Shown in pieces: positions 1 through 64,000 of a stretch of 64,000 nucleotides of DNA; position 1 is the stretch's first letter, and the number at the start of each line of letters is the position of its first letter. The stretch spans positions 992,001 through 1,056,000 of the forward strand of contig NZ_CP132384.1 in the NCBI RefSeq assembly GCF_030758775.1. Direction: 5' to 3'. The notes under the pieces are model-generated. The model saw only the letters and a program-made list of their open reading frames with translations, was not told where the DNA came from and did not search any database. The position numbers and the translations under genes were made by a program. This DNA comes from Bifidobacterium asteroides. GTDB lineage: Bacteria; Actinomycetota; Actinomycetes; Actinomycetales; Bifidobacteriaceae.

Positions 1-69
1 CATGGACAGCCCCGTAGCTTCAATCGTTGGTGTCGGGCCTCTGCTCACGCATACGTTGGGGTTATTCAT
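1..69 (-). CDS. Partial CDS, probable ABC transporter ATP-binding protein (N-terminus only)
   Basis: An open frame starts with ATG at 69 and runs leftward off the window, giving 23 codons. A purine-rich AGGGAAAG sits about 8 bases upstream of the ATG as a plausible ribosome site. The last visible residues, TIEATGLSM, resemble the first beta strand of ABC ATPases, where an I-E-A-x-x-L pattern precedes the Walker A region. The identification rests on this short match only, and the Walker A motif is outside the window. It is divergent from the genes to its right and has about 315 bases upstream containing phased repeats. Confidence 0.4.
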   Translation of the reverse strand, partial: MNNPNVCVSRGPTPTIEATGLSM

Positions 70-384
70 AGTTGCATCTTTCCCTTGGATGATCATCGAC
101 GACCTTCCAGACTGAGGCATCTACGCTCAGTAATGCTGATTCGCCTCGCAGATGTCATGTGCCCTCGTTCGTCGCTTGACCCTGTATGACGGTCATCCTT
201 GTCGTCATCAGTCACTTCCATTGATATCAGCGAAAGAAGGGATGAAATACCCTGATTTACCCTGAACTATCCCTGACTCGGCCCTGATTTTTTCGGAATA
301 AGAGGTATGTTCAGGCAGGCATGCTTACGCGGCGCCACCGGTAATGTCAGCAGCGCCGAGAATCAGCTGATTACTGCTGCAGCC
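70..384. other. Intergenic region with phased repeats
   Basis: No convincing gene is seen here. The stretch lies between the 3' end of the alcohol dehydrogenase gene and the start of the leftward edge gene, so it should hold that gene's promoter. It contains the array of CCCTGA units at 250-287, listed separately. A reading frame running rightward from 307 is the antisense shadow of the dehydrogenase gene. Confidence 0.6.
250..287. repeat. Four CCCTGA units at 10-11 bp spacing
   Basis: The hexamer CCCTGA occurs at 250, 260, 271 and 282, that is at one helical turn per unit (10, 11 and 11 bp). On the other strand this reads TCAGGG. Direct repeats phased at 11 bp are typical of binding arrays for OmpR/PhoB-type response regulators. 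The array lies about 180 bp upstream of the leftward edge gene. Regulation of that gene is an inference; no regulator gene is visible nearby. Confidence 0.45.
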
Positions 385-1425
385 TCATTCGCCAACAAGC
401 ACCAGGGATTTGATGGCGGTGCGCTGGTCCATGGCCTCATAGGCCTCCTGGATGTGATCCAAGGCAAAGCGCTGGGTGAAGACCTTGCCTGGCTGGATGC
501 TGCCCTTGAGCACCTGGTCAAGCAGCAGATGCCTGTCATATGTGGTGACTGCGGCCGTCCCGCCTCGCAGACCGACATTGCGCCAGAAGAGCTTAGAGGT
601 GTCCATGGTAGCCTGCTGCGGTACGCCGACCCGGCCGACCACTGCGCCGGGCCGGGCCACCCTGACGGCGGTGTCGGTGGACAGTTCGGTGCCCACGCAT
701 TCCAGGACCGCATCGGCTCCTGCTCCGTCGGTGAGAGCCATGACCTGCTCCACAGCAGCGTCGCCGCGTTCAGCCACGATGTCAGTGGCTCCGAATTCAC
801 GCGCCAACCTCTGGCGGTCCTCATGCCGGCTCATGGCGATGATGCGTTCGGCCCCACGCAGCTTGGCTGCTAAGACTCCGCACAGACCCACCGCTCCATC
901 GCCTATGACCACGACTGTATCGCCCTCTTTGGCCTGGGCTGTGGCGGCTGCATGATAACCCGTGGCCATCACGTCGGAGAGGGTCAGCAGGGAGTCGAGC
1001 ATGTCGTCGCTGTAGTCCTCAGGTTGGCCTGGAATCTGCACCAAGGCCCAGTCCGCGTTGGTGAATCGCAGATACTCGCTCTGATAGCCGCCGCTCCCCC
1101 GCCTGTCCGGATCAAGGCAGTCACCGTCGAAGCCGGCCCTGCAGGCCGCGCAGTGCCCGCAGCCATGGGTGAAAGGCGCTATGACGAAGTCACCAGGTTT
1201 GACATGAGTGACATCGGAGCCCACCTTTTCGACCAGGCCGATGGCCTCGTGCCCTACGTGACTGCCTGAGGGCATTGAGGAAATACCCCGGTACCACCAC
1301 AGGTCGGATCCGCACACGCAGGCCCGTATGACCCGAATCACGGCATCTCCCGGCTTTTCGATGGTCGGCATCGGTGCTTCCTCCAGCTCGATGCGGCCTG
1401 GCTTCACAAACTTTGCTGCCTTCAT
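385..1425 (-). CDS. Zinc-dependent alcohol dehydrogenase (MDR superfamily)
   Basis: This 346-residue protein is a medium-chain dehydrogenase/reductase that should oxidise an alcohol or reduce an aldehyde with NAD(P). Visible features are the catalytic zinc site (CVCGSDLW near residue 36 and GHEAIG near 61), the structural-zinc lobe with four cysteines (CGHCAACRAGFDGDC near 90), and the nucleotide-binding turn GDGAVG near 170. ATG 1425 is chosen because MKAAKF is the usual family N-terminus and GGGGAG lies just upstream; an in-frame ATG at 1440 would add five residues. The gene stands alone. The substrate cannot be read from sequence; threonine- or formaldehyde-dehydrogenase-like members share this layout. 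Confidence 0.85.
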   Translation of the reverse strand: MKAAKFVKPGRIELEEAPMPTIEKPGDAVIRVIRACVCGSDLWWYRGISSMPSGSHVGHEAIGLVEKVGSDVTHVKPGDFVIAPFTHGCGHCAACRAGFDGDCLDPDRRGSGGYQSEYLRFTNADWALVQIPGQPEDYSDDMLDSLLTLSDVMATGYHAAATAQAKEGDTVVVIGDGAVGLCGVLAAKLRGAERIIAMSRHEDRQRLAREFGATDIVAERGDAAVEQVMALTDGAGADAVLECVGTELSTDTAVRVARPGAVVGRVGVPQQATMDTSKLFWRNVGLRGGTAAVTTYDRHLLLDQVLKGSIQPGKVFTQRFALDHIQEAYEAMDQRTAIKSLVLVGE

Positions 1426-1457
1426 GCTCCTGCTCCCCATTCTTCACTACCTGGCAT

Positions 1458-1480
1458 ATTCGCCTGCCAAGTATGCGAAT
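1458..1480. promoter_or_regulatory. Inverted repeat upstream of the alcohol dehydrogenase
   Basis: The arms ATTCGC (1458-1463) and GCGAAT (1475-1480) form a perfect 6-bp inverted repeat with an 11-base spacer, about 35-55 bp upstream of the dehydrogenase start. The position suits an operator overlapping the promoter. The regulator is unknown and the short arms could be chance. Confidence 0.25.
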
Positions 1481-1675
1481 GAAACATAGTCTACGGAGTT
1501 CAATCCGCTTGAAGTCAAGTCGATGCCTTATTGTGTGCGATTCACCGAGGTTCGGACAAGATTGTCACACCGGAATACGGTCATAAGATGCAGCCGTATA
1601 TAGGTGCTTTATAGGGGTGCCGTATCGGGATACCGTCATATGCCTTGTGACTCGGCCGAACCTCAAGGGATCAAC

Positions 1676-2353
1676 TCATTTGGAAGAGCTTTCATGACCG
1701 CCAAGTTCCTTAAGGAAGGCGGCATAGGCTTGGGGGTTGCGATGGTTTTTGCCTGCTTGGACAATCAACCCGTGATATTCGCACAAGTCGTTGAGCGGCC
1801 ATTGATCAACCCGAATAAAATCCGCCTCGTACTCTTCACCCTCCTGGTATGACCGCAGGGAGGCCCAACCCAGACCGTCCAGCATCCGGCGTGCATAGGC
1901 ATCCCAGATGAAGCAGCGCTGGCCGAAGGCATAGAGCCGTATGACATCCGCCGTCTCGCGTCCGACTCCGGCAATGGTGAGCAGATCGTCACGCAGACCT
2001 TCATCCGCGCAATCCTCAACATCGGCCGTGCGGATGCCGTGAGCCAGCAGCCACTGAGCCAGGGCCTTGCATGTGCGTGCCTTGGCCTTCATGAAGCCGC
2101 TTGATCTGATCAAGTTCGTCAGCCTTGCCAGATCGACGTCGGCCATGTTGCAGGGGTTGAGCAGATCGGCCTTGCGCAGCTGCTCGATGGACATGGCCGC
2201 GTTTCCCCAGGCCGTATGCTGGACCAGCACCGCTCCGATCATCATCTCGAAGTCGGTCTCTGCCGGCCACCAATTCTGCAATCCCAGGCGAGCGAGCAAA
2301 CGTGAATACAGCCACTTTGAGCAACCGGCATTTATCCTGCCTGAATTGCTCAT
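1676..2353 (-). CDS. HhH-GPD DNA glycosylase, MagIII-like
   Basis: This 225-residue protein belongs to the endonuclease III (HhH-GPD) superfamily of base-excision repair glycosylases. The helix-hairpin-helix is [10 protein letters not shown] near residue 140, followed by the catalytic aspartate in FIWDAYARR. The lysine that makes endonuclease III a lyase is replaced by glutamate (GRETAD), and the C-terminal four-cysteine iron-sulphur cluster is absent. Both features, plus a late [11 protein letters not shown] segment, match Helicobacter MagIII, a monofunctional 3-methyladenine glycosylase. ATG 2353 has GGAGG four bases upstream. Substrate is inferred from these similarities; other monofunctional roles remain possible. 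Confidence 0.75.
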
Positions 2354-2419
2354 AACGCCTCCACCAAACTACTTGACGCTTTTCATGGTAACAGCTGGCT
2401 CCAGCCGGTGCGGAGCGAG

Positions 2420-3094
2420 TCAGAGAATGGCAGGCGCCTGGGCGAAGTCAGTGATAGCGCCATCAGCCTCAGAGCGAATGGCATCCCAATCCTTGTCCGA
2501 AGACTGGTCGTACATGGCCCAGACCTTCATCCCAGCCCGCTTGGCCGAATCGACGGCGACCAGAAGATCCTCGAACACTGTGCAGTGGTCGGGCGCAACT
2601 CCCAGCATCCGTGAAGCCAACAGGTAGATTTCCGGTTCCTCTTTGCCGATGCTTTTGGCATCATCCACGCTGCAGACCTGGTCGAAGCAATCGGTCATCC
2701 CAGCGTGCTTCAGAGCAGCCTGTCGTAGGCGCGGCGGAAGGCTGGTTGCCACAGCCAGGGCGGCACCGCTGGCTTTTAGCGCCTGCAGGTAATCGCGTGC
2801 ATGTGGTTTGGGCTGCACAGCTGTGGCGTAGAGCAGGAGTGCGTCCTCGTTCCACTCCTCCACAAGATCTTCTGGGCGCTCGTCAAGGTGGAAGCGGTCG
2901 ATGGTGTATCTGGCAATGGCACCGGTCTGCATGGAGGCCACTGCAGATGCGTAATCGTCCGGCATGGGGATGTTGCGGCGAGCAAAGAAACGTTGGTCGA
3001 TTTCCTTCCAAACTCCCATGGAATCCAGAAGTGTGCCGTCCAAGTCGAAGATGGCGGCCTTGCCAATGTTGACTTTTGTTCTATCTTCGCCCAC
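2420..3094 (-). CDS. HAD-superfamily phosphatase (subfamily IA)
   Basis: A 224-residue HAD hydrolase, expected to dephosphorylate a small metabolite in the cytoplasm. Motif I is FDLDGTLLDS near residue 17 (nucleophile Asp, then the acid/base Asp). A helical cap follows, then motif II (VATSLPP) and a late acidic motif around VFEDLLVAVDSAKRAG. The pattern is that of beta-phosphoglucomutase/YcjU-like phosphatases. The start is GTG at 3094, with AGGAG ten bases upstream. The substrate is not predictable. Confidence 0.85.
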   Translation of the reverse strand: MGEDRTKVNIGKAAIFDLDGTLLDSMGVWKEIDQRFFARRNIPMPDDYASAVASMQTGAIARYTIDRFHLDERPEDLVEEWNEDALLLYATAVQPKPHARDYLQALKASGAALAVATSLPPRLRQAALKHAGMTDCFDQVCSVDDAKSIGKEEPEIYLLASRMLGVAPDHCTVFEDLLVAVDSAKRAGMKVWAMYDQSSDKDWDAIRSEADGAITDFAQAPAIL

Positions 3095-3324
3095 GCCGCA
3101 CGTTCTCCTGTCTGTCGAAGTTCTTCATAGTAGCATGACCTAAGAGCATGACCTGCCCAGCGGCTTAGAGCCAAGGCCCTCCCCAATAAGCCTTGGCTGT
3201 AGAAAAGTAGGTAAGTTCAACAGTTTAATGTTGCTACACAAGCCATTAATCCGAGTGATTGTCAATTATTTTGCGCTCAGCGAGCTAAAAGCACATAAAA
3301 GTTGAAGAGTATATACAATATTGG

Positions 3325-3353
3325 TTGAAACAATGTTAGCATGCAAATACTAG
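3325..3353 (+). promoter_or_regulatory. Candidate promoter of the sdpR-sdpI-like pair
   Basis: TTGAAA (3325-3330) and TACTAG (3348-3353) are separated by 17 bp, about 25 bp before the start of the ArsR-type gene. Just upstream lies the palindrome CAATATTG (3316-3323), and TTGAAACAA (3325-3333) is a short inverted repeat overlapping the -35, a plausible autorepression site. This is motif matching only. Confidence 0.4.
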
Positions 3354-3378
3354 AGAAAATCATCGAAAAAGGAGACCT

Positions 3379-3717
3379 ATGGCTATTCAAGAAACAACAG
3401 CGGCTCTGGCTGATCCCCTGCGTCGTCGTGTGCTGGATCTTTTGGAGCAGGGCGGCATGGAGGCGGGACGCCTGGCCGAAAAACTGGGAATGACGCCATC
3501 CAAGCTGTCCTATCATCTGCGGAAGTTGAAAGAAGCAGACCTGATTGTCGGCCACAAGCAGGGCACCAGGGTCATCTACGAACTCAATCTGAGTGTGCTG
3601 GACAGCACTATTCAGTGGCTCTACCGCCTGCGGACCAGCGCCAGCGACAAGAGAAGTCTGCCCGAGCCGCGGATTGTGAGCAAGGAAACTGGTTCGACAG
3701 CAGTTTCCGAGTCCTAA
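3379..3717 (+). CDS. ArsR-family transcriptional repressor, SdpR-like
   Basis: A 112-residue winged-helix repressor. The ArsR core runs from about residue 5 to 85, with the recognition helix in MTPSKLSYHLRKLKEADL and the wing in GHKQGTRVIYEL. No cysteine metal site is present, as expected for SdpR-type rather than metal-sensing members. AAGGAG lies 7 bases before ATG 3379. The SdpI-like gene begins only 10 bases after the stop, so the two are co-transcribed. By analogy with Bacillus SdpR, it probably represses its own operon and is titrated to the membrane by the partner; this is inference from the pairing. Confidence 0.8.
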   Translation: MAIQETTAALADPLRRRVLDLLEQGGMEAGRLAEKLGMTPSKLSYHLRKLKEADLIVGHKQGTRVIYELNLSVLDSTIQWLYRLRTSASDKRSLPEPRIVSKETGSTAVSES

Positions 3718-3727
3718 GGAGACTCTC

Positions 3728-4456
3728 ATGGCTGATGGCGGCAAAGCGGGTCGGTTCGTCCCGACCCTGGTCGTGGCTCAGTGGTTGCCGGGGATAATCA
3801 TGCTGGGCGTAAGCTGCTTAGTGGTCAATCGTCTGCCGAATGAAAACGTCCCGCTTCATTGGAATGCACAGAACCAGGTGGATCGCTGGGGCTCTCCCCA
3901 GGAGCTGGTTTGGATGCCCTGCTTCTGTCTGGTCATTGCGCTGATTTGGACCATCCTCATGTTCGTCCTGCGTGCATATTTGATTAAACGTGGTGATGAA
4001 GCGGGGCATACCTTGACCGTTTTTCTGCTTGGTGGTCTATGCATGCAGATTATTGTCGCGGTTTTAGATCTGTTCGAATTAGCTGTTGCTGATTCTCATT
4101 GGGGCTGGTGGCCGACGGATTTCGGCATCGATAAGGTCGCCATGCTATTGACCGGTCTGACTCTCATAGTCATCGGCAATCTTGCTCCTAAAACCAGACC
4201 CAACGGCATCAGCGGTTTTCGAGTGCCAGGTGCCTACGCCAGCCGCGAGGCTTGGCGCCGTTGTCAGCAGTTTGGCGGGGTGCTATTCATGATTCTGGGC
4301 GTGGTCATGATCCTGGCTGCCCTGGCTTATAGCGGAGTCAGGCTCTACTGGATCTGTGGAACCGCTCTGGCAATCGTCCTTGTACTCATATTTGCCTATG
4401 GTTCATACGCTGGCAGAAAGTATGCCGGGCAGGGCGGACCCGTGTACCACCGTTAG
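3728..4456 (+). CDS. SdpI-family integral membrane protein (DUF1648 plus SdpI domain)
   Basis: A 242-residue polytopic membrane protein with about six hydrophobic segments (roughly residues 13-33, 60-85, 95-118, 135-155, 185-207, 213-235). The N-terminal part carries the DUF1648 signature (LP.ENVPLHWNAQNQVDRWG). The C-terminal part carries the SdpI signature (IGNLAPKTRPN-GISGFRVPG). Bacillus SdpI confers immunity to the SdpC killing factor and sequesters the SdpR repressor. The directly upstream ArsR-type gene supports the same two-gene logic. No SdpC-like toxin gene or SdpAB is adjacent, so it may protect against toxins made by others. AAGGAG precedes ATG 3728. Confidence 0.8.
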   Translation: MADGGKAGRFVPTLVVAQWLPGIIMLGVSCLVVNRLPNENVPLHWNAQNQVDRWGSPQELVWMPCFCLVIALIWTILMFVLRAYLIKRGDEAGHTLTVFLLGGLCMQIIVAVLDLFELAVADSHWGWWPTDFGIDKVAMLLTGLTLIVIGNLAPKTRPNGISGFRVPGAYASREAWRRCQQFGGVLFMILGVVMILAALAYSGVRLYWICGTALAIVLVLIFAYGSYAGRKYAGQGGPVYHR

Positions 4457-4526
4457 AGCTTATATGCAATGAGTGGTTTGAAGGAGACTGCAAATAACAG
4501 ATCTGCATATACGCAATGGGGACTAT

Positions 4527-4549
4527 CCGAATCCTTTGGAAGGATTCGG
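4527..4549. repeat. Perfect hairpin, 10-bp stem
   Basis: CCGAATCCTT (4527-4536) pairs with AAGGATTCGG (4540-4549) around a 3-base loop. It lies 70 bp after the sdpI-like stop. There is no U-tract, so it may stabilise or process the transcript rather than terminate it. Confidence 0.4.
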
Positions 4550-4631
4550 AGGTTCCCTAAATACAACAAATGTCCAGAAACACAGTTCTTTCTACAAGGA
4601 TTTGCAGACAAGGCCGTCTAGTCGAGAAGGC

Positions 4632-4671
4632 AAGGTCCCTGGGCCGACTAAAGAACCGGCCCAGGGACCTT
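4632..4671. terminator. Intrinsic terminator between convergent transcripts
   Basis: A perfect 15-bp stem (4632-4646 with 4657-4671) with a 10-base loop, followed on the plus strand by TCTTTATTT. It begins two bases beyond the stop codon of the leftward cmk-der gene, so it can serve both the sdpI-like transcript and cmk-der. The T-rich tail favours the plus direction. Confidence 0.8.
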
Positions 4672-4673
4672 CT

Positions 4674-6782
4674 TTATTTGCGCTTCTTCTTTTCGCGGAT
4701 ATGCACGGAGATCTGGATGGGAGTGCCCTCGAAGCCGAACTCTTCGCGCAGACAGCGTTCCAGATAGCGGCGGTAGCCATGCTCCAGGAAGCCGGTAGCG
4801 AAGATCACGAAACGCGGCGGCCTGGTGGAGGCTTGGGTGGCGAAGAGAATCCTCGGTTGCTTGCCGCCCCGCAGTGGATGCGGGTGTGCAGCCTGAACCT
4901 TGCCCAGGAAGGAGTTGAGCTTGCCGGTCGGTATGCGCTTGTCCCATGATTCCAGAGCAGTGCGCATGGCCTTGGCCAGCCGGTTGGTGTGCCAGCCGGT
5001 CTTGGCAGACAGGTTGACCCGCTCGGCCCAGGTGACCCGGTCGAATTCGGTCTGCCAGAGCCGCTCAAGACGCTGACGGCCGAAGTCGTCCAGCAGATCC
5101 CACTTGTTGAAGACCAGAACGATGGCCCGACCAGCATCCACGGCCTGGCTCATGACCTTCAAGTCCTGATCGGCGATGGGCTGGGAGGCATCGAAGAGAA
5201 TCAGCGCCAGTTCCGAGCGTTCGATGGCCGCCTGGGTGCGCAGGCTGGAGTAGTATTCGGCACCCGAGATCTTGTGCAGGCGGCGCTTGATGCCGGCGGT
5301 GTCGATGAAGAGCCAGTCCTCGCCGTCCACCTGTACCACCTCGTCGACCGGGTCACGGGTGGTGCCCGCTACATCGTGAACCACGGCCCGCTCCTCGTGG
5401 GCCAGCTGGTTGAGCAGGGAGGACTTGCCCACGTTGGGCCGGCCGACCAGGGCCACCCGGCGCAGGCCGTCCGGGGTGAGGAATCCCGAAGTCTTGTCGG
5501 CTTTGCCGAGCTGTTCCAGCGCGGCGTCCAGCAGGTCGCCTATCCCTCGGCCGTGCATGGCGGAGATGGCATAGGGTTCGCCCAGGCCCAGCTTCCAGAA
5601 TTCGGAGGCGGTGTAGTCGGCCATCCGGTCATCCAGCTTGTTGACGGCCAGGACGACCGGCTTGCCGGCGGCCCGCAGCATGGTGACGATCCGCTCGTCG
5701 CTGGCGGTCAGTCCCACCTGGCCATCCACGACCAGAATGACGGCATCCGCCAGCGATACGGCGACCTGTGCCTGGGAGGCGATGGCGGATTCGATGCCCT
5801 CCACATCGCTCTCCCAGCCCCCGGTGTCTACCAGCTTGAATTGGGTGCCGGCCCACTCGGCCTCGTAGCTGACACGATCCCGGGTCACGCCAGGGGTGTC
5901 TTCGACTACGGCAGCACGGCGGCCGAGAATCCTGTTGACCAGGGTGGACTTGCCCACGTTGGGCCTTCCCACCACGGCCAGCACGCCCACGGCCTTGGGG
6001 CCATGGTCCTGGTCATCCTGGTCCTGGGAGCCGCCCTCCAGCAGAGCACGGTCCTCCTCGTCCAGCTCATAGTCGTCCAGGTTCCGGGCGTACTCGTCGT
6101 AGGAGTCCTCCTCCATGGCCGAGGAGACCAGATCGATCAGGGCCTTCAGGGTCTGCTCGAAGGTCAGATCGGAGTTGTCCACGGTGGTCACCCCGTCGGC
6201 GGCGCTCATGAAGGAGGTGACCTTGGAATCCCGGGCATCCCGGGCAGCCAGATCCTCGGCGCCTGCTGATCCAGCCTGGGCCTGGCCGCTGCGACGGGCC
6301 TGGCGGACCTCTTCGCGGGCTGTCAGCAGCACACGGATCTGGGCATCCGGGGCCACCACGGTGGTGATGTCCCGTCCTTCGGCCACCACACCGCGCTCCT
6401 GGTCAGCCATGATGGCCCGCTGGGCGGCGATGAGGACATGGCGCACAGCCGGAATCGAAGAGACTACGGAGACGTGTTCGGAGACCCTGGTGGAGCGTAT
6501 CGCTTCATCCACGTCACGACCGTCCAGGCTGACAGTGGGATGTTCGGGGTCCAGTCCCATGACCAGGTGGCCACCGGTGATGGAATCGGCCACGGCCTCA
6601 GTGATCGCCTCCTGGTCGGGCTGGTCCGTATCCAGGTCCAGCCCGCGGTCCATGCACCAGAGGGTGGCCGCCCGGTACATGGCGCCCGTATCCAGGTAAG
6701 CCAGGCCGAAATGCTTGGCCAGGGCCCGCGAGGTGGAGGACTTGCCCACTCCCGCAGGGCCATCGATGGCGACAGTGATCAC
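4674..6782 (-). CDS. der: Fusion of cytidylate kinase and ribosome-assembly GTPase Der
   Basis: A 702-residue two-enzyme fusion. Residues 1-225 are (d)CMP kinase, with the P-loop GPAGVGKSS at the N-terminus and the GRDITT motif. An acidic linker of about 45 residues leads to Der/EngA, with two tandem GTPase domains ([19 protein letters not shown] and [19 protein letters not shown]) and a C-terminal KH-like domain. The kinase half feeds nucleotide synthesis and the Der half acts in 50S subunit assembly. Such fusions are known in Bifidobacterium and some other actinobacteria. The GTG start overlaps the TGA stop of the pseudouridine synthase gene (GTGA), implying coupled translation. Confidence 0.95.
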
Positions 6783-7552
6783 AGTCCGACCTCCTTATCC
6801 AGGGCCTTGATCTCAGCTGCAGAGAGCACCCGGTAGGAGCCAGGACGGATCTCGCCCAGCCGGATGGGGCCGATCTGGGTGCGCACCAGCCGGGTCACCG
6901 GGTAGCCGATGGCGCCGAAGATGCGCCGGACTATCCGGTTCTTGCCCGAATGCAGGACCACCTTGACGATGGTGTGCTCGCGGTTGTGGTCGATGATGGC
7001 GCAATGGTCCAGCCGGATCAGGCCGTCGTCCAGCTCCACCCCCTGGGTGACCAGCCGTCGGCAGACGTTGCCGCCGATGTGGCCGCTGAGCGTGGCAATA
7101 TAGGTCTTTTCCACCTCGTAGCGCGGGTGCATGACGTGCTGGGCCAGCTCCCCATCGTCGGTCATGAGGATCAGGCCCTCTGAGTCATAGTCCAGCCTGC
7201 CCATGTGGAAGACGCGCTCGTAACGGTCCCCGATGATGTCGCGCAGGGTGAACCGGCCCTTGGGGTCGTCCATGGTCGAGAGGACCTTGCGCGGCTTGTT
7301 CAGGGCAAGGGTGACATGCTTGTCGTTCAGATGGATGCGGGATCCATCCACGCGGATCTGCTGATGGGAGGGGTCCACCCGGCTGCCCAGCGTGGTGACC
7401 AGCTTGCCGTCGACCTCGACCCTGCCCTGGGTGATGATCTGCTCGCATTTGCGACGAGAGCCGAAGCCGGCCTGGGCCAGCACCTTCTGGAGGCGGATGC
7501 CCTCCTCCCCCTGTTCGCGCGCTCTGATCGCCTGTGTGTATGGATGTGGCAT
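6779..7552 (-). CDS. rluB: Ribosomal large-subunit pseudouridine synthase, RsuA/RluB family
   Basis: A 257-residue enzyme that isomerises a uridine in rRNA. An N-terminal S4 RNA-binding domain ([21 protein letters not shown]) is followed by the catalytic domain with the [18 protein letters not shown] motif, whose Asp is the nucleophile, and a C-terminal [16 protein letters not shown] segment. ATG 7552 is chosen because GGGAG lies six bases upstream; a longer in-frame version has no ribosome site. It is the first gene of a pair with cmk-der. RluB (23S) is likelier than RsuA from length and the actinobacterial neighbourhood, but the site is not certain. Confidence 0.9.
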
Positions 7553-7722
7553 CGTTCTCCCAACGTGGCCTGATAGATATGTAACGGATGACGTTCTGGA
7601 CGACCGCAGCCGCCGAAAGGTCATATCATACTATATCGGAGCCTAGGGAAGTGTTGTTGGCTTGCCCTAAGCTGGAAGCTGTTGTTGTTCATTGTCGTCG
7701 AAGGGATTGCAAGGTGGGGAAC

Positions 7723-8943
7723 ATGACTATGGAAGCAAGTGCTGAGCCGGTTCTCGAACAGGCCGACGGGCAGGTTGCCGCAAAGCCCGTCCGCAGGCGG
7801 ATCAGGCCCCGTGATGTTCGTTGGATTCGTGCGGCCGCAGAGCTGGTGGGCACCTTCCTGATCTGCGCGGTCATCTACCTGTCCTACAGCTTCGGCCAGC
7901 TGGTCATGGGCCAGCCCAGCGTGGTGCTGCCGGTCCTGGGAACCGCCCTGACCTACCTGGTCGTTACGGCCATGCTGGGCGGCGTCTCCGGCGGCCACTT
8001 CAACCCCGCCGTGACCGTTGCCGCCATGTTCACCTCGCAGATCAGCATGGTGGACGGGCTGATCTACATCGTCGCCCAGGTGATCGGCGCTATTGGCGCC
8101 GGTGCGCTCGCCGTTGCCCTTGTGCCAGTCAGCAAGTCCGTGCCGGACAGGACCTGGCTCATGTTCTCGGTCAACGGTTTTTCAGGCGGCTCGCCCGCTG
8201 CAGCCACCCTGGGCCAGCAGCACATCGCCTTCGGGGCGCCCATGGCCATCGTGGTTGAGCTGATCGGCTGCATGATCGTGGTGGCTGCGGCCATCACCAC
8301 CCTGCGCTCCGACGGCCGCGCCCGTCGCAACCATGCTCTCTATACCGGGCTGGCCTACGGCGTCGGCGTGCTGGTCACCTACCCCATCACCTGCTCGGGA
8401 CTGAACCCGGCTCGTTCCACCGGTATCGCCATCTTCGCCCAGTCCAAGCACATGGCCGTCAGCCCGATCTCCCAGCTCTGGCTCTTCTGGATCTGCCCCC
8501 TGCTGGCTGCCTCTCTGGTGGCCCTGGTCATCATCATGACCAGCATCATCACCGACAACATGGCCATGCGCGCCATGGGTGCCGCCACTGATGCGCAGCT
8601 AGTTGTACAGGTGGATGCAGATGCTCAGGCACAAGCACAAGCTGATGCTTTTGCCCCCGGTGCCCAGGCTCAGGATCAATCGGCCCAGGCATCTCCTGCT
8701 CCGGTTCAAACCCCTGGTGCTGATACAACTGACACGGCCGCCCCTGCAGACACCACTGCTCAGACCGTCGATGTATCTTCTCTATCCGATTCCGATGCAG
8801 AGCAGGAGGCTGATGCTGGAAAGGATGCTGTTGCCCCAGCTAATGCAGGAACCATTCCCGATCTGCAGGTCGAGCCCCTTCATAGTGCTTCGGAAACAGA
8901 AGACAGTGATGATCAATCCGAAGACAAGCCTACTGAAGGCTGA
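7723..8943 (+). CDS. Aquaporin/glycerol-facilitator family channel with long acidic C-terminal tail
   Basis: A 406-residue MIP-family channel. The two pore motifs are present (GGHFNPAVT near residue 90 and GLNPARS near 228), with six transmembrane segments between about residues 35 and 275. After the last helix comes a tail of about 125 residues rich in Ala, Gln, Asp, Glu and Pro with no hydrophobic segment, probably disordered and cytoplasmic. Ordinary aquaporins end shortly after helix six. ATG 7723 follows AAGGTGGGGA. The gene is divergent from the pseudouridine synthase gene. Solute (water, glycerol or another small molecule) cannot be assigned. Confidence 0.85.
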   Translation: MTMEASAEPVLEQADGQVAAKPVRRRIRPRDVRWIRAAAELVGTFLICAVIYLSYSFGQLVMGQPSVVLPVLGTALTYLVVTAMLGGVSGGHFNPAVTVAAMFTSQISMVDGLIYIVAQVIGAIGAGALAVALVPVSKSVPDRTWLMFSVNGFSGGSPAAATLGQQHIAFGAPMAIVVELIGCMIVVAAAITTLRSDGRARRNHALYTGLAYGVGVLVTYPITCSGLNPARSTGIAIFAQSKHMAVSPISQLWLFWICPLLAASLVALVIIMTSIITDNMAMRAMGAATDAQLVVQVDADAQAQAQADAFAPGAQAQDQSAQASPAPVQTPGADTTDTAAPADTTAQTVDVSSLSDSDAEQEADAGKDAVAPANAGTIPDLQVEPLHSASETEDSDDQSEDKPTEG

Positions 8944-8949
8944 GAGGGG

Positions 8950-9297
8950 TCACAGCATCAGCTGAATGCTGGTGTAGGTGACCAGCAGGCCGATGCCCAG
9001 GGCGATGCTGATGAAGGCATCGAAGGGCACCGACCGGACCTTCCAGGGGCTGCGTTCCTTGAGGATCAGGCGCAGGGCGCCGCAAACCAGGGCCGCGACG
9101 GACACCAGTCCAGTCGCGGCCCATGTGTATCCGCAGAAGGCCACGAGCGCGGCGACAAGCACCACGAGAAAGATGATGGCCTCGCAGATAGGGCGACCCT
9201 CCTGAGCCTCCGAGACGAAGGGGTGGCCTCGACCAGAAGTCTTGGGCGGTTGCGGGGGCTTGGGGTTCGGGTTTTCGGTCTTAGCCGCGTCTGCCAT
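8950..9297 (-). CDS. DUF3017 membrane protein
   Basis: A 115-residue protein with a proline-rich N-terminus and three hydrophobic segments (about residues 40-60, 62-80, 93-112). The pattern ALRLILKERSPWKVRSVPFDAF between segments two and three is characteristic of the actinobacterial DUF3017 family, usually found near purH or folD. Here it lies about 1.6 kb from purH, consistent with that. AGGAG lies just before ATG 9297. Function is unknown. Confidence 0.7.
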   Translation of the reverse strand: MADAAKTENPNPKPPQPPKTSGRGHPFVSEAQEGRPICEAIIFLVVLVAALVAFCGYTWAATGLVSVAALVCGALRLILKERSPWKVRSVPFDAFISIALGIGLLVTYTSIQLML

Positions 9298-9356
9298 GTT
9301 CTCCTGCCTTCTGCACATGCTCTGTCGGTTCGAGCCTACCAGTGCTGTTGACGCAA

Positions 9357-9402
9357 AGCGACCGTGCCGCCATCGCCCTTGGACGATGATGGCACGGTCG
9401 CT
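9357..9402 (-). terminator. Hairpin terminator after the aldehyde dehydrogenase gene
   Basis: The arms at 9357-9375 and 9384-9402 pair over 19 positions with only two non-Watson-Crick pairs, around an 8-base loop. On the minus strand it is followed by TTTGCGT, a weak U-tract. It separates the dehydrogenase from the DUF3017 gene. Confidence 0.6.
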
Positions 9403-9430
9403 CTTTCAACAAGGAGCCGGAGCAGTCCGA

Positions 9431-10804
9431 TCAGTTCTTGTGCTGGAAGATCAGGTGCTCGTTGGCGAAGGTGTCGAAGCCCAGGCTGTAGAGCTCACGG
9501 CCATAGCCGGAGTTCTTGATGCCTCCGAAGGGCAGCTCGGGCATGGTCACCCATCCGCCGTTGATGAAGGTCATGCCGGTCTCGATGCGACGGGCCAGGG
9601 CATCCGCATGGTCGGTATCCGAGGAGAAGACCACACCGCCCAGGCCGTAGCTGGAGTCGTTGGCCAGCTCGATGGCCTCATCCTCGTTGGCCACCTTGTA
9701 AATGGATGCCACAGGGCCGAACATCTCCTGGTTGTAGACAGGGTTGTTACGGTCGATGTCCGTCAGAACCGTCGGGGTGAAGAAGGCCCCCGGCGAATCG
9801 TAGGGCTTGTTACCGTAGACGACCTTGGCTCCACCGGCCACTGCCGTTTCGACCTGCTTGGCCAGGTTGTCGCGGGCGGAGACCATGCACATGGGGGCCA
9901 GCGTGGTTTCGGGGTTGCTGGGATCGCCCAGAACCGCGTGCGAGAAGGCGTCGACGATGAGCGAGACGAAGTCGTCGTAGCGGTTCTCCGTGACGATGAA
10001 GCGCTTGGAGGAGGTGCAGACCTGGCCGGCGTTCGTCAGCCTGGCGCCTGGGGCCACCTTCTTGAGCAGATCCCAGTCAGCGTCATCCAGGACGATGAAG
10101 ACGTCGTTGCCGCCCAGCTCCATGGAGGACTTCTTCAGGTTGGCTCCAGCCGACTTGGCCACCGAGGCGCCGCCGCGCTCCGATCCGGTCAGGGCCACGC
10201 CAGAGACACGAGGATCGGCGATGGCACGGTCCACCTGATCATAATTGACGAAGAGATTGGTCAGGCTGCCCTCGGGGGCTCCTGCTTCTCTTACGGTCTG
10301 TTCGAAGGCTACAGCCGAGCCGGGCACGTTGGAGGCGTGCTTGAGGATCATGGGGTTGCCCAGAATGAAGTTGGGGGCGAACACGCGCATGATCTGGTAG
10401 TAGGGGAAGTTCCAAGGCTCAACCATGAACACGATGCCGGTGGCCTGCTTGACGTAGTAGGCCTTGCCGGCGGGGTTGTCCAGGGGGACGGGAGCCAGCA
10501 GCTCCTCGGCGTGATCGGCGAAGTAGTCGGCGATGTCGGCGCACAGCTCCACCTCGGCACGGGCCTCGCCCACCAGCTTGCCCATATCCAGGGTCAGGTT
10601 GGCTGCCAGGGCATCCTCGTTCTGGCGGAAGAGCTTGGCGACCTGGTGCAGTTGTGCGGGACGGTCTCCCGGGCCCTCCTGCTTGCGCCAGGTCTTGTAA
10701 AGGTCATGGCCACGGGCCAGGGCGTTCTCCAGGTCTTCATCGGTGGCATCTGGATACGTCTTGATCAGTTGGTTGTTAAAAGGATTGACTGTCTGATAGG
10801 TCAC
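9431..10804 (-). CDS. NAD(P)-dependent aldehyde dehydrogenase, succinate-semialdehyde type
   Basis: A 457-residue aldehyde dehydrogenase, converting an aldehyde to the acid with NAD(P). It shows PWNFPYYQIMR near residue 138, the catalytic glutamate in MELGGND near 233, and the catalytic cysteine in NAGQVCTSSKR near 267. Length and the PWNFP/KHASNVPGSA region resemble E. coli Sad (YneI), the NAD-type succinate-semialdehyde dehydrogenase. The start is GTG at 10804 with GAAGGAG upstream. It stands alone with its own terminator. The physiological substrate is uncertain; redox balancing or detoxification of aldehydes is possible. Confidence 0.85.
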   Translation of the reverse strand: MTYQTVNPFNNQLIKTYPDATDEDLENALARGHDLYKTWRKQEGPGDRPAQLHQVAKLFRQNEDALAANLTLDMGKLVGEARAEVELCADIADYFADHAEELLAPVPLDNPAGKAYYVKQATGIVFMVEPWNFPYYQIMRVFAPNFILGNPMILKHASNVPGSAVAFEQTVREAGAPEGSLTNLFVNYDQVDRAIADPRVSGVALTGSERGGASVAKSAGANLKKSSMELGGNDVFIVLDDADWDLLKKVAPGARLTNAGQVCTSSKRFIVTENRYDDFVSLIVDAFSHAVLGDPSNPETTLAPMCMVSARDNLAKQVETAVAGGAKVVYGNKPYDSPGAFFTPTVLTDIDRNNPVYNQEMFGPVASIYKVANEDEAIELANDSSYGLGGVVFSSDTDHADALARRIETGMTFINGGWVTMPELPFGGIKNSGYGRELYSLGFDTFANEHLIFQHKN

Positions 10805-10935
10805 AATATCTCCTTCGAATTATGGGTACCTAGTCAGCATCATCGCTGGTCAGTTCTTTCAGCATATCACCGCATTGGACCCCACGGTCAAGGAATTTGT
10901 CGCAGGGCGACATTCGGCCGCAGGGTCCGGTTTCA

Positions 10936-12537
10936 TCAGTGGAAGAAGTGGCGTGTCCCGGTCAGATACATGGTCAGATCGGCGTCCTGGGCGGCCTTGA
11001 TCACCTCGGGATCACGGATGGATCCTCCCGGCTGCACCACGGCCCTGATGCCGGCCTGGATCAGATATTCCAGACCGTCGGCGAAGGGGAAGAAGGCATC
11101 GGATGCGGCCACCGAGCCCTTGGCCCGGTTGCGGCCCTCATCCAGCGTGTTGGCCCGCTCCACGGCCAAATGGCTGGAGTCAACCCTGTTGACCTGGCCC
11201 ATGCCGATGCCCACGGTGGCTCCCTGGTTGGCCAGGAGCACGGCGTTGGACTTGACCGAGCGGATGGCCCGCCAGGCGAAGGTCAGATCATCCATGGTCG
11301 CCTGGTCGGCGGGATTGCCGGAGACCAGACGCCAGGTGGAGGGATTGTCTCCCGGGGCGTCGATCAGGTCGGGTGTCTGCACCAGGGCTCCCCCGTCGAT
11401 TTGACGGATGATCGGGCGCTGACGCGGGCGGCGTTGCACAGACAGGATGCGCAGGTTCTTCTTGGTCCGCAGCAGGTCCAGGGCCTCGGGCTCATAGCCT
11501 GGTGCCACAATCACCTCGGTGAAGACCGGCTTGATCTGCTGGGCCATGGTCAGGGTGACCGTGCGGTTGGCGGCGATGACCCCGCCATAGGCGCTCATGG
11601 GGTCGCAGGCGTGGGCGCGGCGGTGGGCCTGGGCGATGTCCTCCCCCACGGCCAGACCGCAGGGGTTGGAGTGCTTGACCACGGCCACTGCGGGCAGGTC
11701 GGGGAAGTCCCAGACCGAGCGCCATGCGGAGTCAGCGTCCACATAGTTGTTGTAGCTCATTTCCTTGGCCCCGCCCAGGTGCTCTGCCGCAGCGAAGCCG
11801 TCCCGGTCCAGCGGGTCCAGGTAGAGGGCGGCCTTCTGGTGGGGGTTCTCCCCGTAGCGCAGTTGGTTGGCCAGACGCCAGGTGCGGGTCATCGCCTGTG
11901 CTGGTTTCTGATCCTCTGCCTTGTCCTGCTTGTCGTCAACCCATGTGCGTGCTGTCCACTCGGCGATGGCCGCATCATAGGAGGCTGTCAGAGCGAAGGC
12001 TTTGGCAGCCAGACGTCCGCGCTCAGCCAGGCTGAAACCGGTGCCGGAGGCGATGCGATCGGCGGCCAGGGCATAGTCGTCCGGGTCGGTGATCACAGCC
12101 ACGCTGGCATGGTTCTTGGCGGCGGCCCGGATCATGGCAGGGCCGCCGATGTCGATGCGCTCCAGGCACTGGTCCGCGTCGGCGCCCTCGAGGACGGTCT
12201 GTTCGAAGGGGTAGAGGTTGACCACCACCAGGTCGAAGGGGGCTATGCCCAGGTCTTTGAGTTGCCGGACATGGTCGGGGTTGGTCATGTCGGCCAGCAG
12301 CCCGGCATGGATGTGCGGATCCAGGGTTTTGACCCGGCCGTCAAGGCTCTCAGGGAAACCGGTGACCTTTTCCACCGGGGTGACCTGGACGCCCAGATCC
12401 TGCAGCTTCTTTGCGGTGCTGCCGGTGGATACGACCTCGGTGCCTGCCTGGCGGAAGGCCGATGCCAGGGCCTCAAGGCCCTGCTTGTGGTAGACCGAGA
12501 CCAGCGCTCGGTTGATGGTTCGATTCGTGGTGACCAT
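10936..12537 (-). CDS. purH: Bifunctional AICAR transformylase/IMP cyclohydrolase
   Basis: A 533-residue cytosolic enzyme catalysing the last two steps of IMP synthesis. The N-terminal cyclohydrolase half (about residues 1-195) includes the [10 protein letters not shown] and ISTGGTA-like [10 protein letters not shown] segments. The C-terminal transformylase half has the KHSNPCG motif near residue 275 and [12 protein letters not shown] 12537 follows AGGAG; the open frame extends further upstream into a region of arginine-rich nonsense. It lies downstream of the DUF6350 gene with a 52-base gap, the same order as sucC-sucD-perM-purN-purH in mycobacteria, but purN is missing here. Confidence 0.95.
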
Positions 12538-12589
12538 GGAAACTCCTACTCCTATGCTTGAATGCCGAGGCGCCCCGCCACCTTCGGAC

Positions 12590-13962
12590 CTACTTGCCTG
12601 GTCTGCGGGTGGACGAGACCTGTCGTGGTGTGTCTGCTCGGTCGGTTGCCTTGGACTCCTTTCTCCCCTGACCGCGTGATTGGTTGTGTTTTTCCTTGTT
12701 TTCCGCCTGGGCGGAAGTCTTTTTGGTGTCTGCCTGACGCAGATAGTCAATCAGGACGTCCTTGATGATGATCAGGGCGGCGATGACGAGTGCCAGCAGC
12801 CATATTCCCAGCAGGCCGACCCCCAGGGAGGTCCCGATCATGCGCAGGGAGGAGGCTATGGGCACGCCCACTCCGGACAGTCGCTGGCGGCCCAGGGCCC
12901 CGTTGGAGAGCTGGAAAAGCAGGGCAAGACCGAGCAGGGCGACCATCCAGGCCAGGACCATGGCCAGGGTTGCCATCAGGAAGCAGACTGCGGTGTCTCG
13001 GGACTTCAGCCCTGCTTGGCGCACAGCAGCATGAATTCTGACTCCCCATGGCCCGGTCAGCAGCAGAATGCCCGCAACCACTCCGGCCAGCAGGGGCAGG
13101 TTGAGCAGGAGCAGACGAACCTCCTGCCGGGAGACCGGCTCCGGGAACAGCCCGAAGAGGGGCAGCGAGGGCAGGCTTGAGGCGTGTCCGGACCAGAGGG
13201 TGAAGGCGGCCAGCTGGCCTATCTTGAAACCGTCACCGAAAAGCCAGGAGGCAGCCCAGATGATCAGATTGGGCAGCCAGGCCAGGGAGGCCAGACTGGT
13301 CGTTACAGCCGAGGCGGTGCCCATACGTGTCAGTTCGAACAGGCGGCCCACGTCTCCGTGATAGAGAACAATCCATACAATCAGGGCGATCAGGCCGGCG
13401 GCCAGCATGGCGGCCAAGAGGATCAAGCCGGCCGTGAGCCCGAGCCGGATGGTCCTGCGGACCTGAACGGGCACGGCCTCTTTGATTCGTTTGGTGAAAG
13501 CCTGGCGGAATGGTTCAGAGCGGACCCAGGCCCAGCCGTAACCCAATAGGAAGACCAGGCCGGTCCGCAAAAGAATGACCGGGGTGGTGTCCACCTGGAT
13601 GGTCTGGCTGCCCTGCATGAGGATGAGGCTGCAGAGCACCCAGACGACCAGGCCGGCAATGCAGCCGCCGACGGACATGCCCAGCCGGCTGACCAGGGAG
13701 CGGATCATCCAGATCAGCAGGCCGGTCAGCAGCAAAGGAATGATGGTCAAGGTCAGGGCCCCTGCCGTGAACCCACAGCCCTGGGTGAGCAGGGTGATGG
13801 TTTCCGTCAGGGCCACGGTGGCCATGGACAGGGAAGGCCCGCCCTCCTCGATGGAGATGATGAGCAGGAGCAGGGCCATGCAGGCCCCGAGGGCGACAGT
13901 GTAGATAAGTATGGCTAGGTAGGCCTCGAGGGCCCCCCGGAGCCACACTTTCACCCTGTCGG

Positions 13963-13966
<4 letters not shown>
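12590..13966 (-). CDS. DUF6350 polytopic membrane protein, PerM-like
   Basis: A 458-residue membrane protein with roughly ten hydrophobic segments spread through residues 12-400 and a charged, lysine-rich C-terminal tail of about 45 residues. Sequence character and position between sucD and purH match the actinobacterial DUF6350 family, whose mycobacterial member PerM (Rv0955) is linked to cell division and stress tolerance. The ATG overlaps the sucD stop by four bases (ATGA), so it is translated from the suc operon message. The assignment is based mainly on synteny and topology. Confidence 0.65.
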
Positions 13967-14882
<916 letters not shown>

Positions 14883-14886
<4 letters not shown>

Positions 14887-16097
14887 CGTCCCGTCTCCTT
14901 TCCTGCCTGGGCGGCCAGGGCCACGGCCTGGTCCGCCGCCTCCTCCATGGTGCGGGCCACCTTGAGCCGAGGCTCTTGGGCCTTGGCCAGCAGGTCCAGT
15001 CCCTCGGCAGCCTCATTGCCGTCGAAGCGGACCACGATGGGCCGGTCGTCGTTCTGATCTTGCTCGCCCGCAGCGTTCACGGCTGCCAGGATGCCCTGGG
15101 CCACCTGCTGGCAGGAGGTGATGCCTCCATAGACATTGACCATGACCGAACGGACCTTGGGGTCGGAGAGGACCACGTCCAGGCTGGTGCGCATGACTTC
15201 AGGAGAGGCTCCGCCGCCGATGTCGAGGAAGTTCGCGGGTCCGATAGGAAGGCCCTGACGCTGTCCTGACCCGGCAACCGCGTCCAAGGAACTCATGACC
15301 AGTCCTGCGCCGTTGCCGATGACGCCCACCTGGCCGTCCAGATGGACGTAGTGCAGGCCAGCGGCCTTGGCCTTGGCTTCCAGAGGGTCGACTTGCGCCG
15401 GGTCCGTGAACCGTTTCCAGCCGTCGTGCCGGAAGGCCGCATTCCCGTCCAGGGAGATCTTGGCATCGAGGGCGTCCAGGTGCTTGGTGGCCTCGTCGTC
15501 CGGGTCGCCCACCTTGGCCAGGGGGTTGATCTCGACCAGGGTCGCGTCGCTGTCCTGGAAGGTGTGCCACATGCCCAGAAGTATCTGCGCGGCCTGCTCC
15601 AGATCGGCATGGTAGAAGCCGATGCGCTCGGCCATGGTGCGGGCGGCCTGCCTCTCGAAATCCTCCAGGGGGCCGATGTGCAGGCGCCGGACCGATCCGG
15701 GATGCTCGCGGGCGATGGTCTCCACCTCGGTGCCGCCGCTGGCCGTGGCCAGGACATCGTAGTCCCGGGAGGTGCGGTCCACCGAGATGGACAGGTAGTA
15801 CTCGTGCAGGATGTTGCGTGCCTCGGTGACCAGGATCCCGCTGACCGGATGGCCATCGATGTTCATGGGCAGGATGGCCTCGGCCAAGGCTACGGCCTGA
15901 TCGTGATTCTCGGCTCTCTTGACGGCTCCGGCCTGTCCCCTATGGCCAATGGTGGCCTGGCCCTTGATCATGCAGGGGTAGCCGATGACGTCGGCTGCCT
16001 GGCCGGCCTCTTCTGCGGTTGAGGCATAGACGGCCCTGGGTTGGGAGATGCCATGTTCAGCGAGCAGCTGCCTGGCCTGGTATTCGTACAAATCCAT
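14883..16097 (-). CDS. sucC: Succinyl-CoA synthetase, beta subunit
   Basis: A 404-residue ATP-grasp subunit that binds nucleotide. It begins MDLYEYQARQLLAEHGI, the family hallmark, and has the ATP-grasp core with LVEINPLAKV near residue 195 and GNGAGLVMSSLDAV near 262. The LDIGGGASPEVM segment near 293 corresponds to the CoA-ligase domain. It is followed by sucD with a four-base overlap. The length is slightly above that of E. coli SucC (388), due to insertions around residues 210-220 and near the C-terminus. Confidence 0.95.
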
Positions 16098-16119
16098 GGT
16101 GAAGGTCCCCCAATCGTGC

Positions 16120-16704
16120 TCAGGCAGGCATGTTCATCAGGCAGGTGACCGGGTAGGCACCCAGGGCCTTGCGACCGTCCAGACCGTTGAGCTCCATGAC
16201 GAAGCTGAAACCAGCCACCTGGCCCCCGGCCTGCTCCACCAGACGCGCTGCTGCCTGGGCGGAACCGCCGGTGGCGATCAGGTCGTCGACAATCAGGACC
16301 CGCTGGCCAGGGCGCAGGGAGCCCTGCTCGATTTCGATGCGGGCGTTGCCGTATTCGAGGGCATACTCCTGGCTGTAGGTGGGCTCGGGAAGCTTGCCGG
16401 CCTTGCGCATGGGCAGGAAGCCCTTGCCCAGATCGGTGGCCAGCTGGGGGCCGATCAGAAAGCCGCGTGCCTCAAGCCCGGCCACCAGGTCGAAGTCCTC
16501 CGGCTTGACGGGCAGGGTGCGCTTCATGGCGTCGAGGATGATGGCCAACCCTCTGGGATCCGACATGGCGGGGATGAAGTCCCTGAAAAGGATCCCCTTC
16601 TTGGGAAAGTCCGGAATGGTACGGATCAATGAGATCAGATAAGCGGCGTCATCATCGCCCACCTGCTTAAGTTCTCCAACCTTGATATCGTCCGATTGAG
16701 CCAT
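16120..16704 (-). CDS. apt: Adenine phosphoribosyltransferase
   Basis: A 194-residue purine-salvage enzyme that makes AMP from adenine and PRPP. The PRPP-binding loop is VLIVDDLIATGGS near residue 137, preceded by the hood region FPKKGILFRDFIP near 35 and GLEARGFLIGP near 78. It sits between yajC and sucC. In many actinobacteria secD and secF lie between yajC and apt; both are absent here. AGAAAGAAG precedes ATG 16704. Confidence 0.95.
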   Translation of the reverse strand: MAQSDDIKVGELKQVGDDDAAYLISLIRTIPDFPKKGILFRDFIPAMSDPRGLAIILDAMKRTLPVKPEDFDLVAGLEARGFLIGPQLATDLGKGFLPMRKAGKLPEPTYSQEYALEYGNARIEIEQGSLRPGQRVLIVDDLIATGGSAQAAARLVEQAGGQVAGFSFVMELNGLDGRKALGAYPVTCLMNMPA

Positions 16705-16811
16705 GATCTTCTTTCTGTTTTGCTCCTTGGAAGTGGTTGCGGGGCCATCATACGCGCGCCGCGTTTCCGTTCGGAGTCAGACTGACGGGAGGTGTGGCGC
16801 GCGTATGAGGT

Positions 16812-17399
16812 TCAGGACTTGGCGGAAGTCGAATCCGAAGTCTTGGAAGCCTTGGACGTATCCGATTCGTCAGTGTCGTCGGACTTCTCCGCAGTCTCTT
16901 CCTTGTCCGATTCGTCTTCAGGATCCGGCTGGGTATCCGACTTAGCCTCGGCATCATCCTTGCCTTCTGAGGCGGCAGAGTTTTGGGCGGCAGCATCATC
17001 GGCGGCGGTTTCCTCACCGTCGGCATTGCCGCTGGCGTTGTCGTCTTCTTCAGCGGCGGTGACCTCGGCGGGCGCATCTGCATTCTCGGGCAGGGGGTTG
17101 CCGTTTTCGTCAACCTCGTCATCGTGGATGTAGGCCGGGACGATGGGCGGCTTGGTGATGGCCTGGATGCGCCAGCGGGACTGCGAACCCTCGGAGTCGA
17201 TGACCACCTGTTCCTTCTCCAGATCCACAGAGACGACCTTGCCCAGAAAGCCTGTGGTGGTGGCTACCTCGTCACCGGGCTGCAGGGACTGGCGGAAGTC
17301 CTGGACCGCGGCCTGCTGCTGCTTGCTCTTGCGGGAGCTTCCCCACATCATGGCGATCATCAGGGCGATGATGACGATCATGAAAATCATGGATCCCAT
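16812..17399 (-). CDS. yajC: Preprotein translocase accessory subunit YajC
   Basis: A 195-residue protein with one N-terminal transmembrane helix (residues 2-20) and the YajC domain (SKQQQAAVQDFRQSLQPGDEVATTTGFLGKVV). A highly acidic Glu/Asp/Ala/Ser tail of about 100 residues follows, much longer than in E. coli YajC (110 residues in total). YajC normally associates with SecDF, but no secD or secF is adjacent. ATG 17399 is preferred over GTG 17409-17411, which overlaps the AAGGAG ribosome site. It is downstream of ruvB. Confidence 0.85.
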   Translation of the reverse strand: MGSMIFMIVIIALMIAMMWGSSRKSKQQQAAVQDFRQSLQPGDEVATTTGFLGKVVSVDLEKEQVVIDSEGSQSRWRIQAITKPPIVPAYIHDDEVDENGNPLPENADAPAEVTAAEEDDNASGNADGEETAADDAAAQNSAASEGKDDAEAKSDTQPDPEDESDKEETAEKSDDTDESDTSKASKTSDSTSAKS

Positions 17400-17465
17400 G
17401 GCTGTTTCCACTCCTTGTTTCGGCGGGTATCAAACGGCGATATGCATTGCTGCGAAGACCCCAGT

Positions 17466-18542
17466 CTAGAACAGCTTCATGACATCCTCGGGCGGTTTGC
17501 GGCCCAGGTGCTCCCAGGCCTTGGTGGTGGCCACACGCCCCTTCGGGGTGCGTACCAGGAAGCCCTCGCGCACCAGGTAGGGCTCACAGACCGTCTCGAC
17601 CGTCTCCGCCTCCTCGCCCACCATGGCGGCCAGGTTGTTCAGGCCCACGGGTCCGCCGTCGAAACTGTTGACGATGGCCTTGAGGACGGCCAGATCCAGA
17701 CGGTCCAGCCCCTCGGAGTCGATCTGGTAGAGGGACAGGGCCTGCTTGACATCGTCAGGGCCGACCTGGTCAAGATCGTGGACTATGGCCCAATCGCGCA
17801 CCCGGCGCAGGAGGCGGTTGGCGATCCTGGGCGTGCCGCGGGAGCGCAGGGCCAGCTGATGGGCGGCGTCATCCTGCAGGACGATGCCCAGGACCTTGGC
17901 CGACCGTTCGACCAGCTTCTCCAGCTCCTCCTCCGGGTAGAAGTCCAGGTGGGCGGTGAAGCCGAACCGGGCCCGCAGGGGCGAGGGCAGCATGCCTTCG
18001 CGGGTGGTGGCGCCTATGACCGTGAACCTGGGCAGGGTCAGCGGAATGGAGGAGGCTCCGGGGCCCTTGCCCACCATGACATCCACCCGGAAGTCCTCCA
18101 TGGCGATGTAGAGCAGCTCCTCGGCGGCCCTGGGCAGGCGGTGGATCTCGTCGATGAAGAGCACCTCGCCGGCTTCCAGGGAGCTCAGGATGGAGGCCAG
18201 GTCGCCGGCATGCTGGACGGCCGGCCCCGAGGTGACGCGGATGGGCACCTCCAGCTCGTGGGCGACGATCATGGCCAGGGTGGTCTTGCCCAGGCCTGGA
18301 GGGCCCGCCAGAAGGATGTGATCGGGGGCCACGTCCCGCTTTTTGGCGGCCTTCAGGAAGAGGCCCAGCTGGGCCTTGAGCCGGGGCTGTCCGATGAATC
18401 CGTCCAGGGTTTCCGGACGCAGCTCCTCGTCGCTGACCGGCTCGCCTTCGATGGGCCGGGCCGAGACCATCCGCAGGGATTCCTCCTGGGCGTCGCCGTT
18501 CTGGGAATCGATGTACCCGGTAGACATCTGCTTGTCAGCCAT
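17466..18542 (-). CDS. ruvB: Holliday junction branch-migration ATPase RuvB
   Basis: A 358-residue AAA+ motor that drives branch migration with RuvA. Walker A is [11 protein letters not shown] near residue 80, Walker B is LFIDEIHRL near 130, sensor I is IGATTREG near 178, and the C-terminal winged helix includes [14 protein letters not shown]. It lies three bases after ruvA, completing the usual ruvC-ruvA-ruvB order. Confidence 0.97.
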
Positions 18543-18545
18543 GGG

Positions 18546-19157
18546 TCAGCGCCCCCTGTCCAGCCGGGTCAGGGCTTGCTTGAGCACCTTGGGAATGTCG
18601 GCCGGCTGCAGGGGCAGGGTGTAGCCGCCCTCGCTGCAGGTCTGCTCCACGGCCTGCTCGGCATCACGCTGCAGCCAGCCCAGGGAGATCAGTCCTTCAA
18701 CCACCTGGTGGGCGCCGTCGTCGGTCTGGGCGGGTCCCTGCTTGCCTGTGCCGGCATCCAGATCCAGCTTGCCGGAGAGCTCGAGGATGATCTTCTGAGC
18801 GCCCTTCTTGCCCAGGCCGGGCGCCCGGGACAGGGCCGCAGCGTCGCCGTCGGCCACGGCCTGGGCCAGCTGGTCCGAGTTCAGGGTGGCGAGGATGGAC
18901 AGGGCCACGCGCGGTCCGATGCCGCTGACCTTCTGCAGCTGGGCGAAGAGGGATTTCGACGTGCGGCTGAGGAATCCGTAGAGGGTCAGTGCATCCTGGG
19001 TCAGGGAGAGGGCCGTGTAAACAGTGACCGTGGATTCGGCCCGCATGGAGGCCAGGTCCGACTGGGGCATGCGCACCTCGAACCCCACCCCCGAAACATC
19101 GATGACGGCAGAGCCTGTTTCGATGGCGGCCACCCGCCCGGTCAGCATTGCCAGCAC
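18546..19157 (-). CDS. ruvA: Holliday junction-binding protein RuvA
   Basis: A 203-residue junction-recognition subunit. The N-terminal OB fold (residues 1-62) precedes two helix-hairpin-helix motifs (LFAQLQKVSGIGPRVALSIL and LSRAPGLGKKGAQKIILEL), and a C-terminal domain contacts RuvB. The start is GTG 19157 with GAGGGG upstream. It is followed at once by ruvB. Confidence 0.96.
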   Translation of the reverse strand: MLAMLTGRVAAIETGSAVIDVSGVGFEVRMPQSDLASMRAESTVTVYTALSLTQDALTLYGFLSRTSKSLFAQLQKVSGIGPRVALSILATLNSDQLAQAVADGDAAALSRAPGLGKKGAQKIILELSGKLDLDAGTGKQGPAQTDDGAHQVVEGLISLGWLQRDAEQAVEQTCSEGGYTLPLQPADIPKVLKQALTRLDRGR

Positions 19158-19199
19158 TTGATCACCCCTCGATGGAATCGAACGTCTGTTCGAATCAGC

Positions 19200-19781
19200 T
19201 TACATGTCTCGCTGGACTCCCCGATGCTTGCCGTACTTGGCGGAGGCCTGTGCCCACTGCCGTTGGGCCTGGGTCAGATGCTCCTCGCGCTCCCCGCCCT
19301 GGATGGCGCCGGCGGGCCTTAGGGCGTGGCAGATGGCCTGGGCCAGAGCGTCGGCAGCGTCGGCGGGCTTGGGCAGCTGGTTGAGCCCCAAGATGCGGGC
19401 CACCATCCGCTGCACTTGGATCTTGTCAGCCTGGCCATTGCCGGTCACCGCCATCTTGGCCTCGGTAGGGGTGTGCAGGGCTACGGGGATTCCCCGCTGC
19501 GCAGCCCCCAGCATGGCCAGCCCTGCCGCCTGGGCGGTGCCTAGCACGGTGTTGTGGTTGGACTGGGCAAAGACCCGCTCGATGGACACCACGTCAGGGC
19601 TGAAACGGTCCAGGGCGGCCGTCAGCCCCTGGTAGATGGCCAGCAGCCGCAGGTCCTGGCTCTGTTCGGGGTCTGAGCGCACGACGTCCACATGAACAAA
19701 GGAAAGCCGGCGCGATGCACCGGCTTCAATGACGCCAACGCCGCATCGGGTGAGCCCCGGGTCGACGCCGAGAACGATCAT
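19200..19781 (-). CDS. ruvC: Holliday junction resolvase RuvC
   Basis: A 193-residue endonuclease that cleaves four-way junctions. Acidic catalytic residues are visible in [10 protein letters not shown] (first Asp near residue 7), SIERVF (Glu near 68) and the C-terminal [12 protein letters not shown] cluster. It begins one base after the TGA of the yebC gene and is followed by ruvA after 42 bases. The C-terminus extends about 20 charged residues beyond the core. Confidence 0.95.
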
Positions 19782-19785
19782 AGGG

Positions 19786-20541
19786 TCACTCGTCGTCCAA
19801 CTGGGCCATGACCTCGTCGGGGGCGGTCCAGTTGCTGTAGATCTCCTGCACGTCGTCCAGGTCGTCCAGGTTGTCGATCAGCTTGGAGACCTTGCGGGCG
19901 GAGTCCAGGTCCAGGGTGACCTCGCTCTTGGGGTTGAGGACCAGGTCGGCGGAGTCGTAGTCCATGCCCGCGTCCTGCAGGGCCTTGCGGACGTTGACCA
20001 TGTCGCCGGGGGCAGTCAGCACGGTGTAGCTCTCGCCGTTGTCCTGCACGTCCTCAGCACCGGCCTCGGCGGCCTTCTCGAAGACCGTGTCGTAGTCCAG
20101 GCCCTCCGAGGGGACGATGATCTGGCCCTTGCGCTCGAAGTTGAAGCTGACCGACCCGTTCTGGGCCAGGGAGCCGCCGCCCTTGGTCAGGGTGGAACGG
20201 ACCTCGGCGGCCGCGCGGTTGCGGTTGTCGGTCAGGCATTCGATGATGATGCCCACGCCTGCGGGAGCGTAGCCCTCGTAGACGATGGTCTCGTAGTTGG
20301 CTGCTCCGGCCTCCTCGCCCGAGCCGCGCTTGACGGCCCTGGTGATGTTGTCTGCGGGCACGGAGGACTTCTTGGCCTTGACGATGGCGTCGTAGAGGGT
20401 GGGGTTGCCGTCGGGGTCACCGCCGCCGGTGCGGGCGGCGATCTCGATGTTCTTGATCAGCTTGGCGAAGAGCTTGCCACGCTTGGCGTCGATGGCTGCT
20501 TTCTTGTGCTTGGTGGTCGCCCACTTCGAATGCCCTGACAT
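19786..20541 (-). CDS. YebC/PmpR-family protein
   Basis: A 251-residue member of the YebC/TACO1 family. It begins [28 protein letters not shown], the family hallmark, and contains [15 protein letters not shown] near residue 40 and the [18 protein letters not shown] core near 115. Members act as transcriptional regulators or as translation factors that help ribosomes at polyproline stretches. It is immediately upstream of ruvC, a conserved association. AGGAG precedes ATG 20541. Confidence 0.93.
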
Positions 20542-20602
20542 ATGTCTCCTGACGGTACGAATGCGTAAACGAATGGAATTCTAGTTCCGCTCTTCGACAA
20601 TT

Positions 20603-21889
20603 TTACGGGTTTTCAGGCCCTTTCGTGGGGGCTTCATCGCAAGGAGAACCAGCCTTCCGGCCCACCAGCCTGCCCAGCAGGCCACGGCGATGATCGGGCC
20701 TGGCCGCCAGGGCCCGGGCGTAGACATCCAGAACCTGGTCGGTGACCCGCTCCCAGTCGTAGTCGCTGGCCCGACGCATTCCGCACGAGGCCAGGTCCAG
20801 GCGGGCAGGTCGGTCGCTCAGCAGTTCAAGAACCGCCCTGGCGCAGTCCTGGGGGTTTCCGGTGGCGAACAGACGTGCACCGCGGCCGTTCTGGGAGACG
20901 TCCTCGAAGGCGGGCAGGTCCGAGGCCACCACCGGGCAGCCTGCCGCCATGGCCTCAACCAGCACGATGCCAAAGCTCTCTCCCCCGGTCTGCGGTGCCA
21001 CATACAGGCCCAGGCTGTGGTAGAAGGAGGCCTTGTCCTCGTCGCTGATCCGGCCCAGGAAGGTGAAGTGCCGGGCCAGTCCGGGATCGACGTCCTCAAG
21101 TATTTTCCGGGCCTCCGCCTGGCCGTCGCCTGCACACAGGAAGCGGGCTCCGGGCACCCGCTGCAGAATGGCAGGTGCGGCCTGGGCCAGAATCCTGAAC
21201 CCCTTGCGCTCCTCCTTCATCCGTCCCAGGAATCCGATGGTGGGCTCCCGCTCGCTCCCCTGCCATTCCGGGCGCGGCCGGGCATTGCGCAGGGCTCTGG
21301 TTTCGATGCCGTTGGGGATGATCTGGCTGGGTATGCCCGGTTCCAACAGATTCTTGGCGTTCTGCATGGCCGAGGGGCTGACGAAGATGGCCTGGCTGAT
21401 GTTGGCCAGGTATCGGCGCAGGTAGCGCCTGGTCAGCCTCAGGGCCAGCGGGGTCGTATCGAAGGCCGCATGGAAAGTGGCCACATAGGGGCAGGGAATG
21501 AATCCGGGCCTCAGGGGCTTGTGGCTCAGGGAGGGCACCTCGGGCTCGTGCAGGTGCAGAATGTCGAAGTGGCCCTGCCTGACCCATTGCCGGGTCTTGT
21601 GGCCGGCCACACCGAAGTAGCTCAGGTTGGCCACGGATCCGTTGTAGGGAATGGAGAAGGAGGAGCCGGTGGTCTGCACCCAGAGGGGCATGTCCTGGGT
21701 GCGTCGGCCCGGGGCCAGAACCTGCACCTGGTGGCCGCGGTCCATAAGATGCCTGGCGAAGTCGCGGATGTGCAGTTGGACGCCGCCCGGGGTTTCGAAG
21801 GAGTAGGGCGAGATGATCCCCACCCGCAGGGGCGCCTTGATGGCGGTGCGCTCTGATTCCTGCTCAGGCCTTTGCTCGGGTGCTTTCAT
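20603..21889 (-). CDS. pimA: Phosphatidylinositol alpha-mannosyltransferase PimA (GT4)
   Basis: A 428-residue GT-B glycosyltransferase that adds the first mannose from GDP-mannose to phosphatidylinositol at the inner face of the membrane. The N-terminal VGIISPYSFETPGGVQLHI is diagnostic, followed by PNGIETRAL near residue 195 and the GT4 donor-site motif ESFGIVLVEAMAAGCPVVAS near 300. ATG 21889 lies inside the 3' end of the acyltransferase gene, overlapping it by 26 bases, with GGGAGG eight bases upstream. It follows patA and pgsA, so the first PIM steps are encoded in order. Confidence 0.92.
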   Translation of the reverse strand: MKAPEQRPEQESERTAIKAPLRVGIISPYSFETPGGVQLHIRDFARHLMDRGHQVQVLAPGRRTQDMPLWVQTTGSSFSIPYNGSVANLSYFGVAGHKTRQWVRQGHFDILHLHEPEVPSLSHKPLRPGFIPCPYVATFHAAFDTTPLALRLTRRYLRRYLANISQAIFVSPSAMQNAKNLLEPGIPSQIIPNGIETRALRNARPRPEWQGSEREPTIGFLGRMKEERKGFRILAQAAPAILQRVPGARFLCAGDGQAEARKILEDVDPGLARHFTFLGRISDEDKASFYHSLGLYVAPQTGGESFGIVLVEAMAAGCPVVASDLPAFEDVSQNGRGARLFATGNPQDCARAVLELLSDRPARLDLASCGMRRASDYDWERVTDQVLDVYARALAARPDHRRGLLGRLVGRKAGSPCDEAPTKGPENP

Positions 21890-22874
21890 GCCCGTCACCT
21901 CCCTTGTTCTTGGATGCCTGGGCCAGGATGAAGTCCGGCAGGTCGTGCATCCGGGAAAGATCCAGATCCTCAAGGAAAATCGGCTGGAGCATGTGCCAGT
22001 CCTCGGGATGCTCGCGAATGCCCTGGGCCCACTGGTCCACCCAGGCCTGGGTCAGGTCCTTGATGGCCTGCTCCCGGGGCATGTCCAGGTAGGGCTCGAT
22101 GGCGATGGGCCCGTCCACCTGGCAGACATAGCCGTAGGGGGTCTTGGCCTGCCGACGGCGCTCCCCCTTCAGCTTTTCCCTGTGCATGTTCACGGTATAC
22201 AGGGGCAGACGGGCGTCCAAGGCGATGACGGCAGGTCCGGCGGCCACGCGAATCCAGGAGTCGAAGGCCTTGACGAAGACGCCTCGGCGGCTCAGGTCGC
22301 GGTCGGCCAACAGGGGCACCACCTGGCAAGGCTTCCGCAGCAGGGTCGTCAGACGGCCGGTGATGTCCTGCTCGCCGGTCAGCAGGATGTTCATGCCCAG
22401 GCGGCGACGGATGTCCGCAAAGGTGTTCAGCATCCCAGGATCCCGCAGCCGCTCGGCCACCGTGGTGACCTGGCCGACCGTGGAGCAGGCCCAGAAGCCC
22501 GCGTAGTCCCAGTTGCCCTGGTGGCCCATGCCGATGGGCAGGGATCGCAGGCCGATGTCGCTCTTGGCCGGATCCGGGTAGGCGCTGCCGCCGCCGTGTA
22601 TGCGTGCCAGCAGCTGCTCCTTGGTGCGGGCTCCCACGGTCAGGGCTTCGACGAAGTAGACAAAGTAGGAGCGCATGCCCTGGCGCGAGGTGCGCCGCAG
22701 GCTGCGATGGTCGGCCTCTGGCATGACATGGGCCAGGTTGCGCTCCAGCTGTCTGACGCCGCCTATCCGGAACAGCCAGCAGAGGTCGGCCGCCGCCAGG
22801 AAGAGGCCGCGCAGCAGCCCCTCGGGCACCAGACGCGCATGCTGCGCCAGAAAGATGAGCAGTCGGTCCGGCAT
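21864..22874 (-). CDS. patA: Phosphatidylinositol mannoside acyltransferase (LpxL/HtrB family)
   Basis: A 336-residue membrane-associated acyltransferase that adds a fatty acid to PIM. The family's catalytic HxxxxD is seen in GHQGNWDYAGFWA near residue 112, and an ER-containing segment (AERLRDPG) follows. It corresponds in position and family to mycobacterial PatA (Rv2611c), between pgsA and pimA. It begins four bases after pgsA. Confidence 0.9.
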   Translation of the reverse strand: MPDRLLIFLAQHARLVPEGLLRGLFLAAADLCWLFRIGGVRQLERNLAHVMPEADHRSLRRTSRQGMRSYFVYFVEALTVGARTKEQLLARIHGGGSAYPDPAKSDIGLRSLPIGMGHQGNWDYAGFWACSTVGQVTTVAERLRDPGMLNTFADIRRRLGMNILLTGEQDITGRLTTLLRKPCQVVPLLADRDLSRRGVFVKAFDSWIRVAAGPAVIALDARLPLYTVNMHREKLKGERRRQAKTPYGYVCQVDGPIAIEPYLDMPREQAIKDLTQAWVDQWAQGIREHPEDWHMLQPIFLEDLDLSRMHDLPDFILAQASKNKGGDGHESTRAKA

Positions 22875-22878
22875 AGGC

Positions 22879-23553
22879 TCACTCGTGGTTGGGGTTGGCG
22901 GGCTGCGGGTTGCGGCTCATGTCCTTGGCGACGTGGCTGATCCGCTGCCAGACGGTGACGATGCCCAGCAGGGCCAGCAGGACCAGGAAGCAGCTGAGCA
23001 CGGCCAGGGGCAGCCCGGCTCCCGTCAGGGCCATGCCCACCAGGATGATGACCAGCCGGTCCGATCTGGTGGCGATGCCGTTCTTGGCCTCGAAGCCCTC
23101 GGCCTCGGCCCGGGCCCGGGCGTAGGAGGTGACGAAGGAGGTCATGATGGCGAAGAGGGCTGCGGCCATGCCCACCTGTGCCCAGATGTCGGGACCCTGG
23201 TGGCTGCCACCGGCCACCCAGTCCAGCTCGTGGCGGCGCAGGTAGATGATGACCCCGGCCAGGACGGCCCAGTCGGCTATCCGGTCAAGGGTGGAGTCCA
23301 GGAAGCCCCCGAACTGGGTGCCACCGCCGGTCAGCGCGGCCACGGAACCATCCAGGGAGTCGAAGGCCACCAGGATTGCCAGGACGATGGCCCCGGGCAG
23401 GAGCCAGCCGGTGAACCCGGTCGCGATGGCTACCAGGGTGGTGCCTACGGCTCCGCTGATGGTGACACCGTTGGCGCTCACGCCCAGACGAACCAGGCCG
23501 CGGGCGATGGGGGCGATGATGCGCTTCCAGGGGCGCCGTAGATGTTCGAACAT
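22879..23553 (-). CDS. pgsA: CDP-alcohol phosphatidyltransferase, probable phosphatidylinositol-phosphate synthase
   Basis: A 224-residue membrane enzyme expected to join CDP-diacylglycerol to inositol-1-phosphate. The CDP-AP motif is seen as DSLDG...GGFLDSTLDRIAD near residues 65-95, with all four metal-binding Asp positions present. The Arg of the usual D-x2-D-G-x2-A-R pattern is replaced by Ala (SVAALT). About six transmembrane segments are visible. It is followed by patA and pimA, which supports the phosphatidylinositol assignment over phosphatidylglycerol. Confidence 0.88.
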   Translation of the reverse strand: MFEHLRRPWKRIIAPIARGLVRLGVSANGVTISGAVGTTLVAIATGFTGWLLPGAIVLAILVAFDSLDGSVAALTGGGTQFGGFLDSTLDRIADWAVLAGVIIYLRRHELDWVAGGSHQGPDIWAQVGMAAALFAIMTSFVTSYARARAEAEGFEAKNGIATRSDRLVIILVGMALTGAGLPLAVLSCFLVLLALLGIVTVWQRISHVAKDMSRNPQPANPNHE

Positions 23554-23556
23554 TGG

Positions 23557-25602
23557 TCAGTCCTGACTGCAGGAGGTGTTCGCTCGGAAGTCGTCTGCCG
23601 AGTTGATCTGGGCGCGGACCTTGATGGCCTCGTTGATCCAGGCGCGGGCCTGCTCCACGGGCACCCCGTTGAGCTGGCTGCCGTCGCGGAAGCGGAAGGA
23701 GACCGCGTTCTTGGAGGCATCCTCCTCGCCGGCGATCAGGATGAAGGGGGCCTTGGACTTGGCTGCGTTGCGGATCTTCTTGCCGAAGCGGTCGTCGGAG
23801 CGGTCGATCTCGCAACGGACCATGTCGTCGCGCAGCTGGTCCAGCAGGTGCTCCAGGTGGGGGGCGAACTCGTCGGCCACGGGCACGGCCTGCACCTGGA
23901 CGGGGGCCAGCCAGGCCGGGAAGGCGCCGGCGTAGTGCTCCAGCAGGATGGCGAAGAAGCGCTCGATGGAGCCGAAGAGGGCCCGGTGGATCATGACCGG
24001 CCGCTGGTGGGAGCCGTCGGCGGCGATGTACTCCAGCTGGAAGCGCTCGGGCAGGTTGAAGTCCAGCTGAATGGTGGAGACCTGCCAGGTGCGCCCAATG
24101 GCGTCCCGGGCCTGCACGGAGATCTTGGGCCCGTAGAAGGCGGCGCCCTCGGGGTCGTCGACCAGCTCCAGTCCGGAGTCCTTGGCCACCTCGGCCAGGG
24201 TGTTGGTGGCCTCCTCCCAGACCTCGTCGGAGCCGACGAACTTGTTGGGATCCTTGGTGGACAGCTCCAGGTAGAAGTCGTTGAGGCCGAAGTCCTTCAA
24301 CACCTTGAGCACGAACTGGAGCAGGTTGGTCAGCTCCCCCTTCATCTGGTCCCTGGTGCAGTAGATGTGGGAGTCGTCCTGGGTCAGGCCGCGCACGCGG
24401 GTCAGGCCGTGGACCTCGCCGGACTTCTCGTAGCGGTAGACGGTGCCGAACTCGAACAGCCGCAGGGGCAGCTCCTTGTAGGAGCGCTGGCGGGACTTGA
24501 AGATCAGGTTGTGCATGGGGCAGTTCATGGGCTTCAGGTAGTAGTCGAAGCCCTGGCGGGTGACCTTGCCGTTGGCGTCCTTCTCCTCGTCCAGGTGCAT
24601 GGGCGGGTACATGCCGTCCTTGTACCACTGCAGATGGCCCGAGATCTCGTAGAGGTGGCCCTTGGTGATGTGCGGGGTCTGCACGAAGGAGTAGCCGTTG
24701 CGCCGGTGCATTTCACGGGAGTAGTCCTCCATGGCGTTGATGACGGCCGCGCCCTTGGGGTGGAAGACGGGCAGTCCGGGCCCGATCTCGTCCGGGAAGG
24801 AGAAGAGGTCCATCTCGGCGCCGAGCTTGCGGTGGTCGCGGCGGGCGGCCTCCTCCAGACGGGCGGTGTAGGCCTTCATGTCGTCCTTGTTGGCCCAGGC
24901 GGTGCCGTAGATGCGCTGGAGCATGGGGTTCTTCTCGTCCCCGCGCCAGTAGGCGGCGGCAGTGCGCATGAGCTTGAAGCTGCGGATGTAGCGGGTGTTG
25001 GGCAGGTGGGGGCCCCGGCAGAGGTCCTTCCATACCGTGTTGCCCTCGCGGTCCAGGTTGTCATACATGGTCAGCTCGCCGCCGGTGGCCACCTCGGTGG
25101 CCTCCTCGCTGTTGATCTCGGCCTCCTTGGCTCCGATCAGCTCCAGCTTGTAGGGCTGGTCGGCCTCCTCCTTGCGGGCCTCCTCTTCGGTGACCACGCG
25201 CCGGCGGAAGCTCTGGGAGGACTTGATGATCCGCTTCATACGCTGTTCGATCTGCTTGAGGTCGTCGGGGGTGAAGGGCTTGTCCACGTCGAAGTCGTAG
25301 TAGAAGCCGTCCTTGATGACCGGGCCGATGCCCAGCTTGGCGTCGGGGCGGATCTCCTGGACGGCCTGGGCCATGACGTGGGTGGCCGAGTGCCGCATGA
25401 TGGCCAGTCCCTGGTCGCTCTCCAGGGTGATGGGCTCGACCTTGTCGCCCTCGTGCAGGGGCGTGTAGAGGTCGCGTGGCTGCCCGTTGAGGTCGACGGC
25501 GATGATGTCCTTGTCGTCAGCAAAAAGCTGGACGCCAGTCTGATCCGCCGCCACCTCCTTCCGTTCGCCCTTGACGATGATGGAGATGCTCGACTGTGTC
25601 AT
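23557..25602 (-). CDS. thrS: Threonyl-tRNA synthetase
   Basis: A 681-residue class II synthetase. It has an N-terminal TGS domain (about residues 1-65), the editing domain with HSATHV near 85, and the catalytic core with zinc-ligand segments [10 protein letters not shown] near 355 and [12 protein letters not shown] near 530. A C-terminal anticodon-binding domain follows. ATG 25602 has AAGGACGG upstream; an open frame continues about 290 bases further upstream without a ribosome site. The pgsA gene starts three bases after its stop. Confidence 0.97.
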
Positions 25603-25678
25603 GAATGCCGTCCTTGCTATCGGAGCCCGCGTTACAGGGTGCAGGCTGGACATGGTTATCGAGCCACAGCCTAGGTCG

Positions 25679-26509
25679 TCACTCAGACAAGGAGGGGCCT
25701 TTGTTGCCCATGGAGCGCAGATAATCCTCGGCTTCCCGGACCAGCTCTTCGGCGGCCGGCTCGTCCACCTGGGCCTGGTCGACGTCCATCTCCAGACGGT
25801 GGACGTAGTTGGCCAGGTCGTCGTTGCAGCGCAGCAGCATTCCGGCCTGGGCCTTCCACTCGGCGGCCTTGCGGGGCAGGTCCCCCTCGTCAAGGCGGAC
25901 GCCGAGCATGGCCGAGAGCCTTTGCAGCAGCTGCAGGGTGCCCTGGGCGCACTCGTCGCTGCCCAGGTACTGGGGAACGGAGACCCAGATGGACTCGGTG
26001 CTGTAGCCGTCCTGGGTGGCCAGGGCGTCCAGGACGGTGGGGATGCCTATGGGGCCGGAATGGCCGTCGGTGTCGGTCTTGGGCTGGTCGCCGGCCAGGT
26101 CGTCGATGGGCAGGGGCCTGGTGTGGGGGCAGTCGGCGAACATGGCGCCTAGGGTGATGATGGCCTCCGCCTCGTCGTCTTCGGCCCAGTGGATGCTGCG
26201 CCGGCAGAAGTCGCTCCAGTGGTAGTTGGGCTCCGGGCCCATCTCCAGCAGAAGGGTGTGGGTATCATCAATCCGCACCCGGTAGATCTTGGCGGAGGGC
26301 CAGATGATCCGCCGCCTGCCCTGCACATGGCAGAGCATGGGCCGTGACATCTGGTAGTCGTAGAACCCGTCGCCCGGAATGCTGCCGATCTCGTGGGACT
26401 CGTAGACGTTCAACAGGTGGCGGATGACGTTGGTCGAGGCTGAGCACGCATCGTTCCAGCCATCGAAGGCGGCCACCATGGTGCAGTGCTGCCTGGCTTC
26501 TTCACTCAT
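25679..26509 (-). CDS. PAC2-family protein
   Basis: A 276-residue protein with the actinobacterial PAC2 (proteasome-assembly-chaperone-like) fold: [22 protein letters not shown] at the N-terminus, [18 protein letters not shown] near 120, and [28 protein letters not shown] near 160. The C-terminus is acidic and helical. Function in bacteria is unresolved; bifidobacteria have no well-established proteasome role for it. ATG 26509 is preferred over GTG 26518, which is nine bases upstream. It lies 76 bases upstream of thrS. Confidence 0.8.
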
Positions 26510-26596
26510 ACCTTTCACCCTACCGGTAGGAAGCCCTGTATTTCGCGGCTTTGCCGTCAGCGGAGGGTGGCTCTATGACGCGGCGACACGCGCTTT

Positions 26597-26625
26597 TTGC
26601 CAAGTGCGGAGGTCTACGCTACAGT
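26597..26625 (+). promoter_or_regulatory. Candidate promoter of the tRNA cluster
   Basis: TTGCCA (26597-26602) and TACAGT (26620-26625) are separated by 17 bp and end 46 bp before the tRNA-Gly gene. This is a good sigma-70-type match in the right place for a strong stable-RNA promoter. Confidence 0.5.
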
Positions 26626-26671
26626 AGTGCAACGTGCTTCGGCAGTCACCACCACGGTGAAAGTTGAAAGT

Positions 26672-26744
26672 GCGGGCATAGCTTAGTTGGTAAAGCGCGA
26701 CCTTGCCAAGGTCGAGACCGCGGGTCCGAGTCCCGTTGCCCGCT
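26672..26744 (+). tRNA. tRNA-Gly (anticodon GCC)
   Basis: A 73-base cloverleaf with a 7-bp acceptor (GCGGGCA/TGCCCGC), D arm with GG at 18-19, and anticodon loop TTGCCAA giving GCC. CCA is not encoded. The T loop reads TCCGAGT rather than TTCGAGT, so position 55 is C instead of the nearly universal T (pseudouridine). Confidence 0.95.
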
Positions 26745-26772
26745 CGAGGTTTTCGAGCAGTTTAACCAATAC

Positions 26773-26843
26773 GGTGGGTTAGCCAAGCGGTTAGGCAGCG
26801 GCCTGCAAAGCCGTATAGACGAGTTCGACTCTCGTACCCACCT
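26773..26843 (+). tRNA. tRNA-Cys (anticodon GCA)
   Basis: A 71-base cloverleaf: acceptor GGTGGGT/ACCCACC, anticodon loop CTGCAAA (GCA), and a standard TTCGACT T loop. CCA is not encoded. Confidence 0.97.
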
Positions 26844-26866
26844 CTCTCTCGAAACGAGAATGACCC

Positions 26867-26938
26867 GGGCGGTTGGCGCAGAGGTAGCGCACTTCCCTGA
26901 CACGGAAGGGGTCACTGGTTCGAATCCAGTATCGCCCA
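26867..26938 (+). tRNA. tRNA-Val (anticodon GAC)
   Basis: A 72-base cloverleaf: acceptor GGGCGGT/ATCGCCC with one G-T pair, anticodon loop CTGACAC (GAC), and T loop TTCGAAT. CCA is not encoded. Confidence 0.97.
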
Positions 26939-26969
26939 CAAGGATCACTTCGGTGGTCTTTCCCAATCC

Positions 26970-27042
26970 GGGCGATTGGCGCAGCGGCTAGCGCACTTCG
27001 TTCACACCGAAGGGGTCGCAGGTTCGATTCCTGCATCGCCCA
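26970..27042 (+). tRNA. tRNA-Val (anticodon CAC)
   Basis: A 73-base cloverleaf: acceptor GGGCGAT/ATCGCCC, anticodon loop TTCACAC (CAC), and T loop TTCGATT. It is a close relative of the preceding tRNA-Val, probably an ancient duplicate. CCA is not encoded. Confidence 0.97.
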
Positions 27043-27581
27043 CCTGGATCTTCTCCTTCTCCCCTATCTTCCATCTAAAGACAGTTTTCAGTCAGTAATT
27101 GATGCCTACAAATCTTCTCAATTATCAGTGATCGTATTCCCCATGATCCCCGACTAATGATTCCTTCTGCAGAAATTTAGGTAATAAATTATTGTTACCA
27201 ATACAAACGAGGTTTGCTCTTCATGCTCACTTACAGTGCTCGTATCGGCTGTATTGCGCACCAGCTGCCGCTTGCCATGCCGGTTGTCATGGCGGATAGC
27301 GAACGGAGTGTTGAGCATGTCCGGGACCTTGTGATAATTTGCTCTTAGCAACAGGTCGGGGGACCTGCCTGAAACGGGAGTACCTGTGCATCCTTGAAGA
27401 GGTGATAGCATGAAGAAAGGCCTAGGCCAATGAGGGCACGTAACTAGCCTGGCTGAATCTGCAATACGCCACAGCTTGAGGAAACTGTGGTCTCCCTGTT
27501 TTACCTATGCAATACTTGCGTGGTCTGTTTGCGTGGCCACGTTCCGGTTGTCGCCAATGGCGGCGGCCGCGCTGTAAAGCT
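27043..27581. other. Gene-poor region downstream of the tRNA cluster
   Basis: No convincing gene is seen. The first 170 bases are clearly AT-richer than the surroundings. A leftward 85-codon open frame (27154-27411) has no recognisable domain and no clear ribosome site. A small hairpin is present (CCACAG 27469-27474 with CTGTGG 27485-27490). The position after a tRNA array and the odd composition would suit a degraded insertion, but no repeat of a tRNA end was found. Confidence 0.5.
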
Positions 27582-27626
27582 CCTCCGGCGGCACAGAAAT
27601 ATACCCCCCTCTCCTGCCGCCGGAGG
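27582..27626 (-). terminator. Hairpin after the YheO-like regulator gene
   Basis: Twelve-base perfect arms (27582-27593 and 27615-27626) with a 21-base loop, 17 bases beyond the leftward gene's stop. No strong U-tract follows, so termination is probable rather than certain. Confidence 0.5.
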
Positions 27627-27642
27627 TCTTACTTTTCAGGCC

Positions 27643-28296
27643 CTATTTGAGGGCCTGCAGGTAGCGGTAGAGGGTGGGAATCGATATCTTGAGCTCGGGG
27701 GCTACGATACCTACCGCGCCCTTGATGAGGAAGATGCCCCGGTCCTTGATGTTGCGGATGATGTCCAGCCTGTCCTGCTTGGTCAGCTTGTCCATGGGGA
27801 TGTTGAACTGGCGGACCTCGTCCCTGGTGATTCTGCGGATGTTCTCTGCGGGTTCCTCGCTCATGTGACTGCGTGAGGTTTCGGTTGAGATCTGCACATC
27901 GTCGGAGTCGATCGAGGACAGGGTCTGCAGCACATGCGCCGCCTGCTGCAGCTCGGTGATGTTGATGCTGATGCAGAGCAGGCCAATGACGGTCTGCTCC
28001 CGGTTGCGGATCAGGTAGGAGGAGACGCGGAACTCGTGCTTGTTCAGGCGGCGCCCACGGTAGTCGGAGACGAAGTCGGCCCCGTCCTGGTCGGCCCGTG
28101 TGGCCAGCTGAAGCGTCTGGTCCGTAACCCCGTCCCCCAGGGAGCGTCCGGAGAGCTGACCGTTGCGGATGAAGACGATGGAATTCTCCGGGCGGGTGAT
28201 GTCATGCACAACAATCTCGGCCATAGGACCGAAGGAATCGGCTATGAATTCTGCCAGGGGAAATACCTGTTCAAGGTTGTCTACTGTGAAATGCAT
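27643..28296 (-). CDS. YheO/DauR-type transcriptional regulator (PAS plus HTH)
   Basis: A 217-residue regulator with an N-terminal YheO-like PAS domain (about residues 10-120, including SFGPMAEIVVHDI and VIGLLCISINIT) and a C-terminal helix-turn-helix (about 170-217, ending VGIVAPELKISIPTLYRYLQALK). DauR of Pseudomonas, a D-arginine-catabolism repressor, has this architecture, but no catabolic gene is adjacent, so the ligand is unknown. GAGGA lies seven bases before ATG 28296. It stands alone between two gene-poor stretches. Confidence 0.85.
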   Translation of the reverse strand: MHFTVDNLEQVFPLAEFIADSFGPMAEIVVHDITRPENSIVFIRNGQLSGRSLGDGVTDQTLQLATRADQDGADFVSDYRGRRLNKHEFRVSSYLIRNREQTVIGLLCISINITELQQAAHVLQTLSSIDSDDVQISTETSRSHMSEEPAENIRRITRDEVRQFNIPMDKLTKQDRLDIIRNIKDRGIFLIKGAVGIVAPELKISIPTLYRYLQALK

Positions 28297-29051
28297 GGCT
28301 GATCCTCAACATCCTAACAGGGCGGCTTGTAGCCACCGGTTGGTGCTGCGGGAAGCGAAAGGCATTGGATGGCGTGATATGGTCCATCACCTCCATACCA
28401 GCCAATCGGCCTCCTCTAATCCCGTATATTAGACCTTCTTTTGCGCACTTCAGTCCTTTGCATACGGCCTATTGAGACCGCAGGAGTGCTGAAGTGCCGA
28501 AGGGGTTTTCATGGTAACGCATCAAGGCGGCTGAATCTTGCTTTTCGCAAACCCGGCCAGTCGTAACGGACTCGGTGTCGTGGCGAAGCTGCTTTTCCCC
28601 AATCCTGCAGGACAGAAAGAGACAAGATGATCGGTAATCATTGTAAACTAAGTAATTCAGAAGCGGGGCATCAGTACCTGTATGGTTCCTAGGACAAGAC
28701 GCAAGGACAATGTGAGTCTGGTCACATGTTTTGTTGTCGGGTGGATCTGAAAGCGACTTTGCCAAAGATATTGAACTGGCTTATGTGAGGCACATAATGA
28801 AATGAGTAAACAGCGGCCGGGCGGGCTGGGGGCTGTTTAAGCCTCTTGGCCGGCCTGGCTGTGTTTCCTCCTCTCCCAGGCGGGGATGGGGGCGTGCATG
28901 CCTGCCTTCGGCTGCTGCCTGCGGAAGTGTGGTGGGGGCGCGGGAGGGAAGTGTCGGCTCTCTTGGGGTTTGAGCCTTCAGTGACACGTTTCCTCCCTGC
29001 TCCCCCTATGTGGGCCGGGGGCGGGGGGATTGATACGCCGCCCGGCCGCTC
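28297..29051. other. Long intergenic region between the regulator and the surface-protein gene
   Basis: No supported gene in 755 bases. The left part should hold the promoter of the YheO-like gene. The right part (28810-29050) is very GC-rich with purine/pyrimidine runs and lies just beyond the 3' end of the surface-protein gene. Open frames here lack known domains and ribosome sites. A perfect operator-like inverted repeat at 28781-28797 is listed separately. Confidence 0.5.
28781..28797. repeat. Perfect inverted repeat TTATGTG-agg-CACATAA
   Basis: Seven-base arms with a three-base spacer, the size and shape of a dimeric-regulator operator. It lies about 480 bp upstream of the YheO-like gene and 255 bp beyond the surface-protein gene's stop, with no gene start nearby. 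Function is unknown. Confidence 0.35.
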
Positions 29052-32000
29052 TTACTCGTGTGAAGCGTGTGACAGCCTGTGTTGTTCTCTCCTGTGGCGG
29101 CGTGAGGCGAGGACCCCGCCCATGCCGGTCATTCCTGTGGCCAGGATGAGCAGGATGCCCTCCCCGCCTGCTCTTGGGAGCACGCCTGCGGGCAGGTACG
29201 TGTATCGGAGGGTGGTGTCGGGCGTTTGGGGTGCGCCGCCCAGCGTGTAGTCCACGCTGACCGTGACCGTGCCCGGCTGGTGCGCGGGCGTGGTCACGGT
29301 GACACTATTGCCGTCGCCGCGCGTCAGCCCTGATACGGGTGTCTGGTCGAATCTGACGCCGGTGATCACCAGCTGCAGGTTGAACGACACCGGCACAGGA
29401 ACAAGACTACTAGCGCTAAAGTTATAGTGCCCTGTGGGGATGCTGTCGTTGCCGAGCTGGCCATAGCCGTTGTATCCCCAGGCGTAGGCGTTGCCGTCGC
29501 TGCCCACGGCCAGCGAATACTCGTATCCGCCGCTGACCTGTGCGGCTTTGAGCCCTTGGCTCTTGTCGGTGGGGCTGGCGGGGTCGCGCACGCGCACAGG
29601 AACAGACGAAGAGCCGGCTCTGCTGTTGTTGCCGAGTCCGCCATAGGCGTTGGTTCCCCAGGCGTAGACGTATCCGTCGCTGTCCACGGCCAGCGAATGC
29701 CAGTATCTGGCGCTGACCTGTGTGGCTTTCAGCCCTTTGCTCGTGTCGGTGGGGCTGGCGGGGTCGCGCACGCGCACAGGAACGGATGAATTCGCATAGT
29801 CGCCGCTGGTGTTGTTGCCGAGCTGGCCAACGTTGTTGACTCCCCAAGCGTAGACGTTCCCGTCGCTGCCCACGGCCAGCGAGTGCCATTCTCCGCCGCT
29901 GACCTGTGTGGCTTTCAGCCCTTTGCTCGTGTCGGTGGGATTAGTGGGGTCACGCACACGCACAGGAACATACGAAGAGCCTCCGCCGTTGCCGAGCTGG
30001 CCATACTTGTTGTCTCCCCAGGCGTAGGCGTTCCCGTCGCTGCCCAGGGCCAGCGAATGATCGTATCCGGCGCTGACCTGCACGTAGGTGAAATCCTCTG
30101 GCAGGTCCGGGTACGTGCTGCGGTCGGGCGTCTTCACCCTGACCGGCGCATGCCGCTCGCTGGTTGTCCCGTCGCCGAGCCGGCCATTGCTGTTGTCTCC
30201 CCAGGCGTAGGCGTTCCCGTCGCTGCCCAGGGCCAGCGAATGAGAGCCTCCGGCGCTGACATGCACGTAGGTGAAATCCGCTGGCAGATCCGGGTACGTC
30301 TTGCGATCAGGCTTCCTCACCCTCACTGGCGTAGACCGATAGCTGCCGCTCGTCCCATCGCCGAGCTGGCCATAGTAGCTATTGTCTCCCCAGGCGTAGG
30401 CGTTCCCGTCGCTGCCCAGGGCCAGCGAATGAGAGCTTCCGGCGCTGACCTGCACGTAGGTGAAATCCGCTGGCAGGTCCGGGTACGTGTTGCGGTCAGG
30501 CTGCTTCACCATGACCGGCGTATGACGTTCCGTGATGCTCGTCCCGTCGCCGAGCTGGCCATAGTAGTTGTCTCCCCATGCGTAGGCATTCCCGTCGCTG
30601 CCCACCGCCAAGGAAAAATTGCCGTTGGCTGCTCCGCTGACCTGGCTGAGCCTGATGCCCCGGCTGGCGCTGTCAGGCGGGGTGATGGTGGTGGATTCCC
30701 TGCCCAGCTGGCTGCCCTTGTCGGGGCTGATGCTCCACGCGCTGTTCCGGCCTGCGTGCGACCATCTGGCGGTCAGGGTCAGGTTCTTGTCGACGGGCTT
30801 GCTGAAATCGTAGGCGATATCGCCGATGAACCATCCGTCGAACAGGAAGCCTTGGCGCGCCGGGTCAGGGGAGGGGCGCTTCACCCTGCTGTTCGGGGCG
30901 GAGAAACTCTGGTCTGTGGGTTCTGGTTTTCCTCCGCCTGTGTCGAATCGGACCGTGAGTGTGGATCGTGGTTCGGTGTCTCGTGTCAGCGTCTGGTCGG
31001 CCGTGTAGTTGAGGCTCCTGGTGAAGGGCCGGCCGTCTTGCCTGCCGGTGATGAGGATGGCGGCTGGCCCGGGCTTGCTGGCAGGTATGTCCGCCTGCCA
31101 TGAATCGTTGTTCCTGCTGAGCGTCAATGCTTGGCCGTCCATGCTGGCTGATTCCAAAGCGGGCGACTGTGTGGTGTCGAGCCGGGCTGGCCTGCCTGGC
31201 TGGCCCTGCTTGTCTAAGCTCCACGTGAACGCATTGTCCTGCCTGCTGATGGCGGTCATCCTGCTGCCGGTGCTTGCAGCCTGCGTGTACTGCTGGCTCC
31301 CGTCGTCTGCCCGGGTGGGTGCTTCGCCAGGCTTCCAAGCCCAGATGTGGCCTTTGGAATCAACCAAAGCTGCTTGTGTTGTATTAATGCTTATTGCTAT
31401 TACGGCAGAATGGTCAGGCAGGACTAGCGACTCTGTCTGGTTTTGTCCGTTGTCCAGATAGCTGGCCTGGCCTGTTGAGTCCAGAAGTATAAAGCCGTGA
31501 TCCATAGCTGATATCTGAACAATTCGGTTGGCTAGCTTGACGGGTTGAATCTGATTGGTATTAATGGCATACGGCTTCCGAGTCCAGGCCTGGCCCTTGC
31601 TGTCCAAGGCGAGCAGGCGATCAATGTTGGCAGCCGCTTTGACTGCCAATGCCTGCCTTGGCAGGCTTATGGCCTTTCCTGTTGGCTCACCCTTACTGGT
31701 CCATGTGTGGATACGCCCTTCCTGATCTACTGCCATAAGTCGGTCAGCAGCCATGGCAATGCTGGTGTAGGTCGTGGGGTCTGCCTCGAGTAGGGCTGGC
31801 GTCTCCCCGCTTTTGCTCCAAATGTAGATGCGGTGGTCCCGGCTCAGGGCCGCGTAGCTGTTATCGCCAGCGACTCCAGCTGTGAATCGCACCTCGCCAG
31901 ACGTATCTCGAGGTGATGGCACCTGAACAGGCATCTTATCGTTCGTTGTCCACGTGAAAAGGTGGCCATCGCCGGTCACGCCGATCAGCTTGCCGTCATG

Positions 32001-32651
32001 GGCTTCCAAGGTGCTGAACGATGGTGAATCCGAGTTTGGCGGTGTGATGGTGATGCTGGTGCCGACGGAAGCCGGACCATGGTCAGGGCTGAGCGCCCAA
32101 TCAGTCACCGGGGTCCACTTGGCCTTCAAAACGGTGTCCCCGGTGATCGGGGTGCGGAAGTCCATGATCCTGTCATGCTCCGACCAGCCGTCAAACCTGT
32201 AGCCGTCACGCTTCGGATTATCGGCAGGAGGTGACGCTAGCGATCCATCCGGCACAGTTACACGTTCCGCTTTGCTTCCATTAGCAGGATCGAACATGAC
32301 CGTGTGAGAATCAGCAGCAGACTTGATTACTGCGGTTGAATAAGAGCTGGATGGGGAGATTCCAAGGGACTGGGAAGGGCCAGTTGGAGACTGACTAGCA
32401 GAAGGGGAAACAGATGAAGTGGTCAGCGGCGAGGGGGAAGGCAGGCTAGAAGGTTGTAGATGGCTAAGGGAACCGTTATCTACCTGAGTTGTATAGCGAC
32501 CCCCCCCCCTGTTGACATCTGAGCCGGAGGCGAAGACGGTGCCGGTGGCCATGCCGGTCAGCAGCAGGGGTATCAGCACCATTGCTGACATGAGCGACCG
32601 CAGGCCAAACCTATGCGTGCGAGAATCGGCAGACGTCGACGACGAAACCAC
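29052..32651 (-). CDS. Large secreted RCC1/InlB-repeat surface protein
   Basis: A 1199-residue exported protein. Order: signal peptide (1-42), Ser/Pro-rich linker (55-110), InlB B-repeat (115-180), a degenerate seven-blade RCC1-like propeller (212-485), a second InlB B-repeat (565-632, FLFDGWFIGDIAYDF), a regular seven-blade RCC1 propeller (about 668-1085, units of SLALGSDGNAYAWGD), a beta-rich domain, and an end resembling a sorting signal (LPRAG, hydrophobic stretch, RRHRRE). The two halves share a WSxSPDxG...TITPP joint, so the protein is an internal duplication. GTG 32651 is chosen because GGGGAGG lies six bases upstream; a TTG at 32675 is the alternative. A role in adhesion is an inference from InlB repeats. 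Confidence 0.85.
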   Translation of the reverse strand: MVSSSTSADSRTHRFGLRSLMSAMVLIPLLLTGMATGTVFASGSDVNRGGGRYTTQVDNGSLSHLQPSSLPSPSPLTTSSVSPSASQSPTGPSQSLGISPSSSYSTAVIKSAADSHTVMFDPANGSKAERVTVPDGSLASPPADNPKRDGYRFDGWSEHDRIMDFRTPITGDTVLKAKWTPVTDWALSPDHGPASVGTSITITPPNSDSPSFSTLEAHDGKLIGVTGDGHLFTWTTNDKMPVQVPSPRDTSGEVRFTAGVAGDNSYAALSRDHRIYIWSKSGETPALLEADPTTYTSIAMAADRLMAVDQEGRIHTWTSKGEPTGKAISLPRQALAVKAAANIDRLLALDSKGQAWTRKPYAINTNQIQPVKLANRIVQISAMDHGFILLDSTGQASYLDNGQNQTESLVLPDHSAVIAISINTTQAALVDSKGHIWAWKPGEAPTRADDGSQQYTQAASTGSRMTAISRQDNAFTWSLDKQGQPGRPARLDTTQSPALESASMDGQALTLSRNNDSWQADIPASKPGPAAILITGRQDGRPFTRSLNYTADQTLTRDTEPRSTLTVRFDTGGGKPEPTDQSFSAPNSRVKRPSPDPARQGFLFDGWFIGDIAYDFSKPVDKNLTLTARWSHAGRNSAWSISPDKGSQLGRESTTITPPDSASRGIRLSQVSGAANGNFSLAVGSDGNAYAWGDNYYGQLGDGTSITERHTPVMVKQPDRNTYPDLPADFTYVQVSAGSSHSLALGSDGNAYAWGDNSYYGQLGDGTSGSYRSTPVRVRKPDRKTYPDLPADFTYVHVSAGGSHSLALGSDGNAYAWGDNSNGRLGDGTTSERHAPVRVKTPDRSTYPDLPEDFTYVQVSAGYDHSLALGSDGNAYAWGDNKYGQLGNGGGSSYVPVRVRDPTNPTDTSKGLKATQVSGGEWHSLAVGSDGNVYAWGVNNVGQLGNNTSGDYANSSVPVRVRDPASPTDTSKGLKATQVSARYWHSLAVDSDGYVYAWGTNAYGGLGNNSRAGSSSVPVRVRDPASPTDKSQGLKAAQVSGGYEYSLAVGSDGNAYAWGYNGYGQLGNDSIPTGHYNFSASSLVPVPVSFNLQLVITGVRFDQTPVSGLTRGDGNSVTVTTPAHQPGTVTVSVDYTLGGAPQTPDTTLRYTYLPAGVLPRAGGEGILLILATGMTGMGGVLASRRHRREQHRLSHASHE
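29430..30650 (-). repeat. Seven tandem DNA repeats encoding RCC1 blades
   Basis: Units of about 165-190 bp each encode one blade. The middle copies are nearly identical at DNA level over 40-50 bases (around 30015, 30197 and 30386). Such identity permits recombination that could change blade number. Confidence 0.85.
32500..32509 (-). repeat. Homopolymer tract of ten G (coding strand)
   Basis: A run of ten C on the plus strand, G10 in the surface-protein gene, covering codons 48-51 directly after the signal peptide. In the present state the frame is open; gain or loss of one base would truncate the product shortly after the signal sequence. Confidence 0.9.
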
Positions 32652-32724
32652 AACAAACCTCCCCAAAGGATTCAAAACATTTCACTGACCCAGTCCCCCG
32701 CAACCATGGGCAGCGCATGAGCAA

Positions 32725-32754
32725 ATCCTATCACGGGGCCATATGAGCGTCGAA
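32725..32754 (-). promoter_or_regulatory. Candidate promoter of the surface-protein gene
   Basis: On the minus strand TTCGAC (32749-32754) and TAGGAT (32725-32730) are separated by 18 bp, about 75 bp before the GTG start. This is motif matching only. Confidence 0.35.
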
Positions 32755-32776
32755 TCCCCCGGCAATTCACCCAGGC

Positions 32777-33652
32777 TCAGCTGGCCGCCACGCCCCCTAC
32801 TGCGGGCAGGGCGCCGACCATGAGCATGATGGCCACGAAGATGGCCAGGCCGATCCGGTAGATGACGAATCCCCGGTAGGAGAAGCGCGAGACGATCTTC
32901 AAAAAGGCGATGATGACGATGTATCCCAGCAGGAAGCTGACCACGGTGGCGCAGATGGTGGCCCCCCAGCCGGGGAAGGCAGCGTCCGCGTTGATGTTCT
33001 TCAAGGATTTTACCGTCTCGAGGATGCCGGCGCCGAAGACGGCGGGAATGGCCATGAGGAAGCTGACCCGGGTGGCGGACTCGCGGGTGTAGCCCAGGGC
33101 GCGGCCGAAGGTCATGGTGCCGCCCGAGCGGGATACGCCGGGGATCAGGGCCAGCATTTGCCCGATGCCGAAGAGCAGGGCGTCGCGGGCGCTCATCTGG
33201 CGGATCTCCTTGTTCTGGCGGCCGTGGCGGTCGAAGTAGTCCAGCAGCAGGCCGAAGACGATCAGCACCACCACGGTGATCCAGAGGTTGCGCAGCTTGG
33301 TCTCGATTATCTTCTGGAAGAGCAGGCCCGCCACCACGATGGGCAGGGTTCCCAGAATGATGTACCAGCCTAGGGCCGCGTCATGATCCTTGGAGCCCAT
33401 CCGCTCGCGCCAGGAGGAGCCGTCCTTGCCGGCCAGGCAGCGGAACCAGTGGGTCAGTATGCGGGCAATGTCATGCCGGAAGTAGAGCAGGACCGCCAGC
33501 TCGGTGCCGAATTGGATGATGGCTGTGAAGGCCGCGCCAGGGTCCTGGCCCAGCAGGCCGCCCACGATGCGGATATGGGCGCTGGATGAGACGGGGAAAT
33601 ACTCCGTCAGGGCCTGCACCAGGCCGAACAGAATGGCTTCGAAGAAATTCAT
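32777..33652 (-). CDS. uppP: Undecaprenyl-diphosphate phosphatase
   Basis: A 291-residue polytopic membrane enzyme that recycles the lipid carrier of cell-wall synthesis and can confer bacitracin resistance. The two BacA motifs are present: QALTEYFPVSSSAH near residue 13 and PGVSRSGGTMTFGRALG near 170. About eight transmembrane segments. It is leftward, directly upstream of the surface-protein gene and divergent from the kinase-like gene. Confidence 0.95.
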   Translation of the reverse strand: MNFFEAILFGLVQALTEYFPVSSSAHIRIVGGLLGQDPGAAFTAIIQFGTELAVLLYFRHDIARILTHWFRCLAGKDGSSWRERMGSKDHDAALGWYIILGTLPIVVAGLLFQKIIETKLRNLWITVVVLIVFGLLLDYFDRHGRQNKEIRQMSARDALLFGIGQMLALIPGVSRSGGTMTFGRALGYTRESATRVSFLMAIPAVFGAGILETVKSLKNINADAAFPGWGATICATVVSFLLGYIVIIAFLKIVSRFSYRGFVIYRIGLAIFVAIMLMVGALPAVGGVAAS

Positions 33653-33797
33653 GGACCCCTCTTGCTATGTCGGACAACAATGGCAAGCATAGCCACCGCG
33701 CAGGGCAGGCAGAGCCAAGGGCCGGGCATGTCTCGCAGAATGCCCACAATGGGTCTTGTCGGAATCGACGACTCGACGAATAGGGGTGTGGATCATC

Positions 33798-34592
33798 ATG
33801 GCCAAGACCTACAGAAAATCCAGGGGCGGGGCCCCGGCGGGATTCTTCGAGTGCGAGGGGCGTGGGCTTCAATGGCTGGGCCAGGCTCAGGCCCAGGGCG
33901 GTCCCCGGGTGGTGGACGTTTACGACTGGGGCCCGGACTACCTGGACATCGAGGAGGTGGCCTCCGCCTCCCCCACGCCTGGTGCCGCCTACCGTTTTGG
34001 CGCCCAGCTGGCCCACATGCATGATGCCGGGGCCGACCACTTCGGCTCCGCGCCCGAGGGCTACACGGGCACCTGCTACTTCGGACCCCTGCAGGATCCG
34101 CTCCCCATGGACGTGGGCGCCTGGGACGACCCGGCCACCTACTGGGCCAAGGGACGGCTGGAGCCCATGGTGGGCATGGCCATGGATCGGCGAGCCCTGA
34201 ACCGCAATGACATGAAGATGACCGAAGAGGTGATCCAGGCCCTGCCGGAGCTGCTGGGCGCTGCCGCCAATGACAAGCCAGCCCGGGTCCACGGGGACCT
34301 GTGGAGCGGGAACGTCATGTGGACCAGGAACGACGGGAACACCCAGGCCGTCCTGATCGACCCTGCGGCCCATGGCGGCCACCGCGAGGAGGATCTGGCC
34401 ATGCTGCAGCTGTTCGGCATCCCCTACCTGGGGCAGATTCTGGACGGTTACCAGAGCGTGCATCCCCTGGCGGCCGGCTACCGGAACCGGACCACGCTCT
34501 GGCAGCTCTACGCCATCGCCGGGCACTGCGCATTCTTCGGCGGCGGCTATGTGAGCGAGTACCGGTCCATGTGCCGGTCGCTGCTGGGCTGA
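33798..34592 (+). CDS. Fructosamine-3-kinase-like protein
   Basis: A 264-residue member of the fructosamine/ketosamine kinase family, small-molecule kinases that can phosphorylate glycated amines. The catalytic loop HGDLWSGNVMW near residue 165 and the metal-binding IDPAAHGGHREEDLAM near 188 are intact. AQLAHMHDAG near 73 is also typical. The N-terminal nucleotide-binding lobe is short, and no clear P-loop lysine region beyond GAPAGFFECEG is seen. ATG 33798 follows AGGGGTGTGG. Substrate in bacteria is uncertain. Confidence 0.85.
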   Translation: MAKTYRKSRGGAPAGFFECEGRGLQWLGQAQAQGGPRVVDVYDWGPDYLDIEEVASASPTPGAAYRFGAQLAHMHDAGADHFGSAPEGYTGTCYFGPLQDPLPMDVGAWDDPATYWAKGRLEPMVGMAMDRRALNRNDMKMTEEVIQALPELLGAAANDKPARVHGDLWSGNVMWTRNDGNTQAVLIDPAAHGGHREEDLAMLQLFGIPYLGQILDGYQSVHPLAAGYRNRTTLWQLYAIAGHCAFFGGGYVSEYRSMCRSLLG

Positions 34593-34602
34593 CTCAGCCG
34601 GC

Positions 34603-35739
34603 TCAGCTGAAGATGTCCTTGAGCTTGCCGAAGATCCCCTTGCGGCCCCAGGCTCCGGCAGGCTTGGCGCTCTGCGGGACCTGCCTGGCTTCGGAGTCGT
34701 GGCTGTTGGCGAAGTCCTCAATAAGGCGGCGCTGATCGTCGTCCAGCTTGGTGGGGATCTGGACCAGCACGTGGACGATGATGTCGCCGCGCTCCTCCCG
34801 GTTGCCGAGCCTGGTTACTCCCAGGCCCTTGATGGTGATCTCCTGGTCGGGCTGGCAGCCGGCGGGGATGTCCACCTGGCGCTGGCCGTCGAAGGTCTCC
34901 AGGTCAACCTGGTGGCCCAGCACGGCCCAGGTCATGGGCACGGCGATCCAGCAGTGCAGATCCTGGCCGCTGCGGGTGTAGTGTTTGTCGGGCTTGATGG
35001 TGATGTCCACATACAGGTCGCCGGCGGCACCGCCGCCCTCGCCCACCTCGCCCTGGGAGGCCAGCCGCAGCCGGGAGCCGTCAGCCACGCCTGCGGGCAC
35101 GTTGACGCCCACCTCGCGCCGGGTGCGCACACGGCCGTGGCCGTTGCAGACCGGGCAGGGGTGCTCGATGATGGTGCCGTGGCCCTCGCACCGCTCGCAG
35201 GGTGCCTGGCTCATCATCTGCCCCAGCAGGGTCCGCACCACCTTCTGGGCATAGCCCTTGCCGTTGCAGACCGGGCAGGTCACCGGGGATGTCCCCTTCT
35301 GGGCCCCCGAGCCGCCGCACTCCTGGCAGAGGCCGTAGGTGCTGATGGGGGTGCGCACCACGCCGCCGAAGATGGCGGTCTTCATGTCCACGGAGACCTG
35401 GGCCAGGGCGTCCCGGCCGGGCTGGGTGCGCGGAATGGGCCCCTGGGCGGTGCCCCCGAAGCCGCCGCCGAAGAACTGGTTGAAGACGTCGCCCATGTCG
35501 AAGGGGCTGCCCCCCTGGGAGGCCTGCGGGTCGTTGGGGTCCACGCCCGCGTCGTACATGCGCCGCTTCTCGGGGTCGGAGAGCACCTCGTAGGCGCTGT
35601 TGACCTCCTTGAACTTGTCCTCGTATTCAGGCCCGGCGATGTCCGGGTGGTACTTGCGGCTCATCTTGCGATAGGCACGCTTGATGTCCTGATCGCTCGC
35701 GCCGCGCTCGACTCCCAAAACCTCGTAGTAATCTGCCAC
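34603..35739 (-). CDS. dnaJ: Chaperone protein DnaJ
   Basis: A 378-residue co-chaperone of DnaK. The J domain (1-65) has HPD in RKYHPDIAG, followed by a Gly/Phe-rich region (about 75-105) and four CxxCxGxG zinc repeats between about residues 138 and 210. A C-terminal client-binding domain completes it. It lies 84 bases downstream of hrcA, the common hrcA-dnaJ pair of actinobacteria, so it is probably under HrcA control through the CIRCE site. Confidence 0.96.
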   Translation of the reverse strand: MADYYEVLGVERGASDQDIKRAYRKMSRKYHPDIAGPEYEDKFKEVNSAYEVLSDPEKRRMYDAGVDPNDPQASQGGSPFDMGDVFNQFFGGGFGGTAQGPIPRTQPGRDALAQVSVDMKTAIFGGVVRTPISTYGLCQECGGSGAQKGTSPVTCPVCNGKGYAQKVVRTLLGQMMSQAPCERCEGHGTIIEHPCPVCNGHGRVRTRREVGVNVPAGVADGSRLRLASQGEVGEGGGAAGDLYVDITIKPDKHYTRSGQDLHCWIAVPMTWAVLGHQVDLETFDGQRQVDIPAGCQPDQEITIKGLGVTRLGNREERGDIIVHVLVQIPTKLDDDQRRLIEDFANSHDSEARQVPQSAKPAGAWGRKGIFGKLKDIFS

Positions 35740-35823
35740 CGATCATCCTTTTCGTTTGATGCCCTCTCGACCCATAGTTGCATGGGCCCACGATACCTAT
35801 GACTTATGCGTTTGCCTTGACGG

Positions 35824-36897
35824 TCACGGCTCCCCGTCGCCTGCCAAAAAACCGGTCAAATACGAGGCCACGGCACGAACCGCGCTCATGGTCGCCGGAT
35901 AGTCCATGTGGGTCGGGCCGATGGAGCCCACGAAGGCCACGGGCTCGTCGGCTTCGGAGCCGTCGGTCTGCCTGGACCGGGCATGCCCGTATCCGCTGGT
36001 CACCACCGAGGCGTGGGCCAGCTCCGGGGTCCTGGTTTCGGTGCCGATGGCCACGCTGACCCCGTTGCTCTCGCGGGAAAGCTCGCTCTGGGCCCGCATG
36101 AGCCGCATGAGCACCACCTGCTCCTCCAGGGCGTCCAGCAGCGAGCCCAGGTCCCCCAGGGAGACGGCCTGGCTGTGGGTCAGCTGGGAGGTGCCGGCCA
36201 TGTAGAGGCCGCTGGTCTGCTCCCGGGTGGCCATCTCGTCGAAGACCGTGGCCACCAGGCGCAGCATGGACTTGTCACGGCCCTCGGTCAGGGAGTCGGC
36301 CAGCATGCGGCAGCGGTCGGCGGCGCGGTCCAGGGGCAGGTCCTGGCACTGCCTGTTGATTTTGTCGGACAGATCCGCCAGGGCATTCGGGTCCTCCTGC
36401 AGGGGCCCGTGCAGGGTGCGCTGGACCACCCGGCCGGTGTCGGTGATGACCACCATAAGCACGGTCCCCCGGCTCAGTCCTATGAGCTCGGCCCGGCGCA
36501 GGTTCGAGCTGGCCAGGGAGGGCGAGGCCACCACGGCGATCTGCCCGGTGATCTGGGCCAGAAGCCGGGCGGCGTGCTGCAGGGTGTCCTCCAGGTTGAC
36601 CGACCCGGACAGGAAGGCGTTGATCCCCCGGCGCTGGGCGGCGGACAGGGGCACGATGGTGGCCAGCCTGTCGACGAAGTAACGGTAGCCCTTCTGGGTG
36701 GGGATGCGGCCGGCCGAGGTGTGGGGCTGGATCAGGTAGCCCTCGCTCTCCAGGGCCGCCATGTCGTTGCGCACGGTGGCGGAGCTGACTCCAAGCTGAT
36801 GATTTCTGGTGAGCGAACCCGACCCTACCGGCTCGCGAGAACGGATATAGTCCTCGACGACCGCGCGCAGCACCAGCATGCGTCTGGTATTAGGCAA
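35824..36897 (-). CDS. hrcA: Heat-inducible transcription repressor HrcA
   Basis: A 357-residue repressor of heat-shock genes. The N-terminal winged helix includes RMLVLRAVVEDYIRSREPVGSGSL and GVSSATVRNDMAALE, and a GAF-like domain and a dimerisation region follow. TTG 36897 is chosen because AAGGAG lies five bases upstream; an ATG at 36915 has no ribosome site. The CIRCE operator lies immediately upstream, implying autoregulation, and dnaJ is downstream. Confidence 0.94.
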   Translation of the reverse strand: MPNTRRMLVLRAVVEDYIRSREPVGSGSLTRNHQLGVSSATVRNDMAALESEGYLIQPHTSAGRIPTQKGYRYFVDRLATIVPLSAAQRRGINAFLSGSVNLEDTLQHAARLLAQITGQIAVVASPSLASSNLRRAELIGLSRGTVLMVVITDTGRVVQRTLHGPLQEDPNALADLSDKINRQCQDLPLDRAADRCRMLADSLTEGRDKSMLRLVATVFDEMATREQTSGLYMAGTSQLTHSQAVSLGDLGSLLDALEEQVVLMRLMRAQSELSRESNGVSVAIGTETRTPELAHASVVTSGYGHARSRQTDGSEADEPVAFVGSIGPTHMDYPATMSAVRAVASYLTGFLAGDGEP

Positions 36898-36925
36898 TGT
36901 CGCTCCTTCCGTCATGGTTTCATTA

Positions 36926-36952
36926 TTAGCACTCGGGCCATGAGAGTGCCAA
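36926..36952. promoter_or_regulatory. CIRCE operator
   Basis: TTAGCACTC (36926-36934), nine bases, then GAGTGCCAA (36944-36952). This matches the HrcA-binding consensus TTAGCACTC-N9-GAGTGCTAA with one mismatch. It lies 29 bp before hrcA and also 130 bp upstream of tkt on the other side. Confidence 0.9.
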
Positions 36953-37081
36953 AATGTCGCGCGAAGAGCCGAATTGTGTCGTCTCAAACCGATACGATGG
37001 AAGCGCAATGTGAAGGTAATCGAACATTTTCGACACAAGTCGAACATGGAGACCTCTAGATTGGAAGGAAAGCAGCACCAT

Positions 37082-39184
37082 ATGGCAGATTTCACATGGT
37101 CCGAACTCGATGAGCGGGCTGTCAAGATGGCCAAGGTCCTCTCGGCCGACGCGGTCGAGAAGGCCGGAAGCGGCCACCCCGGCTCCCCTATTTCGCTGGC
37201 GCCCATCGCCTACGCGCTCTACCAGCACTTCATCCGTCACGACCCCAACGACCCCGACTGGGTCGGGCGTGATCGGTTCATTCTTTCCGGCGGCCACGCC
37301 TCGCTGACCCAGTACGTGCAGCTCTACTTCTCCGGGTACGGACTGACCCTGGACGACCTCAAGCGCTTCCGCACCGCCGGCACCAGGACCCCCGGCCACC
37401 CCGAGTACGGCCTGACCCCCGGCATCGAGATGACCACCGGCCCGCTGGGCCAGGGTCTGGCCTCGGCCGTGGGCTTCGCCTATGGACAGCGTTACGAGCG
37501 CGGTCTGCTGGATCCGGATGCACCCGAGGGGCAGTCCCCCTTCGACCATAAGGTCTGGGTCATCTGCGGCGAGGGCGACGTCGAGGAGGGCGTCTCCTCC
37601 GAGGCCAGCTCCCTTGCCGGCGACCAGCGCCTGGGCAACCTGACCGTCATCTTCGATGCCAACCATATCCAGATCGAGGGCGACACCCGCATCTCCCTGG
37701 GCGAGGACATCCTCAAGCGCTACCAGGCCTACGGCTGGTACACCGACGAGTTCAGCTTCATCCAGCCCGACGGCTCCTACAAGGAGGACGTCGAGGGCCT
37801 GGCTGCCGTCCTGGAGAAGGCCGAGCAGGTCACCGACCGGCCCAAGTTCATCAAGGTGGACACCCTGATGGCCTGGCCCACCCCCGGCAAGACCAACGAT
37901 CCTTCAGCCCACGGCTCAGCCCTGGGCGCCGAGGCCGTCGCCGGCCTGAAGAAGGCCCTGGGCTACGACCCTGAGCAGAGCTTCCAGATTGACGAGGAGG
38001 CCCTGGCCCACGCCCGCGAGGTCGCCCAGCGCGGCCTGGCCGCCCACAAGGACTGGGACGAGAAGTACCGGGCCTGGCGCAAGGCCAACCCCGACAAGGC
38101 CGACCTCTACGATCGCATCCATGCCGGCAAGCTGCCCGAGGGCTTCGACAAGGCCCTGGACGACCTGGAGGCTGGCTTCGAGCCCGGCTCCAAGGTGGCC
38201 ACCCGCAAGGCCTCCGGCGCGGTCATCAACGCCCTGGCCCCCATCATGCCCGAGCTCTGGGGAGGATCCGCCGATCTGGGCGGCTCCAACAACACCAACA
38301 TCAACGGTGCAGTCTCTTTCGCCCCGGAGGCCGACGAGACCGTCCAGTGGCCCAAGGCCAGCAAGTACGGCCGCCAGCTGCACTTCGGCGTGCGCGAGTT
38401 CGGCATGGGCGCCATCACCAACGGCATCCTGCTGGGTTCGGACACCAGGCCCTACAACGGGACCTTCTTCCAGTTCAGCGACTATGAGCGCCCCTCGGTG
38501 CGCCTGGCCGCCCTGATGGACATCCCCAACCTGTATGTGTGGACCCACGATTCCGTGGCCCTGGGCGAGGATGGCCCCACCCACCAGCCCATCGAGCACC
38601 TGACCGCCATGCGCGCCATCCCCCAGATGGAGGTTGTGCGCCCCGCCGATCAGTACGAGACCGCTGAGGCCTACCGCGCCTTCTTCGAGAAGGACAACAC
38701 CCACCCCACGGCCATGATCCTGACCAGGCAGGGCGTGCCCACCCTGGAAGAGACCAAGGCCAAGGCCCGCGAAGGCGTGCGCAAGGGCGCCTACGTGCTG
38801 GTCGACACCGAGGGCCAGCCCGACGTGCTCATCATGGCCTCCGGCTCCGAGGTGCAGCACGCTGTGGCCGCCTCCAAGACCCTGGCCGAGCAGGGCGTCA
38901 AGGCCCGCGTCATCTCCGTGCCCTCGCTGGAGTGGTTCGAGGAGCAGGACGACGAGTACAAGGAAGCCGTTCTGCCTGCCTCCGTCAAGGCCCGCGTCTC
39001 CGTTGAGGCCGGACTGGCCACGCCCTGGTACAAGTACCTGGGCAGCTATGGCAAGCCCGTCTCCATCGAGCAGTTCGGCCTGCAGGGCAGCGGCGACGAG
39101 AACATGCGCGACCTGGGCATCACCGCCGATCATGTGGTCGAAGCAGCACAGGCCTCCCTGGAGGAAGTCCGTCGGGCCCGCTGA
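37082..39184 (+). CDS. tkt: Transketolase
   Basis: A 700-residue thiamine-diphosphate enzyme that interconverts sugar phosphates and, with transaldolase, feeds the bifid shunt. The ThDP motif runs from GEGDVEEG near residue 160, and GHPGSP near 29, GPLGQGL near 120 and DGPTHQPIEHL near 498 are also present. ATG 37082 follows GGAAGGAAAG. It is transcribed divergently from hrcA and is followed by the transaldolase locus. Codon use is strongly biased to C-ending codons, as expected for a highly expressed gene. Confidence 0.97.
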   Translation: MADFTWSELDERAVKMAKVLSADAVEKAGSGHPGSPISLAPIAYALYQHFIRHDPNDPDWVGRDRFILSGGHASLTQYVQLYFSGYGLTLDDLKRFRTAGTRTPGHPEYGLTPGIEMTTGPLGQGLASAVGFAYGQRYERGLLDPDAPEGQSPFDHKVWVICGEGDVEEGVSSEASSLAGDQRLGNLTVIFDANHIQIEGDTRISLGEDILKRYQAYGWYTDEFSFIQPDGSYKEDVEGLAAVLEKAEQVTDRPKFIKVDTLMAWPTPGKTNDPSAHGSALGAEAVAGLKKALGYDPEQSFQIDEEALAHAREVAQRGLAAHKDWDEKYRAWRKANPDKADLYDRIHAGKLPEGFDKALDDLEAGFEPGSKVATRKASGAVINALAPIMPELWGGSADLGGSNNTNINGAVSFAPEADETVQWPKASKYGRQLHFGVREFGMGAITNGILLGSDTRPYNGTFFQFSDYERPSVRLAALMDIPNLYVWTHDSVALGEDGPTHQPIEHLTAMRAIPQMEVVRPADQYETAEAYRAFFEKDNTHPTAMILTRQGVPTLEETKAKAREGVRKGAYVLVDTEGQPDVLIMASGSEVQHAVAASKTLAEQGVKARVISVPSLEWFEEQDDEYKEAVLPASVKARVSVEAGLATPWYKYLGSYGKPVSIEQFGLQGSGDENMRDLGITADHVVEAAQASLEEVRRAR

Positions 39185-39204
39185 ACCCGGCATCGTGATC
39201 AATC

Positions 39205-39230
39205 GGGGGCCGTCCGCGACGCCGGCCCCC
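39205..39230 (+). terminator. Hairpin after tkt
   Basis: GGGGGCCG (39205-39212) pairs with CGGCCCCC (39223-39230), 20 bases beyond the tkt stop. No U-tract follows, so it may be a partial terminator or a stability element. Confidence 0.45.
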
Positions 39231-39339
39231 TCCCCTGCAGGCACGCCCGAAACGCGGGCCTGCGGGAATACAGCAACAGACTTCCCGGTAGTGCATAGTG
39301 AATGTGATTCCATCGGGAACCCAAATAAGGAGTGACAAG

Positions 39340-40450
39340 ATGGCAGAAAATGCAAACACCCAGCGCACCAGCGATTCAGGTGTCTCGATCTGGTTGGACG
39401 ATCTGAGCCGCACCCGCATCGAGTCGGGCAATCTGCAGCAACTGATCGCCGAGCGCAATGTGGTGGGCGTGACCACCAACCCCTCGATTTTCCAGAAGGC
39501 CCTGAGCCAGGTGGGTCCCTATGACGAACAGCTCAAGCAGCTGGGCCGCATCCCCGTCGAGGAGGCCGTCCGCGAGCTGACCACCACCGATGTGCGCAAC
39601 GCCACCGACATCTTCCGCGAGGTCGCCGAGAAGACCGACTACGTGGATGGACGCGTCTCCATCGAGGTCGATCCTCGTCTGGCCCACAACACCGAAGAGA
39701 CCGAGAAGCAGGCCGAAGAGCTTTGGAACAAGGTCGATCGTCCCAACGCCATGATCAAGATCCCCGCCACCCTGGAGGGCCTGCCTGCCATCACCGCCAC
39801 CCTGGCCAAGGGCATCTCGGTCAACGTGACCCTGATCTTCTCCCTGGAGCGCTACAAGCAGGTCATCGACGCCTTCATCGAGGGCATGGTCCAGGCCGAC
39901 AAGAACGGCCATGACCTGAAGCACATGGGCTCGGTCGCCTCCTTCTTCGTCTCCCGCGTGGACACTGCGGTTGACAAGCTGCTCGAGGCCAACGGCTCTG
40001 ACGAGGCCAAGTCCCTGGAGGGCAAGGCCGCTGTGGCCAACGCCCGCCTGGCCTACGAGCTCTTCGAGAACGGCCTTCGACAGCGATCCTCGCTGGGCCG
40101 GCCTGGAAGCCAAGGGCGCCAAGCGTCAGCGTCCGCTCTGGGCCTCCACCGGCACCAAGAACGCCGCCTACTCCGACTGCAAGTACGTGGACGAGCTGGT
40201 GGCCCCTGACGTGGTCAACACCATGCCTGAGAAGACCCTGAACGCTCTGGCCGATCACGGCAACGGCGCTCCCTCTGTCAAGGGCACCTATGAGGAGAGC
40301 CACCAGGTGATGCAGAAGCTGGCAGACCTGGGCATCAACATCAAGGATGTGACCGACAAGCTGGAGGCCGATGGCGTCGCTGCCTTCATCGACTCCTGGG
40401 ATTCGGTCCTCTCCGACGTGCAGAAGGGCATCGACCGCGTCAACGGCTGA
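39340..40450 (+). pseudogene. tal: Transaldolase reading frame interrupted by a +1 frameshift
   Basis: The frame from ATG 39340 (AAGGAG upstream) encodes a bifidobacterial-type transaldolase, with [12 protein letters not shown] near residue 45, the Schiff-base lysine in NAMIKIPAT near 142, and [10 protein letters not shown] near 205. After AYELFEN at 40071 one extra G (40072) shifts the frame, and the continuation [21 protein letters not shown]... to the stop at 40450 is in the next frame. Removing one base restores about 369 residues. Both halves are otherwise intact and strongly codon-biased, so the break is very recent or a sequence error. Confidence 0.9.
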
Positions 40451-40454
40451 GCGC

Positions 40455-40482
40455 CTGACTGACAGTCGCTGACTGACACTCG
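40455..40482. repeat. Tandem 14-bp duplication after tal
   Basis: CTGACTGACAGTCG (40455-40468) is followed directly by CTGACTGACACTCG (40469-40482), with one mismatch, in the tal 3' untranslated region. Confidence 0.7.
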
Positions 40483-40495
40483 CTGCCAATAAAGA

Positions 40496-40533
40496 TTGTG
40501 CCCCCGTCCGGCTCAAACCGGACGGGGGCACAA
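40496..40533. terminator. Bidirectional terminator between tal and hemH
   Basis: A perfect 16-bp stem (40496-40511 with 40518-40533) and six-base loop between convergent genes. On the minus strand it is followed by a T-rich stretch (CTTTATT), so it is strongest for the haem operon. Confidence 0.85.
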
Positions 40534-40543
40534 TTCGTATCGG

Positions 40544-41467
40544 TTACTCGGCCTTGGTCTCCTCGACCACCTGCTGCAGGGTGGCGATCAGGGCTGGGCT
40601 GTCGTTGGGCATGTTCAGCCTGGTCAGGGTGCCGCCGGCGGACTCGATGGCCTTGGCCAGCTCCATGTCCACGTCGTAGCAGATCTCCAGGTTGTCGGCG
40701 ATGAAGCCGATGGAGGCGGAGACGATGGTCTTCATGCCGCTCTCGGTGATCAGATCCTTGGCCACCTTGACGAAATCAGGCCCGATCCAGGGCTCCTGGG
40801 TGCGGCCTGCCGACTGCCAGGCCAGCACGTACTGGTCCTCATTGAGGCCGGCGGCCTGGGCCACGGCATTGGACAGACCGATGACCTCATCCTTGTAGGG
40901 ATCCCCTCCCTGGATGATGCGCAGGGGCAGGGAGTGGGCGCTGAAGATCACCTTGGTGTCCGGCCGGTCGGTCAGATCCTTCTTGGCCACCAGCTGGTCG
41001 CTCCAGAAGTGGATCAGCTCCTGGTGGTTCCACCAGGACCGCACCGGCAGGTATTCCATGCCCGGATGGGCCTCGATGGCCTTGCGGGCGCGGTTGTGGT
41101 AGTCCTCGCTCGAATAGGAGGAGTACTGCGGGGCCAGGGGCAGGCCGATCACCCTGGTGATGCCATCGGCGGCGATCTGGTCGACCGCATCCTGGATGAA
41201 GGGGGTGATGTACTTCAGCCCCTCGTAGACCTTGTAGGCGCCGGGGTGGGCCTTGTCCAGCGCAGCCTGGAGGCCGTCGCGCTGGGCCGTGGTGATCCTG
41301 GCCAGGGGCGAGGGCAGACCGATGGCCTTGTAGCGGCCGACCAGCTGGTCCATGAGCGGCTTGGGCGGCTCCTGCCCATGGCGGATGTTGGTGTAGTACC
41401 CCCTGATGTCGGACTCCTGGTAGGGGGTGCCGTACGCCATGAGGAGGACTGCTGTAGGTTCAGTCAT
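40544..41467 (-). CDS. hemH: Ferrochelatase, coproporphyrin type
   Basis: A 307-residue enzyme expected to insert ferrous iron into coproporphyrin III (CpfC). It shows LLMAYGTP at the N-terminus, the catalytic histidine in FSAHSLPLR near residue 182, and the conserved glutamate in IGFIADNLEICYDVD near 265, where the usual DHLE is DNLE. It is short and lacks an iron-sulphur C-terminus, like monoderm enzymes. ATG 41467 overlaps the transporter stop by eight bases; a TTG at 41473 is the alternative. Its operon mate is coproheme decarboxylase, so the coproporphyrin-dependent route is inferred. Confidence 0.92.
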   Translation of the reverse strand: MTEPTAVLLMAYGTPYQESDIRGYYTNIRHGQEPPKPLMDQLVGRYKAIGLPSPLARITTAQRDGLQAALDKAHPGAYKVYEGLKYITPFIQDAVDQIAADGITRVIGLPLAPQYSSYSSEDYHNRARKAIEAHPGMEYLPVRSWWNHQELIHFWSDQLVAKKDLTDRPDTKVIFSAHSLPLRIIQGGDPYKDEVIGLSNAVAQAAGLNEDQYVLAWQSAGRTQEPWIGPDFVKVAKDLITESGMKTIVSASIGFIADNLEICYDVDMELAKAIESAGGTLTRLNMPNDSPALIATLQQVVEETKAE

Positions 41468-42857
41468 CAGCAACTTCTTTCTGTGAAAATGGAATGCAGT
41501 ATGTCAGGCCGATATTGACCAGGGCTATGACGATGACCACCAGGAACATGTTCCTGTAGGAGGCCAGACCGGCCTGTCCGCCCACCTTGCCCAATTCAAT
41601 GGCCGAGGCGAAGAGCAGTGGGGCGATGGTGGTGCCGATCTTCTTGCAGGCCGACAGCCCGCCGATGGCCTGCATGCGGTTCTCGGGCCCGGCCAGCCTT
41701 CCGGCGATGACCTGGAGCGGCGAGGACATCATGGAGCCCATGCCGACCCCCATCAGGAAGGACAGGACCATGAAGAGCTGCAGGTTGTGCAGGGTCAGGG
41801 TGATCACCAGGGCCATCAGGCCTATCAGCGACGACGAAAAGACCAGCGTGGTCCGGTAGCCGAACTTGTCGACCAGGAGACCGCCCAGCCAGGACCCGAC
41901 CACGGAGCCGAGCCCGACGCCGACCATGACCATGCCGGCCGAGCGGACCGGGAGCCCGAAGACGGAGTGGACATAGGTCGGAATGTAGACGAAGAGGGAG
42001 AAGAACATGCCTCCCAGCGTTCCCAGCAGCAGGGTGAGCCCGTAGGAGGGCAGCTTCAGCAGGCGGATGGGCAGGAAGGGCATGGTCTCCTTGGAGTCGC
42101 CCAGCCCCCGCTCATGTACCAGGAAGACCGCGCCGGCCACCACTGTGACCAGGAGGCATCCGATGATCAGGGCCAGATAGGTCGTGCCGTACTGGAGGAA
42201 GGTGATCGCCACCATCAGCAGGGCCAGAGCGATGCTGAAGGAGCCCAGGCCCAGGTAGTCGGTCTTCCAGGCGCGGTCGGTCTGGGAGTCGCCCATCATG
42301 AACCAGGCCAGAATAAACAAAATGGCCAGGAAGGGCAGCATCATGAAGTAGTAGGCCCGCCATCCGTGGGTGATGCCCAGGAGCATGCCCGAAAGGACCG
42401 GGCTGACCATGGCGGAAAGGCCGGCGATGATGCCCACCGTGGAGACCTTCCTGCCCTGGTTGTTCCTGCGGGCGCGCTGCAGAAGGACGTTCATGGACAG
42501 GACCATGATGCCGCTGTCTCCCAGGGACTGGATGAACCGGCCCAGCAGCATGACCGCATAGTTGGGCGAGACCGCCGTCATCAGACATCCAAGGAACCAG
42601 AAGGCCAGCTCCCAGAGGAAGACCTTCCTGGTCCCGTGGGCGTCGGAGAGGTTGGAGGTGATGGGGGTGCCCACCACCAGTCCCAGGGTGTAGAGTCCGA
42701 CCACCCAGGAGGAGCCCATGGTGGTCAGGCCGAAGGTCCGTGTGATGGACGGCAGCATGGTCGGCACCGCTCCCCCATCCAGCTGGGTGATGAAGACGAT
42801 GACCATGAAGAACCATATGGGCGTGGAAAGGATCGATCTTCTCTCTCTTGCAGACAT
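41460..42857 (-). CDS. MFS transporter of the haem operon
   Basis: A 465-residue major-facilitator transporter with about 14 hydrophobic segments, resembling the DHA2 drug/proton antiporter family. It has SWVVGLYTLGLVVGTPITSNLSDAHGTRKV (motif A region) near residue 45 and GRFIQSLGDSGIMV near 100. ATG 42857 is four bases after the hemQ stop and its stop overlaps hemH, so all three are one translation-coupled operon. Substrate is unknown; a porphyrin (import, or export of excess) is suggested by context only. Confidence 0.85.
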   Translation of the reverse strand: MSARERRSILSTPIWFFMVIVFITQLDGGAVPTMLPSITRTFGLTTMGSSWVVGLYTLGLVVGTPITSNLSDAHGTRKVFLWELAFWFLGCLMTAVSPNYAVMLLGRFIQSLGDSGIMVLSMNVLLQRARRNNQGRKVSTVGIIAGLSAMVSPVLSGMLLGITHGWRAYYFMMLPFLAILFILAWFMMGDSQTDRAWKTDYLGLGSFSIALALLMVAITFLQYGTTYLALIIGCLLVTVVAGAVFLVHERGLGDSKETMPFLPIRLLKLPSYGLTLLLGTLGGMFFSLFVYIPTYVHSVFGLPVRSAGMVMVGVGLGSVVGSWLGGLLVDKFGYRTTLVFSSSLIGLMALVITLTLHNLQLFMVLSFLMGVGMGSMMSSPLQVIAGRLAGPENRMQAIGGLSACKKIGTTIAPLLFASAIELGKVGGQAGLASYRNMFLVVIVIALVNIGLTYCIPFSQKEVADD

Positions 42858-42861
42858 GGTG

Positions 42862-43620
42862 TTACTGTCCCATCTGGTCCGTGAGCAGCCTGTCAATGCG
42901 CTCGGGATCGGTATGGGTGCCTACCAGGAAGTAGGGGAATTCTCCGTAGATGGAGCTGGCTTCGATGTAGCGCATCTCGGTGACGATCTTCTTGAATTGG
43001 ACAGGGTCGTCGGCGAAGAGGGTGACGCCCCACTCGTAGTCGTCCAGGCCGATGGAGCCCGTCAGGATGATGGAGACCTTGCCGGCGTATGAGCGGCCGA
43101 TCTTGCCGTGGTCGTGCATATAAGCCTTGCGCTGGTCGTAGGGCAGCGTGTACCAGTTGGCGCCTGGGACGCGGGTCTTGGACATGGGGTAGAAGCAGAT
43201 GTAAGGCTTGTCGGGCGTCTTGGGATGCAGGCTGGCGTTGACGTAGGACCAGCCGCGGTCCGTGGTCGGCTTGCCCGAGTAGAGGCCCACCTCGGTGACC
43301 GACACATAGGAGATGGTCGGCTCCAGGTAATCGGAGATGCGCAGCTTCTCCAGGGAGGTCTCGACCTCCTGCAGCTGGTCCAGGGTCTCCCTGAGGACCA
43401 TCAGGCCCAGGTCGGCCTTCTGCCCGTTGACCTGGCACCAGTAGTGGCTTCCCTGGCCCTGGGACTGGACCGCGTCCAGCTGTGCGGCCAGGGCCTTGAA
43501 CTCATCCAGGCATTCCCGGCGTTCGCCCTGGGGCACTCGGCGCCACTTGGCCCAATCGATCTTCCAGAAGAGGTGGAGGCAGAACCAGCCCTCCAGGCTC
43601 GGTGCAGCTTGCTCAGCCAT
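42862..43620 (-). CDS. hemQ: Coproheme decarboxylase (HemQ/ChdC)
   Basis: A 252-residue chlorite-dismutase-fold enzyme that turns coproheme into haem b using peroxide, the last step of the coproporphyrin route. The catalytic tyrosine lies in CFYPMSKTR near residue 148, and the haem-ligand histidine in YMHDHGKIGRSYAGKVS near 172, followed by GSIGLDDYEWGVTLFADD. These are HemQ hallmarks and not those of true chlorite dismutases. ATG 43620 follows AAGGAAG. First gene of the operon with the MFS transporter and ferrochelatase. Confidence 0.93.
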   Translation of the reverse strand: MAEQAAPSLEGWFCLHLFWKIDWAKWRRVPQGERRECLDEFKALAAQLDAVQSQGQGSHYWCQVNGQKADLGLMVLRETLDQLQEVETSLEKLRISDYLEPTISYVSVTEVGLYSGKPTTDRGWSYVNASLHPKTPDKPYICFYPMSKTRVPGANWYTLPYDQRKAYMHDHGKIGRSYAGKVSIILTGSIGLDDYEWGVTLFADDPVQFKKIVTEMRYIEASSIYGEFPYFLVGTHTDPERIDRLLTDQMGQ

Positions 43621-43805
43621 GAGCACTTCCTTTCGCTTGCTTAGCTTGCACGGCATTGTGTGATGCGCCGCTCGTCGGGCACACCATTCTCCACTCTATC
43701 CGTCAGACGGCTGAATTGTTGGATTATCGATGCATTGTGAATGACATATTCTGGTAATCGTCAAGGAGTATGAGCACTGCACTAAAGTCATTCTGATACA
43801 GAAAA

Positions 43806-43825
43806 ACCCCGGTCAATGCCGGGGT
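43806..43825 (-). terminator. Intrinsic terminator after secG
   Basis: ACCCCGG (43806-43812) and CCGGGGT (43819-43825) form a 7-bp stem with a six-base loop. On the minus strand it is followed directly by TTTTTC, 29 bases beyond the secG stop. Confidence 0.85.
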
Positions 43826-43853
43826 CAGAAATTTCAGGTATTGGCGACCGGAA

Positions 43854-44102
43854 TCAGGCCAGCTTGTACTTGGTAATGAGATCCAAGGCGATGATGATGG
43901 CCACCCAGATCAGGGCCACGATAATGGTCAGCCGGTTCAGGTTCTTCTCGGCTGCGCCTGAGGTGCCCGCGTTGGAGCCGATTCCACCGCCGAACATATC
44001 GGACAGGCCGCCGCCCTTGCCCTTGTGCAACAGAATCAGCATGGTCAGCAGTATGCTGGCGAGGATCACAACGACTTCGAGCACAATCTTGACAATGGTC
44101 AC
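43854..44102 (-). CDS. secG: Preprotein translocase subunit SecG
   Basis: An 82-residue membrane protein of the SecYEG channel. Two transmembrane helices (about 4-24 and 58-77) flank the conserved loop LLHKGKGGGLSDMFGGG. GTG 44102 is chosen because GGAGGT lies seven bases upstream; upstream in-frame ATGs lack such a site. It ends the pgk-tpiA-secG cluster, a common actinobacterial arrangement. Confidence 0.93.
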   Translation of the reverse strand: MTIVKIVLEVVVILASILLTMLILLHKGKGGGLSDMFGGGIGSNAGTSGAAEKNLNRLTIIVALIWVAIIIALDLITKYKLA

Positions 44103-44162
44103 GGCACATACCTCCATGTAAGGAACTGGGAACAAGTATACAGACACCCGGGGAAAAACGCA

Positions 44163-44945
44163 TCAGCCCTTGGCGGCCAGTCTCACGATTCGCGAGAACT
44201 CCTCCACATCCAGGGAGGCGCCGCCCACCAGAAAACCGTCCACGTCCGGCTGGGTAATCATCTGGGAGGCGTTCTTGGAGGTGACCGAGCCGCCGTAGAG
44301 GATGCGCACGGCCTGGCCGGCAGGCTCCCCGAACTTGCTTGAGATATGGTCGCGGATGGCCCGGGCGGCCTGCTGGGCGGTGTCCGGGGTGGCCACCATG
44401 CCCGTGCCGATGGCCCAGACCGGTTCGTAGGCCACGATCAGGTTTTCCATGTCCTCCTTGGCCAGGTCGCGGGTGACGTCATTGACCTGGCCAACGGCGA
44501 AGTCCAGCTGGATGCCCTGGCGGCGCTCCTCGTAGCTCTCCCCCACGCAGAGGATGGGCTTCATGCCCGCAGTCAAGACGGCACGGACCTGGTCGACAAT
44601 GTTGGCATCGTCCTCGGGATGGTACTTGCGCCGCTCGGAGTGGCCCACGATGACGTAGCTGCAGCCCAGCTGAGCCAGCATGTCGGCGGACACATCCCCG
44701 GTGAAGGCGCCCTGGGCGGTGACTGAGACGGCCTGCGCCCCGTATTCGATGGGCAGGTTGTCGGCCTCCACCAGCACCTGGACGGAACGCAGGGCGGTGA
44801 AGGCGGGCATCAGAGCCACCTGGCAGCGCCTGCGGTCGAAGTGGGCGTCGCGCAGGAGCCAGGCCAGCTTCTGCACGAAATAGGTGGCTTCCAGGTGGTC
44901 GAAGTTCATCTTCCAATTGCCGGCCACCAGGGGAATGCGTGCCAT
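44163..44945 (-). CDS. tpiA: Triosephosphate isomerase
   Basis: A 260-residue glycolytic enzyme. It starts MARIPLVAGNWKMN (catalytic Lys), with the electrophilic histidine in YVIVGHSERR near residue 98 and the catalytic glutamate in VAYEPVWAIGTG near 170. ATG 44945 is chosen over an ATG five codons upstream by homology. It lies between pgk and secG. Confidence 0.97.
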   Translation of the reverse strand: MARIPLVAGNWKMNFDHLEATYFVQKLAWLLRDAHFDRRRCQVALMPAFTALRSVQVLVEADNLPIEYGAQAVSVTAQGAFTGDVSADMLAQLGCSYVIVGHSERRKYHPEDDANIVDQVRAVLTAGMKPILCVGESYEERRQGIQLDFAVGQVNDVTRDLAKEDMENLIVAYEPVWAIGTGMVATPDTAQQAARAIRDHISSKFGEPAGQAVRILYGGSVTSKNASQMITQPDVDGFLVGGASLDVEEFSRIVRLAAKG

Positions 44946-44974
44946 ACCAGACCTTTCCATCCGCGCAACAACAA

Positions 44975-45017
44975 CAATGCCGGGCCGCCGGATGCGAAAC
45001 CCGGTGACCCGGCATTG
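44975..45017. terminator. Hairpin between pgk and tpiA
   Basis: Ten-base perfect arms (CAATGCCGGG 44975-44984 and CCCGGCATTG 45008-45017) with a 23-base loop that itself holds GC-rich pairs. It lies 19 bases after pgk and may act as an attenuator or processing site. Confidence 0.5.
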
Positions 45018-45035
45018 CCCGTCTGTCTGCCGATC

Positions 45036-46232
45036 TTACTCCAGCACCTTAAGGCCCGGAAGCTCCTTGCCCTCAAGGAACTCCAGAGAGGCGCCGCCGC
45101 CGGTGGAGATGTGCGAGAAGCCATCCTCGGGGAAGCCCAGGTTGCGCACGGCCGAGGCGGAGTCGCCGCCGCCGACGATGGTGAAGGCTCCGGCCTTGGT
45201 GGCGTCGACCAGGCCCTGGGCCACAGCCCGGGTGCCATCGGCGAATGCCGGGAACTCGAAGACGCCCATGGGGCCGTTCCAGACCACGGTCTTGGAGTCC
45301 ACGATCTTGTCGTGGAAGAGCTTCTGGGAGTCCGGACCGATGTCCAGACCCATCTTGTCCGCGGGGATGCCGTCGGCAGGAACCACCTGGTGGGGCGAAT
45401 CCGCCTTGAACTCGTCAGCCGCCACGATGTCGGTGGGCAGGACCAGCTCCACGCCCTTCTCGCGGGCGGTGGCCATGTAGCCCTTGACGGTGTCTACCTG
45501 ATCCTCCTCCAGCAGGGAGGAGCCGACCTCGTAGCCCTCGGCCTTGAGGAAGGTGAAGACCATGCCGCCGCCGATGACCAGGCGGTCGGCCTTGCTGAGC
45601 AGGTTCTCGATGACACCCAGCTTGTCGGAGACCTTGGAGCCGCCCAGGACCACAGTGAAGGGCCGCTCGGGGTTCTCGGTCGCCTTGGACAGGGCCTTGA
45701 CTTCCTTCTCGACCAGCAGGCCTGCGGCAGAGGGCAGGAACTTGGCCACGGAGTAGTTGGAGCCCTGGGCGCGGTGGACCACGCCGAAGCCGTCGGAGAC
45801 GAAGACGTCGCCCAGGTCGGCGATCTTGCGGGCGTAGGCGTCGCGCTCGGCCTCGTCCTTGCTGGTCTCCTCGGGGTTGTAGCGCACGTTCTGCAGCAGG
45901 ACCACGTCGCCGTCGTTCATGGCGGCCACCTTGGCATGGGCATCGGGACCGTAGGTGTCCTCGGCCAGGGTGACCTGCACGCCCAGCAGCTCGCCCAGGC
46001 GGGCGGCCACGGGAGCCAGGCTCAGCTCGGGAACGACCTTGCCCTTAGGGCGACCCAGGTGGGCCATGAGAATGACCTTGGCACCCTGGCCACGAAGCTG
46101 CTCGATGGTCGGCAGGGCGGCGCGGATGCGGCCGTCGTCCGTAATGGTGGTGCCGTCCAGCGGCACGTTGAAGTCCGCGCGGACGAGCACGCGCTTGCCC
46201 TTGAGATCACCGAGGCTCTTCAGTGTTTTCAT
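45036..46232 (-). CDS. pgk: Phosphoglycerate kinase
   Basis: A 398-residue glycolytic kinase making ATP from 1,3-bisphosphoglycerate. [10 protein letters not shown] near residue 18, GGSKVSDK near 197 (Lys), GGGMVFTFL near 227 and the nucleotide site [13 protein letters not shown] near 366 are present. ATG 46232 follows AAAGGATAC. It heads the pgk-tpiA-secG cluster; gap, often adjacent, is missing. Confidence 0.97.
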
Positions 46233-46311
46233 GCGTATCCTTTCTGACTGCGGGTCCATGCGCCCGCTCCCCTGCCATGGTACTCAGGCAGACCGACCTG
46301 TGTGAGCTATC

Positions 46312-47271
46312 TCACTCTTGTTTGGCCTGTTCCTCGGCCCTCTTCTTTTCGACCTTGGTGGCCAGCTGCAGCAGACGGCGGATGCGTCCGGCGATGGCAT
46401 CCTTGGTGACCGGCGGGTCGGCCAGGCGGCCCAGCTCTTCGAGGGAGGCCTCGCGGTGGTCCAGACGAAGCTGGCCGGCCGCACGCAGGTTCTCGGGGAT
46501 GTCGTCGCCCAGAATTTCAAAGGCCTTGGTGACCTTGGCGCTGGCCTCGACGGCGGCCTTGGCGGAGCGGCGCATATTGGCATCGTCGAAGTTGGCCAGG
46601 CGGTTGGCCTTGCCGCGGGATTCACCGTCGCTGCGCTTGCCGGTCCACTCACGGGAGGACTTGGGGGCGCCCATCAGGTTGAGCATGCGTTCGATGACGT
46701 CCGGATCACGCAGGGTGACGCGCTCGGAGCTGCGCACCTGGCGGGCCTTGGCGTTGATGCCCAGACGGCGGGCGGCGCCCACCAGGGCCAGGGCGGCCTC
46801 GGATCCTGGGCAGACGATCTCCAGGTAGGAGGCCTTGCCCGGGTCGGACAGCTCGCCATGGGCCAGGAAGGCCCCTCGCCAGGCGGCCTTGACCTGGGCG
46901 ATGTTGCCGGAGACGATGTCGGCGGGAAGACCGCGAACCGGATGCTTGCGGCGGTCCAACAGACCGGTCTGCAGGGCCAGGGCGCCGCCCGCCCGCAGCA
47001 CGCGGACCGAGTAGCGGGTCAGGTTGCCGGTGGGGGCCTGCCGCTTGACCTGGATCAGATCGGAATCATGACCGTAGACGTCCCTGATGGTGTTCTGCAA
47101 CCACTGCGCTGCCGGCAGGGAGTCGAATTGCGCTTCCACCACAATGTGACGCTGAATGATGTGCAGTCCGCCGCCGAAGCGGATCATGGCCGCCGATTGT
47201 GCTTTCTTGGCAGAGGGGGGTTCGTTGTCAATCGCGGCCAGCTCGCTTTTGACATCATCAAGTAGGGCCAA
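46312..47271 (-). CDS. whiA: WhiA sporulation/cell-division regulator
   Basis: A 319-residue protein with an N-terminal LAGLIDADG-like domain ([12 protein letters not shown] near 28, [12 protein letters not shown] near 120) and a C-terminal helix-turn-helix ([15 protein letters not shown] near 290). In Streptomyces WhiA controls sporulation septation; in non-sporulators it affects division. TTG 47271 is chosen because GGAGGA lies six bases upstream. It lies after rapZ; the yvcK gene that usually sits between them is absent. Confidence 0.93.
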
Positions 47272-47391
47272 GAGCCGTCCTCCTACGAAAAAATACTGAA
47301 AAATGAATACTTCTCGGCCGCACGACACACCTGCCGTGGCGACCACCGGATTACTGTGATACCGAATATCTTGGACAAATTGCGCCTTTGG

Positions 47392-48285
47392 CTATCCGCG
47401 GGAACGGTGCGGCAGCTCGCGGGCCGAGACCGTCACCTCCATTCCCCGGGACCGCAGACGGGCGGCCAGAGCGTCGGCCATGGCCACTGACCGGTGCTGT
47501 CCGCCAGTGCAGCCAAAGGCGATGGTCACATAGTGCTTGTCCTCGCGCGCATAGCCGCTGAGCGCGGTCAAGATGGCGGTGGTGTAGGCATCCAGGAACT
47601 CCTTGGCGCCCTTGCTGTCCATCACATAGTCGCGGACCGGGCCGTCATGGCCGTTCAGGTCCCGCAGCTCGGGGACCCAGTAGGGGTTGGGCAGGAAGCG
47701 AACGTCGGCTACGAAGTCGGCATCGATGGGCAGGCCGTACTTGAATCCGAAGCTCATGATGTGCACGCCCACGGTGGTCGGGCCGGAGCCCAGGACCATT
47801 TCGTAGAGGCGCGTGGAGAGCTGATGGATGCTCAGATTGGAGGTGTCGATGACCATGTCCGCACGCTCCTTGAGACCGCCCAGCAGGCGGCGCTCCTCGT
47901 GAATGCCGTCGATCAGGCGGCCCGAGCCCTGCAGGGGGTGGGGACGGCGGACGGACTCATAGCGCTTGACCAGCACCTGGTCGGAGGCGTCCAGAAAGAG
48001 GATGCGGCAACGCACGCCCAGGTCGTCCAGATGGCTGAGCACGGCCGACAGGTCGTCGAAGTAGGAGCGGGACCGGACGTCGATGACGGCAGCCAGGCGG
48101 TGCAGGGAGCTTCCGGCGGAGGTCATCATGTCGACCAGGGGGACCAGCAGGCGCGGGGGCATGTTGTCGACCACATACCAGCCCATGTCCTCCATGGAGT
48201 CGGCGGCGCGGGAGCGGCCTGCGCCGGACATGCCTGTGATCAGCAGCACCTCGAAGCCTGCGAAGGGCGGTTTTTCCGTCGTCAT
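47392..48285 (-). CDS. rapZ: RapZ/YvcJ-family nucleotide-binding protein
   Basis: A 297-residue P-loop protein. Walker A is GMSGAGRS near residue 17, followed by VDNMPPRLL, RSRSYFDDL near 70, and the C-terminal FGCTGGQHRSVAMADAL near 262. E. coli RapZ is an RNase adaptor controlling amino-sugar synthesis; the actinobacterial role is less clear. Two in-frame ATGs (48291 and 48285) exist; 48285 has GGGAGG at better spacing. It follows aroE closely. Confidence 0.93.
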   Translation of the reverse strand: MTTEKPPFAGFEVLLITGMSGAGRSRAADSMEDMGWYVVDNMPPRLLVPLVDMMTSAGSSLHRLAAVIDVRSRSYFDDLSAVLSHLDDLGVRCRILFLDASDQVLVKRYESVRRPHPLQGSGRLIDGIHEERRLLGGLKERADMVIDTSNLSIHQLSTRLYEMVLGSGPTTVGVHIMSFGFKYGLPIDADFVADVRFLPNPYWVPELRDLNGHDGPVRDYVMDSKGAKEFLDAYTTAILTALSGYAREDKHYVTIAFGCTGGQHRSVAMADALAARLRSRGMEVTVSARELPHRSRG

Positions 48286-48287
48286 CG

Positions 48288-49307
48288 TCATGCCTCCCTC
48301 AAGGCTTGGTCCATGGCGGCCACCGGAACAGCGGCCAAGGGTCGGCCGGTCATCAGCGCCACCTGACGCACGGCTTGATAGAGCAGCATGCGTTCACCGC
48401 TGATGGCCCGTGCGCCCGGCCGTCGGCAGAAGGCCCTCATGAGCGGGGTGGGCCGGGGGTCATAGACCACATCCAGCAGGACCGGGCCCATGCGACTGCC
48501 GCCATCAGCCGTATTGAACAAATCGGCCAGGGGGTCGGCTGCACCCGAAGGCAGGGTGGAGACGACAATATCAGCCTTGGTCAATGCCCTTTCAGCTGCC
48601 TCAGCCCGGTCCATGGCGGTCACGTTTGGTTCAGGCAGGCCCAATCGAGAGGAAAGGTCCAGCATGTGGTCACAGTGCTCCGGGTTGCGGGCCAGCAGGT
48701 CCGCACGCTCGACCCCCAGCACCTTCAAGGCACAGAAGGCGGACTCGGCGGTGTTCCCGTTGCCGATGACCAGGGCCTGCGCTCCCCCATACGGTTGGTC
48801 AGGAAGCCGGTCCTGCCGACCCTGACCGGCTGCCTTAAGCAGGGCGGACAACTCGTCAGGGTCTTCGTCGGCCCGGCAGCGGTCGGCAGCCTCCAGCAGG
48901 GCGGCCACGATCCCCTCCACGTCGGTGTTGTACAGGGACAGCCCATTGGCTGGGCCGCCCTGTGCAAAGACTGCTGTGTTGGCCACTTTCAGGGTCTGGG
49001 ACCAGCAGTCACGAAAATCGCCCAAGGGGCCGACGGCACTCTTCAAGGGCATGGTCAGGCTGAGACCGGCCCAGGACGGGTCAAGGCCGTGGATAAAGTC
49101 CGCCAGGCCGTCAGCGTCCATGCGCACACGGCCGTAACGCCAGCCGTCCAGGCCAAGCGCGGCATAGGCTGATCTATGCAAAAGTGGCGAAAGGGAATGG
49201 CTGATGGGGTCGCCCAGGACGGCACAACGACGATCAGGCCCATTCATATCTGCAATCACGCACCAATCAAGATCAGGGCATGGCCTTCTGCCAGCCTTCT
49301 GAGCCAT
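48288..49307 (-). CDS. aroE: Shikimate dehydrogenase family protein
   Basis: A 339-residue NADP-dependent enzyme of the aromatic pathway. The substrate site has SHSLSPLLH near residue 40 and SLTMPLKSA near 85 with the catalytic lysine, and the NADP turn is VIGNGNTAESAF near 175. A late TLPSGAADPLADL segment resembles the family. ATG 49307 lies one base after the uvrC stop; ATG 49247 would give 319 residues. Neither has a clear ribosome site, so the start is unsure. It lies between uvrC and rapZ. Confidence 0.85.
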   Translation of the reverse strand: MAQKAGRRPCPDLDWCVIADMNGPDRRCAVLGDPISHSLSPLLHRSAYAALGLDGWRYGRVRMDADGLADFIHGLDPSWAGLSLTMPLKSAVGPLGDFRDCWSQTLKVANTAVFAQGGPANGLSLYNTDVEGIVAALLEAADRCRADEDPDELSALLKAAGQGRQDRLPDQPYGGAQALVIGNGNTAESAFCALKVLGVERADLLARNPEHCDHMLDLSSRLGLPEPNVTAMDRAEAAERALTKADIVVSTLPSGAADPLADLFNTADGGSRMGPVLLDVVYDPRPTPLMRAFCRRPGARAISGERMLLYQAVRQVALMTGRPLAAVPVAAMDQALREA

Positions 49308-49308
49308 T

Positions 49309-51605
49309 TTATCGCTGGCTGTCCCCGGCCTGATCCTGGTCGCTGTGCAGGGCCTGGTAGATGGCCTCGGCCTTGGCGGAGCCGATGCCCTTGACGGCCT
49401 CCAGCTCCTCCTGGGATGCCTGGCGCATGCGCTTGACCGACCCGAAGTGATTGAGCAGCTTCTTCTGGTAGGCGGGGCCGATGCCCGGAATCTCGTCCAG
49501 GGCCGACCGGAGGGCACCCTTGCGCCGGGTCTGCCGGTGGTAGGTGATGGCGAAGCGGTGGGACTCGTCGCGCACCCGCTGCAGCAGGTACATGCCCTCG
49601 GACTGGCGCTTGAGGATGATGGGATAGTCGTCGTCGGGCACCCAGACCTCCTCCAGGCGCTTGGCCAGCCCGCACAGGGCCACATCGTCCACCCCGCAGT
49701 CGTGCAGGGCCCGGGCGGCGGCGGTCACCTGGGGCTTGCCGCCATCGACCACGATCAGGTTGGGCTTGTAGGCGAAGTGGCGGGCGGCGGTGTTCTGCTG
49801 GACGATGGCCCCCTCCTCCTGCTCCACCAGTTCGGGTGCCTTGTCGTTGGCCTTTCGCTCGGCCTCCATGCTGTCGCCGCTGTCGCCTGCGATGTTGCCG
49901 TGGCGGAAGCGCCTGGTCAGAGTTTCGTAGATGGCGCTCATGTCGTCCACAGCGCCCTTGCCGTCCTCGCCTCGGATGGCGAATCGGCGGTACTCGGACT
50001 TCTTGGGTACCGCGTCCTCGAAGACCACCATGGAGGCCACCTGGAACTGGCCGCCCACGGTGTTGGAGATGTCGTAGCACTCGATGCGCAGCGGGGCGCG
50101 GTCAAGACCTAAAGCCTTGGCCACGTCGTTCATGGCCTGGGTGCGGGTGCCCATGTCGCTCATGCGGCTGAGCTTGCTGCGCTGCAGGGCCTGGCGGGCG
50201 TTGGCGTTCGCCCGGTCCATCAGGGACTTCTTCTCACCCCGGCTGGCCACCCGGATGGTCACTGAGGACCCCCGCAGCCCCCGCAGCCACTCCTGCAGGT
50301 CGCCGGTCCGGTCGGGCTGGATGGGGACGATGACCTCGGGAGGCACCGGGGAGATGGGGGCCAGCAGGTCGGCGCGTCCGGTCTGATCCTGATGCTGGTG
50401 TCGGCTCCTGGTGGCCTTGGCCCGGGCCTCGGCATCCAGGGCCGTGACCCTCTGGGTGGAGCCCATGGCATCCCTGTCCTGGCTGATGGAGACCTGGGTC
50501 TCGGAATCCCCAGGCAGCTTGTGCAGCTCGCTGTCGTTCTCATTCATCAGATCCGAGTAGACCTGCACCAAGAGGTCGCTGATCAGCTCGCTGTCGGAGA
50601 CGTCCTCGACCCGCTCCACGCTCCAGTTGCGTTCGCCGCGAATGGCGCCCGAGCGCACGAAGAAGGCATGGACCGAGGCCTCCAGTTCGTCAGAGGCCAC
50701 GCCGAAGACGTCCACATCCACGTTGGAGGCGAAGGCGACGGCATTCTGCTCGATGACCGTGTCCAGCATGGCGATCTGGTCGCGCAGACGGGCGGCCTTC
50801 TCGAAGTCCAGCTCCTTGCTGGCCTTCTGCATGCTCCTGGTCAGCCCGGCCCGGTAGCTCTTGCCCAGCCTGCCGGTGATGACCCCGGTCAGCTCCGTGC
50901 ACAGACGCCGGTGGTCGCTGGCGCTGATCCGGCCCACACAGGGGGCTGAGCACTTGCCGATGGAGGCCAGCAGGCAGGGGCGGCCGCTGAGCTTGGCCTT
51001 GCGGAAGACGCCGGGGGTGCAGGTGCGCACCGGATAGGTCTTGAGCAGGGCGTCCAGGGTGTGCTTCATGTCCCAGACCTTGGCGTAGGGGCCGAAGTAG
51101 CGGGTGTCGTGCCGCTTGCGCACGCGGGTCATCCACACCCGGGGGAACTCCTCGCCCACGGAGACGGCCAGGTAGGGGTAGGTCTTGTCGTCGCGCAGCT
51201 TGACGTTGAAGTGCGGATCGAACTCCTTGATCCAGGTGTATTCAAGGGTCAGGGACTCCAGGTCGGTGCCCACCACGGTCCACTCCAGGCTCCGGGCCGT
51301 CAGCACCATGGTCTGGGTGCGCGGGTGCAGGTTCTCCAAGGGCTGGAAGTAGTTGGTCAGACGGTTGCGCAGGTTCTTGGCCTTGCCCACGTAGATGACC
51401 CGGCCGTCGCCGTCCCGCCACTTGTAGACCCCCGGCTGGGCGGGGATGTCGGAGGTCTTGGGGCGGAAGAGGTCCCGGCTGTCTCCCAGCAGGGGCGCGC
51501 CGTTCTTGTTGACGCCGGTCGTGGCGCCGGTGGCGGACTCCTCCTCCAGGGCTTGGGCGGTGCGTCGCCATACCTGCGGCGTGTGCCGCTCGAAGCAGCT
51601 GCGGG

Positions 51606-51609
<4 letters not shown>
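49309..51609 (-). CDS. uvrC: Excinuclease ABC subunit C
   Basis: A 766-residue nuclease making both incisions in nucleotide excision repair. The GIY-YIG domain begins near residue 58 ([22 protein letters not shown]), the UVR motif is near 265 ([16 protein letters not shown]), the RNase-H-like nuclease core holds [10 protein letters not shown] near 625, and two C-terminal helix-hairpin-helices follow ([25 protein letters not shown]). It is long for UvrC because of an N-terminal extension of about 50 residues and two polar insertions near 375-430 and 590-615. It overlaps uvrA by four bases. Confidence 0.96.
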
Positions 51610-54584
<2,975 letters not shown>

Positions 54585-54689
54585 GTGCTTCCCATCCGCT
54601 TCCCTGAAGACCCATGGCCAAGGCTGAGGCCAAAGCCTGACCATACTATCGCCGGGGCCGAATAATTCGAACAGGTGTTCGACGACGGC

Positions 54690-55292
54690 TTAGATGGCCG
54701 GGGCGGGCGGATCCAGGGGCGGACGGCCGCAGCCGTTGAGGAAGCAGTCGTGCTGGTGGTCGTTGATCATGCCGGCCGCCTGAAGAAACGAATGGACCGT
54801 CACCGGCCCCAGGAAGCGCAGGCCCAGGTCGCGCATGTCCTTGCAGACGATGGCCGACAGGTGGTCGTAGCGCGGTATGGACGGATCGTCCGGGTAGTCG
54901 TGGTTGATGGTCAGCCCGCCGGTGAAGGACCAGCAGTAGCGGTCGAATGCCTCCCCGGGAAATCGGCGGGCGATCAGGGCGGCATTGGCGACCGTGGCTT
55001 CGATTTTCCGCCGATTGCGGATGATGGACGGGTCAGCCATGAGAGAGTTGATTCGGTCGGCATCGAAGGCCGCGACCGCTTGAATATCGAAGTTGTCGAA
55101 ATCCTTGAAGAGGGCCTGGCGGCGATGCAGGACCAGCTGCCAGCTGAGCCCGCACTGGAATATCTCCAGGGAGAGCATGGCGAAGAGCCTCTGGGAGCCG
55201 TGCAGGGGGCGGCCCCACTCATGGTCGTGGTAGCTGCGCATGAGCGGATCATCCACCTGAGCCCAGTCGCATCGATATAAAGGTTCGGCCAC
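54690..55292 (-). CDS. tag: DNA-3-methyladenine glycosylase I
   Basis: A 200-residue base-excision repair enzyme removing 3-methyladenine. Zinc ligands are seen in YRCDW near residue 7, YHDHEWG near 20 and the C-terminal NDHQHDC; the catalytic region QCGLSWQLVLHRR near 43 is typical. GTG 55292 has GGGGAG six bases upstream, while the open frame continues far upstream without a start signal. It lies downstream of no clear operon partner. Confidence 0.93.
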   Translation of the reverse strand: MAEPLYRCDWAQVDDPLMRSYHDHEWGRPLHGSQRLFAMLSLEIFQCGLSWQLVLHRRQALFKDFDNFDIQAVAAFDADRINSLMADPSIIRNRRKIEATVANAALIARRFPGEAFDRYCWSFTGGLTINHDYPDDPSIPRYDHLSAIVCKDMRDLGLRFLGPVTVHSFLQAAGMINDHQHDCFLNGCGRPPLDPPAPAI

Positions 55293-55489
55293 TTCACGCT
55301 CCCCTCTGCAGTATTTGGCTTCAGGATTTGGCTTCAGGCTAGCACCGGCGGCCGCCCGAACCGGGTGGTCAATACCACTGAGCCGGGCTGGCCGCTTTAG
55401 AGTTGAAACAGAGGCCGGTCGGCCCATGCCCGGGGCCATCCCCATGGCGGCGGTACGGTTGCGGCCGGCAAGGAGAGGAAGCATGTGCC

Positions 55490-56668
55490 ATGACTGACAA
55501 GGACAATCCGCGCAGACTCTGGACCGACGATGAGGACCCGGTCGAGAGGGCCAAGCGCACCTCCCCTGCCATGCAGGGCAACCAATCAACCTCGGGCTCG
55601 TCATCGGCAGCCCGGAGTTCGAGGAATGAGAGTTCAGCATCTTCCGGTGCGTCGACTTCAAATTCTTCGACTTCGAATTCGTCTAGTTCAGGTTCATCGT
55701 CTTCAAGTGCCTCAGCCAAGCAGTCTGGTGATTCGTCGCAGAAGGCCTCGACTGAAAAAACCAGCACAGATGAGACCGCCAGTAGAGGCGAGAAACGCTC
55801 TGATAACAACAGCACTAAGGCAGCACAGGAATCAAATCAGACCAAAAGGCAGGGTCAGCCCGAGAAGGAGCAGGAATCCTCCAAGGGACGCGGCTGGAAG
55901 CTGTTCGAGGACATCCTGCTCTGGGTGGCCTGGGTGGCCATGGTGGGCTTCAACGGCTATGCGGAGGTCTACCACTTCAATGGCACGACCGTGGGCGGCC
56001 TGGCCCGCAAGGTCGATCTGTGGATCATGCCTGCCGGCTACGTCTTCGCCATCTGGGGGGTCATCTACATCGCCCTGGCCATCTGGCTCTTCCGCTTCTG
56101 CCTGGCCGGGCCAAGCCGCAAACGCCTGGGCTTCCTGCCCTTTACGCTGAGCGGGCTGCTCTTCGTGGCCACCTGCTGCCTGAACATCGCCTGGCTGGCC
56201 CTGTGGCACATGGAGCGCAACTTCTGGGCTCTGGTCATCATCCTCATTCTGACCGTGCTGGCCTGGATGCTCTACGCCCTGGTGCGCCGGGACGCCACCA
56301 AGGCCGGAACCCCCACCGCCGCCAAGGCCCTGGACTGGATTCCCCTGTCGATATACGCCAGCTGGCTGAGCGTGGCCACCCTGGTCAACGCCGGATACAT
56401 GGTGGTCGCCGGGCACAAGGTCGGCAGCGCGGTCCAGGGATTCGCCACCATCATCCTGGTCGGCGCCCTCCTGGCCGTCGCCTACCTGATGAACAGGCAC
56501 GGCAAGGACTGGGTCTTCGGCCTGGTGGTCATCTGGACCTGCCTGGGCATCGGCATCAGGATCTTCTCCTTCGCTGCCGCCATGGGCGTGCTGGTCATCG
56601 CCCTGACCGCCGTGGGCGCCTTCCTGGTCTACTTCCCTTGGGACAAGTTCAGGCTGGTCCGTCGCTGA
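55490..56668 (+). CDS. TspO/MBR-like membrane protein with serine-rich N-terminal tail
   Basis: A 392-residue protein in two parts. Residues 1-155 are polar and low-complexity, dominated by Ser with Asn, Thr, Glu and Lys, including long Ser/Ala runs. Residues 160-390 hold about seven hydrophobic segments with a tryptophan-rich TspO-like pattern (PAGYVFAIWGVIYIALAIW near 186 and NIAWLALWHMERN near 235). TspO proteins bind porphyrins or cholesterol. The similarity is distant, and the tail has no counterpart in the family. ATG 55490 lies downstream of AGGAGAGGAAG. Confidence 0.65.
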   Translation: MTDKDNPRRLWTDDEDPVERAKRTSPAMQGNQSTSGSSSAARSSRNESSASSGASTSNSSTSNSSSSGSSSSSASAKQSGDSSQKASTEKTSTDETASRGEKRSDNNSTKAAQESNQTKRQGQPEKEQESSKGRGWKLFEDILLWVAWVAMVGFNGYAEVYHFNGTTVGGLARKVDLWIMPAGYVFAIWGVIYIALAIWLFRFCLAGPSRKRLGFLPFTLSGLLFVATCCLNIAWLALWHMERNFWALVIILILTVLAWMLYALVRRDATKAGTPTAAKALDWIPLSIYASWLSVATLVNAGYMVVAGHKVGSAVQGFATIILVGALLAVAYLMNRHGKDWVFGLVVIWTCLGIGIRIFSFAAAMGVLVIALTAVGAFLVYFPWDKFRLVRR

Positions 56669-56689
56669 TCCGTCCATGATCCATCCATT

Positions 56690-56719
56690 GCCCCGTCAGC
56701 CGAGACGCTCTGGCGGGGC
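56690..56719 (+). terminator. Terminator after the TspO-like gene
   Basis: GCCCCGTCAG (56690-56699) pairs with CTGGCGGGGC (56710-56719) with one T-G pair and a ten-base loop, followed by TTGCTTCTT. Confidence 0.65.
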
Positions 56720-56785
56720 TTGCTTCTTGCTACCATGATTCCTTGCAAGTTTTGAATCCATAAGGAAAGCGGGGTCGGAGGCGGC

Positions 56786-58387
56786 ATGGCTATTGAGGCG
56801 CAGGGACTTGAGATCCGGATAGGTGCCCGACTACTCCTGCAAGCCACCGACTTCCACGTGACCAAGGGCGACCGGATCGGCCTTGTGGGCCGCAACGGCG
56901 CCGGCAAGACCACGCTGACCCGGGTCATCACCGGCGACATGCTCCCCTCGGCTGGCAAGGTGCGGGTGACCGGACAGCTGGGGTACCTGCCCCAGTCCAC
57001 CCATGCGGGCGACTCCGAGCAGAGCGCCCTGGACAGGGTCATGAGCGCCAGGGACATCGCATCCATCATCCAACGGATGCGCAAGGCCGAGACCGATATG
57101 ACCAGTCCTGACCCCAAGGTCATGGAAAAGGCCATGAAGCGCTACGACAAGGCCCAGCAGGACTTCGAGAACGCCGGCGGCTATGCGGCCCAGTCGCAGG
57201 CCATCGTCATGGGCGAGAGCCTGGGGCTGAGCCAGGAGACCCTGCAGCAGGCACTGGGCACCCTCTCCGGCGGTCAGCGCCGACGGGTCGAGCTGGCCAG
57301 GATCCTCTTCTCCGACGCCGACACCCTGATTCTGGACGAGCCCACCAACCACCTGGATGCCGACTCCATCGAATGGCTCAAGGGCTATTTGCGCCGGTTC
57401 GAGGGCGGCTTCCTGATCATCTCCCACTCCACCGAGCTGCTGGACGAGACTGTCAACCGCATCTGGCACCTGGATGCCCAGCGTTCCTGCATCGACATGT
57501 ACACCATGGGATGGAAGGCCTACCTGCGCCAGCGGGTGGTGGATGAGGAACGACGCCGCCGCGAACGGGAGGTGGCCGAGAAAAAGGCCGACCGTCTGAT
57601 GCGGCAGGGCATCCGCCTGCACGCCAAGGCCACCAAGGCCGTGGCCGCCCAGAACATGATGCGCCGCGCCCAGCGCCTGCTGGCCGACACCCAGGAGGCG
57701 GAAAAGGCCGAGAAGGTGGCGGACCTGCGCTTCCCGGATCCTGCTCCCTGCGGCCGTACGCCCATCATGGCCGAGGACCTGTCCAAGGCCTACGGCTCCA
57801 ACATCGTCTTCGCCGGCATCAATCTGGCCATCGACAAGGGCTCCCGGGTGGTCATCCTGGGGTACAACGGCGCTGGCAAGACCACCACCCTGCGCCTGCT
57901 GGCCGGCATCGAACAGCCCGATACGGGCAAGGTGACCCTGGGGCATGGGGCCAAGATCGGCTACTTCGCCCAGGAGCACGACACCCTGGATAACGATGTC
58001 ACCGTTCTGGAGAACCTTCAGCATGTTGCTCCTGACCTGGACAACACCCAGGCGCGGACCATCCTGGGATCCTTCCTCTTCTCAGGGGACGACGCCATGA
58101 AACCTACAAAGGTGCTCTCCGGCGGCGAAAAGACCCGTCTGGCCCTGGCCACCCTGGTGACCAGCCGGGCCAACGTCCTGCTGCTGGACGAGCCCACCAA
58201 CAATCTGGACCCCGCTTCGCGTGACGAGATACTCAAGGCCATCGCCAAGTACGAGGGGGCCATCGTGCTGGTCACCCACGACGAGGGGGCCGTCAAGGCG
58301 CTCAACCCCGAGCGGGTGCTGCTCATGCCCGACGGCGATGAGGACCTCTGGAGCGACGACTACCTGGATCTGGTGGCCGAAGAGTAG
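56786..58387 (+). CDS. ABC-F family ATPase
   Basis: A 533-residue soluble protein with two ABC domains and no membrane segment. Walker A motifs are GRNGAGKTT near residue 35 and GYNGAGKTT near 356; signatures are LSGGQRRRVELA and LSGGEKTRLALA; Walker B motifs are LILDEPTNHLD and LLLDEPTNNLD. A charged helical linker (about 255-320) between domains is the ABC-F P-site-tRNA interaction motif region. These proteins act on the ribosome, some giving antibiotic resistance. The subgroup cannot be fixed by eye. The start has no strong ribosome site, GGAGGC being just upstream. Confidence 0.93.
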   Translation: MAIEAQGLEIRIGARLLLQATDFHVTKGDRIGLVGRNGAGKTTLTRVITGDMLPSAGKVRVTGQLGYLPQSTHAGDSEQSALDRVMSARDIASIIQRMRKAETDMTSPDPKVMEKAMKRYDKAQQDFENAGGYAAQSQAIVMGESLGLSQETLQQALGTLSGGQRRRVELARILFSDADTLILDEPTNHLDADSIEWLKGYLRRFEGGFLIISHSTELLDETVNRIWHLDAQRSCIDMYTMGWKAYLRQRVVDEERRRREREVAEKKADRLMRQGIRLHAKATKAVAAQNMMRRAQRLLADTQEAEKAEKVADLRFPDPAPCGRTPIMAEDLSKAYGSNIVFAGINLAIDKGSRVVILGYNGAGKTTTLRLLAGIEQPDTGKVTLGHGAKIGYFAQEHDTLDNDVTVLENLQHVAPDLDNTQARTILGSFLFSGDDAMKPTKVLSGGEKTRLALATLVTSRANVLLLDEPTNNLDPASRDEILKAIAKYEGAIVLVTHDEGAVKALNPERVLLMPDGDEDLWSDDYLDLVAEE

Positions 58388-58408
58388 GCAGCCGCAATAG
58401 CGAGCGGG

Positions 58409-59098
58409 TCAGTCGTCCCCGCCTAGGACCTCCACGCCCTTGACCCCTGGGGTCTGACCAATGGATTCCACCAGCTCGATCACATCCCCCTTGCCTAGCA
58501 GGTTGACGGTGACATCAGCGCCCTTCCAGGCATCCCGGTGCAGCTCGTGGATGGTCAGCACCCGGGATTCGAAGCCCATGCGGGTGGCCAGGAGCAGGGA
58601 TTCGCGCAGACAGCCGTGGCCATCCTGATATACGATGCGCAGAACCGTGTTCTGACGGTTGCGCAGGAACCACTTGAGGATGGGCGCGATGACCAGGACG
58701 GCCAGAAAGTAGAAGACGACCGCCAGGATGGCGATGGCGAAGAGCTGGACCCCGCAGGCCATGCCTACGGCGGCGGCCACCCAGATGGCGCTGGCTGTGG
58801 TCAAGCCCTTGACCGAGTCGTGGTTGAAGAAGATGACTCCGGCCCCGATGAAGCCGATGCCCGAGGCCACGCCGGCCGCGATTCGCGAGGCATCCCAGGA
58901 GTAGTTGCCCACAGCGGCCTGGATGCCGTAAAGGGAGACCATGGTGAACAGGCAGCTGCCCAGGCCCACCAGAATGTGGGTGCGGATGCCAGCGTCGTGT
59001 TTGAGGAACTCGCGCTCGAAGCCGATCAGACCACAGAGCACCACCGTCAGGACCACCGCCATAATCTGTCCTTGATTCGGCATTGCGAATCCCTGCAT
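58409..59098 (-). CDS. MgtC/SapB-family membrane protein
   Basis: A 229-residue protein with an N-terminal MgtC membrane domain (residues 1-135; LIGFEREFLKHDAGIRTHILVGLGSCLFT and GIGFIGAGVIF motifs) and a C-terminal ACT-like cytosolic domain (about 140-229). MgtC members are linked to magnesium limitation, ATP-synthase control or virulence, but this family role in bifidobacteria is unknown. ATG 59098 has AAGGAAATCC just upstream. It is divergent from nnr. Confidence 0.88.
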   Translation of the reverse strand: MQGFAMPNQGQIMAVVLTVVLCGLIGFEREFLKHDAGIRTHILVGLGSCLFTMVSLYGIQAAVGNYSWDASRIAAGVASGIGFIGAGVIFFNHDSVKGLTTASAIWVAAAVGMACGVQLFAIAILAVVFYFLAVLVIAPILKWFLRNRQNTVLRIVYQDGHGCLRESLLLATRMGFESRVLTIHELHRDAWKGADVTVNLLGKGDVIELVESIGQTPGVKGVEVLGGDD

Positions 59099-59234
59099 GG
59101 ATTTCCTTCCTACCCTCGTAAATAGGCAGACCTTATAACGCTTGCAGGACAAGGCCATCGGATAGAGTGGAGCCAGCACGTGGCCGGCCGTGCCGCCGCC
59201 ACACGTGGACCTTTTGAATGAGGGGTGTGATGCC

Positions 59235-61142
59235 ATGAAGCCGTCACCAGATGAACGCCGCGAAGCCCGCCGGACTCTGGCCACCAGCGCCTATACCGCC
59301 GACATGATCCGATCCTTGGAGCAGCCGTTTTTGGATGACGGGGTGCCCCTGATGCGTATCGCCGCCGGATCCCTGGCCTCCGTGGCCGACGTCATGCTGA
59401 CCCAGGCCGGGCTGGAGCCGGCAGGAGCCCGGATCGTCCTGCTGGCAGGAGCCGGCAACAATGGCGGCGACGGGCTCTACGCTTCGGCTGACCTGGCCGG
59501 GCACGGGGCCGACGTGACGGTGGTGGCGACCGGGCGCAGCCTGCACCAGGGCGGATTGGATGCCCTCCTGCGTGCCGGCGGAGTGGTCACGGCCCTGGAT
59601 CCCCAGGCAGCCATCCCCGGCTGCGAGGCACCGGCCGGCCCGGACCAGGCCTCCGAAGAGCTGGACCAGGCCCTGGAGCTGTGCCGACAGGCGGATCTGA
59701 TCATCGATGCCATGACAGGCATCGGCCTCAAGGGGGCGCTGCGCGGCATCCCCGCCGCTCTGGCCGCGGAACTGGGCATGGAGGGCAGCCTGCCCGACAG
59801 GCCAGCCTGGCACGACCCCGCCGATCAAGACGGGCCCCTGGTGCTGGCCGTGGATACTCCCTCCGGCGTGGACATTGATGAAGGCACCCTGCCCGGGGCC
59901 TACATACCGGCGGATGTGACCGTGACCATGGGAGCCATGAAGCCCTGCCTGATGCTGCCTCCGGCCGCCTACGTCTGCGGCAGAATCGTCCTGGTGGACT
60001 TCGGCTTCGACACCTCGGCCCTGGTCCCCAGCGTCTCCTGCATGAACGCCGAGGACTGCGCCGGACTTCTGCGGGCGCCCCGGGTGGATGACACCAAGTA
60101 CACCAGAGGCGTGGTCGGCCTGGTCACGGGATCCGCCCTTTACCATGGTGCGGGGCTGCTCTCCAGCAGGGCGGCGGCCAGCGGCAATGTGGGCATGATC
60201 CGTTATTGCGGCCCCGAGCAGGTGGGCAACTTGATCCTGCAGGAGCTGCCCGAAACGGTCCTGGGCCGTGGACGTGTCGAATCCTGGGTGCTGGGATCGG
60301 GCGTGCCTACGCAGCAGGCCCTGGAGGCCGCTGGCCCTGAAGGCCAGGACGGCCAGCGGGATCTGATTGCCGACATACTCAACCGTCAGGCCGCGGACCT
60401 GGACGAGGACGAGGCCGCGGCAGATCCGCCGGTGGTCGCCGATGCCGGAGCCCTGGACCTGCTGCCGGACCGGCTGGGGCCACGCACCGTCCTGACCCCG
60501 CATGCGGGCGAAATGGCCGCCCTGCTCAACTCGCATGGCGAGAACGTGGACGGCAACCAAGTCATGGCGGAACCCCTGCACTGGGCTGTCCGCGCCTGCC
60601 AGCTGACCGGGGCCACCATTCTGCTCAAGGGCGCCATCACACTGGTTGTCGGCGAGGACGGCACCGACCGCCCCCGGGTCATTACCACCGGCTTCGGGCC
60701 GGCCTGGCTGTCCACGGCCGGATCAGGGGACGTGCTCTCCGGCACCATCGGAGCGCTGCTGGCCCAGAACGCCGGACCGATCCAGGATGATGCCACCCTG
60801 ATGGCGGATCTGACGGCAGCTGCGGCCTTCCTGCACGGACTGGCCGGTTCTTTGGCCAGCGGCGGCAGGCAGACCGGCTGGGAGCAGCCGCTGATCTTCG
60901 ACCCCCGCAAGCCCCAGGATTTCGCCGATCTGGTAGCCCAGGACAGCCAGCGGGATGGTCACGGGACTGTTGCAGGACCCATGGGACAACCGATTCGCGC
61001 CGGGCAGGTGGCCGATGCCCTGCCCAGGGCCATAGGGCTGGTCATGTCAAGAGCCGAGGGAACTGCCGACCAGAACGACCGATCCGCCCAGGATGGGGAC
61101 GATGCCTCTCAGTTCTTCGAGAACAGCTCGCTTTGGTTCTAA
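59235..61142 (+). CDS. nnr: Bifunctional NAD(P)HX epimerase/dehydratase
   Basis: A 635-residue repair enzyme restoring hydrated NAD(P)H. The N-terminal epimerase domain (about 15-260) has GAGNNGGDGLYASADL near 75 and DTPSGVDIDEG near 210. The C-terminal ADP-dependent dehydratase domain (about 280-570) has LTPHAGEMAALL near 425 and the catalytic STAGSGDVLSGTIGALLAQ near 495. It has a polar C-terminal extension of about 50 residues. ATG 59235 follows GAGGGG. It precedes gpmA with a 28-base gap, suggesting co-transcription. Confidence 0.93.
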   Translation: MKPSPDERREARRTLATSAYTADMIRSLEQPFLDDGVPLMRIAAGSLASVADVMLTQAGLEPAGARIVLLAGAGNNGGDGLYASADLAGHGADVTVVATGRSLHQGGLDALLRAGGVVTALDPQAAIPGCEAPAGPDQASEELDQALELCRQADLIIDAMTGIGLKGALRGIPAALAAELGMEGSLPDRPAWHDPADQDGPLVLAVDTPSGVDIDEGTLPGAYIPADVTVTMGAMKPCLMLPPAAYVCGRIVLVDFGFDTSALVPSVSCMNAEDCAGLLRAPRVDDTKYTRGVVGLVTGSALYHGAGLLSSRAAASGNVGMIRYCGPEQVGNLILQELPETVLGRGRVESWVLGSGVPTQQALEAAGPEGQDGQRDLIADILNRQAADLDEDEAAADPPVVADAGALDLLPDRLGPRTVLTPHAGEMAALLNSHGENVDGNQVMAEPLHWAVRACQLTGATILLKGAITLVVGEDGTDRPRVITTGFGPAWLSTAGSGDVLSGTIGALLAQNAGPIQDDATLMADLTAAAAFLHGLAGSLASGGRQTGWEQPLIFDPRKPQDFADLVAQDSQRDGHGTVAGPMGQPIRAGQVADALPRAIGLVMSRAEGTADQNDRSAQDGDDASQFFENSSLWF

Positions 61143-61170
61143 ACACGTCATCAGCAAAGGAGTCTATTCG

Positions 61171-61953
61171 ATGACCGCGCAGCTCATCGTCATGCGTCAT
61201 GGGGAAAGCGTCTGGACTCAGAAGTCGGTCAACCGTTTCGCCGGTTGGGTGGACGTGCCCCTGACGGAACGCGGACTGGATCAGGCCCGCCATGCCGGAC
61301 GGCTGCTCAAGGAGTCAGGCCTGCTGCCCGACCTGGTCTTCACCTCCCTGCTGACCCGCAGCATCGTCACCGCAAACACGGTGTTGGACCTGGTTGATCG
61401 GGCCTGGATTCCGGTGGAGCGCACCTGGAGGCTGAACGAGCGCCACTATGGCGCCTTCCAGGGACAGACGCGACCGGCCATGCTGGAACGCTACGGCCAG
61501 CAGCAATTCGACATCTACCGGCGTTCCTACGATGTTCGGCCGCCTGCCATCGCAACCGATTCGCCATACTTTCAGGGACGGGATCCGCGCTATGCCCTGG
61601 CCATGCGCGACGGGCTGGACAGCCGGAATCCGGCCGAGATCCGTGCCGAGTGCCTCAAGGACCTGCTGCTCCGCCTGCAACCCTACTGGCGCAGCAAGAT
61701 AGCCCCGAACCTGGCCCAAGGCCGGACTGTGCTCGTCGTCACCCACGGGTCCGTGGTCCGCAGCCTGATCAAGGTCCTTGAAGAGGTTGACGACAAGGAC
61801 ATCAGATCCATCAACGTGCCCACTGGCGTGCCCATGGTCTACAGCTTCGTGAACGGCGAAGACGGCAACCCCCAGGTCCAGGGTCCGGGTCGCTATCTGG
61901 ATCAGGAGGCCGCCGACCAGGGTATGGCTGAAACCGCGGCCCTGGGCCGATAG
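61171..61953 (+). CDS. gpmA: 2,3-bisphosphoglycerate-dependent phosphoglycerate mutase
   Basis: A 260-residue glycolytic enzyme. The phosphohistidine motif is MRHGESVW near residue 9, NERHYGAFQG near 90 and THGSVVRSLIK near 192. Length is a little above the usual 247. ATG 61171 has AAAGGAG upstream. It follows nnr and precedes the LysR regulator by 24 bases. Confidence 0.95.
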   Translation: MTAQLIVMRHGESVWTQKSVNRFAGWVDVPLTERGLDQARHAGRLLKESGLLPDLVFTSLLTRSIVTANTVLDLVDRAWIPVERTWRLNERHYGAFQGQTRPAMLERYGQQQFDIYRRSYDVRPPAIATDSPYFQGRDPRYALAMRDGLDSRNPAEIRAECLKDLLLRLQPYWRSKIAPNLAQGRTVLVVTHGSVVRSLIKVLEEVDDKDIRSINVPTGVPMVYSFVNGEDGNPQVQGPGRYLDQEAADQGMAETAALGR

Positions 61954-61977
61954 GGCCTTAGGTATAGATTGGCTTGT

Positions 61978-62916
61978 ATGACACTGCTCCAACTGCGCTA
62001 CATCGTCAAGATCGTCGAATGCGGCTCGATGAACGAGGCCTCGCACGAGCTCTACATCTCCCAGCCGGCACTGAGCTCATCGGTCAAGGAGCTGGAGAAC
62101 GAGCTGGGCATCGAAATCTTCACCCGCCACTCCCAGGGGATCGCTCTGACCGTGGACGGGGCGGAATTCCTGACCTATGCCCGACAGATTCTGGACCAGA
62201 CCGACCTGCTGGAGGCCCGCTATAAGCAGGTCAGGCCCCGCAAGCAGCTCTGCCGGGTCTCCACCCAGCACTACATGTTCGCAGTGGAAGCCTTCGTGGA
62301 GATGATCAACTCCATCGATTCCGACGAGTACGAATTCACCATACGGGAGACGCGCACCAGGGACATCATCGACCAGGTGGCCACCCTCCAGTCCGAAATC
62401 GGCATCATCTACGAGTCCGACTTCAACAAGCGGGTGCTGTCCAAGATGCTCCGGGAGAAGCACCTGGACTTCCACCCCCTCTTCCGGGCGGACCTACATG
62501 TCTTCATCGCACGAACCAACCCCCTGGCCGATCGGGCCATGGTGACCATGAAGGACCTGGAGCCCTACCCCTTCCTGCAGTACGAGCAGGGCGAAGAGGG
62601 TTCCTTCTACTTCGCCGAGGAGGCGGTCTGGCCCGACTACTCCCCCAAGCAGATCACCGTGAGTGACCGGGCCACCATGCTCAACTTCATCGTCGGGCTC
62701 AACGCCTACACGGTCTGCACCGGCATCGACAACGAGGACCTGAACAACGAGAAGATCGTCAGCGTCCCCCTGGAGTCGGACGAATCCATGCTGGTGGGCT
62801 GGATCGTCAACAGCCGGACCAAACTGTCCCATGCCGCCGAACTCTACTTGGACAAGCTGCGCCAGGTGGTGTCCAGCCACGGATACTCGCTGATCGAGCA
62901 GGAGCCAGACAAGTAA
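61978..62916 (+). CDS. LysR-family transcriptional regulator
   Basis: A 312-residue regulator with an N-terminal winged helix (1-60, GSMNEASHELYISQPALSSSVKELENELG) and a C-terminal periplasmic-binding-like effector domain (about 90-300). It is oriented with gpmA and nnr rather than divergent from a target, so the target is not shown by context. ATG 61978 is preferred over an in-frame TTG three codons upstream. The effector is unknown. Confidence 0.9.
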   Translation: MTLLQLRYIVKIVECGSMNEASHELYISQPALSSSVKELENELGIEIFTRHSQGIALTVDGAEFLTYARQILDQTDLLEARYKQVRPRKQLCRVSTQHYMFAVEAFVEMINSIDSDEYEFTIRETRTRDIIDQVATLQSEIGIIYESDFNKRVLSKMLREKHLDFHPLFRADLHVFIARTNPLADRAMVTMKDLEPYPFLQYEQGEEGSFYFAEEAVWPDYSPKQITVSDRATMLNFIVGLNAYTVCTGIDNEDLNNEKIVSVPLESDESMLVGWIVNSRTKLSHAAELYLDKLRQVVSSHGYSLIEQEPDK

Positions 62917-63001
62917 GAGCCAGGCAAGCGACCGTCCAAGAGGTAACAGTTCCTCCTGTAGCGGTGACGAGTGAACTTCGCCGCTGGTCACTAATCGCCG
63001 T

Positions 63002-64000
63002 TCACTTTACTGCCAGCGCTTTTCCCTGTGCTCCGATGGAGGGCATCTTCCCCTGATGGCCCACATCCTGCGATTTGAGCCCCAGGGCCTTGAGCAGGGC
63101 CCGGTCCAGATGTTCCAATCCGCCCTGGCTCTTGGCCGCTGCGGTCAGATCCCAGACCCTGCCGTTGATCATGATGGTGGGGGTCGAGAACTCCCCTTTG
63201 GTGTCCTTGGCGTCCTTGCGGGTGATGGCATAGGCGTTGACCTTGTCCACCCATGGCCTGTAGGTTCCCTGGGCGAAACGGTCTGCCAAAGCCCTGGGCA
63301 CGCCCGCGCCCACGGCCTTGTCGGCCAGACGTGCATCGGAGACCGCCTGATAGGAGCTTTCATTGGGTTGGAAGTCTGCTGCAAAGACGGCGGCAGCGAA
63401 GGCCGGCAGATGGTCCGGATCCTCCTGGGCCACCATGGCCAGGGCGTTGTCCACGCGGCTGGAATACTGGTCGCTGGAGGCCGAATCCAGGAAGTTCAAA
63501 AAGTTGTAGGTGACGTTGATTTGGCCGGCGCTGATCATGCGCTGCAGCTGGGGATCGATGACCCGGCCCACCTTGCCGCACCAGGGGCACATGGGGTCCA
63601 TGAAGATCTCAAGGGTCGGTGCGTCGGCAACCTTCTTCTTGCTGCCGACCCCCTTGGCTGAAACAGTCAGCCCTCCCTGGTCGTCGGCCACCGAAGGCTT
63701 GACGGTGACCTCTTGCAGGGCCCTGTAGGCCTTGGCATCCCCGCTGGGACCATGGCTGACTTGCGCGGCCGATGCTCCTGATGAGGGCTTTTGGGCTGAC
63801 TGGCTGCCTGTTGCATGATCAGCCCACAGCATGTATATGCCTGCCGCAAGCACCAGCACAAGAGCCACCGCCACCAGTATCAACGGAACCCTCCGCGAGC
63901 TCTGTGCAGGTGCACTTTCTTCAGAGCCGCTCTCCTGAGGCTGACCTGTCCCTACGGGTTTCTCCTCAGTGGCAATTCGCCCTTCAGCAGGTTCTGCAGT
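63002..64000 (-). CDS. Membrane-anchored DsbA-like thiol-disulphide oxidoreductase (partial)
   Basis: The leftward gene ends at 63002 and its frame stays open to the window edge, so its start is beyond 64000. The visible 332 residues comprise a Glu/Pro/Ser-rich cytosolic tail, a transmembrane anchor (RRVPLILVAVALVLVLAAG near 63830-63890), a Ser/Ala linker, and a DsbA-like domain with the redox motif MDPMCPWCGKVG at about 63572-63605 and a STPTIMING cis-Pro loop near 63185. It should introduce or isomerise disulphides in exported proteins. The start within the window at 63883 would delete the tail and is unlikely. Confidence 0.9.
   Translation of the reverse strand, partial: TAEPAEGRIATEEKPVGTGQPQESGSEESAPAQSSRRVPLILVAVALVLVLAAGIYMLWADHATGSQSAQKPSSGASAAQVSHGPSGDAKAYRALQEVTVKPSVADDQGGLTVSAKGVGSKKKVADAPTLEIFMDPMCPWCGKVGRVIDPQLQRMISAGQINVTYNFLNFLDSASSDQYSSRVDNALAMVAQEDPDHLPAFAAAVFAADFQPNESSYQAVSDARLADKAVGAGVPRALADRFAQGTYRPWVDKVNAYAITRKDAKDTKGEFSTPTIMINGRVWDLTAAAKSQGGLEHLDRALLKALGLKSQDVGHQGKMPSIGAQGKALAVK

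What the first reader, a model, noticed from the sequence alone, without database searches (positions are those of the whole stretch)
40544..43620. Haem-finishing operon (coproheme decarboxylase, MFS transporter, ferrochelatase) in a bifidobacterium
The three genes overlap or nearly touch and encode the last two coproporphyrin-route enzymes with a transporter between them. Bifidobacteria are usually regarded as unable to make haem, and no earlier haem gene, nor the coproporphyrinogen oxidase cgoX, is in the window. One hypothesis is salvage: the transporter imports coproporphyrin released by other gut bacteria, iron is inserted, and ChdC finishes haem b. It would supply a cytochrome bd oxidase or haem catalase, both reported in bee-associated bifidobacteria.
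Basis: partly seen in the sequence, partly recalled or inferred. Interest (0 to 1): 0.75.

Follow-up and report, generated by a model that had tools for sequence, protein, structure and literature searches.

The report
Haem-finishing salvage cassette of bee bifidobacteria
A Bifidobacterium in whose genome no porphobilinogen synthase (an early haem-making enzyme) was found carries a three-gene operon, present in the same order in lactobacilli, that is predicted to turn coproporphyrin, likely imported from neighbouring microbes, into haem that would serve its oxygen-handling enzymes.

Summary
In detail: chdC (42862-43620), an MFS gene (41460-42857) and cpfC (40544-41467) form one tight minus-strand unit between terminator-like hairpins. 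The closed 2.08-Mb genome has one cydA (cytochrome bd) and one catalase match, but no HemB, no CgoX over cut-off and no convincing HemE. HemB is absent from 27 of 27 genus genomes; 13 of the 27 carry the intact cassette and all 13 have cydA and catalase. The MFS belongs to a small, sharply bounded family: the 21 loci from a pattern scan of ~85,000 species genomes all have chdC before and cpfC after it, in Bifidobacterium and Lactobacillaceae. Conversely, ChdC occurs in 5 of 397 sampled genomes of the lactobacillar family, all five cassette genomes. ChdC is of Bacillota type with its catalytic residues, so the unit likely crossed phyla. Best reading: a salvage cassette that imports coproporphyrin III and finishes haem b. 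Import is inferred; the characterised MFS relatives are mostly exporters, and 11 lactobacillar plasmids keep cpfC (11 of 11) and mostly the MFS (9 of 11) but no intact chdC. Terminal haem steps were noted for B. asteroides in 2012; I saw no report of the transporter-containing cross-phylum unit.

The parts
42862..43620 (-). chdC, coproheme decarboxylase (252 aa), Bacillota type
   Evidence: NF008913 304.6 bits over cut-off 253, HemQ_actino only 70 of 235; Tyr, Lys and His of the catalytic site conserved
41460..42857 (-). MFS transporter (465 aa), 14 long helices in the model; predicted coproporphyrin importer
   Evidence: PF07690; model pLDDT 83.4; between chdC and cpfC in 21 of 21 scanned loci
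40544..41467 (-). cpfC, coproporphyrin ferrochelatase (307 aa)
   Evidence: TIGR00109 over cut-off; best solved relatives are Bacillus/Listeria ferrochelatases, several titled coproporphyrin III ferrochelatase; His, Glu, Tyr positions conserved
40495..40534 (-). terminator-like hairpin after cpfC, between convergent tal and cpfC
   Evidence: 18-pair stem
43805..43826 (-). terminator-like hairpin after secG, upstream of the cassette
   Evidence: 8-pair stem and T-run
43621..43760 (-). upstream region of chdC, conserved among relatives; presumed promoter region
   Evidence: alignment of window and 10 relatives; no sigma-70 consensus match on this strand

Best explanation
The three genes form one conserved cassette, chdC-MFS-cpfC, in a genome where no porphobilinogen synthase was found, and they are predicted to import coproporphyrin III made by other microbes, insert iron (CpfC) and decarboxylate the product to haem b (ChdC). 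Steps: (1) the MFS protein likely brings coproporphyrin III (or a metal form) across the membrane, inferred from its linkage; (2) CpfC would insert ferrous iron to give coproheme, inferred from family and active site; (3) ChdC would use hydrogen peroxide to turn coproheme into haem b, inferred from family and active site; (4) haem would serve the cytochrome bd oxidase and catalase encoded elsewhere in the genome (genes shown, use inferred). CgoX would not be needed if the imported form is already oxidised coproporphyrin, which fits its absence.
For: Families and catalytic residues. HemB in 0 of 27 genus genomes, with 11 of 14 control genomes ringing. CgoX over cut-off in 0 of 27 (4 of 14 controls over). 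cydA in 24 of 27, including all 13 intact-cassette genomes, and in 11 of 11 cassette genomes outside these 27. Catalase in 13 of 13 intact-cassette genomes against 5 of 14 others, Fisher p 0.0006, relatedness not corrected; for cydA 13 of 13 against 11 of 14, p 0.22. MFS beside chdC and cpfC matches in 21 of 21 loci of two phyla. ChdC in 5 of 397 sampled genomes of the family of Agrilactobacillus composti, all five already known cassette genomes. The three genes are side by side in 13 of 13 genus genomes and mostly absent or decayed together in the other 14. Literature: PRL2011 consumed oxygen, B. coryneforme, B. indicum, B. actinocoloniiforme and B. bohemicum did not (PMC3447821), and absence of genes such as the H2O2-dependent haem synthase was offered as a possible reason for three of them (PMC9004370). 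Coproporphyrins are named as growth factors for a Leucobacter in a title cited by PMC6868719.
Against: Best family and solved-structure matches of the MFS are drug or lipid exporters (EmrB, SdrM, QacA, EfpA, 8pnl), although uptake carriers such as MCT1/MCT8 and DgoT stand lower in the same fold list. No transport assay exists. On 11 lactobacillar plasmids cpfC is open in 11, the MFS in 9, and chdC in none (cut in 10, one stop in 1), so CpfC or MFS plus CpfC may have a use without ChdC. G001 likewise keeps cpfC with no chdC and a partial MFS. Eleven genus genomes have cydA without an intact cassette, so haem can reach such cells another way or the oxidase is idle. One cassette genome, C. versmoldensis, has HemB, though among cobalamin genes. 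A coproporphyrin supplement did not free Leucobacter strain GP of its helper (PMC6868719). In ChdC the distal glutamine is isoleucine, and a second position that is Arg in 92 of 95 more distant homologues is Ser. URO-D gives weak over-cut-off matches in 14 of 27 genus genomes. HemA, HemC, CgoN and haem ABC importers were not searched.
Confidence: 0.6

Rival explanations
1. The MFS exports excess porphyrin or haem, protecting the cell, while coproporphyrin enters by another route; CpfC and ChdC still finish haem.
For: Closest families and structures are exporters: TIGR00711 EmrB 113.5 bits, SdrM 89.4; 8pnl, EfpA, NorA, QacA by fold; 14-helix topology. On plasmids MFS and cpfC outlive chdC.
Against: An exporter for detoxification should also occur away from chdC and cpfC; the scan found it only beside them, 21 of 21 loci. 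In 27 of 27 genus genomes no HemB was found, so there should be little own porphyrin to export. Resemblance to EmrB is below its curated cut-off, 113.5 of 230.2.
Confidence: 0.2
2. The MFS imports another form: coproheme, zinc coproporphyrin, or haem itself, with CpfC acting on the metal or being partly redundant.
For: Zincmethylphyrins are named as growth factors beside coproporphyrins in a cited title (PMC11139205 reference list). Invariant Lys406 and Arg387, not shared by most distant relatives, fit an anionic substrate only in general.
Against: If coproheme were imported CpfC would be unnecessary, yet a cpfC match follows the MFS in all 21 loci, in one of them three times, and cpfC is the last gene to decay on plasmids. 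If haem were imported neither enzyme would be needed.
Confidence: 0.13
3. The unit is a relic of a formerly complete haem pathway whose early genes were lost, with no present function.
For: Decay is seen in G018 (fragments, in-frame stops) and G001.
Against: ChdC is of Bacillota type by model score and groups with lactobacillar cassette proteins at 100/98 support (no actinobacterial-type ChdC was in that tree). All three genes are open in 13 of 27 genus genomes, at 91-99% protein identity in the ten compared, with catalytic residues invariant.
Confidence: 0.05

Closest known systems
Coproporphyrin-dependent haem pathway of Bacillota and Actinomycetota (CgoX, CpfC, ChdC)
   Same: Ferrochelatase and Bacillota-type ChdC families are met
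   Different: No HemB, no CgoX over cut-off, no convincing HemE here; an MFS gene lies between cpfC and chdC
Haem-dependent respiration of Lactococcus lactis
   Same: In the control rows L. lactis rings for CydA, ferrochelatase and PF06778 but not for HemB: terminal enzymes without the early pathway
Leucobacter growth on coproporphyrins released by Sphingopyxis (Bhuiyan et al., seen only as a cited title)
   Same: Cross-feeding of coproporphyrin to an actinobacterium
   Different: Seen only as a citation; no transporter named in what I saw; the related strain GP was not rescued by coproporphyrin
Putative terminal haem steps and respiration in B. asteroides PRL2011 (PMC3447821)
   Same: Reports enzymes for the final three steps of haem synthesis from coproporphyrinogen III, cydABCD, catalase and oxygen use
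   Different: The passages and the one section I read do not describe the operon, its transporter, its lactobacillar relatives, or feeding with coproporphyrin; haemin and protoporphyrin were supplements there

Membership tests
Coproheme decarboxylase, Bacillota type (NF008913) | score over curated cut-off | tested here: met
   304.6 of 253 bits
Coproheme decarboxylase, Bacillota type (NF008913) | catalytic Tyr, propionate-4 Lys and proximal His | tested here: met
   Y144, K148, H171; same in 140 of 140 aligned rows (window, 19 loci, the 120 best listed homologues); roles from PMC7611857 passages, residue numbers recalled
Coproheme decarboxylase, Bacillota type (NF008913) | distal Gln of Bacillota enzymes (regulatory, not essential) | tested here: not met
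   Ile184 here; Ile or Pro in the other Bifidobacterium loci aligned, Gln in the seven lactobacillar loci aligned
Coproheme decarboxylase, actinobacterial type (NF042928) | score over curated cut-off | tested here: not met
   70 of 235 bits
Coproporphyrin ferrochelatase (CpfC) | ferrochelatase family score | tested here: met
   TIGR00109 215.6 of 124.6 bits; the subfamily NF009095 is under its own cut-off, 283.9 of 455
Coproporphyrin ferrochelatase (CpfC) | His183, Glu264, Tyr13 of the Bacillus enzyme (roles recalled) | tested here: met
   H179, E262, Y13 aligned
Coproporphyrin ferrochelatase (CpfC) | substrate is coproporphyrin III rather than protoporphyrin IX | not testable with these tools
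   sequence nearest to Bacillus and Listeria enzymes is only suggestive
Complete coproporphyrin-dependent haem pathway | HemB | tested here: not met
   0 of 27 genus genomes, own closed genome included
Complete coproporphyrin-dependent haem pathway | HemE | tested here: not met
   own genome: partial 40-bit URO-D match in a 247-aa open frame; two ORFs there match no NCBIfam family
Complete coproporphyrin-dependent haem pathway | CgoX | tested here: not met
   TIGR00562 31.9 of 97.85 bits, profile positions 2-73 only
Complete coproporphyrin-dependent haem pathway | alternative oxidase CgoN | not tested
DHA2 drug:proton antiporters (MFS) | 14-helix MFS fold | tested here: met
DHA2 drug:proton antiporters (MFS) | EmrB subfamily score | tested here: not met
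   113.5 of 230.2 bits
DHA2 drug:proton antiporters (MFS) | drug export | not testable with these tools
   no transport data

The most novel reading that the evidence does not exclude
A dedicated coproporphyrin III importer family exists, packaged with CpfC and ChdC as a mobile cassette that turns porphyrin-less fermenters of two phyla (bee bifidobacteria and food or gut lactobacilli) into scavengers that build haem from porphyrin leaked by their neighbours.
Probability: 0.53. Interest if true: 0.8.

Novelty: new variant of a known kind. Interest (0 to 1): 0.62.

Why it matters
No bacterial coproporphyrin importer turned up in the listings of my paper searches, and how haem auxotrophs of bee guts and fermented foods feed their oxidases is, as far as I know, open. 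A three-gene unit whose transporter I found nowhere else gives a single, easily tested candidate. If right, coproporphyrin is a shared good in these communities, B. asteroides respiration would depend on neighbours, and the supplements tried in the 2012 study (haemin, protoporphyrin IX) were not the natural substrate.

Tried and rejected
Rejected: a hidden complete haem pathway in the own genome. Rejected: an actinobacterial-type ChdC (model scores; the tree held no actinobacterial-type row and does not test this). Rejected: that the HemB of Companilactobacillus versmoldensis shows haem synthesis; it lies with hemL, hemC, hemA, a weakly scoring HemD-like protein and cobQ, and none of the six proteins scanned from that stretch is HemE; HemE was not searched in that whole genome. 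Led nowhere: a regulator box shared by chdC, katA and cyd upstream regions was not seen by eye; no sigma-70 consensus at chdC; the fold search gives only the general MFS fold; Lys405 of the MFS is matched by Arg in 57 of 70 more distant MFS hits, so it is not special, while Lys406, Arg387 and Asp114 are rare or absent there, too little to name a substrate. The deeper forks of the trees are partly open, and CpfC was not put in a tree. Comparing the empty site in cassette-less genus members was dropped for want of searches.
Full report
WHAT IS THERE. On the minus strand the window holds chdC (42862-43620, 252 aa), an MFS gene (41460-42857, 465 aa) and cpfC (40544-41467, 307 aa). The first two are 4 bases apart and the last two overlap by 8 bases; each begins with ATG and is free of internal stops. 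A terminator-like hairpin follows secG upstream (43805-43826) and an 18-pair hairpin follows cpfC (40495-40534), so the three genes look like one transcription unit of their own; a promoter was not identified. GC content is 0.632 against 0.637 for the window, so there is no compositional sign of a recent arrival.

THE ENZYMES. ChdC passes the curated cut-off of NF008913 (304.6 of 253 bits) and is far from the actinobacterial model NF042928 (70 of 235). Its nearest solved relatives are the enzyme of 1t0t/5t2k (Geobacillus, recalled) and Listeria lmo2113. The catalytic tyrosine, the lysine that holds propionate 4 and the proximal histidine are conserved in the window protein and in 140 of 140 aligned rows, the 120 homologues among them being the best listed ones (roles from passages of PMC7611857; residue numbers recalled). 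The distal glutamine of Bacillota enzymes is isoleucine here; exchange of that glutamine for alanine raised the peroxide needed (same paper). A further position, Arg in 92 of 95 more distant homologues, is Ser here. The ferrochelatase passes TIGR00109; its nearest solved relatives are Bacillus and Listeria enzymes, and the His, Glu and Tyr positions recalled as catalytic are kept.

THE REST OF THE GENOME. The window lies in a single contig of 2,083,947 bp, 99.96% complete. HemB is found in 0 of 27 genomes searched in the genus, the own one included, while 11 of 14 control genomes ring. CgoX: all 27 give only matches under the cut-off; the own one is the FAD motif of a protein of another family (NF005549, 1067.8 bits). 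URO-D: 14 of 27 have weak matches of 40-82 bits over Pfam's cut-off; the own one is 40 bits, partial, and two ORFs there match no NCBIfam family. So by sequence the cell is not expected to make coproporphyrin. Predicted consumers of haem are there: cydA (C1:309913-311310) and a catalase (C1:269162-270298), one match each. In the cydA stretch I read the ORFs before cydA as an NADH dehydrogenase, cydB and two cydC/cydD-like genes; only cydA was scanned with a family model.

PHYLETIC PATTERN. In the genus, ChdC matches occur in 14 of 27 genomes (13 intact, G018 in two fragments), ferrochelatase in 15 of 27 (the same 13, a fragment with two stops in G018, an intact one in G001), and the MFS in 14 of 27 at E 1e-60 (the same 13, and a partial one in G001). 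By coordinates the three genes are side by side in all 13. All 13 have cydA and a catalase; of the other 14, 11 have cydA and 5 have a catalase (Fisher p 0.0006 for catalase and 0.22 for cydA, uncorrected for relatedness).

THE TRANSPORTER FAMILY. A search of 5.8 billion proteins lists 50 clusters at 43-100% identity and then a fall to 34% or less (only the 7993 candidates with most shared words were scored, and 120 of 258 hits are listed). The named ones of the 50 are Bifidobacterium and Agrilactobacillus. A scan of about 85,000 species genomes with two peptide patterns from 19 aligned members gave 21 loci: 13 Bifidobacterium and 8 Lactobacillaceae (Agrilactobacillus 3, Companilactobacillus 2, Lentilactobacillus 1, two metagenome-assembled genomes). 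All 21 have a chdC match directly before and a cpfC match directly after the MFS. In four of the 21 one gene is incomplete or interrupted (L119 chdC, L121 cpfC, L122 MFS, L123 chdC), and L116 has three successive cpfC-like matches. In the reverse direction, ChdC occurs in 5 of 397 genomes sampled from the family of Agrilactobacillus composti, and all five (G028, G029, G031, G032, G036) are cassette genomes. One ChdC relative named Lacticaseibacillus paracasei (P0138) was not placed in a genome. Of the 11 cassette genomes outside the 27, 11 have cydA and 10 lack HemB; the exception, C. versmoldensis, has HemB among cobalamin genes.

ORIGIN AND MOBILITY. In a tree of 39 ChdC proteins, the bifidobacterial and lactobacillar cassette proteins fall, with 15 rows in no group, in one 27-row set at 100/98 support, apart from the other Bacillota rows; no actinobacterial-type ChdC was included, and the tree is midpoint-rooted. 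The MFS tree is compatible. Deep forks are partly open, so the direction of transfer is not settled. Among lactobacilli the unit moved recently: L119, L122 and L123 are 99.4-99.8% identical to L120 in DNA, across Companilactobacillus, Lentilactobacillus and an assembled genome. Eleven plasmid records carry a match at 99% identity or more (Lactiplantibacillus 8, Limosilactobacillus 2, Loigolactobacillus 1; 8 mobilizable, 1 conjugative, 2 non-mobilizable). All 11 were read: cpfC is open in 11, the MFS in 9 (a stop in L149, broken in L151), chdC in none: nine keep only its last 96 residues, one its last 52, and one has the full length with a stop.

MECHANISM. CpfC and ChdC act on coproporphyrin III and coproheme in the known pathway, the cell is not expected to make these, and a transporter that I found nowhere else sits between the two genes. 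The simplest reading is import of coproporphyrin III, iron insertion and peroxide-driven decarboxylation to haem b. CgoX is not needed if the imported form is the oxidised porphyrin. Shown: gene content, order, open frames, active-site residues, linkage and phyletic pattern. Inferred: transport direction, substrate, donor organisms and use of the product. The serious objections are that the best characterised relatives of the MFS are exporters, and that plasmids and G001 keep cpfC without chdC. Lys406 in helix 13 and Arg387 are invariant in the 19 aligned members and rare or absent in 70 more distant hits, compatible with a polyanionic substrate but not proof.

LITERATURE. For B. asteroides PRL2011, enzymes for the final three steps of haem synthesis from coproporphyrinogen III, cydABCD, catalase and oxygen uptake of 6.2 nmol/min/mg were reported; B. 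coryneforme, B. indicum, B. actinocoloniiforme and B. bohemicum showed no uptake (PMC3447821, passages and section 9). Haemin and protoporphyrin IX were supplements there. A later survey suggests that absence of genes such as the H2O2-dependent haem synthase may explain the lack of oxygen uptake in three of those species (PMC9004370, passages). That difference matches what this cassette would predict, but the species differ in other genes as well. I saw no report of the chdC-MFS-cpfC unit or of a bacterial coproporphyrin importer in searches, mostly seen as listings; passages of PMC6868719, PMC11139205 and PMC10991733 were read. Most subscription journals are missing from that library.

VERDICT. 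Real, well conserved, and probably a coproporphyrin salvage cassette. Known: the enzymes and, in outline, terminal haem steps in B. asteroides. New in what I could see: the tightly linked transporter, the cross-phylum three-gene unit, and its spread on plasmids.

Noticed in passing
window 39298-40450: The transaldolase gene is split into two overlapping frames here, while 10 of 10 relatives L103-L112 have one open frame; sequencing error or a real lesion in a central sugar pathway gene cannot be told apart.
   Followed up: partly
L136-L139 and L145-L152 (11 plasmids): Plasmid copies of the cassette in Lactiplantibacillus, Limosilactobacillus and Loigolactobacillus keep cpfC open in 11 of 11 and the MFS in 9 of 11, but chdC in none; three kinds of chdC lesion, one shared by nine plasmids. 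CpfC, or MFS plus CpfC, may be useful without ChdC.
   Followed up: partly
L116 9037-14436: Bifidobacterium sp. ESL0784 has three successive ferrochelatase-like matches after the MFS, 64%, 46% and 47% identical to the window's.
   Followed up: no
L127 (G018:C18) 8056-11800: In G018 remnants of chdC and cpfC lie after tal and before an ORF that I read as tpiA, the same site as in the window, so the cassette seems to have decayed in place.
   Followed up: partly
L126 (G001:C1) 7221-8985: G001 keeps an open cpfC and the second half of the MFS, with no chdC match in the genome.
   Followed up: partly
G002, G005, G006, G013-G015, G017, G021, G026: These nine genus genomes have cydA but neither a chdC nor a ferrochelatase match; how their oxidase gets haem is unexplained.
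   Followed up: no
control rows: Lactococcus lactis rings for PF06778, ferrochelatase and CydA but not HemB: another fermenter with the terminal enzymes and no early pathway.
   Followed up: no
L128 1190-1729 (G000:C1:1687189-1687728): A URO-D-like gene lies in an open frame of 247 aa in the own genome, against frames of 348-420 aa in the other genomes with a match; it may be a shortened copy.
   Followed up: no
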